A stretch of 64,000 nt of DNA from Dipodascopsis uninucleata var. uninucleata. Its lineage: Eukaryota; Ascomycota; Lipomycetes; Lipomycetales; Lipomycetaceae. Below the pieces are notes generated by a model. That model was not told where the DNA came from and did not search any database. It was given only the letters and a program-made list of their open reading frames with translations. Positions within the stretch are counted from its first letter, which is position 1. Every line of letters begins with the position of its first letter. The stretch covers positions 868,001 through 932,000 of the forward strand of contig JAJLTO010000005.1 in NCBI GenBank assembly GCA_030568195.1. The letters are read 5' to 3'. This document shows, piece by piece, positions 1-64,000 of this stretch. Made by a program: the position numbers and the translations under genes.

Positions 1-1398
1 GAAATGTTGGTCCTTAGAAACATTGATGAGATATTCCAGGAGCCTCCTTTTACTGCTACCTTCGAGCTTGGTGGTATGGTTGACGAGTCCATTTTATTGC
101 TGGAGCCTGATATGGAAGTCTACAAAGAGCTCAAGGGTGTAATGATCAAAACTTTCCACGTTCCTCATGATATTGGTTATTTGAACTATTTTTTTAAAGA
201 CATCCATCCTTTGAATCCTGTCTATAATGTCAAAGCAAAGTATCAGCAACTGGAGTATAGCCGATATGTTTTCGGTAATGCTAAAGTTTATAATTATGAA
301 GGTACAATGAAGCCATGGAACTTTTGGATAGATGGCCCAAAAGAATGGCGTGTATCCTTCCATGAAGACATGGTTTATCAATGGCGTCAGATAGAATACT
401 CTATGAAAGAAAAGTTGGGCATGGATACGGATTTACTCGATTGGAGAAAGAGTAGGGGCTCTAAGGACGTCTGTGATGATTATCTTGCCAACAAGGTTGA
501 TATTCCAGAAAAGATCATGGATAAATATTCCGTATTGCTTGCGACTCATTCATTGCGTCGTCAGGCCACACTACCATTTGTTATTAATCAATTTTTGATG
601 TCTCCAAAGGTAGATCGTATCTTCATTGTATGGCATGACAAAACCCAGCCTGTTTCAAAAAATATACGTGAGCTGTTGAAGGAACAGCAAGGTACTGTTA
701 TATTACTCAATCAGACGGTCGACTCATTAAATAACCGATTCAATCCTGTCAAGGAGCTTCGAACAGGTGCTGTATTGATCTCAGACGACGATGTTTGGAC
801 TCCAATCGAAGATATTGATCTTGCATTTGAGGCATGGCAACGGCAGCCTGACTCACTCGTGGGATTTGCACCTCGAGCAGATTGCTATGACATTCCTACA
901 GAGACTCTGAAATATTGCTGGGCTTATCGAATGTCACCTCCTCGATATTCTATAATGCTCACCAAGCTTATGTTTATGGATTCCAATTTTCTATTCTTGT
1001 GGCGATGTGGTATACCAGACAATATCCTAAAGTATGTGGATGACCTCATTAACTGCGAAGATATCGCCATGAACTTTTTGATTTCAGGTGTTACTACTAA
1101 AGCGCCTTTTCATGTTATTTCAGAAGAAGTATACGATTTTGGACTGGAAAACGGTATTTCCTCTAACCCCAACCATTGGAGAGTCCGAGGAGAATGTGTA
1201 CAGAGAATTACGGAGCTTTTTGGGCGTAACACTCTGGTCTCCGTTAAGGGCTCAATGTCTCGATATGCATCAACAGATTTCAAGTCAACTACATGGGAAG
1301 AATTTTTGGACATGATCCGTGAGAAAGAATCCAACGCCCAGGATCTAGAGGTTATGGAAGCGGTGTCAAAGGACGACGAGGTGACTAACAACTGGTAA
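1..1398 (+). CDS. GT8-GT64 fusion glycosyltransferase (5' partial)
   Basis: The frame is open to the left edge, so the N-terminus is outside the window. Numbering from the Met at base 4, residues 1-110 look like the second half of a GT8 (glycogenin-type) domain: NIDEIF near 6, an acidic LEPD patch, YLNYFF near 59 and MKPWNFW near 102. The GT8 metal-binding DXD would lie upstream. Residues 175-430 match a GT64 (exostosin C-terminal/EXTL-type) domain: YSVLLATHS, then a DDD triad at 261-263 that fits nucleotide-sugar/Mn binding. Each family transfers sugars from UDP-sugars; the actual donor and acceptor here are unknown. No membrane segment is visible in the part seen. The C-terminal tail is acidic. 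The two domain assignments come from motifs; that they form one polypeptide is seen directly. Confidence 0.75.
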   Translation, partial: EMLVLRNIDEIFQEPPFTATFELGGMVDESILLLEPDMEVYKELKGVMIKTFHVPHDIGYLNYFFKDIHPLNPVYNVKAKYQQLEYSRYVFGNAKVYNYEGTMKPWNFWIDGPKEWRVSFHEDMVYQWRQIEYSMKEKLGMDTDLLDWRKSRGSKDVCDDYLANKVDIPEKIMDKYSVLLATHSLRRQATLPFVINQFLMSPKVDRIFIVWHDKTQPVSKNIRELLKEQQGTVILLNQTVDSLNNRFNPVKELRTGAVLISDDDVWTPIEDIDLAFEAWQRQPDSLVGFAPRADCYDIPTETLKYCWAYRMSPPRYSIMLTKLMFMDSNFLFLWRCGIPDNILKYVDDLINCEDIAMNFLISGVTTKAPFHVISEEVYDFGLENGISSNPNHWRVRGECVQRITELFGRNTLVSVKGSMSRYASTDFKSTTWEEFLDMIREKESNAQDLEVMEAVSKDDEVTNNW

Positions 1399-3595
1399 GC
1401 ATAGCCAGTTGAAGAATAATGTAGTAATATTTGACAAACTTACGGAGCGACATTGGATAGCGGAGAGGCAGGCAAAAGCCGCTAGGGCGGTTGATTCGCC
1501 GTATTATGTAGAGTAATGCTTTATTTATTAGCAATAGAAATATCATTACGTATGGATGTACATATTATTAGTCATATACATGTATGCATGACTAATATAT
1601 TTCGTTAGCTCATGCATTTATATTTCAGATATATCACAAAAAGTATTTTGTAATAAAACAAGAATATGACTATAAAATTTATTTTAATAGTAAGCACGTA
1701 AAAGACACGTTTATAAGCAGGAGGCCATCGAGCAGGGACAAATGACAGCCGCTGGCAGGACGGCCCGCGCAGCTGATATTTGAATATAGTTTTTTGGGCT
1801 TATGATAAGTCTGATTCGGCCGAAATAAAAATAGCTTTTAAGATCATTAAAAATAGTAGGAAAGGCAGTATTTTTGGCTACTGTACTTTCTATTGTAGTT
1901 CAATCAATGCTTAATTGCTGCGAAGCTGTGTAGGATCACCGAGCAGTCGTTGATCAATATGTAGATCACGGTCCCAAACATCTAAGATCTGTTTCCCAAC
2001 GCACGCCGCTCACGACGTGTGTGCATCGCTGCAGAAGCGAGAATACCAAATGTGCTAAATTGACGAATATGCTTTCGACTTGAAAATTCCAAGAAATACG
2101 CTGGACTTGACTACCACAATATGGAGGAGAGAAGGGTTCCAGCGGAAATCACATGGCGAAGAATGCTAATTATAACTTACGAACAATGTTTGATGACGAA
2201 CGCTACATAGAGTCAGGGCCCCAAACTCTGCTGTAGTGTGCTATTTGTGTCAGCTATCCACCATGTACAAACCGCATCTCTGCCACGGTTCGTCTCGGCT
2301 TCGCAAACAAAATAATGATATATGTTATCTGGCACCTATTGACTCCATAGAGCGAGTCTAGTAAGCAGAAGCAGCTTTACACGACTTGGCAGAGAGACCG
2401 TAAAATTAGAGTAGCTTGATAGGCTTTCTGTGTCCATCTGTGTATGGCTGATATGTGGCGTAGTCTCTTACCGAACAAGTATGATGAACAGCCTACTGCG
2501 TCAACCGAATGAGCTGTGGCTGTGGTATGGCTTAATGAACGATGGCTTGGCAGTGAACAACAGCAAATAGCAATGAGTTACGTCGTACCGCGCATGTGTG
2601 TGGCTAATACACCCTTCATATTTCATAAAACTCGCACATTTTGTGTATAAATTATTGCACTAACGCACGCTAACAACTTAATATACTGTACTTAATTAAT
2701 CCGCGACACAAACAACGTTACCGCTTCTAGCGAATGTCGTATCTTACGTGGATAAGTCTCTCTTGAGACGCAACTTGTCGGCTACTACCAGCTTCTAGAC
2801 TATCGTTTGCCAAGGGTGTCCGCGAAGGTCGGCAATACTAATGAAAGAGCAAACGAAGAAGAGCGTCTGGCCAAGAAATGCAACTGGCCAAGAAACGCAG
2901 CTATCAGCTGCATATGCACAGATGAAAGGGGTGATGGAGAGGCATATTTGACTGTTTTCACCCTTCGTAAATTATCATTATGAAACTACCAAGAAAAAAT
3001 AACGCTGACGTAGATCATTAAATGTGAAGGCAGAATAGAACTTCGCCCACAAAAAAGGTGCTAAGCCTGTACAGCCTGTATTTTCCTCTTTATTCTCCTA
3101 AGAAACATGCTGACAGTTATTTTCTTATCTCCTACAGTGCTGTTTTATATTTAGATACATCTATAGAAGTTCAGTTGGTCATATTGTTCTCATCAGCTGT
3201 GGAAAAAAAATCTTAAAGAGAGCAGGGACTAGCTGCAACACGTCAGCTTTTCATATAAATATATTATTATACTCTCACATCAAAGCTTCAAAGGAGTCTT
3301 CACGCCTGCTTACTCATTAACACTCAAATCTTTTCACTTCTCTTGTCAAGAAACTCCGCTCACCTCTGGCTGTTTCTTCAAAGCACATTTCATCGTCAAA
3401 GCCATCGCCGTGAGTTAGTCTCGCGTAAGCTTTATTTCATCAAAAGATTTTACCTTAGAGGTCTTGGTTAGCATTTTTCATTCCTGGCGAAGCCTAGTTT
3501 TACACAATACTCCTTGAGTCCGTTCTGCGAGCATTACAATTGAAGTTCACGAATAATTCGAAAATAGTGAAAGTATTTTAGATAAGCTTAGAAAT
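1399..3595. other. Long intergenic region upstream of the protease gene
   Basis: No convincing ORF, tRNA or mobile element is seen in these 2.2 kb. It probably holds the 3' UTR of the glycosyltransferase and the promoter of the aspartic protease. A TATAAA lies at 3254-3259, about 340 bp before the protease ATG. A 17-nt tandem duplication sits at 2867-2900. Confidence 0.6.
2867..2900. repeat. 17-bp tandem duplication
   Basis: Two adjacent copies, 2867-2883 and 2884-2900, both begin CTGGCCAAGAAA and differ at two positions. It lies in non-coding DNA about 0.7 kb upstream of the aspartic protease start. Confidence 0.8.
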
Positions 3596-5065
3596 ATGAA
3601 GTTGAGTTTATTATCCTCGGGCATTCTGTTCGCCATTTTATCGTCGAGCGTCAGTGCCTCACCTTTATTAGAAAAAAAGCAAGACACGGCGTCTTCTACT
3701 GGTTATGTAAAAATACCAATTCAATCCAAGTATACACAAGAGGAGCGAGCTTCCAAGTTCTTTCAGTCGCGACGGCACCTGCGGCTGATGAAGCGAGATT
3801 CTGATGATACTACAAACTCAACTGCTCAGCTTGAGCTTTACAATAACTGGTCTTATGGTGCCTATATGGCAAACATTACTATTGGTTCACCAGGTCAAAG
3901 CGTATCAGTGCAGTTAGATACAGGCTCCTCAGATCTTTGGGTTCAGAGCTCATCGAACCCGACTTGCATGAGCAGCTCGACTGCCTGTGCATTAACAAAG
4001 ACGTTCAATCCAAGTGACTCTTCCTCTTTTAAATCTATCTCGGAAGATTTTCAAATTCAGTATCAGGATGGTACCTACGCCCTTGGTGAATACATTGAAG
4101 ACACTGTGACATTTGGTGACATCTCAATTGTTAGCCTTCAGCTGGGGTTAGCTGAAAATGCTACGTCAGATATCGGAGTTTTTGGAATTGGTTTTACGGC
4201 TAATGAGGCAGCTTCGACCAAGTACAAAAATTTCCCAGCGCGTTTAGTTGACGACGGCATTATTGCTGTGAATGCGTACTCTTTGTGGCTAGATGATACA
4301 GATTCAGTTTACGGAAATATTCTTTTTGGTGGTGTCGATTTAAAGAAGTTTACTGGTGACCTTATGACTGTCGATTTAGTGGCTCCTTCTTATGGCCGCT
4401 CTTACACCGAATTGTCACTTTCTTTGACTGCAGTAGAATTCACAAAGGCCAATTCGAGCGCGAACTCTACTTCTTCCATATATTCATCGTCTGCTGGGAT
4501 TACAACTGTTCTTGACTCTGGTACTACTTTCGGTGTTTTACCATCTTCCATCGTTAAATCGATCGCCAGTGACCTTGGCACATCGGGATATGATGAGGAT
4601 TATGGTATTTACATTGTGGACTGCTCAATGCAGTCGTCTGATGATACTGTTGATTTCACATTTGGAGGCAGTGCAACTATAAAAGTTCCTGCAAGACAGA
4701 TAATTGCAACAGTTGAACAATGGTCAGATGGCAACGATGTGTGCGCTCTTGGACTCACACCTTCATCTGATTCTGCAGATAGCGGTGATGTGATCTCGTC
4801 TGGTGAAGTATACCTTCTCGGTGATGCATTTTTACGAGGCGCCTACGTTGTGTATGATCTTGACAATAAGGAAATTTCTCTAGCGCAGGCTGTATACAAT
4901 GCAGATTCAGAAAGTAAAATCGTTGCTCTTAACTCCACAGGTGTTTCTGGTTTCGCTGGTGAAGGAACTTCTACTTCGTCTGCGACTTCTTTCGCAGTCT
5001 CGTCAAAGCCAGCTCTTGCTTTGATCGTCGTTAGTGTTGTCAGCGTTCTTGTGACCATCATGTAA
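3596..5065 (+). CDS. GPI-anchored aspartic protease (yapsin/candidapepsin family, A1)
   Basis: Intronless, 489 aa. An N-terminal signal peptide (residues 1 to about 21) is followed by a propeptide ending in a Kex2-type Lys-Arg at 66-67. The two catalytic motifs are DTGSSDLWV (Asp108) and DSGTTFGVLP (Asp307). The C-terminus is Ser/Thr-rich and ends in a hydrophobic stretch (PALALIVVSVVSVLV), the layout of a GPI signal. The protein should therefore sit at the plasma membrane or cell wall and process or shed surface proteins, as yapsins do. The yapsin disulphide loop after the first Asp is short here, with a Cys pair near 124 and 131. Several N-glycosylation sequons are present. It has a long upstream region of its own, which hints at regulated expression. 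The family is certain; orthology to a particular yapsin is not. Confidence 0.93.
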   Translation: MKLSLLSSGILFAILSSSVSASPLLEKKQDTASSTGYVKIPIQSKYTQEERASKFFQSRRHLRLMKRDSDDTTNSTAQLELYNNWSYGAYMANITIGSPGQSVSVQLDTGSSDLWVQSSSNPTCMSSSTACALTKTFNPSDSSSFKSISEDFQIQYQDGTYALGEYIEDTVTFGDISIVSLQLGLAENATSDIGVFGIGFTANEAASTKYKNFPARLVDDGIIAVNAYSLWLDDTDSVYGNILFGGVDLKKFTGDLMTVDLVAPSYGRSYTELSLSLTAVEFTKANSSANSTSSIYSSSAGITTVLDSGTTFGVLPSSIVKSIASDLGTSGYDEDYGIYIVDCSMQSSDDTVDFTFGGSATIKVPARQIIATVEQWSDGNDVCALGLTPSSDSADSGDVISSGEVYLLGDAFLRGAYVVYDLDNKEISLAQAVYNADSESKIVALNSTGVSGFAGEGTSTSSATSFAVSSKPALALIVVSVVSVLVTIM

Positions 5066-5355
5066 AGAATTGATGCATTGAATTTATTTGTAGTGTGTTG
5101 CATTGAAAATTAGTTTTGTCCGGGTTTTAAGACATTATGCTTTGATTTGTGTGATTGAGCTTGTAGAGCTTACTCTTTTATTTCTTGAAGTATTTTGCAC
5201 AATGGTATTAATAGGTAAATAAAGAAAGATATCAAATGTATTTTATATACAAGTTCATATTTATATCTACTGCTTTGTAGCGTTTGTAATGCTAAAGACA
5301 GAATGATTAGTACATTTCGGGATCAATAATTCTCAAACTTCATGAGTTCTCGTAC

Positions 5356-5898
5356 TTACAATTCAACAATCTTGATATTTGTGTCTAAAAATCGGTTAAC
5401 GCAATTAGACTAAATCAAGGTAATGTAGTTAGTATATCATTCGTCAATGTGCAAACACGTTTATGAGTTTCGAATCATACCAAGCCTATAAAAAATCTCT
5501 AGTTAGCTCTTGTGTCTTTCCATTACTTATTATTCAACAGCCATCGCTAATTACAAAGAAAAGAAAAGAATACTGTAACTTACAGGCAGCTTCCTGGCTA
5601 TCGACCGTACCATATGTAATATCGCTCTTAACGCACTTCTTGAAGCATAGGTCGGTAAAGGTGTGAATTCCTAGCCAAACATCGTGTCAGCATATATGTA
5701 GCAAGAAAATTATGGCCACCAAATACCTGCGTCGCATTATCACATAAAATTCTTTATACGATGACTCCTTGACATAATCTAATGTTACATACCATTTTGT
5801 AATTTCGACTTAGAGCTCTCTTGCTCGATGAACTTGGCGAGCTCTTCCCTAGCAGCCGGATCCAAATTGGCAAGCTGCTTCGAATCAATTTCCGACAT
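5356..5898 (-). CDS. TIM8: Mitochondrial intermembrane-space chaperone Tim8, with a 5-nt microexon
   Basis: Hand-built model of 83 aa: exons 5898-5793, 5670-5584, 5485-5481 and 5409-5356. The total is 252 nt and in frame. The protein starts MSEIDSKQLANLDPAAREEL and carries the twin CX3C motif of small Tim proteins, CFKKC then CLSNC, followed by VNRFLDTNIKIV, closely matching yeast Tim8. Tim8-Tim13 hexamers escort hydrophobic precursors across the intermembrane space to TIM22. The second CX3C can only be read if a 5-nt exon (GCTTG) is spliced in: skipping it gives an immediate stop. Donors are GTATGT, GTAAGT and GTATGA, acceptors CTAG, ATAG and TTAG, and a TACTAAC-like branch site precedes the last exon. 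It converges on the protease gene. Confidence 0.9.
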
Positions 5899-6987
5899 TA
5901 TAGATTTTTGATATTATAATTCTCTATATAAATATCAACCGAATAAATTCCTTAAAAAGATAAGCTATAGACAAGCCAGTAATGATCCTGATAACACTTT
6001 TTGATTCTTAATGCTGATTCCGCAAAAAATCTCATTGTACCTCAGAAAAATAAAAATTCAACTCGAGGGTCTGAGGTAGGGTTATAAATTCGAGGGGTTT
6101 GTACATTAGTGCTTGTTCTTATACCATTAGCCATGAGGATACTTTGAAGAGCTTGCTTCCTATTAGATCCGTAAAAGGTCTGAAAATCGTTTTCAGAGCA
6201 CTCTACGTTTAATATTAGCACCGATTGACAAATACCTAGATCTATAAGGTGTGGATCTGAAATTTGAAGTTGTAGATTGCGTTTTGTATAACGATTTGCA
6301 GTCAAGTCTTCCGTTCAAATCCATCAAGCAAACGTGGGAGCCGAATGATTAAAACAGTTAATTGATCCTTTGCTCGACAATATTGGAACGGCTAGGCGCT
6401 GCTCGTTAAAAGCACAGAAGATCCAAATAATTATAGAATAAGCAGATATATTTCAGTTTATTATATAAATTTAGAGCTAGTATATTGAATAAAGATATAA
6501 TCACTCTACGTGTGCATTGTCTGCAACCAAATCACTAATTTTTTAACTTTGGGAAGCAGCTAAAATGCTACTAATGATTTTGCCAAACAGCTCAAGACAA
6601 ACCATATAAACACTAATTTCATTTTATTTTTACATAGTAGATGCACACACTCTATACACAAAATCAATACACATAACAAAACAAAACAAACAAAGATCTC
6701 TTCCTTGGTCTTTTTTTAAAAGTAGAATCACTGCTATTATAGGTAGAATGACTTATTTGATCCATAAAAGGAGCGAAACTAAAAAAAATTTACTCATTTT
6801 GCTCTTACATCCCCTTGTGGATACGCTACGCTACCTCCCGTTCGCCGGGAACTTAAGATACAATTTCAAATATATGCTATATGATTCATGTCCAAGACCA
6901 TACTAAGCCCAACATTTGTATATAGAATAGTTCGCTTGTCATTGTCGTAAATTTCTGTCCTGCAGACTATACACGCTGCCATCCAAT
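5899..6987. other. Intergenic region, TIM8 promoter and 3' side of the SDR gene
   Basis: This should hold the TIM8 promoter, since TIM8 reads leftward, and the 3' flank of the SDR gene. A minus-strand ORF at 6042-6305 matches no family I recognise and is not called. Nothing else is supported. Confidence 0.5.
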
Positions 6988-7821
6988 TTAAGGAGCACAG
7001 TAGCCACCATCAACAATGAGATCAGCTCCAGTAGTGTAAGTAGATGCATCACAGGCAAAGTACAAGTAGGCACCAACAAGCTCTTTTGGAGAACCCTCAC
7101 GTCCCATAGGAATCAACTTCCACCATTTCTCCTTTGTCTCAGCTGGAACAAAGTCAGAAATTTCAGTGATAATATAACCCGGTGAAACAGTGTTGACACG
7201 TCCAAAGCCAGCCCATTCGACAGCGAGAGAGCGCGAAAAGTGTAATAAAGCAGCTTTGGCGGCATTATAGCATGCCTGCATCTGAGGAATGTTTACAATA
7301 TGGCCACTCATAGAAGCAGTAAAAACTAAAGAACCATGGCCCTGCTTCTTGAATATCTGACCAGTGTACTTAGCAGTGTAGTACGCACCATTAAGATCAA
7401 TGTCAATGACTTTGTTCCAGTGGTCATTGTCTGGCTGATCAATCATTGGACCGGCAATCCATGGAATACCAGCATTGGCAATCTGGATATCAAGTCCCCC
7501 AAAGTCAGAGTAAATCTGCTTAATCGTAGCTTCGACGTCTTCGGCGCTAGTAATCGCGCACTTGTAGGCCTTACACTTAACACCAAACTGACTGGCAATT
7601 TCCTCGGCCTTCTCAATGGCAGATGTATTGCCGTTATACCAGATAGCGACATCGGCACCAGCCTGTGCAAAGCCCCTGGCAACTTCAAGGCCAATGCCAG
7701 AGGAGGAGCCTGTGATAGAAGCAACTTTACCCTTCAAAGAGAACATGTCTAAGATGCTGCCATCGAGTTTGGGCTGGGGCTGGGGCAAAGGCGACAATCC
7801 AGTAGCGTGAGTCTGTGCCAT
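6988..7821 (-). CDS. NADPH-dependent short-chain dehydrogenase (sorbose reductase/mannitol dehydrogenase type)
   Basis: Classical SDR of 277 aa, intronless. I start at the Met at 7821 (MAQTHATG) because the 7 codons upstream of it are unlike the family. The cofactor motif TGSSSGIG is at 37-44, the structural NAG at 116-118, catalytic Asn144, Ser172, Tyr185 and Lys189 (YNAAK). The proline-rich N-terminus and the [14 protein letters not shown] opening are typical of fungal NADP(H)-dependent ketose/polyol reductases such as Sou1 and mannitol 2-dehydrogenase, which interconvert sorbose or fructose with hexitols in the cytosol. Exact substrate cannot be read from sequence. It diverges from the serine dehydratase gene across about 1.8 kb of non-coding DNA. 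Confidence 0.93.
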
Positions 7822-9662
7822 ATTTGATTCAACTAAGAACACTTCTATATACCAGCAAATACTTTTAACGATTTCAGAGTCTCTGTCAAAGACTAAGATA
7901 TAATAATTGTATGTAAGAGATATCTAGCGATCTGCGCAAGCGGAAAAAAGATGTAGCAGGATTTTCCGGCCATATTTATATTATCATTTACTTCTATAAT
8001 CGCTCCTTCGCGTATACGAGATTTCCTCTATTTGAATTATGTTATCGTTTAGTAAGCTACAGTATCTAGCGATTTCTTCTGGTATCCTCCTCGGGTAGCG
8101 CGGGGCGCCACACGCTATACCGTTTATCTGCGGTTTATTTTGTAACCAGAATAGATTCCGCGTCTATTCTGGTGCATCTAAAACTTATTCAATCCCACCT
8201 GGATTAAGGTTTTATCCAGCAACGCATATAATGTTTCAGTATAGGAATAGCGATTCTTATTTATTCTCTGGTGTGCCGCAGAAGCTAAGCAAACTGTTTG
8301 TAATTCTTTAATAAGCGCAATCACCGCTGACGGTACTAGTCCAGTTTTGTAGTTAAAGTTTAATCATTAATACAAGAAGCGTAGCGTACCCCTATCTTCA
8401 TGTTAGAAGCCACTAGCAAAGCGGCCAGTAAACGCAAAGCGACAAGGTCGGCGGTAGGAGCTGAACGCTGTGGTTGCAAGGCTGCATCGCACACGACCTG
8501 CATACAGGACTGAAAGAGGGGTCAGACGCGCAGGAGGGAGAGAGCGCCAAAAGCTGTCAGGCACAGCAATGTTCGGCACCTGTTCGGTATCTATTCAGCA
8601 ATCTATCACCATGCTGTTGCTTTAGGATAGATGTCCGCTAGCATAACTTTGCAGCATCAAGCAGCAAGCAGGAAGATATGCTCACAAATTTATGCCGTAG
8701 CAGACTTTTGAGGTACCGAACTAGTACCTGCTTTGCCGTCTGTTATTTAAACTTATTTTGCTACTGTTATTGTTATTCTTGTGTAGACAGTTGACTTGGG
8801 TCGCTTCAATTAAAAAAATAAACGTGGAAATGGGTAGGTGGTTGCTACACACACACAGCGCACAATGACGCCATTATCCCTTCCTCGAAGTTCTGTTTTG
8901 CTGGCAAAGCAGGTATGCCTCTCGATTGCCTCCTGGATGCTGCTCGTATGCACATTTAACTAGATAGCAGCGACTCTGGCTTGCCTAGACGTATATGTCA
9001 ATGCGTCCGTAGATACTGATATAGAGCTGGACAATGAGAACCTCTTGAGTGCGGAATTATTGCCCTTTTTCGTTCCCGTTGTGCCGTGCGATAGAGGAAA
9101 GTGGGATTCTGCTGAATACCCCACTTGCACCTGCTCAATTTGGCATATGCCATTATATTGACGTGCATATTCGCGCTTTTGCAAAAACAGTAATAGTTAG
9201 TCTAATTATGATGTCGCACAGGAACTATCTGCGTTCTCATTTCGCTATTTGTCCTCTAGTAGTGTACATGCAGGCTTTTGAATAACCGGCATCTGCCACC
9301 ACTGGCATAGCAATTACCGAGCTACTGAGTCTGGTAATTTAGAACTGCTTGCAAAATCTCTTACGTAACCATATGCATCCTGCTCCTTCTACAGAATTCA
9401 CGGTTCTATTTAACTACTGTCGCAGAGCCTATCGCAGAACGCTCGCTGGCAGTCGTACTCTGCTGTAGAATATCAGAAATTTTTAAGTCCGCGGGGTTTG
9501 CTGCCGAGGGTGTTAAACATAAATAGGCCGTGCCTGCTACAATGATACTATTACCAGTGATTACCTGGAAAACAGTAAAACGTCTTCCAAAACAAATTCA
9601 AAACTAAAATCATAGTAACTAACTGGTGTCCGTTTATTTATCTGAATGCAAACGGCTCTAAT
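7822..9662. other. Long divergent intergenic region (SDR / serine dehydratase)
   Basis: A 1.8 kb promoter-like region between two divergently transcribed metabolic genes. It contains a strong hairpin at 8145-8173. Short ORFs at 8960-9184 and 9049-9285 have no family signature. A short start-like segment at 8864-8931 (ATG followed by 16 codons and GTATGC) does not connect in frame to anything recognised. Confidence 0.5.
8145..8173. repeat. Perfect 11-bp inverted repeat with 7-nt loop
   Basis: Arms 8145-8155 (ACCAGAATAGA) and 8163-8173 (TCTATTCTGGT) are exact reverse complements around a TTCCGCG loop. It lies about 0.3 kb upstream of the SDR start. It could be a dyad protein-binding site or an RNA hairpin; no family-specific terminator or tRNA features are present. 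Confidence 0.85.
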
Positions 9663-10855
9663 ATGAAAAAAGCATACATAGAAACGCCCTTAATTCATTC
9701 TGTACCGCTATCAAATATAGTGAGTTGGTAGGTGGTCGATGTCTATCGTGTGTTATTAGCTTTTATCACACTACTAATTGGGGTCTTTCCGTTTCAGTAC
9801 GGTCCTTTTAAAGCTTGAACTACTACAACCATCGGGATCGTTTAAATCTAGGTACGCTCTCTACGCAGGGTCTCTGTACCCATCTGACTCAGAGATCAAT
9901 GACGATGTGCTGACGTATATTTACTGCTTTTTGATGCAGAGGTCTAGGAAATTTAGTTGAAAAAACATACGAGCCGGGTATTCACTACTTCTCATCGTCA
10001 GGAGGAAATGCGGGCCTTGCTGCCGCTTGCGCAGCCCAGCGGCTTGGATGCCAGTGTACAGTGGTCGTACCAGAGTCGGTAGCTCCTCACGTAGCAGCGA
10101 TGTTAACTAACAGGTATAAAGCTTCTGTAGTTCTGCACGGAAAGCAGTGGAAAGAGGCAGACGATCATGTCAAGAAACTGATGAAAGATTACCCACTGAA
10201 GGCCCAGTACTGTGCGCCTTTTGATGACCCACTGATATGGGAAGGCAATTCAACTATAGTTGACGAGATCGTAAGTCAGCTTGATGAACAAGGTTATGAT
10301 CGCTCTAAGTTGGCGGCTGTCTCATGCTCTGTCGGCGGCGGTGGCCTTTTCAATGGCATCGTTATGGGTCTTAGACGTCACTACGGGGACGCATCATCAA
10401 CACCTGTTGCTGTGACTGTAGAGACTGATGGGACTAGCTCATTAGCGCAATCAGTTGCTGAACAGAAGCTTGTGACGCTTTCTAAAATAGAGAGTATCGC
10501 ATCTTCTCTAGGAGCAAGTAGGGTGGCTACGCAAACATTTGAGAATGCCATGTCTTATCCTACCTTGCCAGTTGTGGTTTCTGATGTAGATGCTTGCCGA
10601 GCATGCCTGGCGCTGTTGAATGACCACAAGCTCTTTGTAGAATATGCTTGCGGCGCAAGTCTGGCGCCATGGTATGGAGGTCTAGAATCACTCAAAGAAT
10701 CACTTAAACTTACGAGCGACAGCATTGTCGTCATTGTAGTCTGCGGAGGTGAATATGACTTTTATTTACGATTTAGTTATTTGAAACTAACAGATATAGG
10801 GAGCACTGTAACATTGGATTCTATGATAAATTACAAGCAAAAGATGGGAATCTAA
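9663..10855 (+). CDS. CHA1: L-serine/threonine dehydratase, PLP-dependent (CHA1/SDS type)
   Basis: Model of 327 aa with exons 9663-9727, 9798-9851, 9940-10748 and 10800-10855 (984 nt, in frame). The start is fixed by MKKAYIETPLIHSVPLS, the usual N-terminal ETPL motif. The PLP lysine is Lys38 in PSGSFKSRG, the Asn loop is SSGGNAGLAAA, the PLP-phosphate loop is SVGGGGLFNG, and the C-terminal VVCGGSTVTL matches the family. The enzyme deaminates serine or threonine to pyruvate or 2-oxobutyrate for nitrogen use. The last intron (51 nt) has no stop and a length divisible by three, so retention would give a 344-aa form with 17 extra residues after CGG. Serine versus threonine preference is not visible. 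Confidence 0.9.
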
Positions 10856-10868
10856 AAGATTACATTTA

Positions 10869-11922
10869 CTAAGAAAGTTGCGCAATTTTGTAGTTCCAGT
10901 AGTTTTCCCGAATGCTGTCATACTCGTCAGCAAGTAATTTGTACGCTCTTATCGCATTTTCTATGTCCCCTCTATGGGCAAAAATGTCTGCGAGGACTTC
11001 TATCGCTCTCCCAGATAGTACTTCATTATCGTCAGTGTCATTTTCTGTGTTGGTGTATATTGGAGCAAGCTTTAAGCAAAAATCTTCAATTGAATCAAGA
11101 GGACGACCAGTTCGTCTTAAGATACCTCGTATATAGTTCCAAGCGCTTATATTCTGTGGCGCTTTTTCAACGGCATTCAATGTGAAACTGATTTCTGTAT
11201 CTATCTGACTCTCTGTTAAGGGTGTGGATTCATTTCCAAATAATGCAAAATATCTATGGTTCCAAGCAGAGTTATTCCGTACGTCTTCTTCGATCATTTT
11301 TGAAGTGTAGCCGACCTCTCCGTCCCATAGATTAAAGGTTTTAACTATCCATTGTCTGTAGGACCATACATGGTAGTTTTTTGAATCTTCTTCCAGCATC
11401 TCTTCTATGAATGGTAGCTCATATTCTGTTAATTTGTATGTCTCAACAATTGCTTGACGGTGATTCCTAAAATGATCGAGTTAGCATGCTCTTCCATGTT
11501 ACTCAAGAATTCTCTAAGAGTATTAATCTTTCCAGGCTTACCAGATCTGATAATTCTTTGGAAACCGCCTTGAGATCAATGCTGCCCATTTGAGTTCCGT
11601 TTTCGGGTCTGTTTTAAGCCTCAGAACTATTTTTGTTCGATAGGCCCTTTAATTTGGTGTCAGTAGTTTGCTACTTTTTGATAACTTGAAAACAAGCTTT
11701 GCCTTACCATACTGTGTAGTGTGCAGGATTCATCATTATGATATCCTCAGTCAGCTGTAAGGCTCTGACTGAACATTCATTTGTCGCCATGATCGCCCTA
11801 AGATATTCCATAGCCACTCTATAATCCTCAGTATAGGCGATTGGTGCAAGTGGTTGTTCTCCACCATCATCCTGCGGAATTGGAGACACGTCGTCCCAGT
11901 TGTATTTCGTCAGATAGAGCAT
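10869..11922 (-). CDS. RAM2: Protein farnesyltransferase/geranylgeranyltransferase-I alpha subunit
   Basis: Model of 305 aa with exons 11922-11708, 11646-11542 and 11466-10869 (918 nt, in frame). The protein is built of PFTA repeats, each with a Trp core: HYTVW, NYQIWNHRQ, NYHVWSYRQW, NSAWNHRYF, ISAWNYIRG and ENYWNYK. The middle exon supplies the second repeat (PKNYQIW). The alpha subunit pairs with Ram1 or Cdc43 beta subunits to prenylate CaaX proteins such as Ras, Rho and a-factor in the cytosol. The first intron ends with AAG rather than CAG or TAG, the only acceptor that keeps the frame and the repeat. It is convergent with CHA1, with only 13 bp between stop codons, and diverges from the sideroflexin gene. 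Confidence 0.92.
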
Positions 11923-12276
11923 CTTATGCGGTACTTCTAGTAGTCTCTAATAAAAAACTATTCAGCGAATTAAATTATCCTAATAGGACGAAGACAGGTA
12001 ATCGTTAATTGTTAAATTTCAAGAACAAAGGAGATAGAAGTGAGAGCTGATCCCATAGTGGTCTCATCATCACCCACCCAGTTGCCTCAAAAAAAAAAGC
12101 CACATTGTGTACGGCTCTTCATTCAGTTATTAAAAAAACGAGGTACAATTTTTTTATCCCTCCATAAAAGTAAGAACAGTACGGTGAGTCACGAATATTG
12201 TGACACGTATATATTTTACAATCTCTACTCTTTTAAGGCAAAAGAACTGATATATATATATATATATATTGTTTAA
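11923..12276. promoter_or_regulatory. Divergent promoter RAM2 / sideroflexin with AT microsatellite
   Basis: A 354 bp intergenic region between head-to-head genes. A pure (AT)10 tract at 12250-12269 ends 7 nt before the sideroflexin ATG and so probably lies in its 5' UTR. No other recognised element. Confidence 0.55.
12250..12269. repeat. (AT)10 microsatellite
   Basis: Ten pure AT units ending 7 nt before the sideroflexin start codon. Confidence 0.9.
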
Positions 12277-13326
12277 ATGGCATCAGCGATTCCGGGTCCT
12301 ATAGAACTTCCAGAGTCTCAATATGACCTCTCAACATACTGGGGTCGTGTGAAGCATAGCGCAGAAGTGTCAGATCCAAGGTAACGTGTTTCCTAATAAA
12401 TAGCTGAGCAGATATATAATTATGAAGTTATACTAATTATGCCGTAAAGAATGCTGCTTGTGACCAGAAAACAGCTCGAAGAGTCGAAGAACCTAGTAAC
12501 TGCTTATAAAAATGGCGAGATTAAGGAAATGACAGCGCAATTGTGGACTGCCAAGAAGGTGCTCGACTCTACAATTCATCCAGATACCGGCGAGCCAGTA
12601 TTTTTACCATTCAGAATGTCTTCTTATGTTCTATCTAATTTGGTCGTTACAGCAGGAATGCTGACTCCTAACCTTGGAACTGCCGGTACTCTGTTTTGGC
12701 AAATTGCTAACCAATCACTAAATGTCGCTATTAACACTGCCAATAGTAACAAGTCTCACCCTATGTCTTTTGGTCAATTAGCAACCTCTTATACACTTGC
12801 TGTATCTGCATCATGTTCCGTCGCTGTTGGGCTAAATTCTATCGTTCCTAGGCTAAAGTCACTTTCGGCAAACTCTAGAATGATTCTAGGGAGACTGGTT
12901 CCTTTCGCTGCTGTAGTGTCAGCTGGTGTGGTTAATGTGTTCTTAATGAGAGGAGAGGAGATTCGAAAAGGTATTTCGGTGTATGATTCTGAAACTGGTG
13001 AGAAGGTTGGAATTTCTAAAACTGCTGCAATCTATGCTGTTGGTGAGACAGCTGTATCTCGTGTTCTTAACGCAACACCAATTATGGTCTTACCACCACT
13101 TATTCTTGTTAGATTACAACGTAAATTCAAGATGAATAGATTTACAGAGACTCTTACTAATCTAGGTCTTATTACTGCAACATCTTTTGTTGCATTGCCT
13201 TTTGCACTTGGTGTTTTCCCACAGCGACGCACTATAGCTACTTCAAGATTGGAGCCAGAATTTAGAGCCTTGAAGACTAAATCTGGAGAGCCTCTTAAGC
13301 ATGTTCAGTTTAATCGTGGTATGTAA
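12277..13326 (+). CDS. FSF1: Sideroflexin (mitochondrial serine/tricarboxylate carrier family)
   Basis: Model of 326 aa with exons 12277-12380 and 12450-13326 (981 nt). The protein begins MASAIPGPIELPESQYDLST and has the sideroflexin hallmarks: TYWGRVKHS, HPDTGEPVFLPFRMSSYV, then about five hydrophobic segments including one in TPNLGTAGTLFWQ and RLVPFAAVVSAGVVNVFLMR. Sideroflexins are inner-membrane proteins; human SFXN1 imports serine into mitochondria for one-carbon metabolism, and yeast Fsf1 is the single fungal member. The intron acceptor is AAAG, but it rebuilds Arg at the junction (DPR-MLLVTRKQ) and matches the family. A possible metabolic partner is the serine dehydratase about 1.4 kb away, but that is only proximity. 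Confidence 0.94.
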
Positions 13327-13937
13327 TCATATACAATCCGATTGTCGTATAAATCTAGTCATATTCACTGTCTGTTGTCTGTAATTTGTTATGTATATTA
13401 CTCAATATTATTATAATAACCGAGCGTCATAATGCAAAATAACGTACAAACGTAATATTACTATAGATATAATGTCCTATTTCAAAAAAGAACCATTATA
13501 TACATTTCTGCTAGAATTTTAGAAGCAACAGATGACGATAAGAATACTGTCAAGATTATAGGCGACAGGGTCAATTGACATACTAGAATAAATTAGAAAG
13601 TACATAGCAATGACTGAAATTAGCAGTAACCAAAGCATCATTAAGGATATGGAAATTAAAAAATCCCTGAAAGCAATATAAGTACCTTTCGCAAGTGCCC
13701 GAAACTCACACCCATACATATTTTATAAAGAAAACACCACCGAGGATGAATCAAACAATTAGCAATTAAATGATAACGGACAATAACAAGAGCAAAAATC
13801 TGATATAACAAACTATACAAAGCAAAAAAAATCTACAATTCTATGATGAACTAAAAAATTGTTTAATATAGTGGTCCAAATAAACAAATCGACTAGGTAT
13901 ATAACAACTATGGTAATATAACTACTAGTCTTATTGT
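13327..13937. other. Convergent 3' intergenic region
   Basis: AT-rich 3' flanks of sideroflexin (+) and mevalonate kinase (-). A minus-strand ORF at 13519-13719 has no family signature and is not called. Nothing else seen. Confidence 0.5.
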
Positions 13938-15417
13938 TTACCAGAACTTCCACTCGTCTCTTGACCCAACGCCAATATGAGCTTCAACGTCACTCCTGTT
14001 AGCAAGAGCCAATAATTCAGCAGATGAAAATATCTTTTTCTCCCATTCTTCGAACTCCTGATCGGATGCTGACATGGGAAACAAGCAAGCAGCGCCATGT
14101 CCTCCCAATCTTGTCTCAAACATCTCAAAACCCTGACTCTCTAGTCTCCTGCGGAGTTCATTAATACTTTCCTCAGCCACATCATCTCTAACAAGGGTAA
14201 TCGCACATCCACCACCTCCAGCGCCAGTCAGTTTGGTCTCTCCTATTCCAAGTTCATCTGCAGCCATACGAATTGCCTCCAGCTTGGGATGACTGACACC
14301 AAGGGCGACGAGTAATCCATGGTTCAAGCGAACAAGCTCACGTAAGCGATTAGCCCAAGCACTATCACACTTTTCTTTAGGCATTTGCAACATCTTGTAT
14401 GCTTCATCGGTTAAGGCGTGTATGCCATTTAGGACAGGCTCGGTGACAAGGGGAAAACTCTTTACCAAATGGCCTACATTGGCCACCTGTGTTAATGTGC
14501 GACGTGGCTGTTTTGAATCAATCAGTAAAAGTCGCAAAGAAGGAAAGCTTCGCATAGTTTCGCAAACATTAGGATTGCCCTTCGAGGTTCGTTGATACAT
14601 GACAGCTCCACCATGACTTGCGACAGCATTATCGATACCTGATGGATTTCCGTGAATACAACGCTCGCCTAAAAATGCCCAAGCATTAATAAGCTCAATG
14701 CTAACATAATTGACAGCATTAAATTCGCCCTCGTCCTTCTTAGTGTTTTCAGGAGGTGATACTTCGCCTGAAAGTAGGCAAAGTCCGGTAGCTAAACAGA
14801 CTGAAATAGATGCAGAAGATCCAAGACCGGCACTAATTGGGAGAGTTGATCGAACTGCGAAAACAGTACCTGGCGTGTCCTTAGTACACAGTGACATGTA
14901 AAGATACAAAAATGTCAGAACTGCCGATTTTTGAGGCGGATTGGTGATGCCAGATAAGTGCACTTCCAAAGCGTCCACGAGTTCCGTATGTAGTTCCGTA
15001 GGAGGTCCAACAGTATCAATTGAGCGTTTTGGCGCAGCATTCCAAGGCAATGTAGCAATCTCCCACGAGATTCTGAACTTCACATCTGGATACTCGAGAG
15101 CAATTTCATCCGACTTGTCATTCTTTGTGACAAGCAAATATGAGCGCAACGATAGAGCGGCAGCAATTGCAGGCTATTTAAGAGGGAAAAATATTAACTA
15201 GTCAGTAACATGCTCAAACCTGGTGTGTTGATCTAGTTCTATATCTGATGACGATCACCATTTTAAGATATCGCTCAAGCTTGTTTCACCCGCACCTTCC
15301 TCATATTCTCACAGTATCACTCACCTTAGAATACACAGCAGCGTGCTCACCAAATAAGATGACTTTACCTGGTGCCGACACCAGAAAAGGAGGTGATATC
15401 ATTGTTGTATTCTTCAT
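13938..15417 (-). CDS. ERG12: Mevalonate kinase
   Basis: Model of 442 aa with exons 15417-15325 and 15173-13938 (1329 nt), against 443 aa in yeast Erg12. The first exon encodes VSAPGKVILFGEHAAVYSK, the GHMP-kinase N-terminal motif, which joins PAIAAALSLRSY across a 151-nt intron with a GTGAGT donor. Further signatures are PISAGLGSSASISV near 143 (ATP loop), HGNPSGIDN near 205 and the C-terminal GAGGGGC near 348. The enzyme phosphorylates mevalonate in the isoprenoid/ergosterol pathway in the cytosol or peroxisome. Translation could also begin at the second Met (MISPPF). An upstream region of nearly 1.5 kb suggests room for regulation. RAM2, which uses pathway products, lies about 2 kb away, but this is probably chance. 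Confidence 0.96.
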
Positions 15418-16884
15418 TAGGACTTGCTAATATAATTCTCAGATTAAGAGAATGTTATTTTACAAAACGATTGTAATTTCAGCTTTAACAAACACTAGTA
15501 ATCGCGACTAACTCGCTCCAGTCTGAAAATATCTTAAGCAAACAATTCTTAGATCCTTGGCTGATGAAATTCCAACCCAGACTCCGTTCTGAGTATATAT
15601 CTAGTTTGCTGTATGACGTTATATCGTTAGATTCGTTTGGCAGAGAGATAATCTCCAGTCCGACTAATAACTTGCGCAAAAAGCCCACTTTAAATATTTT
15701 TAGTCCACGCTATGTCGTTTTGTTTACAAAAACTGACCTCAAGCCTACTAGTCTCCTTGCTTTCTAGCCTTCCTAACTGCCGTACTAGAATTTGAGAGAA
15801 AACACTTCTACACTGTTGGTAACCGTACAAACGAAACAAAATTGCAAAGCAATCGAGGAACAAGAGAAGCGCGTCTTTAAATTCAGAACTCACGATGCTT
15901 TTACTAAACCAGACGATGGCGTTCTGGGTTGACCGAAGTCAAAATCTTCCTGCGTATACCCTACCCTATCCGAAGAACACTCGGGTTACCTCGCCTTTGG
16001 TACGCGACATGGTCACAAAGCCTGGTAGCATGTTGCCGACCAAAGGACAGGACAGAACAGAGCTATACATTTTCAGAAGCTTTCAGTGGAGAAAGTATCA
16101 GGTGAATAAAAGATACAGTAGAGCATGAAATGAACTATGACTGCATACTATGATGGTACTTTTGTAGTAGCGGGAAGTGAAACCATAAGCGTTCTCGATA
16201 TCATGCTAAGTGCATAATTATAGTGGATTTACGGCATACATGAAACATCACAGCGCAGATAAAGCATATAAAAGGCTAAAAAGAAGCATTGTGAGATACA
16301 ATCTTCGAAACGGATAAGGAGTGTTCAGAAACCTGAGCCGCTCGGTTGGAGACGAATACGAATCCCTTAGAAATGAAAAAATGCGACAATAGTGATAAAA
16401 GATAGGCAAAACTAGTGCGCAAGAAGGGACGGAAGTCTCCAGTAGTTGAGATATAAGTCCACTAGACTAGTAGAGCGGAGATATTCCACCAGCAAAAATA
16501 ATGGATTGGATGTCACGAGGCGTAGATCGTGTGGAACGTTTAAAAATACAAAAAAGCGGCACACGTTACAGAAAGCTCAGGACCAATATTGCCATTGTAA
16601 GCTCAGTCGTCATTTGCTTTTCAGTCATATTTCTACAGAAATTCAAAAAAAAAAATAGATATTATAATTGAAGCGGCATATAGTGCGTATAGTAAATCAA
16701 CATGCGTCTTGCGAGATTTATAGCATATATGGTTAATGTAATTTGTAGCATATCACAATACATTTTATTACAGCGATCATTCCTAATAGTCATTGGAGAA
16801 GACTCTGCTTAGAGATTCAGAAGAGATCTGGGGGAAAAGGAAATAAAGCGGTAAAAATAAACGTGGTGTTATATGACCACAAGC
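15418..16884. other. Long intergenic region upstream of ERG12
   Basis: Nearly 1.5 kb that includes the ERG12 promoter and the 3' flank of SRV2. Several ORFs of 60-77 codons exist on both strands (for example 15690-15893 minus and 15895-16128 plus) but none shows a domain, a splice-linked extension or a recognisable motif. Confidence 0.5.
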
Positions 16885-18829
16885 TTAACCCATATGTTCG
16901 ACGATCTCAGAAGCTAGTTTACCGCCTTTGATACGGTGAAGTAACTGCTCAGGAACTGGCTGTTCTTTAAAGTCACCATCTTCTTCTTCACTTGGAATGT
17001 TAACATTCAATCCTGTAGATTTTGAAGTATAGATCTCGACATCAAGAGATTCTTTGCTCAAATAAATTTGACCGTTGTCACATTGGTCAATTGAGATGGT
17101 AGGCAACTTTCCAGTTACTTGGAGACCAAACTTGGGCGATTTGATGATATCAACGCTTGACACTAAACTCTCAACAACCAAACCTGTAGAGACACACTCG
17201 TTAAGAGTGACAGTATTAAACTTTCCTTTAATCTGGATTGTAGAGTTCTTGCAGCGATGGATAAATACACCATGGTTGATCTCTGCCTCAATAATAACCT
17301 CAGGATTGTTCTCAAAGTTTTCCTAAAGGTAAGCAGTGTTAGATCAATCCAAATCAAATTGTTAATTTTTTTAACGAAAAATATTATAAGGTGTCATAAT
17401 TCAAGGATACTCTCCACGAATCTACTTACCACAATCCACTTAGTACCCTCTAATTCAATTCTTGATGGCTTCTTCTGCTTCAAGTTCTGAGGCTTAGTTG
17501 GTAACGCCGGAGATTTACTTCTTGATACTGACACAGGTTCTTGTGTTCGTAAGCTGGGATTCTTATGAGTCATTTGACTCTTGTCAACTTTCTTCAGTCC
17601 TGCAGTAACAGCTTCCCCCTTATTGATTTCAGCAAATACAGCACCCAAGTTCCCTCCCGCTGGCTTTGAATCTGAGATAACTTCGAAAACGGAAGCTGGT
17701 GGTGGTGGTGGTGGTGGTGGCGGCTGTGGTGCGCCTGCAGCCGGTACAGAAACCTCCTTTGTGTTGGCTGATGATTCTACCAACACTTTGGCAAGCTCTT
17801 CACCTTTAGGGTTCCATGCTGGTCCCGTTGTATGATTCTTTTTTACGTAAGCTTGTAGAGATACAAGGATATTCAAGAATGCATTGGCCCATTCAACGTG
17901 CTTCTTGTCACTATTATAAGCATGAATGCGTTAGATAAGACATAACTTTCCAAAATTGATAGTAATAACAATGAGAGACTTGATTGACAACATACACATC
18001 CTTGTATTCCTTAAGAACACGATTAGAGTAGAATTGAGCACTATCCTTCATCTCACCGATAAAAGGAACTGGAGTTGGCTCGACGCCAATCCAACCTATC
18101 GCTGGGATACCTTCACTGACGGTAGACAGATGATTGAAGAACTTTGATCTTCTATTCTTTTCCCTGATATCCTGAATCTTCTGGACTTGTTCAGTAATTG
18201 GCTTGAACAGTTCGAAATAGGAAGGTGAAGAAGTATCCGGCTTCTTAGCCTTCGAGACAATTCGAAGGAACTCTCTCTCGCTCTCAAATGCAGCGGCAAG
18301 ATATTTGCTCTATCGAGTTATATGAAGTTAGAATCGTACTGATTGAATAGCATGCGGTACAGACGATTATTGTTAACTAACCTGTTCTTCAACTAGCGGA
18401 TCAATTGACTTGCTAATTTCCACAAAAGGCTTGACAACATCTCCAATTAAAACATCAAATTCCTTTACTGAAGGAGCCACCTCTTCAACTACGGAAGCTT
18501 CCGGAACAGGTGTCGAAGTTGCTACAAGAGCTGTGGGACTCGAAGATGAAGGGGCTGAAATTTCGGGTGTAGAAGTCGTTGTACTTTTGCCATTATTGAA
18601 TACTTGTTCTTGAAATATGGTAAGGTCCTCGAGTCTAGATGTAGCCGCCTCAAGCCTGAATAATTATAATAGAGAAAATACCATATTGAATGGTAGATGA
18701 GTTGAGTTAGCTTGCATATCTTAACAACGATATTATACCATAGGATATCGTGATCTTCCTAATAAAATCACCAAACCTTTTCATCAAAGTCACAAGATTA
18801 ATTCCAGGAATATTATTTAAGTCGACCAT
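16885..18829 (-). CDS. SRV2: Adenylyl cyclase-associated protein (CAP/Srv2)
   Basis: Model of 519 aa with exons 18829-18777, 18655-18382, 18309-17996, 17910-17430 and 17322-16885 (1560 nt); yeast Srv2 has 526 aa. The N-terminus reads LVTLMKRLEAATSRLEDL, the conserved cyclase-binding/oligomerisation helix. It is followed by a helical folded domain (IPAIGWIGVEPTPVPF), a run of nine prolines (codons visible as a GGT repeat on the plus strand at about 17699-17720), a WH2-like LKKVDKSQMTHKN segment and the C-terminal beta-helix CARP domain starting EGTKWIVENFENN. CAP recycles cofilin-bound G-actin and links Ras to adenylyl cyclase. The first intron uses the weak donor GTTTGG; it is the only one that joins KR to LEAATS in frame. 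Confidence 0.95.
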
Positions 18830-19198
18830 TTCTATGAATCTCTCGATCTGAGGCTACTCTCGAAGCCTTTTAATTATTCCGGTTCTAAAACAAATATCTG
18901 CTACTCGGATTCGAAGGAGAATAGGACCAACAGACTTCTTAATATTGCCAAACACCTTAATATGGGTATGGGTTTATCATGAGAACATCTATGAGCACTA
19001 TTATTCAACTGAGAAGCCTGAGAAGATTACGACTGCAATCACTCAAAGGTAAGCACCTAAGATCTTACATTAGATGCTCTCAAGTTGCCGATTGGATTAC
19101 AAGTATAAAGACAAAAGATCAAGACTTTGCTTGGATAAGATATAATCTTTCGATGTGTTAACCTTTGACTATACAGTAACAATAAAAAGATACACCGA
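18830..19198. other. Intergenic region, SRV2 promoter
   Basis: This 369 bp stretch should hold the SRV2 promoter and the 3' flank of the PfkB-like gene, both on the minus strand. A short plus-strand ORF at 18979-19161 has no supporting features. Confidence 0.5.
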
Positions 19199-20368
19199 TT
19201 AATCAACTAACATAGATTTATATTTTTGTAATCTATTAGATATGGACACTCCATTCCAGTATTCTTCACCATCTCTCGTAGTTCTTCTTGGGAATCCTAA
19301 TTGTTCAATTGCCAAAGCAGCTGCTATGTTGCCATAGGAAGCAGCTTCCACGTAATTTCCTTTTGACTCGAGATACCCCATACACATCCCACCAACGAAC
19401 GAGTTACCTGCTCCTGTCAGATCCACCACTTTTGATGGATCATTATGATACACAGGAAGCCATTTTTTGATAGTCTTGGTCAATACAAGACATCCTCGTT
19501 GGCCAGCACGAATGACAACAGCAGCATCGTCTCGAATGAACGGTAGAAATCTAGCAGCGATCTCCTCATCGCCCTTGTTGGTATCAGGTTCAGGCAAACC
19601 AAAAAAAGCAGCCGCCTCAGCAGAATTTGGCGTCAGTATATCAACCATTGGAAGTACATCAAAGCAAGATTCGAGATATTCCGGAGTACATAAGTCTGGT
19701 ATAGGCTCCCACGCAAACATAGGAATGCCTAATTGGGCAGTAAGCTTCTTACGCTCTTCTATTGTACGCTGTACAATCTCCTTCGCTCTCTCAGGAGAAC
19801 AAAGGAGATGGTATGTTTTAGAGCTGATGGCTCTGCTGCGTAGCATGTCATCGACTGTCAATCTTCTCTTCGGAGTCAAGTATTTGAAAGCTATTTAATC
19901 TTGTTAGTACTCTGGCTGGTAAGAAAGAAATCACTATAAAAAATCACTATGATGCTTTCGCGAAACTCTCAAAGGCCATGCAGTCAACTAGGTACGCTTA
20001 CCTCTAAATCCATTCGCTTCATAACCATTCCACCCACGAGTAGTCAGGCGACTTAAATCTTCACGGAATATGAAGCTACAATATAGGTCCTCTAATTGTT
20101 TCCTAACGTCTTGCGGAAAATCACTACCAACATCAATAATCCATGAAATTCCCCTTGATCTCGGAGGTTTTGTAAAATATCTAGCACCGTATGTAGCGTA
20201 TGTTCCTCCTCCGCCAACAATGTCTTTAAGTATTGTTCCGTCATGGTATTCTATCTCATCGATTATAAACATTCCGAAGCTGAAGAATAGAACATCCTCA
20301 TCAATCGAGAAGTCCAAGCTATTAGGATTTGCAACTGACATTTTGCAATCCGCTATTGCATTCTCCAT
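19199..20368 (-). CDS. MAK32: PfkB-family (MAK32-like) protein with Asn in the catalytic-base position
   Basis: Model of 352 aa with exons 20368-20002 and 19890-19199 (1059 nt). A ribokinase-like fold is indicated by the N-terminal GMFIIDEIEY and GGGGTYATYGAR motifs, a central TPNSAEAAAFFG (the adenosine-kinase-type N-E motif) and a C-terminal PfkB signature DLTGAGNSFVGGMCMGY beginning near 279. In active PfkB kinases the signature ends GAGDxF with Asp as base; here it is Asn. As far as I recall, fungal Mak32 proteins share this change. Yeast MAK32 is needed for stability of L-A dsRNA virus particles by an unknown mechanism, and no substrate is known. The start could also be the Met ten codons in. 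It diverges from the F-box gene. Confidence 0.85.
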
Positions 20369-20921
20369 GAGCTACTGTATAGTAAATAAACGAAACAGTA
20401 GACTATAACTGATTTTATCTATTTCTTTTTACCAATTTACGGAGGTACAGAGGCTAGCCGCATAATATGCGGCTAAGCTGCCAAATATACCCTTTTCAAA
20501 GCGTAGTTTCGTGATGCAACGCCTCCTCCTGATCATGAACCCAATAGCTCCAAAACCAAGAATTCTTCGTTTACAAGACATTTCTGGCAAAGAAAAAAGA
20601 AGTACATACCTATTGACGTCATATTGGTTTAGCTGGACAAAATATATGCGGCACGTCATAACGAAGGTATTCGTATGTTTAGCTCAATCATTAAAGACGC
20701 ATTTTTCTTAGGATAGCTTTCCTCTACCAAGTCTACTTTAATAGGAATCTAAGAGTTAACGCTTTTTTCCCTATAGACACTGTTCATATCTGGAATCTTA
20801 TACTACACTGAAATAGTAGCGTCAAGTGAATATTACAAGGTATTCAAACAAGACGGTATATCATTTGAATCCATGATATCAAGATTGGAAGTGTCAGAAC
20901 TCATAGAGCATATAATTAAAT
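20369..20921. promoter_or_regulatory. Divergent promoter MAK32-like / F-box gene with palindrome
   Basis: A 553 bp head-to-head region. A near-perfect 21-nt palindrome lies at 20455-20475 (10-bp arms TAGCCGCATA and TATGCGGCTA around one A). Its core reads CCG, 9 nt, CGG, an everted CGG pair of the type bound by Zn2Cys6 activators. The minus-strand ORF at 20429-20659 overlaps it and has no family match. Confidence 0.55.
20455..20475. promoter_or_regulatory. 21-nt palindrome with everted CGG half-sites
   Basis: Arms TAGCCGCATA (20455-20464) and TATGCGGCTA (20466-20475) around a central A. The core CCG-N9-CGG is the geometry of an everted Zn2Cys6 site. Confidence 0.5.
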
Positions 20922-23036
20922 ATGGCGATTACAATTTTTGATCTTCCTACAGAAATTCTAGTAGAAGTTTTCCTTTTGGTTATAAAATCCTCGGAAGTCT
21001 ATAAGAAATATGATATTGAAGAATGTTCAGCCAATTCTACTCGTAATCGGACGGTCACAGTACTCCGGCATGGAATACTTAGCAGCGCGTTCGCGGATTT
21101 AACACTTGATTCGTCATCTACAGTGATACATAAGAAAAATTGCGCTACTGTCACTCAGTTTAACAGCGCCTGCACAATCAGTTTGGTTTGTAAGAGATTT
21201 TACGCTATTATCTTTCATCCAGTTCAAGATTTTAAGATCTGGGGTTTTATTGCAGCATCGTTTGGGTATGACCGCACCCTATCGCTTGATTCGCTACTAA
21301 AGGGTGGTAATTCGTACATCCCTTCCAGGAAATCTAATAGATCATGGAGAACTGTTTGCAAACTCGCGGCTTGCTGGGATATGCCTTTCGAGCCCATATC
21401 TGAATCAGATCAGAAGCCTATGAAGTTGTCTATTGTTACTGAAAAGCTCCCAAATAAGAAACCAAAGAACGTTATTCGGTCATTTGATCTGGCGATTCCA
21501 GGACAAGGTAGATTAGGGCCTTCATACACAACTTCGGAGACAACTATTGACGACTGTGGAAATATATTTCTTCAGGTTACTAATGGAGATGAGAGTATAA
21601 GGACAGTAGCGAAATCTTGCTACGTGTTGTCTCCCAATGAACAATCCAAGAAAGTAGTTAGTCAAACATTAGATCACGATACAGTATCGCTAGAACTGTC
21701 ACAGCCGAATCAATGTAACCTGATTCTCCGTGAGTATGATATGATAGATGAGTCTAGAAATTTAACTGTTGGCTATCAAGTCGATAGATATTGTGTCAGA
21801 ACAGGTGACGTTGATGGACGTTGGAAGCTAGGAAGTGCAATGCCGGAACGTTACATAGCTTACGGAGATAAACTATTAACTCTCCATTCTCCGAATATGG
21901 TATTTTTTTGGACTGGATCTACTGACAATCCAGCACGGTTGAGGTGCTATATACAAAAAGAAGGAAATACTTCTGACTTCACAGAGTCAGGCTTTGATAG
22001 CTCTATTGGTTTGAAAGATATGCCCAGAAGCAAGCTTTTGTGGGACATTAACCTCTCATTGGATTGGAAGGGAGGTGGATACTATGAACAATTCTGTGTA
22101 GTTCAGAATATGCATATGACTGCTAGACATGCAATCATACTTGTTCATTGGTATCCAACGAGCTCTATGCATAGATTATCGGCAACTTCATTTCGAATTC
22201 TTGATCTTCAAAATGGTCACACAATTAAGATATTAAAATTTGGGCATATTATTATGACACCGTTTCCACCGTACACCACGATTTCACAACATGATTTTGC
22301 AATTACTGATACGCATATCGTATCAGGAGGTCCCAATGGTCGCCTGTATGTTTGGAACTACCATAATCGAACAGTACCACTCTATACTTTACCAGAACCT
22401 AACAACACAAAGAATGGAGGTCCTGCAGGTCCGTTCGCCCCAACATATACCTCATTATCTATTTCTTCAGATGGAAAATTTGTTGCAGCATCTGCGAGTA
22501 ATAGGCTTGTTGTATGGAATATGTATACTAAGAAGATTGAAGGCATTTTCCACAATGGTCGGAAGGTTGGCAAAAAGGAATACTTCCTGAAAAATCCATT
22601 CGATAATTTCAAGACTGGTGTTTGGATCTTATATAGGGACTGGAGAAATAAAAAGACGAAACGAGATAGTCTTTCAATGCTACTAGACGATGATTGTGAA
22701 CTTAAGGATGATAGCGTTGAGACATATGAACTTGTCGCTGAAAAGTTCAAATATGTTACAGAGCCTCTGAGTCAATGGGCAGGAAGAACACACCTGGATC
22801 GCGACTCCTATTTATCTGTTGATCAGTCGTGGTTTTCTATCGAACTTGGAAACGCAATTGAAGCATGCTTATTTTGGATTTATTATATAGTAGTCACTAT
22901 CTGGCTATATATTTGTTTTACGGGGTATAAATTGTCAAATTTTTTTGGCATGAGTAAAGATTCTGGATTGAAGCGAAATCATCTACGTTTAAATTCCGAA
23001 TCCAATGATCAGCAGATAGATCGATTATTATCTTAG
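20922..23036 (+). CDS. F-box / WD-like beta-propeller protein with a C-terminal transmembrane anchor
   Basis: A single exon encodes 704 aa, unusual in this intron-rich window. Residues 5-20 (FDLPTEILVEVFLLV) open an F-box that is interrupted by an insert and resumes as ISLVCKRFYAIIFHPV near 88-104. The middle and C-terminal half contains WD-like blades, the clearest being VSGGPNGRLYVWNYHNRTVP and ISSDGKFVAASASNRLVVWN. Residues 648-669 (core LFWIYYIVVTIWLYICF) form one strongly hydrophobic helix followed by a short basic/Ser-rich tail of about 35 residues. F-box proteins recruit substrates to SCF ubiquitin ligases through Skp1; a tail anchor would place the ligase on a membrane, cytosolic side facing. 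I do not recognise the ortholog. Substrate and membrane are unknown. Confidence 0.8.
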   Translation: MAITIFDLPTEILVEVFLLVIKSSEVYKKYDIEECSANSTRNRTVTVLRHGILSSAFADLTLDSSSTVIHKKNCATVTQFNSACTISLVCKRFYAIIFHPVQDFKIWGFIAASFGYDRTLSLDSLLKGGNSYIPSRKSNRSWRTVCKLAACWDMPFEPISESDQKPMKLSIVTEKLPNKKPKNVIRSFDLAIPGQGRLGPSYTTSETTIDDCGNIFLQVTNGDESIRTVAKSCYVLSPNEQSKKVVSQTLDHDTVSLELSQPNQCNLILREYDMIDESRNLTVGYQVDRYCVRTGDVDGRWKLGSAMPERYIAYGDKLLTLHSPNMVFFWTGSTDNPARLRCYIQKEGNTSDFTESGFDSSIGLKDMPRSKLLWDINLSLDWKGGGYYEQFCVVQNMHMTARHAIILVHWYPTSSMHRLSATSFRILDLQNGHTIKILKFGHIIMTPFPPYTTISQHDFAITDTHIVSGGPNGRLYVWNYHNRTVPLYTLPEPNNTKNGGPAGPFAPTYTSLSISSDGKFVAASASNRLVVWNMYTKKIEGIFHNGRKVGKKEYFLKNPFDNFKTGVWILYRDWRNKKTKRDSLSMLLDDDCELKDDSVETYELVAEKFKYVTEPLSQWAGRTHLDRDSYLSVDQSWFSIELGNAIEACLFWIYYIVVTIWLYICFTGYKLSNFFGMSKDSGLKRNHLRLNSESNDQQIDRLLS

Positions 23037-23547
23037 TTCTGGTCCATTATTATGCTACACCTAGTATATTTTTACCTCTTCGTGCTATATATTGATATTT
23101 TTGTTTATTATTATTGGTTGCTATTCATTCTTCTGTTTTACTACTATCAGTTTTATTCGATGGAATGGATATAAGCTAGCCAGAGCAATCATGGGTCGGC
23201 GTGGAACTGGATTACATTGGTTATTTGTTATTTTATATGGACATAAATTATTTCACTTCTATTGAATGATTGGATCATAATAAAGCTCAAGTTCATTAGT
23301 GCAAGTGTTACTATATTCGGATCCTGTACTCTAAAATTACATAAGAATTCTGATCTTTATATATCATTACTCTCTCACTTCTATTATTACAAATTTAGTA
23401 GATGATATTCTTAAATTCCATAAGTAAATAGTCATAGCAAGTCAAATCCTACTCAAAAGAGTAAAATGTAGCCACAAAGTTAATACTCCAAATTTTTTTG
23501 GCCCAGTTTCTTCTGTTCGTAGTCGCAAAACAGTAAAGATAGATAAT
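23037..23547. other. Convergent 3' intergenic region
   Basis: AT-rich 3' flanks of the F-box gene (+) and PDS5 (-). No gene or repeat seen. Confidence 0.5.
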
Positions 23548-26500
23548 TCATGCACGAGGATCATAATCGTCGTCACTGTTTTCTTGTCGCTTGGATTTTT
23601 TCTTTGATCCACTTTCCGATACCTTGCGCTTCTTTCCAGATGAAAATGAGCCTGAACCCGCAGAATTCTGCTGTTTTGGTGCTACTTTATTCTTTGGAGT
23701 TTTTGGGATTTTCATTATCGAAGGTAATCGCTCAATGACAGAGTCAGGAATATAATTCTTGTGTGCTATCTTCTGTGCAATTGCAGTGCTTGGTAGAGCT
23801 CTAAATAAATCTGCAGGAAGCGGCATCTTTCCAGGCCACGTCTGCATAGACCAGTTATGCGAATCTTCATAAATTCTAATGATCACTTGAGCGAGATCGG
23901 ATAGAAAATATAGGTTCTCGCTCTGGTCTTCAACAATGGCATCTCGAACTTGTTTTACTCGTTGAGCAAAGTAAAATATAAGAGAAATATTTTGCTCTGT
24001 GGCAACTGCACTTAAATAAAAGATAATGTATTGAGCAAAATCCAGCAAATCATCTGCATCCGTTCCATAGTCTGGATGGTGAGCGAGCAAATGTAGAAGA
24101 CGCGCGAAACATCGTTCCATAACCGTACTCTTCTGTTGCTGCTGTTTTGCCAGTCTTGCTCGAATCCACGTAATGAGCTCACTTTTGACTTCCTCTTCTG
24201 GCTCATATGCAACTAAAAACACAATTGGAATATACTTTTCTGGAAGAAGGTCAGCAGCGAGATACTTACGAAGCTTTCCAATAAAAGCTTGGCGAACTTG
24301 AAAATCTTTGTCTTGCGCAAGCAATGCCAACTTGCAGATATCTTCTGAAAGAATCATTTTCTCATATACAGGCGATTTTGCTAATTTCAATAATAAGCAT
24401 CCAGCGGCCAATCTCAGTTTTGATTTGTAATAGAGAGGCGAATTTTGCATCTTTGTCATCTCTCCAAGGTTCACTACTAATGAGTTAAGCAATTTCAGAA
24501 CAGGTCGTGCAAGTTCCTTTACGGTTTCAGCTTCTTCTGATGCAAGTAGTCTGTTTACCAGTATTTTGAGAGCCAACACCTTCATAACCATCAATCAGAA
24601 CATAGATCTCCAGACAAGGATTACAAATACATACCTTCGCTTTACATTCGTCGTCGATATCATCGTCATCGACCCAGTCAGGGTCCCCATCCAAGGCAAC
24701 ACGTCTGTTCTTCAAAAGAATATCCTTGATTAGAACACCTGTTATCGTGTCTATTTCAGGTTCTATCACACTAGTTGCACTCTTAGTCAGAACACTTATA
24801 CAGGCAAGCTTGGACAAAAAGTGCGGGTCATTCATGTCAAATGTGGTACATTCTGCTAATAAGTCGCGAGCATATGCGAATCTCTTCTTGCTTTGTAGAA
24901 TAATAGCAACAGCATGCTTGGCCTCATCTGGAGAGCCTTCTAATGAGAATCTTACTAGTGCATCAAGAAATTTACGGTCTTGAGATATATTTTCAGGAAA
25001 CTGTCTTGCAAATCCTGCACATGCCTTCAGAGTATCAACACTGCCATCGAAGCCCGGTTTCTCCTTTTGAATTGTAATGGCAAGTTCGTTGATATGACTC
25101 TTAAGAACTGCAGGCACGACGTTAGAAATTTCCTTTAGAAGCTCATGTGCGGTAGTGCTTAAATGACTGCTTGCTTGTCGTGATATATCCACAATGACTG
25201 GTATATTACTCTTATTATAGAGAACAATACTACTACGATAGAGAATTGGTAAAATACTATCCAAAATGCTTGACTGTGGATTTGATAGCCTTGTCTTTAT
25301 CTCAGTCTTTGATCTTCAGTTAGTCATAGCCCTTAAGCATCATTTAACTCTCTAACTTACAATATATTTGGTAACGGTCCTATAATCAGATTCTAAGTTG
25401 ACACACTCTTTGATAAGTTTATATAGTCGCCTATCATTAAGCTTAATAAATTTATTAAGATCAGACTCTGCTTTTGATGCATCTGGAAGTTGGTTCGCAA
25501 ACCAAGCAACGAGATTATTAATAGTACTCTTCAAATCTTGTTCGCTATTTTCACCAATACCGCCCTGCAAATGGATTAGTATCATACTTCTACTATGACA
25601 GCTAGATAAAGCTTACATTGAATTTTTCACATAGATTCAAAAATGTAACAAGGACTTCAGAGAGCCTAGGAATATGTTAGAATGTTAAACTCTCGTGCTC
25701 AATCATGTGTAATATACCTTTTTTGTCGGATAGATATCGCATTAAATGCCTTCCTAGCCTTTTCGTCTAAATGTCGCACCATGGCTAGAAGTCGAGTCAC
25801 GCGCCTTTCATCGTCCAAATCAACTGGCAACAACTTTTCATATATACAACGATCAATCATTACATTAGTCTCTTTATCATTTAGGTAAAAAAGGTCGAAT
25901 ATTCTCGACGGGATACACCCCAATTGTGTCAAAGAATCGCTATCTTGGGCAGCACTAAGTACAGGTTAGAATATAATATCAGAGAACAGCGCTATCATCG
26001 TCCACCGAAACTCACATGTCATCGTAGGCTGCATTGTAAATATTTCCCAGAACAGAAATTCCCTCTTGACGAACGGCAGATCTACGATCTTTTACGCGAT
26101 CAGATAACTTATTAAATATGCTACTGTCGCGAAACTTGATGCTGATTGTCTTATAACTAAGCGTGCCAATTGCCTTACATGCAGCCAACCTTACGCGTTC
26201 ATCATTATCTATTAATTTATTTCCTAAGCCATCTAATACTCAAAATTAGCAAATTCTATGAACAACCCGATATTTCAAGCGAGTTACCTACCTATTGTAC
26301 CTTTCACAATATCTGCACGATTTCCTATAATAAACACACATTCCTCAGCCCATTTCGCCCGTACTATGGAGCTCTTGTCATTCTGACGTCCAAACCAAGC
26401 ATCCCAGCAGGATGAATGCGCCGTAAGAAAGTTGACTCTACCAGGAATCTCGCCAGCTATTCGACCCACTGTCTGAGTAGCTAGAAGACGTATCTGAGTA

Positions 26501-27644
26501 TTCTCAACAAGAAGCTCCTGTTCGAGTTGAGGGATGACGTTCTGCAAGACTTCTGGTGCAGCTTTCCAAATCTCAAGAATCAATCCATGAGCCTTCTTCA
26601 GTTCCTTTAGATCCGAGTCTGATATATCATCTGAAGATGACTTCGATATTATATCATAGATAATATCAGTAAAATATTGTGCTACATAACGCGACATCCG
26701 ATCACAACATGTTATGCAGATTGTTTTCGCCATAGAATATGCCGGAGGGACTTGAATAATTGACTGCTGTACCTTCGAAGACTGCTTTTGCGTATTATTT
26801 GTTGCATTATTTAAAGCGTTTGGACGCAGAAACTGCGCCAAGATCATATTGATCACCTCCTGAGGTATAGTTTGTGCTTCCTCAACCAACTGTACCAAGA
26901 TCTCACCCATATGGAATTCGAGGTTCTTTAATCCGTCAGGCCTAGACAAACCTCAGTCAGTATACCATCATCAATATTATCATCATTACATTAAACCTAC
27001 TTCACAGTATCGAAGCATAGTTGGAATATTTGCGTCATGAGTTCCTCTCCATCAGAGAGATCAGAAACTAGCACTATACTCTTTACTTGAGATAAGTTTT
27101 CTAGGAGATAACAGTACTGTAAAAAATACGGTGACTCTGGATCGCTTAGACCCTTCAGTTGCTGTACGAAATGCTCGAAAATCAGCTGTAATTGGATGAG
27201 ACACGTTAGAAAACCAAAAGACTACGTGAGCATAAGCTGCATAGTGCCTCATATTCAAAGACACATTAAATAATAAATACCTGAAGTTGATTCTGCGTAT
27301 ATGGTGCATCTGGTGCATACAGACGAAGTATATCTGCCAGACAGCATGCGACAAAGGCACGGACACCTTTATCTTTATGATTTAAGAGATTGGCAGAAAT
27401 GAGATCTTTAGCTACTCGGTTGATCGAGGACAGATCAACCGCACCTTGATCAAATTTCGCTAACTCTCCGTGAATTATCTATTTAAGTTTAGAGTAAATA
27501 TCAAGATCAATAATGAATCTTGCAGGTAATCAGAATACATACCTTTAATCTCTTCAAAAGATCAGAAACCGGTATCGGTTTTCCTGCCTTTGGGACCAGT
27601 TGTTGATCGAATCTTAGACGACTACCAGCTTGAGCAGCCGGCAT
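23548..27644 (-). CDS. PDS5: Sister-chromatid cohesion protein Pds5
   Basis: Ten-exon model of 1183 aa: 27644-27543, 27478-27281, 27185-27001, 26941-26292, 26238-26016, 25954-25718, 25665-25617, 25564-25361, 25306-24635, 24579-23548 (3552 nt, all phases agree). The N-terminus (LRFDQQLVPKAGKPIPVSDL), the helical HEAT repeats (FVACCLADILRLYAPDAPYT, LIFEHFVQQLKGL, DDERVRLAACKAIG, RVKDRRSAVRQEGI) and the length fit Pds5. The C-terminus is a basic tail with KKRKV and SDDDYDPRA. Pds5 binds the cohesin kleisin and Wapl/Eco1 to control cohesion. It is the most intron-dense gene here; three of nine acceptors are AAG or GAG. MCB-like elements lie upstream. Confidence 0.95.
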
Positions 27645-28182
27645 TCTTAACTAATATCGCAACTATCAACAGTTACTGTATAAGAATAAACGATTAGAAT
27701 GAATTGACGCGTAAACCAGAGCACTACACTAACAGTAGAACAGAATGTTGATGATTACGACTTACAGCCGTAGATACCACAGAAACAAGCTAACTTGTAT
27801 CCGCACCAATAAGAAAAATGGCCAAAAGTGCACGCTATTCCGTATTTCTGGACCTCTTCTATACTAAGCAAACAAATGTCACCAAGTTTTACAGTAAAAT
27901 TAGAGTGAATGTGTATTCTCTGCCTATTGAGTAATGACAACTAGATGAATTTAGAAAAGAAATCGGTGGACGCGAAAGATCTCTAACGCGTCTTTTTCTT
28001 ACCCTACGATAACGTGTGGTTTAGACACTGGATGTGCCACAAGCATCCACACACCAATTTGCAGTAATAGAAGAAATCTGCGGCTCTATTAAGAGAGAAT
28101 CACATATTTCTAAGTTTTAATTAAAGGAAAGTGTATTGAAATGACGTATAATTATAGTATCAAGTCAAAGGGAACTAGAAGC
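27645..28182 (-). promoter_or_regulatory. PDS5 promoter with MCB (MluI cell-cycle box) elements
   Basis: Two ACGCGT boxes at 27707-27712 (63 bp before the PDS5 ATG) and 27986-27991, plus ACGCGAAA at 27970-27977. ACGCGT is the MBF (Swi6-Mbp1/Res) site in fungi and drives G1/S expression; cohesin genes are classic targets. The region lies downstream of POL4, so these sites can only serve PDS5. Regulation is inferred. Confidence 0.6.
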
Positions 28183-29965
28183 CTAGCCGGTGTTGCGTAG
28201 CTCAGGCTCAAAGTATGGAAGCCCAAGTACTTCAAAAACTCGATGCTCAGCTTTATCAATTGTCGCCGCAGATGTGTCAATAAGAACGTTACTGTTACGC
28301 TCATACAATCCTCCCGAGGTAAACTTCAGTCCTCTATTCTTACAAAATATTCTGAGGTCCCGCTCGAATGTTGTGCCGCCTATAGTCATCTTAGAGTTAT
28401 TATCAATCAATATATATATGAGTGTGAAATAAGACACCTACCAGTCCATCCAACAATCGCACAACCTACTGATTTCCAGTTAGCAGTAATGATATCTACT
28501 CGATAATGGCTTATTTTACTGCTTTCAGGATCTGGAATTGTAGTCCATACAGTTAGCGCTACATCCAGTAGCGGCGTTTTTGATTTGGGATCATCAAAAG
28601 CGTTGATGGTCAGAACATCAGATACCAAACCTATCTTCTTCAGCGACTTTAAGAGATCCTTAAGAAGGTGTCTGTGAGCACTGGAGTCTTCCGATGGTAC
28701 TGAGAGAACTATATCTATGTCAGAAGTAGTACTTTTGCCTCGCCTATATGAGCCACAGACAACGTGTTTGACATTTGGATCAATCTCTCGTGCATATCGA
28801 GATATCTGATCCGCAATGAATTCCACCTGCGATCGATTAAGCCTAAAGATAACGGGTTTTATTAGATTATGCTCATATGCTCCTTCATTACTTAATCATA
28901 TTTATAAACTTACTTAAGACGGAACTCGTCGTAATGTAGAACGCCAGCTTTCTGTGCCTTGGTCAATGAGCTCCACGCATTTGTTTTCACATCATCTACC
29001 GTTCTATATCCTTTGTTCAGATACCAATCTCGTGCTGTTCGAGGCCCTACACCCCATATGTCACTAAGTGTGCCGATAGTTTTGATTTCAGAAGAGTTTG
29101 CCGCTGTTAATTCTGATTCAATCTCTCCGTGCTTCAAATATTCATCAACAAGTTTGCTAATCTTTGCGCCACAGCCAGGAAGCTTTGTTACCTCGGAGGC
29201 TTTCACGATCTTGGTGGGATATGACTTTATTGCGGCAATTGCTGAGGAATATGCTCTAACGCTTATCTCTTTACCTTGTAGACTTCGAATTTCTCGAATC
29301 TGAATCAGCTGGACGACCAAATCTTCATTAGGGCATATAATCGGATGCGGTCTTTGACAAGAATACTTGCGCATATGAACAGGTAAATCCTCACTCTCTG
29401 ATAAATGACTCTCGTCTATTCTTTTCTTCTTTCTCTCTGGCTGACTCTTGCTTTCTGGTTCCTTCTCTGCGACGGATGTTCCTTGTGGATTATTTGAACT
29501 GTTTGGCTCCGACATACTCTTGCTAGCGCTAGCATCTGGCTCTTTTGGGGACTTTGATCTAGGTCTGCCCCTTTTCTTTACGTCATTTGCATCTGTAGAA
29601 TATTCAGCTGACATCTCACGTTTGTATACAGTAAATTGATCTAGCTTCAGTTGCTGTCCTGCTCGCTTAGAAGCCATTATCCAAGCTAAGTTTACTAAAG
29701 ATACTCCTGGCTTGTTGAGACCTCGTCGGATGATTTCCATTTCAGCACGGGCTCTCGTGTTAATATTAGCCAGCACTATGAAGTGAGTATCCTCAGGTAG
29801 TATGGTCTCTGTTATGTTTAATCCTAACTGTTGCACCTCTTTATATGTATCGCGATATTCTTGCTCTGTTAGATGAACAGGCAAGAGGATGATCCGGCGA
29901 TTGTCAGAAAACTGAGATATTGAAGGATGCTCTTGACTGTCATTTGCATTTTCTATACTATTCAT
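28183..29965 (-). CDS. POL4: Family X DNA polymerase (Pol4/Pol lambda type) with N-terminal BRCT
   Basis: Model of 549 aa with exons 29965-28914, 28842-28442 and 28379-28183 (1650 nt). Order: a BRCT domain (about 20-115, ending LVNLAWIMASKRAG); a Ser/Lys-rich linker with KKRGRPRSKSP and KKKR; an 8-kDa-like helix-hairpin-helix domain (LPGCGAKISKLVDEYLKHGE); a second HhH (IWGVGPRTARDWY); the palm with GSYRRGKSTTSDIDIVLS, where the two Asp residues of DID bind metal, and the third Asp in HYRVDIITANW; and a C-terminal GWTGGTTFERDLR. This is the gap-filling polymerase of end joining and base-excision repair. The frame stays open 86 codons upstream (to 30223); I chose the Met at 29965 as it directly precedes the BRCT. 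Confidence 0.94.
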
Positions 29966-30358
29966 GGAAATTTTGCTTATTTGTCTACAGTCCAGACTGT
30001 AAACTTTCGTCTTATATCCATGGGAATGGCACCTGCTAAAATAATCTTGAAAGTGAAGTATACTTGAAAGCGATGATTTGCAACATAAAGTTCGTTTTGT
30101 AATTGAGCCGCGCTGGATGACATCGCTTAATTGCAGTAGAAGGTCAAAATATATGGAGGCAAAGTTCAAATATTTCAAATTATTCATAACCAAAATATAT
30201 ACAAGAAGGCGTATGTTACACATTCAATTAAAAAATAAATGTAGCCAAAACTTATGCGAATTCTTTATGTTATATCTATAACTAGTATGCAGAGTGACGA
30301 TTTTTCGTAATGATATGGACTGCAGCTGATCTTACAGTACCTTTCTTACATTCAAACA
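29966..30358. other. Intergenic region between POL4 and FLX1
   Basis: Upstream of POL4 and downstream of FLX1. Most of it (29966-30223) is an open frame continuous with POL4, which could be 5' UTR or an N-terminal extension. Confidence 0.45.
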
Positions 30359-31556
30359 TTATAAGGTCAAAAGATATTTTCTTGTATTTTCATACGTTAA
30401 AAAGGTAATAGACGTAGCTGGAACTACTCGTATAAGGTTGAGAGTAAGTCTAGCAAGAATACGTTAGAAGGTACGCAGTATTATCTACAGCAGATAGTAT
30501 TAAGCGATGACTTACCCTTTATAAAATCCAGAAATACCTTCCTCTTTGAGTATTCTCCACAATGCTTTTCTAATAGATACATATTCTCTATCTGCGTTAT
30601 ATGTTTGTAGGCGTGAACGGACAACCTGTGTTGGATATGTAATTAAACTAGCTGTGATTTTCGAAGAGGAAGAAAAAAGTAGGTATTGAAATGAAGACTG
30701 TCAGGGTCAGTAAGCAAAACACTATATTCTATGTTTGTGTAGATGAAATCAAATCTTTTACTTACCAGCACTTTATCTCCTTTTTCTTCTGAGGATGATT
30801 TAAGATAGATACTCTTCATTTCATCATATACCATTAGCTGTATTGCACCATTTGTAACGGCAAACAAACTCATGATAAATCCTCTGTAAAAACCACGTAG
30901 GCCCTCGGTTCTATACAGCATGCTGAAACCATGTAATAATCCAGAGTATGCACCTTCATGAGTAGAATTTGTAGAAAGCATTCGGGTCTTTACTACCCAT
31001 ATAGGGTTTGTCAATAAAGAGGCTGCTATGCCTGAAATTCCGGCACCAAGCAGATAATCTAGTGAGGTGAGATTGTTGCTTCCACGAGCTGCAATAAGCT
31101 GGCCCTTAATCATTTCATATCTAAATACAAGTCAGAGATTTAAACAAGCCATGAATATAATACACCAGCAGCTTCTAAAACGACCAGCTTACCCGAAAAA
31201 ATACGCTCCCCATCCGAGTGCATTGCCGGCAAGATTCGGTATCAGACCTCTGTATAACTCACGACGTATTTGGTTAGAACTGGTGAGATCTTTAATTATT
31301 TCATATAGTGCACTATTGCTCTTCCTGCTCGCAGTATTAACTATAGACAAAATTGTGAGTAAATAGTCAGCTTAAGCTCTACTTGCTGAAGAAAAATTTA
31401 TCATTCAATAAATACAGAGATCGACTTCTAATTGATCTTACCTTGTAACCGGACTTTAATCAAATCTAATGGGTGAACAGCAAACGTTGTGACGCAGCCT
31501 GCTGTTAAGCCAGCTAGCGCCTCAATTTTGAGACTCTTTTTATTCTGTTTTGACAT
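30359..31556 (-). CDS. FLX1: Mitochondrial FAD/folate carrier (SLC25A32 family)
   Basis: Model of 296 aa with exons 31556-31442, 31340-31193, 31120-30766, 30697-30516 and 30449-30359 (891 nt). It has the three-fold mitochondrial carrier plan: PLDLIKVRLQ after helix 1, PIWVVKTRML after helix 3 and PTQVVRSRLQ after helix 5. The Trp in the second motif (PIWVVKTR), replacing the usual acidic residue, is characteristic of the folate/FAD/pyrimidine carrier branch and supports FLX1. Conserved glycines (GFYRGF, GFYKG) and the final VVPATSITFLTYE are present. The carrier exchanges FAD (or folates) across the inner membrane. The fourth exon is needed to supply helix 5 and joins through a CAG acceptor at 30698-30700. 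Confidence 0.94.
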
Positions 31557-32192
31557 TTTGATAGTATATATTATGTGTATGGAGACAGTAAATTCTGCTA
31601 CCTAACATTTTTGCAGACAAAACGAGAATTCTAGTAAATGTGCGTCATAATAATTCTGTGACGCTAATCTAGTTATTGGAAGTTAGCAATAATCAATAAA
31701 CAAATAACAAATAGACATTATAGAAGTTTATTCATGTTCTGTTTGTTTTATAATTTGCTAGCTTTGAAATGCGTAACCAGCCTGAGAAGTAACAGACCTG
31801 TTATAATGGATCTAAAAATTTTGATAACTTCGAGTCGTGAGTTTAGTTTATTTGGAGATGAGTAAAGTAGTATTTTGGAACAAAGTTTTCAGCTCAAATC
31901 CCATCAAGCCTCTCATATATAGCTACTAGTACTAGAATCAGTGATACCCGTGGCTATTAATAAGGATAAAGTAGAGTTTTATTAACTATCACTTAAATAT
32001 ATGTGTGTTTTATATTACAGCAGTATTTCTCCGAAAATCGGAGGGGAGCCCATGATCCATGGCTAATTGAGCATCCGACAAATGCTGCTCTTGATCTACC
32101 AGAGATGATACATATGAACCCGTAAGTAGCTTAACAACCACTTGACTACACATTAGCTTCTTCCGAATATAAATATATAAATCTCAATTGCC
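31557..32192. other. Intergenic region with an unresolved exon-like segment
   Basis: Lies upstream of FLX1 and downstream of TOM7. It contains a plus-strand segment at 32021-32122 that looks like a last exon (see separate entry). Otherwise no feature is seen. Confidence 0.45.
32021..32122 (+). CDS. Possible last exon of a small unidentified gene
   Basis: A pyrimidine-rich stretch ending ATTACAG is followed by an open frame of 33 codons (opening QYFSENRRGAHDPW, closing LPEMIHMNP) and a TAA. A TTAACT branch-like site sits upstream. Its composition resembles the tail of small mitochondrial membrane proteins, and a Met-initiated peptide starting MSKVVFWNKVF lies at 31858, but I could not join the two in frame with a normal donor. 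The opposite strand is also open over part of it. Not assigned to a family. Confidence 0.25.
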
Positions 32193-32569
32193 TTAAGCAC
32201 TAGCGACTGGCAAAGGCGAGAGAAGTCTAAAAGATGCCTAAGTTAGCTTGTTCCCGCCTATAGCCTAAGAAATAGTTTTGTCATCCTTAGATACATACCT
32301 GATCAAAGATGGTCTTGGAAGTGTCTGCGACCAGCCTATAATCAAGAAAATTATATTGTAAGCAATTGTCTATATGCTTTAGTGACTTGAAAATAATTTA
32401 CGTACCCAAATAAAGGATGAAAGGAATAAATCCATAGCGGAAAGCGACTTGCGACATTTCCCAAACTCGGACGAGTCGCTCCTATGAATTATCTGTAAGT
32501 AAAAGCAATCAGAAAATAGTAAATAGCCAAAAGTCATACCTTTGTCTCTTCTGATAATGTAAGTGCCAT
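32193..32569 (-). CDS. TOM7: TOM complex small subunit Tom7
   Basis: Hand-assembled from four small exons, 32569-32540, 32481-32406, 32335-32299 and 32226-32193 (177 nt, 58 aa). The protein begins MALTLSEETKERLVRVW, continues through the membrane segment FRYGFIPFILYLGW and ends with PRPSLIRLLSPLP. The core (YGFIPFILYLGW followed by PRPS) is the diagnostic Tom7 signature. Tom7 is a single-pass outer-membrane protein that tunes TOM assembly and, in yeast, the partition of Mdm10 between SAM and the ERMES tether. Donors are GTATGA, GTACGT and GTATGT; acceptors are all TAG. It starts 207 bp from and head to head with MMM1, itself an ERMES subunit. Confidence 0.93.
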
Positions 32570-32776
32570 TTTGATTCTGTCAATGATATCCACGATTACT
32601 ATACAGCAAGCTGAAAAGACTATATTATAAGAAAGAAAAAATTATTCATAGCTGTTTTTCGCCCTAATACACGTGAATCAAGATGAGCTCGTGGTCGCGA
32701 TTTCGAGTTTCCTGTAAAACCACCCTATCAGCTACGCGAGTACCATGCACTCAAAAATAAACAAAACCAGATTACC
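32570..32776. promoter_or_regulatory. Bidirectional promoter TOM7 / MMM1 with CACGTG
   Basis: The two start codons are 207 bp apart and face away from each other. A palindromic E-box, CACGTG, is at 32670-32675, almost exactly midway; this is the Cbf1-type (bHLH) site in fungi. Co-regulation is inferred. Confidence 0.6.
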
Positions 32777-34147
32777 ATGAGTGATACAGTTCCTGCAGTT
32801 ACAGGTCTTGAGACGGCCTCAGCTATTCAAATGGAGCGTAAGCATGAAGCTCTCGATATATTTACCTCGACAGGGCAACAGCAGACCAACGGCGGAGGGT
32901 ATGATGCAAGATCGAGCTCAGCTGCTTTGAACAGAGTAACTGATTAGTTGCTAACCAGTATTTTATGATAGGTTGACATTTACTCAAGGACTAGTGGTAA
33001 TTAATTTTCTTTTTCTTTCTCCTTCGTAAGAGAGGACGGTAAGACTAGATAATTCTCGCATCGCACTGCGAACGGTCTTGTTCGATGAGCGTCAAACTAA
33101 TTAGAAGTCACTGATACAATGAGATAAATATGACTGACACTTACTTTGTTAGATGGGCCAACTTAGTGTACTTATTGTGCTGTTTACATTTATCCGGTTT
33201 TTTATTTTTCAAACTGGTACGTCTGGATCGGGTGGCCATGAGTCAGATACAAGCGGCAGAAACAAACGATTAAACAAGAAACAGTCATCGATTTTAAGAC
33301 CAACAGCACCAACGCCATCGAGAACAATTCTAGCAAAGACATATTATAATGTAGAGACACATCCAGCAGAATCGCTAGACTGGCTTAATGTTTTGGTAGC
33401 ACAGTCTGTGGCACAGCTTCGTGAAGATGCCCGGTCTGATAATAATATTCTGCATAGTTTAGATAGAATCCTTAATGGAGATTCACTTCCAAAATTTCTG
33501 GTAAGCGCCTAAGGATTCATCTTGAAAGAAGGCTTTTGATTACTTCTATTAATAACATCTTTCAAAGGATACGGTACATGTGACGGAACTCGACATCGGA
33601 GATGAATTTCCGATTTTCAGTAATTGCAAAATATATCCATGTGAAGATGATCCTGGCCGACTAGAAGCTAGATTCGACGTAGATTTAGCAGATAGTATTA
33701 CATTAGGTATTGATACCAAGGTTTTACTTAACTATCCAAAACCTTGGCTAGCTGTACTACCTGTATCGCTATCTGTATCTATTGTGAGATTCTCTGGAAG
33801 GGTTTGTGTCACATTCTTTTGAAATTTGGTTTCATTTAGTACAATACTGACTTAGGTTATTTTAGCTCACTGTCTCCTTTAAACGACAGCCAGCGGGAGC
33901 ATCAAACTCTGAAAATAAAAATTCCCTTGCATTTTCCTTTTCACCTGACTATCGACTTGAGTTCTCTACAAGGTCATTAGTAGGATCACGTTCAAGACTA
34001 CAGAATCTACCAAAAATATCTCAGCTTGTAGAATCCAGGATACAGAAATGGTTCGTGGATAGATGTGTTCAACCAAGATTTCAAGAAATTATTTTGCCTT
34101 CCCTGTGGCCTAGAAGTAAGAATACGAGAGAGGCGGTCAGATTATGA
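32777..34147 (+). CDS. MMM1: ERMES subunit Mmm1 (SMP-domain lipid-transfer tether)
   Basis: Model of 336 aa with exons 32777-32898, 32972-32996, 33153-33500, 33568-33801 and 33866-34147 (1011 nt). The tiny 25-nt second exon encodes LTFTQGLV, which with MGQLSVLIVLFTFIRFFIF forms the single N-terminal ER membrane anchor (about 48-67). A basic/Ser linker leads to the SMP domain: ESLDWLNVLVAQ near 100, then YPKPWLAVLPVSLSVSIVRF and the C-terminal KWFVDRCVQPRFQEI. Mmm1 is the ER-anchored core of the ER-mitochondria encounter structure with Mdm12, Mdm34 and Mdm10 and moves phospholipids. The fourth intron has the weak donor GTTTGT and the third an AAAG acceptor; both are forced by frame and homology. 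Confidence 0.95.
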
Positions 34148-34430
34148 TGAAGATCGAATTCTATCAAAGAGGTAATTTAGGTGGGATGAGGTAGAAACAT
34201 GGTGTGAAGCGGTCACCATTCACTTCTAATCTCATCTATATATTTTCTATTTTCTCTCACTTCATTAGTTTTATTTTATTCTCTTCATAATTGTCATAGA
34301 CTAGCTTTTGTATTATAAAATTTGCTGATCAATGGTACCTGGTAATGGTAAAAAATCTAATTTACAGATAGAAATAAATGAACAAGAGTGGCTGTACTCC
34401 TTTTTATGGAGCAAGCTAAAGCCAAGTTTT

Positions 34431-37253
34431 CTACAGCTCCGATGTCTGTTCAATGCTATTGAGAATAAACATATCAGTCAATCCAAGGTTTTTTAGTCGG
34501 TCCTGGAGCATCTTATAGTCGGCGTGATACTGAGAAAAGTAGTTAGTACTTCAAACATCAATTAACCAGTAGCTGGAATTCTTTGTTCACTTACATGTCT
34601 TAAAATTGCACGAAGAAAGCCTTCCTTCCACCATCTCTGCCATCTCAAAGTCTCCTCGTCACTGGAATCGTCGCTCAGAGGTCTAGAGAGTTCTCTAACG
34701 ATTACAACAAAAATCTTGTTGACACTCTCCTCTAATTCCTCTACAGCTTCTTGTGTCTTTATAGTAGCACCGTTGGCGGAATCATCCCCATTTTCTGCTT
34801 CACTAGCTTCTTTGACAACGGCCTGACTTGCTGCCTCTTTCGCCTGCTTCACTTGCAGCTTCGATCTGTCAATTGCCAGCCCTAAAAGCTCCCATGAATA
34901 GATTTTACACAAAGAACTAATGTTCGAACCGAAAAATATCCACTCGATTACGCTTAGTGGTGTGATAATATCGTAATTCATTAGCTTTTTAATAATTTGA
35001 ACTGCAGTGCCTGACTGTTCTGACCAGTAATTAAAAACTATACCCACGGTTTGTCGTGCTCCATCTGAGCTTTCTGAACAAATCTTTCTAAGTACCGGCA
35101 GGCATCTATCAATCCAGCTCTCAACATGAGAAAGAGACCTCGCACCAAGAAACACAACACCAGTTATATAGAGATCACGAATAGTGTATTCATAGTCATC
35201 AATGCCAAGTTCTTCGCACCGTTTCTTTATAGACTCGAACACTTCTTCCATTTCCTCAACGGTAGCGCGATCACGGATATTTTGTAAGACAGCCTGCCCT
35301 TGTTCTAAAAACTGACTATCTTCTTTGGTAAACGGATAAGGAGAAATGTCATCGATATCGTGGACTAGATTGGTGAACTCATCGGGTAAACTTTCTTTGA
35401 TTCTTTGAGGGAAGCTAAGACGAAGCTCCTTGTTGATAAGTTCTTGTATAAATACTCTTCTGGGATGATATAAGTTAAGACTGAGATCATCACTCCACTC
35501 TTTCCATTTCCAAGTATATCCAAAATTACTCAAATGGTGAGCAAACCAGTCGATATATCGGTAGATAAGTTCAACATCAAGGTGTTCTAGCTGAGAATAC
35601 AAGAATCTAATTGCACGTCCGAACACTGGCGCAATCGCATGAGGAGCCAGAATACATGACTCTATAAGAACAGAATGATAATAAACAAGCTTGAATGGTG
35701 GTAGTGGAAGTTTGAACAGACTCGCCAGTACCGCTTCAATAGCAATATCTTCGGGCTTCCAAGTCGAGCCAGACTTTTGCTGACTAAGTCTCTCTAGAGA
35801 CATTTCTCTCGGGGCAAGCAATCCTGTTTTCAAGTAACTGTCAAAGCCTATCAACTGGCGAGCAACTTCCTTTCTATTGAAGCTAAGATTCGAGATCATA
35901 TCTTCTAGCGAATCTCGAATAAGAGTAGACTCAATTCTTTCAACAGGAGGTGTAGTCTCAACCTGCTGGTTGATATAAAATCTTAAAAACAGCTCCGGAG
36001 CACTAGGATTCGCAATAACAGGGTTCTCCGGAATAATGAAATCCTCAAGCCTATGCTTGTTGAATTCGGTGGGAAGACTTGAGGAACACTCAAGCAAAAG
36101 TGAAAAAGTCCAATTATTTTCCTCTAAATTTGTCAACTGTGTATTGAGGAGATCAATCAACTATAGTAATTAATTGTTTAGCGCGTATAATTTTTCGAGA
36201 GCATCATAGACATAACGAATAACTTACATCGTGAACTTTGTATGGGGCCTCGCTATCGACGAAAGGAACAAGGAGCTCCTCAGCTTTCAAAGATCTTCTT
36301 TGAAACTGCTTTGCCTTGTTAAAAATAGAGGAAACCTTCTGTCTCATCTCCTCAGATCCATCTACCAATAAGAGATACGGAAGAGTGATAACGCAGACCT
36401 TGTATAATTCTTCAGCTAGTGCCTATAATAAATAAAGAAATAAAGAGCGTTAGCACGCATAGTTCAATGATGTTGAGAATTCAACTAGTAATTCGAGAGT
36501 AAAGCATACACTTCTTGATGATATCGCATCCTGAGTCAATATTGACATATCTGCCAGTTTCGTAATAAACGGAATAACCACATCATCGAAATTCTCTATC
36601 ATCGGCTTTAAGAATATAATGAATCTCAGCACAAGCTTTACACTATTCCACTCTCCTTCGGCTATCAGCTCATTGATTTTAGTAGACAGAAATTTGACGA
36701 GAGAGCTTCCGGCTACTTCATTTGATCCGTTTGCTACTTGAAGCACTACAGCCAGAATATATGATTTCAATGGCTGCTCAGTAATACTTTATCAGAAATA
36801 TGGTGTCAGTATCATCTCCTTTGAGAAAGCCCAAGTTCATAAGAATAAAACTTACATGCAGTAGATGATTGCCAGGAGCTTCTCTAAGACCTCTGAGTCA
36901 ACGATCTCGCCATTATAAACACGAGCAGCATGAGCAATTGAGTCTTCGAGATCAAACTTCGAAGGTTCTCCAAGCGCCGTCAAAATCTTCCTCAATCTAA
37001 AATATCCAGATGGATTATATCCAGGTCTCTGTCGCTTATAGTCTTCATGAGAATCATCTTCTGTAGGTTATTTATTATAAAAGTGTTAGTCTATAAGATG
37101 TTAATTCCAAACCGTTACATCAAATAACAATTTATTATAATGCTTCTTTTCCTGCTAAAGTTAGTAGACCTTACCTCTTCTTCGCTTGATTCCTTGCTGT
37201 GGTGCGCTTGAAGCTGAAACTGCAGATGATTGTGTTGGCTCCGTCGATGACAT
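34431..37253 (-). CDS. STO1: Nuclear cap-binding complex large subunit CBP80
   Basis: Model of 806 aa with exons 37253-37175, 37060-36856, 36786-36510, 36422-36228, 36160-34595 and 34529-34431 (2421 nt). The N-terminus carries a short KRRR nuclear-localisation stretch. The body is all-helical with MIF4G-type repeats, including the conserved LEDSIAHAARVYNGEIV, LPPFKLVYYHSVLIESC, FGRAIRFLYSQL, WFAHHLSNFGYTWKWKEW and HPRRVFIQELINKELRLS blocks typical of CBP80. It binds the small RRM subunit Cbc2 and the m7G cap of new transcripts, acting in splicing, export and decay. The last exon (33 codons) is reached by a GTAAGT donor inside what would otherwise read as a short in-frame tail. Confidence 0.95.
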
Positions 37254-38101
37254 TGGAAAGGTGGTTGACACGGCTTTAGTTCTGGTAGATAGTTTTCTTA
37301 ATCTTGATCTATAAGAAACCCAATAGATTACTAATCTCAGTCAAATAGGTATTTAAGTAGTATTTTAATAGTTGTAATAGACTATGTAGCAGAAATAAAT
37401 AGTAAATAGACAGACTTTCCTTGCTAGGTGGATGATATAGAATAATTATTTTACTTTTGTTCTGTTAGATTTTACATGTATTATTTAAGTTAGGTAGGTG
37501 AAATGTATACTCGTAATGGTTTTACGGATTTAAGCTGAAATATGTTGTACATTTATGCCCAAATATATCCGAGGAAGAAAATCGGAAGTAAAAATAAACT
37601 ACATTTGTATTTGATTATTAGGACATTTGAAAGATAGATTTTGGAGTAACTTTTCATTCAATATTCGTATAATATATAGAGATCGTACATCAGAAGGACA
37701 TCAAAAGTAAAATAACATACTTCATAAGAGACCATAATGTTCACCCAATTAAAATGGAAAGAAGTCTATGTAAAATCAAGTCGTCAATGACATATATCAG
37801 TAAATAATAATAGTAATATAAGAAGGAAAAAGATATGATTACTGATGATGAGCCTGACCTATACAAAACTGAAAGAAATACAAGTTGAAAGTAACGATAA
37901 TAGTGACAATAATTATTATAATAAAACAATTGGGTCACTGCAATTGCAGTAAGAGAAAACCAGAAATGAGACAGCCCGAATATATCAAATAATCATAATA
38001 TCAAAAACCAAAAGAATCAAATATCTAACATGTTTTCTTATTTTGTATATATATATTTATATACCGTGTTGAAAAGACAAAAGCAATTCTAATCATGCCA
38101 T
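37254..38101. other. Intergenic region, CBP80 promoter
   Basis: An 848 bp AT-rich stretch between the CBP80 start and the thioredoxin reductase stop, both on the minus strand. The minus-strand ORF at 37741-37938 is Tyr/Ser-rich low-complexity sequence, not called. Nothing else seen. Confidence 0.5.
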
Positions 38102-39166
38102 CTATTCTGCCTCTTCTTCCTCGGCAAGGAGTTTCTCACATTCGAGAGCTGCCATACATCCCGTACCTGCGCTGGTAATAGCCTGGCGGTATCTCTTATC
38201 CTGGACATCGCCCGCAGCGAAAACACCCTTAACACTGGTCTGAGCAGTTCCTGGCTGGGTGATAACATATCCATCTTCATCGCACTCAAGTTGACCTTTA
38301 ACAATGGAAGTAGCTGGAATGTGACCAATGGCATAGAATAAGCCATTGGCTGGATAATCCTTAACGGAACCATCAATAGTAGATTTGACAGCAAGAGTAG
38401 ACATGAGACCATTCTCACCCTTAGCCTCGAGAGGAACAGTATTCCACAAGATCTCAACCTTGGGGTGAGACATCAAACGTTTAGCCATGATATTAGACGC
38501 ACGGAGCTTGTCTCTACGAACAAGCACAAAAACCTTTGAGCCGTACTTAGTCAAGAAAAGAGCTTCCTCAGCAGCGGAGTCACCACCACCAACGACAAAC
38601 AATGGCTTGTTTCTGAAGATAGGAACGGCACCGTCACAAACGGCGCATGCACTAATACCTGACTGCCAGTAAGTCTCTTCCCCAGGAATGTGGAGTCGCT
38701 TGGCAGAAGCTCCAGTGGCAAGAATAATAGTATCAGCAGTATTTGGCTCCTCGTCCTCGTTGAACTCAGTCCAATATTTAAATGGACGCTGTGATAAGTC
38801 AACCTTAGATATAGTTTCGCTGATAACTTCGGTTCCGAATCGCTCAGACTGAGCCTTCATATTTTCCATGAGCTCAGTACCCATGATTCCCTTAGGAAAA
38901 CCTGGAAAATTTTCGATCTCAGTAGTAGTAGTCAATTGACCACCAGCGGCAATACCATTAGCAAGCATACCCTCGTAAAGGATAGGCTTGATCTCAGCAC
39001 GAGCCAGGTATATGGCAGCAGTGTGAGCGGCAGGACCAGATCCTAAATATTGAAATAAAGATGGTCAGTAAACAATACCAAAAGAATGTATTGTAACTCT
39101 TAAGAAATATAATATCAAATAATAGTAATAAAAATACCTACCGATGATAACAACTTTTGAATGCAT
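38102..39166 (-). CDS. TRR1: NADPH thioredoxin reductase
   Basis: Model of 321 aa with exons 39166-39142 and 39042-38102 (966 nt). The first exon has only eight full codons (MHSKVVII) and the intron splits the FAD-binding [10 protein letters not shown] motif. Further signatures are [16 protein letters not shown], the redox-active CAVC (Cys141/Cys144), the NADPH-binding [21 protein letters not shown] and the C-terminal [19 protein letters not shown]. It is the low-molecular-weight (fungal/bacterial) type that reduces thioredoxin in the cytosol. Length and cysteine positions agree with yeast Trr1 (319 aa, C142/C145). It is followed upstream by a very long non-coding region with clustered TTACTAA sites. 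Confidence 0.97.
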
Positions 39167-42111
39167 AGCTCTAGACTGTGATACTAAAGAAGACAAGTGG
39201 CCTATATTCAAGACCGACGATAGACTAACGGAAGAGTCTGGAGATGACGTGAATTTCGAAGAATGGAAGAGAACTGCAGAACTGGTCGCTGATAGTGCTG
39301 CAGATGATCTCAGGGAAAACCGACGAAAAGGTGTAAAAAACAGTGTGACTAAATACTATCAGAGAATGTGCAAGCGACAGAAGTATTTACTGCGATACTG
39401 TAAACGCGGTAAACAAATAAAATATTAGTTAAATAAAGGAAAATTTAACTAGGCAAAATCGCAAAGAAAAATGCGATTAATACTAGAAGAATAAAAGGGA
39501 AGAAAGAAGAATTGGAAGAATGTTGAGGTGATATGACGATGACGATACCACTTGTTATGGTCGATGGGTATGACAAATACACTGGAGATGTCCGATATTC
39601 AACTTTGAAGCTTGAACGATTAAAACAATTCCAATAGTCAACTCAAATCTGGTCAATTGTACAATACAAAGACGCAGACGAAACACAGAAACAATTGAAA
39701 TTAAGAAAGTAGAAAATGAGGACTAGAAACAGATCTATACAATAGAAAAATTGTAGAACTGTTCCTTATGTATGTTGCAGCCGAATGTATTATTATATAT
39801 ACTAGTTTGGCGGTGGATGTATTAAAATTCCTTAACAGAGGCTAACACCAACTTATTATTAATAGAGATAGTCGTCACTGCGAGATAATCTGTTTAACTA
39901 ATAAATTAGTCCTGGTCGAGACACTTTGCTTCGGCTACTATAGCCAGCGAGCTTAAAAGAATTAAATTTTCACTATCTAGAATTCTCGACTATAACTATA
40001 AAACATATAAGGAAAGTGAGAGTCGTGCCTATGCTTCAGTTATAGTTAACTAGTTTAGTGGACTTTGTACTGGGAGGTGCAAGCCAGCGAAAGTCAAATC
40101 AAACATGCAAACAAAGCTTAGAGAAAGAGCTACTGTACCTTTCAGTTATTTTCCTTATTTTGTGGACTTCTGCGTCGTCTGCTCGTGTACTTTGTAAGGT
40201 GGCGTTCGATAGCTGCTATCTTTTTGTGTCCTGCAGGCGTCCCGGTGTATAGGTAGATGTATTTATTAGAATATAGATGCAAGCTAGATAGAATATATGG
40301 CGCAGAGTAATGGACCAATGCTTGGATGAGATCGAATGTTAGTATTACTATGGCTTCTCTGCTAAAATATCACAGAGAAATAGTCCGTGTCTCTACGGAT
40401 AGTTTTTGTTGGCTTTTGCTATATACCTCCGAGGTATAAATGGATACCAGGTCGAATCACTCATTATATATACGGAGAAGCAGGAACAGCTGGCGGCGTC
40501 GAGACTTCTATGAGTAAATTTACTAATATATTGGTTACTACCCACGTACGAGTATTGCAGGTGATCAGGCACACGTAGAAGGGAGTAGAATCGTTTACAG
40601 GTGGTCTATTTGAGCAAACTTGCTTACAAATTTGATTTCTGTTTGCTATTATTACTGATCGATTTGTACTTTTGCTTTTTAAATTTTTTATTTTGCCATC
40701 GACAGCAAGATGTAACGAAGCGATTCGGTTTAAAAAACGGTGCCGTTTACATTTGATGATCTTGCGGTTACTAAGTAAATCCGGATGATGACAGTTTTGT
40801 CATCTAGATGCTTTTATAACATTATCCTCTAAACACGTAAGTTTATTATTTGTTATTACTAATATGCTTATCCATGAACTCGCTTTTCGCTCTATCAGCT
40901 TTGTTTAGTCGGGTCAGTTTTTGTTCTCTGTTACTTGCAGTTGTAGCACATAATCGTAAGCGGGTCGACATGTGCGGCGTTTACGCGGCAAGTTGCAAAT
41001 CAGCTGTAACGCAGTTTAGTAATAAGGTCTACGGAAAGACCTGTCTAGATTGCTTCGTGGGACTATGTATATTTCGTCAGCCTTGTTCTGGGCACATTCT
41101 AAGTCACGTGCCAATTACATGGGCCACCATAACGACAGTCATGCCGAGCCTTGGAGCATCCGAGCTCTTATGGTTGCTACTACTGACCGAATAAATAACA
41201 GGAGCAAGAGTGTAAAGAGCTTTTAGTTAGCAGTAAGACCTGTGGGCTTATTGAGCAGGCGGTCGAGACACGCTCCTTTAGGAATGTAGCATTTACAAAC
41301 TGTGGTGGATCCTTAAACGGATCAAAACAGGGGCGAGATAGGAATGTAATCGTACGCAAAATAGGAGCGTTCAAAATGGTTTCTATAGTGGATCAATTCT
41401 CGCACAGTTCATAAATTACTGTTATCCACCACCAGCATGTTAGTCGTGAAGTAGCTACGTGTGGAAATCCTATGTAAACGCCATGTCACCGTAATGCTGC
41501 AGCCATAGCCCTTGTAATCAGATCTTCCGAGCCGGTCTCACAGGCACTGACCTATAAAGGAACCCGACTCAAGTCCTTATCAGATCTTCGTCCTCGAGAT
41601 TACGCCAGTCATGTATCTTTGCTGTACCCGGTTTGTTCAGAAAGCCACGCGTTATTGGCGCGGCAAAACACCTTCACGAGTACGATAGAAAACCACTAAA
41701 TCCGGTAGGTATGCCTCCGTTCAATCTACTACGCACTAGCAAAATCTTCTCTGCCTCTATGCAAGACGCCACAAGCTATCTATACTAGCCTGAATACAGC
41801 GTCCCTCCTTCGACCAACTGGGCCCTGCGCCGAATCAAAATAATTGCGAGCCTGTCCTAATTGCCTGTTGCTATGCAGCAATGACGACCATCACTCCATC
41901 CTAAACACATCGTGTGCAATCTACTTCTATATATAAATGATTCTAATGTATTTCATAAAACTTGCGGATTAATACAGTTGCACGAGCCTCCGCTCTAGAC
42001 AGCAATATTATGATATCGAGACGAATGATGAACCGCCAAACACATTTCTTATTATGTAATATTAGAAACTCTTAAACTAGATGTACGTTATATCTAATTT
42101 AGATATGACTT
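39167..42111. other. 2.9 kb non-coding region upstream of TRR1
   Basis: The longest gene-free stretch in the window. ORFs up to 114 codons (40850-41194 plus) lack any recognisable domain. It holds four TTACTAA/TTAGTAA sites between 40520 and 41022 and a CACGTG at 41105-41110. The part from about 40.9 to 42.0 kb looks less AT-rich than its flanks. It ends at the tRNA-Phe gene. Confidence 0.5.
40520..41022. promoter_or_regulatory. Cluster of four AP-1/Yap1-type sites
   Basis: TTACTAA at 40520-40526, 40768-40774 and 40856-40862 and its complement TTAGTAA at 41016-41022. This is the Yap1/Pap1 response element, and thioredoxin reductase is a standard Yap1/Pap1 target. The sites lie 1.35-1.85 kb from the TRR1 start, which is far for a yeast promoter, so function is uncertain. 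Confidence 0.35.
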
Positions 42112-42203
42112 GCGGGGTTAGCTCAGTTGGGAGAGCGTCAGACTGAAGTCTCACTTCGGTACATGACATCTGAAGGTCCTGTGTTCGATCCACAGACATC
42201 GCA
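42112..42203 (+). tRNA. tRNA-Phe (GAA) with a 19-nt intron
   Basis: The cloverleaf is complete: D arm GCTCAGTTGGGAGAGC, anticodon stem TCAGA/TCTGA with GAA at 42145-42147, T arm CTGTG-TTCGATC-CACAG and discriminator A. The intron is 42149-42167, one base 3' of the anticodon as usual. The sequence is close to yeast tRNA-Phe. The acceptor stem GCGGGGT/ACATCGC has one G-A mismatch at the 5:68 pair and one G-U at 4:69. Confidence 0.96.
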
Positions 42204-42205
42204 AC

Positions 42206-42211
42206 TTTTTT
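42206..42211 (+). terminator. Pol III terminator of tRNA-Phe
   Basis: A run of six T residues starting three bases after the mature tRNA end. Confidence 0.85.
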
Positions 42212-42781
42212 AAATCTTTTTATTTTTGTGTCAAGTAAGAAACCATATTATTCCTATACAAACGGGATTTATCTGGTAGTAAGAGTGCATAAATGATAAT
42301 TATTTGTTTTTAGTCTATGAATAAAATCGTAATATGGCCATAGCATTCCTTGTAGATAACTACTTATATTTATTCAAACGTAATAAATTCATCTAAATTA
42401 TAACTAATCATGCTGATTTTTGCAAAATCTTTTGATTAGAAGAAATAATAAATTTGACATGATTGAACTAGCTATTTTATTAACAGTAAGATCAGATAAT
42501 CAGGAAATCAGCCTAGTAATGAAATATTAGCAAGAAGAGAAAAGTCAGAGAGACCTTAAGCATTCAAAAAGAATAAATCGCCAGGTCTCTCCCTAACTGA
42601 TATACAATATAATAATTACAGATTTCTCACCATTCATCTCCTCTTTCTTTTTCTCTCCCTGTATGATAGCAATCGCTTATGCCATTTCTTTCTAAGATTG
42701 ACGAAAAGTGCTGCTTCGAGGGGCATCCAATCTATAAGAGTACAAGATAAGAAAAATACAATATTAGCCTTATAATAATAT
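42212..42781. other. Intergenic region between tRNA-Phe and the PAP2 gene
   Basis: AT-rich 3' flank of the PAP2 phosphatase. No gene, repeat or further tRNA seen. Confidence 0.5.
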
Positions 42782-43807
42782 TTATCTGTCATTTAAAATA
42801 TTTAATTCATACTCCACTCCATCATAGGTGCTCTGATACGGATTCTCTGGCGCATAGGGACTGTCATCAGCCAATCTCTGTCGCCTCCGAAACTGATTCT
42901 TTGAAGCTAGATCAATTCGTTCCTCATCATCGGGAAGACCTCCTGTAAGAGTATCGTCAAGTGTACTATCGCGGCTCTTGCTACGCAAGCTCTCGCCCCA
43001 AGATCTCAGGCTCCATGCTTGACCTTGTCTTTCAGTATCACTAAGCGAAGGGAAATAAAGTCTATAGGCCATCCAGGCACAGCCTGCTCCCATCAAACTA
43101 CCAGTTACCGCATCAGATCCATGATGTCTATGATCGAGAATACGAGTACAAGCAATTGCAGCAGCACCAAGTGAAGGCGAAATTACAATAACTGTCTTCC
43201 ACACTTCTCCTTTGTTGTCGAATAGTGACAACTTGCCAGCTAAATAAAGAGAAAGATAGAAGAGGCCCGCAAAAGCAGTACTACTGTGTCCGGAGGGCCA
43301 ACTTCGAAATCCTTCATCAAGAATACTCTTGTCGGTCTGAGTACATATTTCAATACTAGATAATCCATATGGACTGGCGTCATGCGCACCAGCCTCTGGT
43401 TTACACCTAGAGATAGAATCAGGCCTTGGTCGACCCACAATCTGCTTCAAGCTGGTAACAATCACGATAGAAACCGTGACGCTCAGTGCAAGCCCAAGGA
43501 TAGCACAATTGAGATCCCAAAGTCTCTCAGCTACCTTGGATCTATATCGATAAAAATCGATAAGTAGAGACCATAGTATAAAAACTAATACAGGAAGAAG
43601 AATAGAAAGAAGACAAGCATTTTCAAATGATATTGTCTCCGGATCTGCCATCGGATATTGTAAAGTGATGTCGGTCAATGAAAATCTGCTGTGTCGTGGA
43701 GGTAGTGTTGAAATCCACCCCCAGATAGCCAGTAGTATAACAAGAAGCGCATAGTCAATCACATAAGACACTAATATACGAGCGTTGCTTGCTCTATATC
43801 GCAGCAT
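42782..43807 (-). CDS. PAP2-family lipid phosphate phosphatase (DPP1/LPP1 type)
   Basis: Intronless, 341 aa. About six hydrophobic segments surround the three-part phosphatase signature: KQIVGRPRPD (motif 1), SGHS in FRSWPSGHSSTAFAG (motif 2) and the catalytic SRxxxxxHxxxD-like region in RILDHRHHGSDAVTG (motif 3). The layout fits fungal diacylglycerol pyrophosphate/phosphatidate phosphatases, integral membrane enzymes of vacuole or Golgi that need no Mg2+. Motif 3 begins with Thr-Arg rather than Ser-Arg (ACTRILDHRHH). The last 90 residues are a polar, Arg/Ser/Asp-rich cytosolic tail. Which lipid phosphate is used cannot be told. The whole reading frame shows no splice signals interrupting a motif. 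Confidence 0.93.
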   Translation of the reverse strand: MLRYRASNARILVSYVIDYALLVILLAIWGWISTLPPRHSRFSLTDITLQYPMADPETISFENACLLSILLPVLVFILWSLLIDFYRYRSKVAERLWDLNCAILGLALSVTVSIVIVTSLKQIVGRPRPDSISRCKPEAGAHDASPYGLSSIEICTQTDKSILDEGFRSWPSGHSSTAFAGLFYLSLYLAGKLSLFDNKGEVWKTVIVISPSLGAAAIACTRILDHRHHGSDAVTGSLMGAGCAWMAYRLYFPSLSDTERQGQAWSLRSWGESLRSKSRDSTLDDTLTGGLPDDEERIDLASKNQFRRRQRLADDSPYAPENPYQSTYDGVEYELNILNDR

Positions 43808-44471
43808 TATTGTATATAGTTATATTATTCTTTGTTTTCGTCAATGTTAGTGTATATTGTGAGATATTATGGTGAGTGAGCTGCAGATACTTCAGTCGCT
43901 TGTGCTAAGTGCTGTCGCGGCACTTGACTGTTGAAATTTATATTAAGGAATACAATGAGGGCAACCTGCTTTATTGCTTTAAATTATTGAGATTATTTGA
44001 CCTTGTATAAGAATAAGCTGCCCTTTTCACGACAGGTAAAACTAAAAAACCAAATGGGGAGGAGAATATGTGATGGAGCAGCTGCTTCATTGTTTTCTTG
44101 ATGATGTATATTTTGTTTTGGGTATTTTTACGGCGAGCTCCTAATTTCACCACCACTAAGCAATTAATTAGCATTATTGAGCTTAATTAATACTAGGCAG
44201 TGTATACACATTTTTAAACAAGCGAAAGATACTTACCTATAGAAGCTCTACTAGTTCGACCCTTTGGCTTACATATTACACGTTATATGTGGCAGGTTAA
44301 GAGGCAGTGCCAAAGCAAAATTATCAATGAGGGCTCTCTATACAAACTTCTTAATAAAAATAAAAGTCTTTTAAGACTCGAAGGTTTTGCTATTATACAC
44401 TATAGAACTATCATTTGAATCATAGATCATAATTATATCTGTACAGCCTTCAAAAAAATGAGCGTTGCTTG
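43808..44471. other. Intergenic region, PAP2 promoter
   Basis: Between the PAP2 start and the THO1-like stop, both minus strand. A minus-strand ORF at 43971-44174 has no supporting feature. Confidence 0.5.
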
Positions 44472-45017
44472 TTAATGCGCAGTAAATCTCTCCTGCCTCT
44501 TTCTCAGTTTCTCCTTCTCTTCCTCACTCAAACGGGGACGCGCAGTGGCAGACGCGGCAGACGCAGGTGACGGCTGAGGTTTGGTGATTCTGTTACTGGA
44601 TTGCCGATTTCTATTTCCTCTAAACCGAGTGCTATGACTAGGTATTCTCTTTTTCTCAGCAAGAGGCTTATCTAGTTTTTCCACTGTGCTATTGTTCAGT
44701 AAAACATCAGCGCCGAACTTTTCTGCTCGTTCAATTAACTTATCAATCTCAGTGGAATCTTGACCAAATCGTTTCGCACGGGCCGAAGCCTTCTTCAAAT
44801 CTCCTAATAATCTCTCTTTCCGTTCCTCATCCGTTTCTTTATTAGTAGGTATGGATTCAGCAGGCGCAGCAGATGTCCTTTGAGCTTCTGCATCGGATGC
44901 TGGGAGTGATTCACTCTGATTAGACTCTACCACTCCGGCATCACCAAAAGTACTGCTCACTTTTGTAAATTCAAACTTTGATGAGTCACCTTGCTCCGAT
45001 TGTAGACCACTGCTCAT
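44472..45017 (-). CDS. THO1: THO1/SARNP-like RNA-binding protein lacking a SAP domain
   Basis: Intronless, 181 aa, hydrophilic. The centre (about 62-105) holds the Tho1/MOS11 C-terminal type repeat, in which ARAKRFG is followed by IERAEKFG; these helical A-R-x-x-R-F-G units are characteristic of Tho1, SARNP/CIP29 and MOS11. The flanks are Ser/Pro/Ala-rich and the C-terminus is a charged helix (LSEEEKEKLRKRQERF). Yeast Tho1 carries an N-terminal SAP DNA-binding domain; here the first 60 residues are low-complexity and no SAP helix pair is visible. The family couples mRNP assembly to export with Sub2/UAP56. It shares a 465 bp divergent promoter with TTC1. Confidence 0.7.
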   Translation of the reverse strand: MSSGLQSEQGDSSKFEFTKVSSTFGDAGVVESNQSESLPASDAEAQRTSAAPAESIPTNKETDEERKERLLGDLKKASARAKRFGQDSTEIDKLIERAEKFGADVLLNNSTVEKLDKPLAEKKRIPSHSTRFRGNRNRQSSNRITKPQPSPASAASATARPRLSEEEKEKLRKRQERFTAH

Positions 45018-45482
45018 TGTATAAGGTGTCCTTTGAAATTCTTAAATCGTTCGTAGTTATGGGTCGTGCGATATAGATGCTATGATCTCTCTACTTCAAT
45101 ACTATATAAAAGTATTTAATAATAAAAATCGGCCAATTGGTAGTAATATTAATTTAGTCAAAGACGAATATCTTGCTGTTTGATTGGAACTGCTGATTCG
45201 ATGTATTGAGCATGGGTTGAATAAGAAGAGTCTCTTGATATTCGTAGATGGGCTGTAAGAGAATACTCCGTATTACCTAGCATGTGTATTCTTCAGTATT
45301 GTTATTTTCTGACGTGCCTGAGCAAACGCATCATTTGATTACTAACAAATGTATTTATGATTATCTAATAATAACCCAAGATGATTTTGTGTTTATTATA
45401 CTCGTAAGTATATTCCATGGTAGTTTAGTAGTCCACCTACAGCTATTGGATTACAGAAAATAGCCCTGTACTTAATGCTAAA
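45018..45482. promoter_or_regulatory. Divergent promoter THO1-like / TTC1
   Basis: A 465 bp head-to-head intergenic region with no ORF of note. No individual element is assigned. Confidence 0.5.
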
Positions 45483-46295
45483 ATGGCTATCTTAGAGGAG
45501 ATAACTGAAAATCCTCCACAAACAGGTAAGATCTGTTTAGTGAATAACGGAAATTGGGTATGTAACTGACTGTGCTTTGTCGATATAGAAGAAATTAATG
45601 ATGCAGAGTGCGCAGGATCGACTAATTCACATGATGCAGCTTATTCTGAGAGCAGGCCATCTGCTGAATCAGCGCCATCAAGTCAAGATAACAGTGTGGA
45701 TTCAGAATTTGCTGTAAATTTAACTGAAGACAAGTTTACTCCGGAGGAGGAGAATCAGCTGATAGAAGAATCAAATCAAATTAAGTCAGATGGAAATGGA
45801 CTGTTTGCTAAAGAAGAGTATGACAACGCAATTGAGAAATATGAGAAGGCACTGGAAATTTGCCCTAAATACTTAAAAAAGCCTCAAGCTGTATTATGGA
45901 GCAATATATCTGCTTGTCAAGCTAAGAAAGCAGATTGGAAAGAAGCTGTATCTTCTTGTACGAAGTCAATAGATTTGGACAACGGCTATATAAAGCCACT
46001 TGTGAGACGTGCATATGCAAATGAGAAGCTTGATACCTGGTCTTCATTGCAGAGTGCTGTAGAAGACTATAAGAAATTGAAAGAGATAAACTCTAAATCC
46101 GCGACAGAATACGACATTGCTATTGCAAGATTACAGCCAAAAGTTAGCGAAGCGCAGAAAAAGGAGACAGCCGAGATGATCGACAAGCTGAAAGACCTTG
46201 GAAATGGTATATTACGGCCATTTGGTCTTAGCACGGATAATTTTAAAATGACACCTGACGGAAAAGGTGGCTATAGTATGAATTTCTCGAGATAA
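45483..46295 (+). CDS. TTC1: Tetratricopeptide-repeat co-chaperone TTC1-like
   Basis: Model of 249 aa with exons 45483-45525 and 45589-46295 (750 nt). An acidic, Ser-rich N-terminus (about 1-80) precedes three TPR units: IKSDGNGLFAKEEYDNAIEK, the AVLWSNISACQAKKADWKEA repeat and the YIKPLVRRAYANEKL repeat. The conserved C-terminal element LKDLGNGILRPFGLSTDNFK is diagnostic of TTC1 (TPR1) in eukaryotes. TTC1 proteins bind Hsp70/Hsp90 and Ras-like GTPases or G-alpha. The intron is a normal GTAAGA...ATAG of 63 nt with a CTGAC branch site. Absence of a TTC1 ortholog in Saccharomyces makes this gene useful for placing the organism; that absence is from memory. Confidence 0.88.
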
Positions 46296-46680
46296 ATTGG
46301 ATTCGAGAGTCGAATATGTATAGAATAGTTTATTTCATATATCAGTATGTTGAGGGACCTTTTCTCTGTGATTTTTGTCATCATACGTTTCAATGACCTC
46401 ACATACAAATGCATTGATATATCTATATTTTGAGAGGTATACAGTATTGACCGATTACCTTACCGAATGCTCGGTTTGACGTAGACACAACTTACGGTTA
46501 GGAAGTCAAGTTTTTAAGGATATATCATGCGATATTGTAGTAAACAGTAAGACTTTTATTTACGGAATTTTAGGAAAGCATTTTATGATAATAAAAGCAT
46601 CTAAAGAAGTAGAAACAGCAATTAACCTTATAGAATACACTTAAAGTTAGCTTTACCTTTCTTACATAACTGACGCCCAT
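46296..46680. other. Convergent 3' intergenic region
   Basis: 3' flanks of TTC1 (+) and OST1 (-). Nothing else seen. Confidence 0.5.
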
Positions 46681-48515
46681 TCAGAGTCGAGAAATTATCA
46701 TGTAGGCGAAGAAGAGCGTTGCAAGTGCAGTCGAAACTACTAATGGCTTCGTATAGTTATCTGCGGCCGTGTATGTGTATTTGACCTATAATTTACGCAT
46801 AAATTGATTAGAAAATCAATAATAGATGATCTCGGTTCTATAAAATACTTACATATACATCGTGTCTCTTGTGTTCGTCAACCAAATTAGACTTGCTTAA
46901 CGTCAGGACTGTACGACCAACAGTATCAAGATGTGACTTTAGTAGACTGATACTTTCGTTATAGTTTGTCAGAGTTGTGCTGACCTCGATATCGCTATAT
47001 AGAGGAATATACAATTAGTTATCTTGTTATACTCATGTTTAAATCAAGTTTATTCTTACCTTGCGCCCTGAGGAAGGACAACCTTGAAATCAACTTTGTC
47101 GTATATAACATTATCTGGACCCTCAAGATATGGTACTTTCAAGATGTAGGTGTCCTCGTCTACATCTGTGGTGACAACTCTAAGGTTCTTCTGTAAGTCA
47201 TGATTGTATCCGAGAGTAAAGGTGTAGTTCCAACCACCGAAAATTGGGTAACGAGGTCTCAATTCCAAGACTGGCGTCCTCTCATGGACTCGAAACGAGC
47301 TGGTAGAAACATTTCCGATTTCGTCAGTGAAATAAGTATCACGTACGCCTGGCTTTAAGGCCACCGTAAAGCCCCTGATAGCAACGGATCGCTCATTCGC
47401 CATACTTCCGGCATGGAATCTCAACCTGGAAAAAGGCTCACTCAATCTGTATCCAATATTGAATCAGCAAAATGTATAGCTAAAAAATTGCTGAGGCAGC
47501 TAAATGAAGTGATATACTTACTTAGCCGCGGCATTCTGAACATTATACTTTTCTTCAGTCGCCAAGTTACCGCCCCAATTAGAGACCCAGAGCTCTCTGC
47601 TCAACTCCTTGACCCGTACAATTGGATGACTGTAATCAAATTTAACGGAAATATCCTCAGCAATAAGTGGCTCAATGTCATAGTAAGGACCATATGTCAA
47701 AGTGTTACCTTCAACAATTGGTTCTTCCTTTGTCTTTGGGTAATTGAGTGCAGCACCACTGCCAAACCTTCGAAGCGCAAAATTCATGTTAATATATAAT
47801 ACAAGTTATTTCCAATCGCCATTTAAATATGAGAATATCCTTACTTAAATTTGAGGCGCTGACGCTCGACTGCGTAGGCACTAGTAAGAAATCTTGAGCC
47901 AGTCCAAATCAGTGCCTGGCTCTCGCTCTGCTTTATTTTCTTTGGCTGTACTTCCAATAGGTTTGTATATGCAGCCATAACTTGAATAGCAGCCTTATCT
48001 CCAGCATCAACACTTGTTGCAAGCTTTACTTTGAGAAAATACAGTTTTCTATAAAATATATTGGCTTGTATGCCACAGGCACACAATCAACCACAAGAAA
48101 AAGATCAGTTACTTATTCAATCATCCAGTACAACCAGGAAATTCAATTGACTAGATTAAAATGCTTACAGCTTTTCATTGTACGAGGTAGATTCAACAAA
48201 TATCAATTGCAGCACTTTATCCAATTTCTGCTTGATGTCGATGAAAGACATTGATTCATATTCGCTTGGAGTGTATGCCAAGTAGAAATATTCTTTTGAT
48301 ATCTTTGCTTCATTGGTAAAAGTATAGGAGACTGCCTCTCGAACATAGCTTTTCGACAGATCAAGCGTTCTCACGACATTAGTGATTTTGAATGTCTTTT
48401 CAGGTACGAAAGACGATGCCATGTCGGGTATACTCTCTGGTGCAGCTACACAGGTCTGCACAAGCATAAACAGCAACAGCCATGCTAGCACTAATATTTT
48501 TGACCCAGTGCGCAT
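46681..48515 (-). CDS. OST1: Oligosaccharyltransferase subunit Ost1 (ribophorin I)
   Basis: Model of 469 aa with exons 48515-48169, 48048-47845, 47767-47522, 47425-47060, 46994-46853 and 46785-46681 (1410 nt); yeast Ost1 is 476 aa. A signal peptide (LVLAWLLLFMLVQTCVAA) is followed by two lumenal beta-rich ribophorin repeats (RTLDLSKSYVREAVSYTF, FDYSHPIVRVKELSRELWVS) and conserved RPRYPIFGGWNYTFTLGYN. A single C-terminal membrane helix (KPLVVSTALATLFFAYMII) ends in a very short tail. Ost1 is a core subunit of the ER complex that N-glycosylates nascent chains, which fits with the many sequons in the protease upstream. The third exon uses a GAAG acceptor. It diverges from the 2OG-oxygenase gene. 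Confidence 0.95.
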
Positions 48516-49477
48516 CTTGATCCTTTTGCAAATATGTATCTGCTGACAGAATGCGCTTCAATCTGTCTATAAATTTGAATACCTAATGTTATTCGCGTTT
48601 CAGACAGTTTCCTCTCCTGAGTCTTTTGGTTCCTTGCTTTCTCTATTTCGGACACGTTCGTCATTTCAGTTGTAGGCCAGATGCAGCATAAATCGCCAAT
48701 AATGTCACCTCGTATTACGCGTGCGCTTGATATTACATCCGGGTAATACACGTTGTGATTGCATAACAAACTCGATAAAGTGAATAAGCAGGTTCTTTCA
48801 TGTGCAAAGTCTTCTGCACCAGCAGACATGGGCACTGTTATTTATTAATATTATGTCGAAGTCAACTGAAAAAACTCGTTAATTGATTTTATAGAGCTTT
48901 TCTGTACTAGAGACTGAGCAAGGCATAAATGATAGTAGATAGTAGCCATGTTCTGGCACGACGACTCAATACTCGCTAGATTCAAAAAAATACAAAGCAA
49001 GAATTTCGATAAGATAGATTTATGTAGTCCTACGGTACTAGAAATCATGGAGATCATATCACTAGAATTCACGTCTCCATAAGATTCGTTACTAATATAC
49101 TACGATTTTTCTTCATAGAAGATGCCACAATCTATTTTCATATTCTTGCAAGGAAACTCAATTCTCTAAATCCAGAACCTAGGTAAGAACCTTCTCAAAC
49201 TGCACGTATCATCTTCAAAATTTCTAGCAGGCCAATTTATCAGTGATTGATATCATTGCATTAACCATGTGTCTACAATTAAATTTTCACAACATATCCT
49301 CGGCCACTCGCACCTGGAGACAGCGATTATAAATCTACATCTCTATTCAAGAAATATATGCATCGTTAAATCCGGGTAACGCTGGTTCTCCACATCATGA
49401 CAAATGCCCTGGTATGACGATTCATTCTGATTAAGAAACTCCAAGAGAGAACTGCTAAGGATCGTAGACGTACAAAA
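48516..49477. other. Divergent intergenic region OST1 / 2OG-oxygenase
   Basis: A 962 bp head-to-head region. Minus-strand ORFs at 48491-48835 (114 codons, overlapping the OST1 start in another frame) and 48851-49072 lie here. They have no family signature and I do not call them, though a divergent small gene cannot be excluded. Confidence 0.45.
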
Positions 49478-51004
49478 ATGTCGAGAAGAGGTTTTTTACA
49501 CTATATCAAGTCATCCAGCTTTATATGTAGGGGCACGATATTGAACAAATGTTGTAAAAGCTCGAGATCATCCAGATCAAACATCGACTGCTTACTTTCA
49601 CATTCAAGGAAAGAGAACAGAATAGCTCATAGGTGGATGCAAATACGGTCTTATTCTAAGCAAGTCGATAAAGACACAACAGAATTAATCACTGAGGAAG
49701 AAGTAGATGACAATGATGCAATAGAAGTAAAATTTGACGACGTATTCCTCAGAGACTCATGCAGTTGTGCTGAATGTGTGGATCAAGACACCCTACAGAA
49801 GAGATTTTCGACGGCTGAAATTCCTCTCGACATCACGTCAAAGGTCAAAAATGTTTCAGAAGAAGGCGAACTAGAAGTAGAATGGCAAATTGCCGGCAGA
49901 GTGGTACATAATAGTATCTATTCGGAGTCATTCTTGCATCAGTATTCAAGTCCGCAAAACCGATATGACGCAAGATGGAGTTTCAAGAGCTCGCCAATAT
50001 ATTGGGACTCAAGCAATATCAGTGATCTTATAGTCAGGAAGTCCTATGACGAGTATATTAACAGCGAAGAAGACTTCGATGAATTGATACACGGCTTGTA
50101 TCGTACAGGCCTCGCATTCGTTACTGATGCTCCCGCGTCTGAGCAGGACGGAGACCAGATTGTGGTGGAGAAAATTGCTCGCAAGATTGGTTACATAAAA
50201 GAGACCTTCTACGGCACATCATGGAACGTCATAGCTGATCCTAATGCGAAGAATATAGCGTAAGCATTCTCATTCTGGAATATAAGGAAGTTTTGGTGGT
50301 TATTCACAACGTGAAAGTATACTAACTCAAAGAATAGATATACATCGAAAGTCCTTCCATTGCACATGGATCTTCTTTACTACGAATCACCTCCTGGTGT
50401 ACAATTGTTACATTGTATTAGTAATGATGCAGATGGAGGGGAGTCTGTATACGTTGATTCCTTTCGAGCAGCTTATGCAATTCTCGAACATGATCCCGCT
50501 GCGTTCGAAATCTTGTCAACATTTCCGATCACATTTCACTATCGCAATGATGGACAGCATTATGTTCAGACGCGTCCGTTAATTGAACTAGATAAATACT
50601 ACAAACGTTTTCATGATGACATGCCATCTAGACTAATAAGACATGTTAACTATTCACCACCTTTTCAAGCGCCTTTTGACCATTTTTGTGTCGAATCATC
50701 CTTGGAACTCCAGGATATATCTGAGCAATCGAAGTTCAGAGATTTTCTAAATGCTTATCAGCTATTTCATGAGATTATCAACCAGTCATCTCAGCAGTAT
50801 GAAGAGAAATTTGCTCCTGGTATCTGCGCGCTATTTTTAAATCGTCGTATTCTCCACAGTAGACGTGAATTCCGAGTATTGAAAAGTACTAATTCTATCT
50901 CTCTTTCATCGTCCACAAATGCAAGCCGTGGTCGCTGGTTAAAGGGCACATATCTTGACATCGACAGCTTTGAATCTAAACTTAGGGTACTTAACGGAAT
51001 ATGA
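49478..51004 (+). CDS. Gamma-butyrobetaine hydroxylase-like 2-oxoglutarate dioxygenase
   Basis: Model of 482 aa with exons 49478-50259 and 50338-51004 (1449 nt). The first 60 residues are Arg/Ser/Lys-rich without acids, as in a mitochondrial presequence. Next is the small N-terminal domain with the zinc-binding pattern LRDSCSCAECVD, shared by gamma-butyrobetaine (BBOX) and trimethyllysine (TMLH) hydroxylases. The TauD-type catalytic domain has the metal triad His270-x-Asp272 (LHMD) and His434 in NRRILHSRREF, with the distal Arg for 2-oxoglutarate. These enzymes make carnitine. BBOX versus TMLH cannot be settled from motifs. The family consensus around the second His is LHGR; here it is LHSR. 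The exon junction (IA-YTSKVLPLHMD) is supported by frame and a GTAAGC/AATAG pair. Confidence 0.9.
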
Positions 51005-51839
51005 CCAGAACAATGCAGATGGCCCCTGCTTAACACTCTTATTTATACGAATTCAAAGAATTATGCATTAATTGGACAATTACAATAGAGAAGTAAGCAA
51101 ATGTTAATAGAACATTTTAAATTGTCTTGTCTATATAAGTCCTTTAATAAAATGCTAAATTGTTTCCATCTTATCAATAATCTTTTCTTGAATTGAGTGT
51201 AGTTGAAAAAACTTTGTTGACGAGGTGCCTACGGAAAGTTCATTTTTTTAGGCACTTCAAAGGATAAGTAAATTTTGGGAGTCTATTAGTACAAGACGGA
51301 CTTTCGACGAAGAAAAAAAATAATCTCCGTATTTGACTTCCAATCAGCATTTCTTAGCTGAGACCTAGACAGATGGGTTTATGGTATTTATTTTGGATAA
51401 TACTGTTAGAATAACCGAGTAGTCGTTTACATTTGCAATGAAATGATAAGTAGTAGTTCTTCATACATATCTGCAGACAGTAATAATGTCTGTCAGGAAC
51501 GTGAAGTCGTCAATGCTACACTCTAGTGGTCGCTTTTCAAGATATGGACCATATGCGGGCCTTCAAAATCCAGTAAACGCAAGATCTGAGAAATTCAATT
51601 ATAGTCCAATAATTCATCGAATGAAACTTGTAAGTATCAGAATTGAGAGTTTGAAAAGTTCTGGAATTCTAAGGAACATTAGAGATCAAGATTCAGGGAC
51701 AAGGAGCTCTAACGATCTCTCTCAACTAGGCCACAATAAGCGAGTCGATTTTGGAATCTCTAAGAACGAGTAAAATAATCCCTGAAGGTATCATCTTACC
51801 TATTTGATTTCTAAAGCTTTGGGAAACGTGAGCACGGTG
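51005..51839. other. Intergenic region upstream of the PEBP gene
   Basis: Contains a plus-strand ORF at 51486-51773 (95 codons, basic, Ser/Arg-rich, could resemble a presequence). It has a GTAAGT inside, but I could not connect it in frame to the PEBP exons, so it is left uncalled. Confidence 0.4.
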
Positions 51840-52639
51840 ATGATTGTGATGCGATCTAGAAGTAAGATTAGAGAACAAAAAGCACTAATAGCATGATTTA
51901 ATCGGATTGTAGTAATTGATGAGTTCATTCCAAAGGCGTAAGTGTACTGCGCAAAAATTCATTTTGGTTAGTCTTGAGTTATACTAATCAGAGCTTTATT
52001 GCGCTTCTTTCATAGTCTCGTGTCAGTTGATTACGAAGACGGGCATCATGCAGCTATGGGCAACAACCTCGATATATCTGATATCCTCAAACAACCGAAC
52101 TTCTCAATAACCACAGTCAATGATGGAGAAGAAAATTCTTCTATATACACATCATTAAGCTATACCATCGCTATGACGTGCCCAGACCTATTGGTTAACA
52201 CAGATATCGACAGGTTTTCATTTGGAGATAATGCAGTTAATACATCTGAAGAGCCAGTTGCAAAAGTCCTTTCTCAACAACAGACAACCAGGCAGTTTGC
52301 ACATTTTTTGATATCAGGACTTAAATTGTCAGACGCACGGCACAATAACACAGGTTCCGTACTTCTGGATTATATGCCATCATTTGAAGGAAGCGTTTCG
52401 CGGCGATCTAGATACGTATTCTTGCTTTATAAAGAGGATTCTAGGTTACGTCCTAGATCACCAACTAATAGAATTAACTGGTCTCAATCAGGCGAGAATA
52501 TGGGCGTCAGAGAATGGGCCAATACAAATAAACTTACACTTATAGGTGAATAACAAAGTTAGATAGTTAATTGATCTGTCACGACCGGTTTTGACTGATA
52601 TATTTTGCAGGTGCGAATTACTTCAATTTAAAAAGTTGA
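51840..52639 (+). CDS. Divergent phosphatidylethanolamine-binding protein (PEBP family)
   Basis: Model of 201 aa with exons 51840-51861, 51913-51937, 52016-52545 and 52611-52639 (606 nt). The two small first exons encode the N-terminal helix ending IIDEFIPKA, which joins LVSVDYEDGHHAAMGN, the usual PEBP start (IDEFxPxxLLxVxY...VxxGN). Then come YTIAMTCPDLL (strand of the ligand site), RQFAHFLISGLKL, SRRSRYVFLLYKE and the closing LTLIGANYFNLKS. Canonical PEBPs have DPDxPSR and GxHRY in the anion pocket; here these read CPDLLVN and RSRY, so the pocket His and Asp are lost. The closest yeast relatives are Tfs1 (carboxypeptidase Y inhibitor) and the mitoribosomal Mrpl35; which one applies is unclear. 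Confidence 0.82.
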
Positions 52640-53588
52640 ATCAGTCTATATGTAGTAATAGACTCCTTTAGATGGTGAAGTAAGAAACGTTTATGTGAAA
52701 CGTCTGTCAATTGTAATGTAATGTTTACGATTGGAAAGCTTTTGGCAATTGTGTATATAAATACTGGAAGCTATTACAGGCGCACTTTTCATATATCGAG
52801 AAATCTGCTCTTATCAAGTTTTCTAAGGTTGATGCCATTAGAAATTTTGTGGATAACGACCAACTTGCTGATAATACTGCAATTTCATTTATTTGACTTG
52901 GTACTCTGCATCTGAAATTTTTTTTTTAGATTGTGCATAAACACGGGATACACATTTTTCATTTCTTATTGATAATATGCATTGGCCGTGCTAGATTATG
53001 AGTGATTTTATTTATAATGAAGATTTTTTGAGACTGCCAATTTCTCATGTATTTATCAATGTCATAATGAATTGTCATAATTGGCAATTTCACAGAGCCA
53101 AGCTAGATTCTTTTCAAGAATCAAGTCAGAAGCTTTGTATTATCTTGTCATTGCCTCTTCGAAACCTAGGACCATTATTTAACGATATTGAATAAATTCT
53201 TATTTGACTTCTATTTACTACCTTTATTGGAAGTTAGCACAAAAGTTCAGGACATAATATAATATACACCCTGCAAGGGGAAATTTTCAGGACAATACAT
53301 CTAATGAAACAAACGTCTCTTAATGATAGCTTAAAAAAACTGACAGAACTTTGAGACGAAAGAGATCATCAGCGTAGAATCTAGGCTAAAAAAAGGAAGA
53401 GTGAACGATATCATGATAGTATACAACACAGTAATATAATAGACGGCAAAATGAATTTGTCTTGTGCATCACTATCAACCTTCGAATGATACTATTATAA
53501 TATCATCAAAAACCTTTTTTCTAAGTATGACAAAATTATTGTATATAAACACAACGATAAAAGAACAAATTTTCCATTATTATAACAA
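52640..53588. other. Convergent 3' intergenic region
   Basis: Very AT-rich 3' flanks of the PEBP gene (+) and MED14 (-), with a T tract near 52918-52929. ORFs at 52721-52915 and 52998-53195 lack any signature. Nothing else seen. Confidence 0.5.
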
Positions 53589-56517
53589 TCAAACCTCAGA
53601 ATTGATCGCCTTGTGAACTCGTTGAATAGTTTCTTCTAATGCTGAAAGATCACATGCGACTCCTATGTCCATACCAGTAACATTAGGAGAACTGGCATTC
53701 CATATACTTTTACAAGCAGCAGAAGTAATAAAGCCAGGTATTTGACTACTACTGTCAGTTATATAGACCAGCTGCTTACCAACCCTAGTCTTAAGCTTTA
53801 CATCAATTGCGTGTTTCTTACTCTTATACATTATCCTATAATCCGTAGCACTATGGGCAAGGAAATACACATCGCCATTGTCAAGATTATTTCCCGCCTT
53901 TAATATTGGTTCAGTTAGTGGTAAAAGAGATATTACCGACATCAGTCCATGACTGTCCAGTAAAAATTGTAAAAAGTATTGTATCCGTCTATGTGGATTT
54001 GTATTCGGCTCCAACGAAAGTTTCATTTTTTGCTCGTCTAAGAACGTGATGATCATTTTAAGTCCAGGAAGATAGTATAAACTGACTCTGCTTAGCGATA
54101 TTTCATCAAGTTCGAAATTGAATGATCTAACAGTCTTTGCAAAGCTGATCATACGCTCTATTCTGCTAAGTCGATCGAGAACTGTCGTAAGAACCTGAGT
54201 TTCAGGAGAAACCTCTACTTCCAGGCTAAACTTTCCATTTTGAACATCTATTATAACATCTGACGAATTCGTTGCAACTGCATTTGTTGTGACCGCCTGC
54301 TTATCTATATCTCCCGATAATCGCACAGCACCTTTATTACCCAACTGCTTAGGTATTATATATTCCAATCTAAACATAGACTTCGCCCATGATGATTTCG
54401 TGACTAAAGAAGAATCGAACTCAATAACAGTATCAGAATCGGGATTTTCATCCCCAGTACCAACAAATTTAAAGCCGATACCACGCTTCTTCAGATCATC
54501 AGCTATAACGTGAAACATCAGTTTAGCAGATACCAATCGATAAAGCTTCTCGCTGTTCTCAGGTGAGAAGAGTACGTCAAGTGATTCTGTAACATTAATA
54601 CTCTCAGCCCAGGACACAGCCCAGCCACCTTCAATTGGTCTTAACTCAGTTAACAACAATTTAGTAGGGCTACCAAAAATAATAGCGACGACAAACCAAG
54701 CTGAAATCCATTCTTTTCGACGAAATATAGATAGCTGCTTGCTTCCAACACCAAAGTATTTTCGAAGGTCTTCTTGCTTGATATTATTGATTTTGACAAC
54801 TTCCCAGTCTGCTGAAGTCAGTTTGGCTTCAATATCATTCTGGAGCAGAGAATGCCTGAGATTGACAATTATGTTCAATATAGCATTAACATCGTGATTT
54901 TGGGTATTCAAAGATTGTTCCGCGGCATGTATTAGCTTATCACCTCCTTCCACAACTATGCGACCTGTTAAATGTTCAATTGTAAGATAAGTGGTCATAT
55001 TAGGAGTTAATTGCAATTTCAATTTGGTATCAGAAACTGGTGTTATAAGATCTGGGACCGTCTTCGATATTGACGAAGACAAAAATTGAACATATAGAGA
55101 AGATATGAGCTGCTGTATATGGAATACAATGACCTGTGAGAGAATTGACTCTGCAGAAACTGTCGACTGGTCAATTGAAAACACCATATGAGGCAGATTA
55201 CGTGGCCGCCATCTGACTCCAAGATCTTTAGATTTGAGCACTCCAATCTCAACGGAAGTCTTTGATCCTGTCTGTTCAATCCAATATTGTAAGAAAATTG
55301 TAAATCTATCGACATAGTATTTCACAGCGAGAGTTCCCATCCAGACACCATTTACCAAGGCATTGAATTGCTGGTGTAGTATGAGTAACTTATATGAAAT
55401 TGTGAATGAGTGTAAATATTCATATAAACCATGAAGCCCTCTAGCCGCTAATAGTTCATTGCCAACTCGCTCAATTGAAGTACGAATAGGAGTGGTCACC
55501 TTTGCGGGAGGATCAAAATTAAATCTGAAATCCACTACAAAGAGCTGGGCTTGCGCACTGCCATCGGCTATACTAACGTCAACCTCAAATTCACCAGCAG
55601 CTATAAATGTTGCTCTGCCATTAGCAATTTTATAGTTTCTTAGCCGATCTGGAATATTTGTTGCGGGTGTCAAACGTAAAGATAGCAGCACGTTCAATTC
55701 TCTTAAAACTGAAAGAATCTTTTGTGGAGAAAGAGGCTCAAATCGAACGTAATGGAACTATAACAAATAAATATACAAAAAATTGACCGTTAACCAGATT
55801 TGCATGATTTTATCCTTTTACACCTATTTAATATAGGATACCATAGACCTATGAAAGTGCTAAATAAAATAAGATAAACCTACAGTTGAGAGCCTAGGTC
55901 GCCCAAGAACAAATACTTCAAGAGCTGTAGCAAGATCGGGATTCCGTAGTCTAAATTTATAGCAGACAAATCAGTAACCTTCATAAACACCTCTTCCTCT
56001 CCGTAAAGTCACCTATCTAGCAATTCTTGAAATTGATAATCTATCAATGTACCATCCCTGAAATAAACAACAACATCACTCCTTACCTTGCATTTCCCAA
56101 ATCCTTTTTAACTGATTGCAGCGCCCATACGACGTTTGAAAAACAATTTTTCTGTCCACTAAGCCAGGACACAACATCGATTATTCGAGACAGTTCGCCC
56201 GCACCTCTTGACCACTGCGTAAGCACGAGAAGCTTGATGTACTGCTGCCGCGTGTGAATCAAAAAGTTAAGAAACTTGCGTTTCTTTGTCATGTCATTTG
56301 CAGCAGGAAGAGTTTCGAGAATATTAGTGAGCTCGGAATATGTATTCTCGACTAGTCTAGTAACAACATGCGATAGAGGGATGAAATTTTCTGATATATG
56401 AGGTATAGGAGGATAGGTAAAAGCCGCTGGCAGCAGCTTTTTACCATCCTCCTGCTTTTGCTGAACAACCTGCTTTAGTTCGTTGTTTGCATCGGTTTGA
56501 GCTTCTTGCGCGCTCAT
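53589..56517 (-). CDS. MED14: Mediator complex subunit 14 (Rgr1)
   Basis: Model of 903 aa with exons 56517-56087, 56057-56013, 55950-55884 and 55757-53589 (2712 nt). The conserved Med14 N-terminal domain is unmistakable: IPLSHVVTRLVENTYSELT, KKRKFLNFLIHTRQQYIKLL, VLTQWSR and LRNPDLATALEVFVLGRPRL followed by FEPLSPQKILSVLREL. The two small internal exons (45 and 67 nt) are needed to complete that domain. The large last exon carries the repetitive alpha/beta C-terminal region. Med14 is the architectural backbone linking head, middle and tail modules of Mediator for RNA polymerase II. The length is shorter than yeast Rgr1 (1082 aa) but within the fungal range. Confidence 0.93.
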
Positions 56518-57320
56518 CTTCGCAAGCTTGACCCCAAAATTAAGAGCGTAGCCGTCGAAGCCTTGTCTAAACCTGGGCCTAGCCTATCGGTTTAACAATA
56601 GAGACTGCCGACGGATTTCTCTAGCTGATCTAGGGCACGTTTGGCCAATTCATCGACTTAAAGAATCTCTCCTGCACGACAGATGTTCGTACTGTGACCC
56701 TTTGTGCTGTTTGTGGATGGATTAAACCGAGCGACAGATAATGGTTGCTGAATATTGCGAAAAAAAAGTGAAAGCTGCTCTCGTCTTTTTAAAGTTGTTA
56801 TTTATTGAGGTGGATGTGAAAAACAAACTGCCACGAAAGGTCCCAAAAATTGTAAAGGAGCTACTAGCGATCTATTATTAGTTGGCATCAACAAGCTACA
56901 AGATTAACGGCAGAACTATAGTAAGAAATAAATATTAATAGACTTTGAACCGATAGAGCTTTTGTTAAAATCTATATATATAGTAGCTACTAGAGAGCTG
57001 GAAAATGGAACGCGACTACATAATTCACCCACAAACTCTCCATCGCGGAACTCAAATAGCTCACTACTAATTATCATTATAATTATGATTGATATACACT
57101 CTACTGAGATAATCTAGAGAAGTACCTAGGCGAGATATTCAGAAATATATATAATTAATACAAATGCTTAATATGGTACAGATCAACCCAAAATTGAAGA
57201 AACATATATAAAACCAGGCACAAGCGTACAGTACAAGATAGTCATCCAAGAACGGTTCAGACTAAAATTAAAAGCATTTTCCGAATTAATATGACGAGTG
57301 CAAAGGATCTTACTGTCCGA
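56518..57320. other. Intergenic region, MED14 promoter
   Basis: Between the MED14 start and the SF3B6 stop, both minus strand. No ORF of note; AT-rich. Confidence 0.5.
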
Positions 57321-57830
57321 TCAAATCTGCCGTCGCGGTGTAGCTCCCACATCCTGATGTGACGACTGAGCGCCATCGAAAGAGCCAGGCTCAGACCGCA
57401 TAGGTGTCGCCATGACCTTTTCTGGCTGATGGTACAGTACAACCAGATACCTGTTTTGAAAGTTATAACCGGACAGCTTATCGCAAGCCATTTTGGCATC
57501 TTGAATCTCATCATACACTACGAAAGCTGTACCCTTAGTCCCTGGGCCATTGCCTAATCGAATTTGTCTATACCATTCTGTCAGTAATATATATCTTTTA
57601 GAATTATGAACTACAGCAATATCCAAATAACTCCTACTACTAACCGAATAGATCCGAATTTCCCAAAAAGCTCGTATAGCTCTTCAGATGTGACATTGTA
57701 CGAGAGGTTCTTTACAAACAAGATACGGTTGATCTCCGCTCCTAATTTCTAAACGACCATTATATTAATAACAATTCTTCATGCAATGCAAACATAAAGC
57801 CATGTCGATGACGCATACTCTATTTGACAT
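57321..57830 (-). CDS. SF3B6: Splicing factor 3B subunit 6 (p14/SF3b14a)
   Basis: Model of 120 aa with exons 57830-57819, 57748-57645 and 57567-57321 (363 nt). The first exon codes only MSNR. The single RRM has RNP2 as RILFVKNL and an RNP1-like GTAFVVYD, with [19 protein letters not shown] between. The sequence [19 protein letters not shown] and the [20 protein letters not shown] end match p14 almost block for block. p14 contacts the bulged branch-point adenosine in the U2 snRNP with SF3B1. The C-terminal 30 residues are unrelated low complexity. Saccharomyces lacks this protein, so its presence fits the intron-rich genome. The 12-nt first coding exon is the least certain part of the model. 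Confidence 0.92.
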
Positions 57831-58167
57831 GACGAGCAAGACTTTCAAATTTAGAATAAAAATGCTCAAAGAATTTTGCTTCTACCGAATCGAATTTCAA
57901 AATCTTCACAGTTTTATCATGCGCAACTGGCTCTAGAGGCAATACTCGAATTCAAGTTGAATTTGAAGAAGCCTGATTCTTCCCTTCTTTCGCTTTCCTT
58001 TTTCTTGTCTTGTTAAATCAACTATATATTGAATAGTAAATTTTCAAAGTATTGAATATGGAAAAATTGTCACGATGTGAATGAATCGATGTCCTTGTAT
58101 AAAATAGGAAAACAGTATATGCAAGTAATGCACATTCATAAAATTAAAACAGCATTCTTAATGAATG
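57831..58167. other. Intergenic region, SF3B6 promoter and tRNA-Leu 3' flank
   Basis: About 340 bp without an ORF of note. Nothing else seen. Confidence 0.5.
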
Positions 58168-58178
58168 AAAAAAAAAAA
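58168..58178 (-). terminator. Pol III terminator of tRNA-Leu
   Basis: Eleven A residues on the plus strand, that is a T11 run on the minus strand, starting two bases after the mature tRNA-Leu end. Confidence 0.85.
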
Positions 58179-58180
58179 TT

Positions 58181-58277
58181 TGACGGATGCGAGGTTCGAA
58201 CTCGCGCGAACTTACGTTCAGCAGATAATCTTAAGAAGACTTAAGTCTGCCGCCTTAGACCACTCGGCCAACCCGCC
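58181..58277 (-). tRNA. tRNA-Leu (UAA) with a 13-nt intron
   Basis: The minus strand gives a class II tRNA: acceptor GGCGGGT/ATCCGTC with two G-U pairs, TGGCCGAGTGG D-arm start, anticodon stem GCAGA/TCTGC with TAA at 58243-58241, a long variable arm and T arm GCGAG-TTCGAAC-CTCGC, discriminator A. The intron is 58239-58227, one base after the anticodon; its CTTAAG-type sequence can pair with the anticodon, as in other tRNA-Leu introns. Confidence 0.95.
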
Positions 58278-58858
58278 GCATAAACTGATATAAACGTTCT
58301 TTCACAACGCTCTAGTTGTGTCTATAGACAGGGTAATATAAATACAAAAGTAGCTAATCGTTTACCCATGAACTTTGTGTAACAAGTGCGACGGCCAGAC
58401 AGTAATGCATGAATACATAATCATTATTAATACCTACTTAATATGTATTGATGATCAGGAATTAATACTTCGTGAGCGTATACGTGTAGAGAAAGATTAC
58501 TCAGACTCAAGAAAATACGAATTTATTGGAACTAACAGTAAATAACTAAGAAATAATTAGAAGTACAACATAAAGCTAACAAATTGTAATCAACATAACT
58601 GCTACGTATATGTGTCCATATATATAATAGACTCGTATATAAAAAGACAATACGAAAATATATAAATTATATAGCAAAGCCTTCCTTGAAAAACTAAGCG
58701 AGTCAGACCTTGGGAAATCGATATATTTTCAAGAGCAACGGTCGAAGAGAAAGAAAGATTTGCATATAAAACAAACCAGCTAGTCTTATATGCTCTTTCT
58801 ATAGTAATCGAACTACCATGCGGCATACCATACGGAACCTTTGATATACAGCTCGTAA
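58278..58858. other. Intergenic region between tRNA-Leu and hexokinase
   Basis: 3' flank of hexokinase and upstream of tRNA-Leu, both minus strand. A minus-strand ORF at 58602-58862 overlaps the hexokinase stop and has no signature. Confidence 0.5.
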
Positions 58859-60744
58859 TCAAACTTGCATCCTTTTGTTCATTATCTTGGTTCCTTCAGC
58901 AGTCATTCCAACTGGTAAACCATCTTTGATTCTCTTCAAAGTCAAGGCAGCAATCAGAGCGGCGCCAACACCGCTACCGTCCTCAGCAGGTTGAACCTTA
59001 ATAGGATAGTCTTCTGGCTTAGAGTCCCAGCCAAAAATCTCGGATAGCGCTTGAGCACCACGCTCCTGAAAGTGAGGATACTTGTTGAAGACAGAACCAT
59101 CAGCACCAACATGGCATGCATCAATATTACTCTTCTTGGCGATTGCAGCGACACCGCAAGCAGAAAGACGAGCAGAACGAGTACCAATTAGCTCCGTCAA
59201 ACGACGAATAAGCTTACGCTCAGGCTCCGTAGTTGGGAGATTGAATCTGTTCAAAAAGGTATCCTCAGTCTCAGTCAAGTTCTCAAAAGGATCCTCCTCA
59301 ATGGCAGAGAGCAACGAGGCATCAATGGAATAAGCAGACTTCAAGATGGAAACATCCTTTCGCTCAAAGATATGGCCCTGATCGTGAAGGTCTAACAAAA
59401 CCAATCTTAAAAGTTCCCCTAGATAGAGACCAGCAATCATCTTCTCGAACGCCTGCTGGTTTGGTCGCGGTGAGTCATTGTCAATTTGAATGTCGTACTT
59501 GGTTCGTGGTAAAATGACATGTTCATTATCAAACGCACCCCATTCACAGTTAATAGCCATCAGAGTATTTGGTTCCAAATCGACAAGTCCTTCAAGCTTA
59601 GGAACATTTCCTACGGTCTCAAAGTATGCAGCATTGCAGCCAGTTCCAAAGATAACGCCCATTTTAGTCATAGGATCAGTGTAGTTAGAGGCAATCAAGG
59701 TGCCAGTTGTATCGTTAATTAAGGCAGTGACTTTAATAGGGAGATTCTTTTTCTTAAGAGCGTTCTCAAACATTGGCTGGACATCCTTGCCTTCAACTCC
59801 ATCGATATCGAAGCCCTTAGTCCAACGCTGAAGAACACCATTGTTGACGGCAGTTTGAGTGCAAGGATAGCTGAACGTGAAACCGAGATGGAGCTCTTCT
59901 AAGTCCTCATCTGGATGGTGCGAGCTTAAAAACGACTCCAAACAGTCAGCGATGTAATCCCACAGTTGCTCTGAAGAACCAGTCTTCATAGATTCAGGCA
60001 TATGGTATTTCGACTGAGTGATGTCAAAATCTCGGTTTCCAAGCAGCTTCACCTCACAAACTCTGAGATTGGTCCCACCCATCTAGTAGCAAAACAAAGT
60101 ATTAGTCAGTATGCCATTTAGACGATAATATCGCAAATGCTTGCGAGTGAATGAATGAATATTAAAAAAAGATAGTGCAAAGTTTTCACAGAAAATAAAT
60201 GGTACATACATCCAGTGCCAAAAAGGTACCAGCTTCCTTTCCAGTTGGCATATTCATCACCCAGGTAGGAATCATTGGCTATACAAACCAAAAGCATAGC
60301 GGTTAGCGTCAAAGCAGCAATTTAAGCTTGTCTCGATTTAACAGAATAGTGCTTTTACTTACAATACTTCCACCTTCCTTGGAAAGACCTGTTCATAGTA
60401 GGTAAGTTAGTCATCTGGTTTATGCACTCGCTTTCTCTCCTCGACATTGGTAGCCAATCAACCATCATATCCTACCTTTGTCAAGCTCATTGATAAAATG
60501 ATCAACTATTTTTTTAAGAGAGTCACTATTGACAGTGAACAATCTCTCCAATTGAGCAATTTGATCAAGTAAATCTTTAGGCACGTCTGCCATAGATCCC
60601 TAAAGTATCAAAGTCACTCCTGTTAGCTATTCGACTTCTTCCAAACTGCATCCACTCTCACTTCTCTGTTTAGATTTCTTCATATAATTTCTATTCAGTA
60701 CTTACCTTACGGGAGGGAGGCTTTTTGGGTCCTAAATGCACCAT
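58859..60744 (-). CDS. HXK: Hexokinase
   Basis: Model of 493 aa with exons 60744-60706, 60599-60476, 60388-60363, 60278-60210 and 60082-58859 (1482 nt). It opens MVHLGPKKPPSRKGSMADVP, the typical fungal hexokinase N-terminus. The 26-nt third exon encodes GLSKEGGSI and the fourth exon PMIPTWVMNMPTG. The phosphate-1 loop is LALDMGGTNLRVCEV, the sugar-binding stretch LGFTFSYPCTQ, the catalytic Asp is in LINDTTGTLIAS and the phosphate-2 region is GVIFGTGCNAAY; the adenosine motif near the C-terminus reads VGADGSVFNKYPHF. It phosphorylates glucose, fructose and mannose in the cytosol. Which paralog (Hxk1/2 or glucokinase) is not resolved, though motifs favour hexokinase over glucokinase. It diverges from ADE12 across about 1.6 kb. 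Confidence 0.96.
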
Positions 60745-62323
60745 TATGACTATTTTAGATGAAGTATCAAATTTTTCGCAGAAGTCTTGTGTATTCAAGA
60801 AGGTAGAAGAAGGAAAACAAAATAAATGATGTGCGAAAAAGACTACTGGAAGTAGAGAGGCGCAACCAATTTTATTTACTGGCTGCGACAACTACGCTTA
60901 AAGCTATCTACAATATATCTACGGTTCACAGATGCCAAAATATTATTTAAAGAAATTAACACTATAACTCGTGGAGTGTGAACGTTACACCTTAAAAAGG
61001 CCTATATAGTATGTCAAGCTTGTGATCGCCCAGCCGTAGACTAGAGACATTAGTGATCCTGTACCAGTACTAAACCAATCTCTACCAAGTTTCCTAATTG
61101 TTACAATTAGCGTGATGTCATTGCACTACCATACCTATGCTGTACGATTTATAAGAATAGTAGATACTATAATGTCCTATGCTGGCCCCACTGTCTAGAT
61201 ACATACTTGATGCCGGATTACTAGATACAATAATGCAATTATAAAGTGTGCATATCTACACATGCACATTTGGCAGAGAATCCGCAGAGTGGACGTGTTG
61301 TAATTAAAAGCACACTAAATGAGCTTGTTTAGAAAGGCTGTTATAATAATAACCATCGAGCGCCACGAATCAACAAAATAAGGAGTCTATTAATATTCTA
61401 GCTACTGCAACATAGCCAGGTTATCGGCGAGAAGAACTGATATCAGTAGAGTGTAGATGTCCAAAAGTCGTAATGAATATTCGATACCAATTCAATATCT
61501 AGACTCTCAACGATAAGTATACTACCACTCGGTCACATCAACATATATGGCAAAAACTAATAAAGATATCTACCATTTTAGTGCACTCTGGTATCATTTA
61601 TAAACACTAATGTATGATGCTATCGTACAAGGTATTTCGTACTTTTCATAGTATAGAGAAATTTCAGTTCCTGGCTCGTGCCTAGCAGCTGGTTAAGAGA
61701 GAAATGTACTTTGAGATACACGAAATATATATATATATATATTCTATCCTACGTTATCCTACTGATTCAATGATGTCTTTTAAGATTATCTAAATCATTT
61801 CAAATCCTTTTTTTAGAATCTGATATGTAGCCATTGAGCGAACCGATCTTGCCGGACAACTGAGTCGATGCTAAAACACCACCAGCGACGCAAGACCAGA
61901 TTATTAAACAAGGGCATCTACACAATGTAGAGCTCTACGTCTAGCCATTTATGCGATATTTCGAATCTCTATAATAATTCTCGAATTCACTTGGTATTCC
62001 AGACGGTTCAATTTATGTAAGTTGAAGAAAGAAAAAGAGAAGAAAATTTTAAAAGTTATTCCAGTTCATACAATATAAAATTGTTGCTTGTGGGTAAATG
62101 TAGTCACAATGAACGCATCAGACTGCAAGGCAAAAAGTTCCACAGTAAAGTCGTATAAAAAAGGTACAAATCCGTTAAATTTTTTAAAAAAAAAACGGGA
62201 TGCCATTCTCAAAAAACAGGTACAAAGAGCGAAACATCTTTTTTGATAACAAATACATTATAAAATAGACAATTTTTTCAAAATATATTTAGATACATCA
62301 ATTATTGTACTTCTAGTTTTATA
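60745..62323. promoter_or_regulatory. Divergent intergenic region hexokinase / ADE12
   Basis: A 1.58 kb head-to-head region without any ORF of note. A pure AT dinucleotide tract lies at about 61725-61742, and poly-A/T tracts occur at 62185-62195 near the ADE12 start. No specific factor site is assigned. Confidence 0.5.
61725..61742. repeat. AT dinucleotide microsatellite
   Basis: Nine uninterrupted AT units in the hexokinase/ADE12 intergenic region. Confidence 0.85.
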
Positions 62324-63839
62324 ATGGCTACTGTCGTGCTAGGTGCTCAATGGGGCGACGAAGGGAAAGGAAAGCTCGTCGATATCCTCTGCGATAAAAT
62401 CGAAGTTTGCGCTCGGTGCCAGGTAGGTTAATCATAGTCTCACGAAATTATAGTGGTGAACGTTAGATACGAGGATTAGAAAATTATTTGAGAATAGTTC
62501 TTTAGTTCTTGAATACTGAACATTGCAGATAAATGCTGCAGTATAATAGCTGACCGACTGTCTGCGAAATCATTTTTCGTTACTTCTTATAGGGCGGAAA
62601 TAATGCTGGCCACACAATTGTTGTCAATGACGTCAAATACGATTTCCATATGCTTCCTTCTGGACTTGTTAATTCAAAGTGTGTTAATCTTATTGGTTCC
62701 GGTGTCGTTGTCCATGTTCCCTCTTTCTTCTCAGAGCTGGAGCAAATGGAAAATAAAGGTATGAGTCATAATAGCATGGAGAATTTAGGTCGGAAATATG
62801 CGCAGCTTTGCTAACAATTCCATCAGGCATGTCCACAAAGGATAGAATATTCGTGTCCTCTAGATCTCATTTGGTCTTCGATGTTCACCAGATCGCAGAT
62901 GGGCTTCACGAAGCAGAATTGTCATCGGCAGCGCTTGGTACCACTCGCAGAGGTATTGGCCCAAGTTATTCCACCAAGGCTACTCGTTCTGGAATAAGAG
63001 TTCATCACCTCGTATCTCAGGAGCCTGGTGCCTGGGACGAGTTTGAGTACCGATTCAGATCACTCGTAGATGCTTTCCGAAAACGTTACGGTGTGTTTGA
63101 GTATGATGTTGAATCTGAGTTGGCTCGATACAAAGTTCTCGCCGACCAGTTGAGACCTTACGTCATTGATGCTGTCGCCTTCATGCATGAAGCATTGAGT
63201 TCTAAGAAACGAATTCTCATCGAGGGTGCTAATGCACTTATGCTTGATTTAGATTTTGGTACCTACCCATATGTCACTTCCAGCAATACCTCTATTGGTG
63301 GTGTCAGCACTGGTCTTGGTATTCCACCGCAGAAGTTGACCGAAATTATTGGTGTCGTCAAGGCATACACCACTCGTGTTGGAGCCGGTCCTTTCCCGAC
63401 CGAACAGCTCAATGATATTGGTGAAACTTTACAAGATGTGGGTGCTGAGTATGGCGTCACAACAGGAAGGAAGCGACGATGTGGATGGCTTGATCTAGTT
63501 GTCCTCCGTTACTCTACTATTATTAATGGCTATACGCTACTGAACATCACTAAACTTGATGTACTTGATGGACTCAAAGAGATCAAAATAGGAATAGCCT
63601 ATCATTATAATGGAAAGCGTTTTGAAACTTTCCCTGAAGATCTTCTTGTTGTAGAAAAAGTTGAGGTTGAATATGTTACTATGAAGGGTTGGAACACTGA
63701 CATATCGAAGATCACGAAGTATGAAGACTTGCCCCAAGAAGCTAAAGATTACCTTAAATTTATAGAAGACTTCGTTGGCGTTAAAATTGGCTACGTCGGA
63801 GTTGGACCTGGTAGATCTGCAATGATTACTTGCCCTTGA
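62324..63839 (+). CDS. ADE12: Adenylosuccinate synthetase
   Basis: Model of 425 aa with exons 62324-62422, 62593-62758 and 62827-63839 (1278 nt). The N-terminal GTP-binding signature [19 protein letters not shown] carries the catalytic Asp, followed by [11 protein letters not shown] with the second catalytic His. Downstream are the IMP-binding [19 protein letters not shown], the QGAN-like [37 protein letters not shown] and [11 protein letters not shown]. It joins IMP and aspartate using GTP in the committed step to AMP. The first intron (170 nt) is one of the longest in the window; the second is 68 nt with a CTAAC branch site. Length agrees with yeast Ade12 (433 aa). Confidence 0.97.
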
Positions 63840-64000
63840 AGATTTTTTAGACTCTGGTGGATGAGATTTACTGTTTTTACATTTTGTGCGTAGTCTGAGA
63901 TATCAGGCCAAGCTGATAGAAGATATTTCACCGAGGCACCATTAGATATCCTTGTTTTAAATTATATTCATTACGTGCTTGTGTTTTATCTAACTTAAAA
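63840..64000. other. ADE12 3' flank
   Basis: The remaining 161 bases to the window edge are AT-rich with no start of another gene visible. Confidence 0.6.

Follow-up and report, generated by a model that had tools for sequence, protein, structure and literature searches.

A predicted five-nucleotide coding exon completes the second CX3C motif of TIM8 in the yeast Dipodascopsis uninucleata

Does the TIM8 gene of Dipodascopsis uninucleata depend on a coding exon of only five nucleotides and, if so, how would the spliceosome find it? The question was raised by an earlier note on the window, the whole 64,000-nucleotide stretch of DNA analysed here, which lies within a 16.2-Mb assembly of 25 contigs (lineage Saccharomycotina, Lipomycetes, Lipomycetaceae). 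The exon proposed there, GCTTG at 5485-5481, is found exactly at these coordinates and has an acceptor and a donor of its own (TTTTTTATAG before it, GTATGA after it; Table 1). With GCTTG included, the TIM8 frame reads ...QEAACLSNCVNRFLDTN... and the predicted spliced RNA ...GCCTGCTTGTCTAAT..., exons 2, 3 and 4 being joined as ...GCTGCC TGCTTG TCTAATTGC...; joining exon 2 directly to exon 4 gives GCC TTC TAA, that is Phe and then a stop, just as had been stated. The microexon had also been credited with half of the second CX3C motif; its exact share is two of the five residues of CLSNC, for it finishes the Cys codon with two bases and brings in the Leu. The gene as a whole has five exons on the minus strand, from 5898 to 5267. 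Its end had been placed at 5356, wrongly: this is the stop that would be reached if intron 4 were retained (...KIVEL*), and intron 4 and exon 5 had been missed. On the plus strand, an open frame of 489 residues (3596-5065) converges on TIM8 and ends about 200 bases from the TIM8 end; judging by its motifs we take it to resemble a yapsin-type GPI-anchored aspartyl protease.

Table 1. Predicted TIM8 gene (positions in the window), the twelve candidate microexons accepted elsewhere in the assembly, and the accepted loci (contig:position).
Feature	Position	Strand	Remarks
TIM8 exon 1	5793..5898	-	106 nt, ATG at 5898; protein matches PF02953 and yeast Tim8
TIM8 intron 1	5671..5792	-	122 nt; GTATGT, branch-like TGCTGAC, acceptor GGCTAG
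TIM8 exon 2	5584..5670	-	87 nt; first CX3C = CFKKC; last bases ...GCC T
TIM8 intron 2	5486..5583	-	98 nt; donor GTAAGT 7.7 bits, acceptor TTTTTTATAG 9.4 bits
Putative branch site GCTAAC, intron 2	5502..5507	-	A 18 nt before intron end
TIM8 exon 3, predicted 5-nt microexon GCTTG	5481..5485	-	completes Cys codon, adds Leu of CLSNC
TIM8 intron 3	5410..5480	-	71 nt; donor GTATGA, acceptor GATTTAG
Putative branch site TACTAAC, intron 3	5428..5434	-	A 20 nt before intron end
TIM8 exon 4	5360..5409	-	50 nt; remainder (SNC) of second CX3C
AG of acceptor CGATTTTTAG used by deposited 80-aa model	5385..5386	-	exon start then 5384
TIM8 intron 4	5292..5359	-	68 nt; GTAAGT...TACTAAT...TTTAG; P0001 has residues beyond
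TIM8 exon 5	5267..5291	-	25 nt including TAG; CATTACAAACGC...
COX9			candidate; GTCTTG, 6 nt
RabGDI			candidate; GAACTG, 6 nt
OLA1-like GTPase			candidate; GCTTAACA, 8 nt
GH72 glucanosyltransferase			candidate; 13 nt
VMA3, V-ATPase subunit c			candidate; 13 nt
MDP1 phosphatase			candidate; CC, 2 nt
ARP3			candidate; ACAA, 4 nt
RRM protein			candidate; AATTTA, 6 nt
NDK			candidate; 11 nt
MPC1 (L070)	C18:114722-114746		candidate; GT, 2 nt
MAT2B-like protein			candidate; GTACT, 5 nt
MTP18			candidate; ACT, 3 nt
Accepted loci L025, L029, L031, L032	C2:1276253, C10:25339, C14:111486, C9:99350		in that order
Accepted loci L034, L035, L042, L049	C1:692661, C3:696756, C13:422155, C4:1177781		in that order
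Accepted loci L051, L070, L071, L090	C10:65886, C18:114722, C3:1295074, C3:646694		in that order

By its sequence, the predicted product is a small TIM of the Tim8 subfamily, nearer to Tim8 than to the other small TIMs. With the microexon it has 90 residues and matches PF02953 at 68.0 bits (E=4.9e-19); against the PDB it aligns with yeast Tim8 (3cjh_B) at 71.5 bits (E=4.8e-19), the runner-up being TIM10 at 32.3, in agreement with the near match to yeast Tim8 that had been claimed for this frame. The twin CX3C is present in 120 of 121 TIM8 homologues, a set made up of the deposited protein P0001 and the 120 listed out of 265 matches to a search profile, which included the twin CX3C and so favours motif-bearing homologues; the sole exception is P0001, the deposited protein of this very gene. 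The two motifs are 16 residues apart here and 15-18 in the 120 listed homologues, and P0002 and P0003, which are nearest to it as proteins, both have the motif. A search of the assembly for PF02953 returned four places, TIM8 and three others that by resemblance we take to be TIM9, TIM10 and TIM13; it revealed no second TIM8, and no microexon was seen in the translated stretches read of the TIM9, TIM10 and TIM13 loci. In the viral contigs, the only collection scanned for relatives, there were 14 pattern matches, none of them from a relative.

Is GCTTG the only solution that the sequence between exons 2 and 4 allows? All GT-AG junctions between the two exons were enumerated, the minimum intron length being 35 nt and the maximum length of a middle exon 60 nt. 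Among the direct junctions, 9 of 115 keep the frame open and none keeps both CX3C motifs; pooling GT-AG with GC-AG and AT-AC, rare types that were enumerated for direct junctions, gives 0 of 436. Two-intron combinations are frame-open in 60 of 930 cases and preserve both motifs in two, both of which go through GCTTG and its GTATGA donor: one starts from the GTAAGT donor, the other from GTTGAA, which adds 15 foreign residues. The dependence of TIM8 on its microexon, as first claimed, is well supported at the level of sequence and homology. Chance was gauged by dinucleotide shuffling, repeated 20,000 times, of the 174 nt that separate exon 2 from exon 4, the ends being kept fixed. An AG...GT exon of 1-30 nt restoring frame and motif arises in 948 of the shuffles, and CLSNC itself in 98; in no shuffle (0/20,000) do the branch, acceptor and donor scores of such an exon add up to the total of the real one.

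The matrices behind these scores were built, with TIM8 omitted, on 49 introns identified de novo in the window and the sequence beside it, 264 kb in all. The training set (50 introns no longer than 130 nt, each having a GTAWG donor and an RCTRAY branch site) is small, impure and biased to strong sites: the corresponding searches yielded 41 matches at 110 nt and 56 at 150 nt, versus 12-23 and 17-37 in decoys (25-codon flanks). Expectation-maximisation training with loose flanks was dropped, having drifted to false introns, and a looser set was also set aside, with 88 matches versus 87, 56 and 43 in three decoy runs (40 codons). On this scale the acceptor of the microexon is strong (9.4 bits versus an upper quartile of 7.1 in the 49 training introns), while the donors of introns 2 and 3 are weak (both 7.7 bits; training lower quartile 8.4), as is the exon 4 acceptor (4.3 bits; training lower quartile 5.3). 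Since baker's yeast can do without TIM8, poor splicing of this gene might also be tolerated. We put at about 0.92 the probability that exon 3 of this gene, the only TIM8 found in the assembly, is a genuine constitutive 5-nt coding microexon spliced by intron definition.

The deposited D. uninucleata TIM8, P0001 (V1511DRAFT_510661), gives a different picture. It has 80 residues, the same as ours except at the place of the microexon and including those of exon 5, and it is reproduced exactly by a join from 5583 to 5384 in which CLSNCVNRFLD is lost; its PF02953 score is 33.7 bits versus 68.0 with the microexon. Could this model simply be correct, exon 2 being spliced to 5384 via CGATTTTTAG to yield an 80-aa protein that does without a second CX3C? 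The junction keeps the frame, the depositors may have had transcript data, and their method may see tiny exons, since COX9 from the same source agrees with a 6-nt exon. Yet such splicing would delete half of a motif that 120 of those 121 homologues contain, and it would bypass the nearer exon 4 acceptor for one lying 45 nt from the best branch site, TACTAAC, a distance to be compared with a median of 19 and a 95th percentile of 36 in a looser, impure intron set. It would also leave unexplained a full set of microexon sites that no shuffle equalled. We consider this reading very unlikely; P0001 is probably an error of the gene model or annotation in which the microexon was skipped. Given that COX9 was deposited with its 6-nt exon, the skip in TIM8 is not certainly due to software blind to tiny exons. 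The case flags a deposited protein without half of its defining motif and shows how, in intron-rich yeasts, essential residues can drop out of a gene model when an exon is too tiny to be noticed.

An assembly error or a decayed gene would dispose of the microexon altogether. Beyond the fact that baker's yeast can live without TIM8, nothing was found to support this explanation: the frame is intact, the four introns have recognisable sites, and P0001, which derives from another assembly, its contig being 1,357,974 nt long versus 1,359,059 here, has the same residues on either side of the microexon. It is hardly credible here. Equally far-fetched is a stwintron, that is, two nested introns removed successively with no exon left, although stwintrons are known in Lipomyces, of the same family, and the 174 nt in total would fall in the 140-320 nt range given for them in the available part of that report (PMC7138796). 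The likeness extends to two packed introns that would be removed one after the other. In contrast to the nested Lipomyces stwintrons, which keep no exon, the TIM8 acceptor precedes and the donor follows the exon, so that its introns are serial; moreover, full removal leads to Phe and a stop, where a stwintron leaves the frame intact.

Alternatively, the microexon might be real and its use regulated: inclusion would yield Tim8 and skipping a truncated or 80-aa form, the choice acting as a regulatory switch. An in-frame skip product does exist, and a condition-dependent microexon of 20 nt is described in Trichoderma Xlr2 (PMC11121469, excerpt). Against a switch, an exon of 5 nt is not divisible by three, and skipping yields a product without the defining motif; in human MPC1, a frame-breaking exon of 4 bp shows no detectable skipping in the portion of the report at hand (PMC9929638). 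Alternative use appears improbable, and constitutive inclusion is the reading we favour.

How might such an exon be recognised? That it should pose a puzzle for exon definition, as the earlier note had it, does not follow: the introns on either side, at 98 and 71 nt, are short enough for ordinary intron definition to suffice. In our proposal, the ordinary spliceosome would pair introns 2 and 3 each across itself and in turn, as 5 nt would hardly offer room for two complexes at a time. The strong, T-rich acceptor of intron 2 may help to commit the microexon before the exon 2 donor can pair with the exon 4 acceptor. Since this acceptor is transcribed earlier and is strong, intron 2 would probably be removed first, and the intron 3 donor would then end an exon of normal size; pairing of a donor with a nearby acceptor would demand nothing of the exon itself. 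Missing the microexon would lead to a stop codon or else deprive the protein of its second CX3C. Prp40 contains FF domains, and four matches to such domains, on two contigs, are encoded in the genome, at the domain level a candidate Prp40. In the accessible parts of the respective papers, one review presents intron definition as the predominant mode in yeasts and states that exons too small to hold splicing enhancers need Prp40 (PMC8624252), and microexons of C. elegans require PRP-40 (PMC8378409).

Exons of this size are not unprecedented, and the earlier suggestion that 5 nt is near the lower limit of the spliceosome has to be abandoned: exons of 1 nt have been published, one of them in a fungus. 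This is the exon of Fusarium CYP621A, spanned by 18 SRA reads (PMC12940212); like that of TIM8 it is fungal, coding, needed for the frame and a conserved motif, and found by homology, and the excerpt stresses that annotation pipelines overlook such exons. It differs in being 1 nt long and in having SRA reads in two species and 20 orthologues, whereas the TIM8 case is argued from sequence. The other 1-nt exon, likewise ultra-short, belongs to a plant, Arabidopsis; according to the available text, the smallest constitutive exon known until 2015 had 6 nt (PMC4674806). In minigene experiments, splicing of a human 4-bp exon persists even after its reduction to 2, 1 or 0 bp (PMC9929638, in part). 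Human MPC1 exon 2 is comparable to the TIM8 microexon: it is constitutive, its skipping breaks the frame, its gene encodes a mitochondrial protein and its acceptor region is important; it has long flanking introns and is spliced by exon definition in that account (PMC9929638), whereas the TIM8 introns are short. The Xlr2 microexon is also from an ascomycete, also carries cysteines of a metal-binding domain and is also missing from a JGI model, as far as the excerpt goes (PMC11121469); unlike that of TIM8 it is longer, at 20 nt, and regulated by glucose. No title on microexons of Dipodascopsis or Lipomyces appeared among the matches listed, in a search outside of which most subscription journals lie, and the literature matching microexon and Saccharomycotina concerned other subjects, judged by titles and the beginnings of abstracts. 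Ultra-short exons are already known; the apparent set of them within one yeast genome is the more interesting lead.

Such a set was sought with genome-wide patterns consisting of a branch site, an acceptor, 1-14 nt and a donor, with later variants allowing 1-8 and 1-7 nt. There was no clear genome-wide excess of matches over the backwards control (117 versus 148, 103 versus 87 and 120 versus 186), so the patterns alone prove nothing and the microexons rest on homology at single loci. The ranking for pattern 1 covered 98 places among the matches listed, two overlapping duplicates being omitted and the last contigs lying outside it. We fetched 67 loci (7, 20, 20 and 20), picked by eye or by acceptor score, and accepted those in which a conserved protein continues across the tiny exon, a judgement made by eye, unblinded and without decoy loci. 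Twelve of the 67 were accepted, with exons of 2-13 nt: nine of 27 from pattern 1, two of 20 from pattern 2 and one of 20 from pattern 3, whose list re-found TIM8. Five loci (L026, L027, L030, L037, L091) were rejected as plain coding or start sequence, and 45 remaining ones offered no convincing gene model. Some further pattern matches have no gene assigned and are not counted: L028 (5 nt, TGGTG), L038 (9 nt), L077 (7 nt), L081 (2 nt) and L084 (2 nt).

For the twelve candidates, the evidence lies mostly in the proteins. Skipping would break the frame in nine of the 13 microexon genes, TIM8 included. Pfam scores with and without the exon are 73.2 and 60.2 bits for GDI, 42.9 and 14.4 for MMR_HSR1, 119.6 and 54.3 for GH72, 90.2 and 21.9 for Acid_PPase, 28.5 and 21.0 for RRM, 60.5 and 22.7 for NDK, 72.6 and none for MPC, 37.5 and 27.4 for RmlD, and 118 and 109.6 for MTP18, the drop reflecting mainly loss of frame where the exon is frame-breaking. 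ARP3 scores 32.8 with its exon, the skip product being too short for the scan; COX9 and VMA3 have a Pfam match in neither form. Alignments to PDB proteins are gapless at the microexon for nine of the twelve: ARP3 (with one gap four residues before it), GDI, MDP1, NDK, the OLA1-like GTPase, COX9 (a weak alignment, E=0.001), VMA3, MPC1 and the MAT2B-like protein. For GH72, the RRM protein and MTP18, the support is from Pfam alone. Shuffles of the nine pattern-1 genes gave 0-4 successes in 2000. Seven frame-breaking genes offer exactly one exon that preserves the frame and comes with a branch site, YAG and GTAWG, and in each of them this exon also completes the protein. As the patterns had required such sites, it is the protein that gives this result its weight. 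Enumeration leaves MPC1 the least certain, with 9 of 41 AG...GT exons keeping the frame, one of them with GTAAGT. COX9, the only one of the twelve compared with its deposited protein, is identical over the 81 residues of P0122 (V1511DRAFT_509848) to our model with the 6-nt exon, at the protein level.

How many such exons might the genome hold? Both CTAAC and GTAWGT occur in 9 of the 50 training introns; as nine microexons were accepted via a pattern whose coverage is about one in five or six, a very rough guess would be about 50 genome-wide, a figure that may be low given that 27 of the 117 pattern-1 matches, selected by hand, were read. A wider reading, citing TIM8, COX9, MPC1, MTP18, VMA3, ARP3, GDI1 and NDK, is that several dozen microexons of 2-15 nt, coding and constitutively used, exist in this small genome of the budding-yeast subphylum; many would break the frame if skipped, many would belong to mitochondrial and housekeeping genes, and plain intron definition would handle them. 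To this we would give even odds. In animals the same task needs special factors; if the reading is true, the lineage would be a simple genetic model for microexon splicing. Confirmation by RNA would bring the coding exons of 4-5 nt to three (TIM8, ARP3 and the MAT2B-like gene) from a partial, hand-picked look at 16 Mb, with one exon of 3 nt (MTP18) and two of 2 nt (MDP1 and MPC1); in human, the available part of one survey gives four coding exons of 4-5 bp without skipped variants, and 2-bp exons in two genes (PMC9929638). With the set confirmed, how the spliceosome recognises exons too small to be defined could be studied in a simple yeast. As minor observations, the intron upstream of the microexon is longer than the downstream one in 10 of the 13 genes, which is not significant (two-sided sign test, about 0.09), and MPC1 seems to need a 2-nt exon here, human MPC1 having one of 4 bp (PMC9929638, in part).
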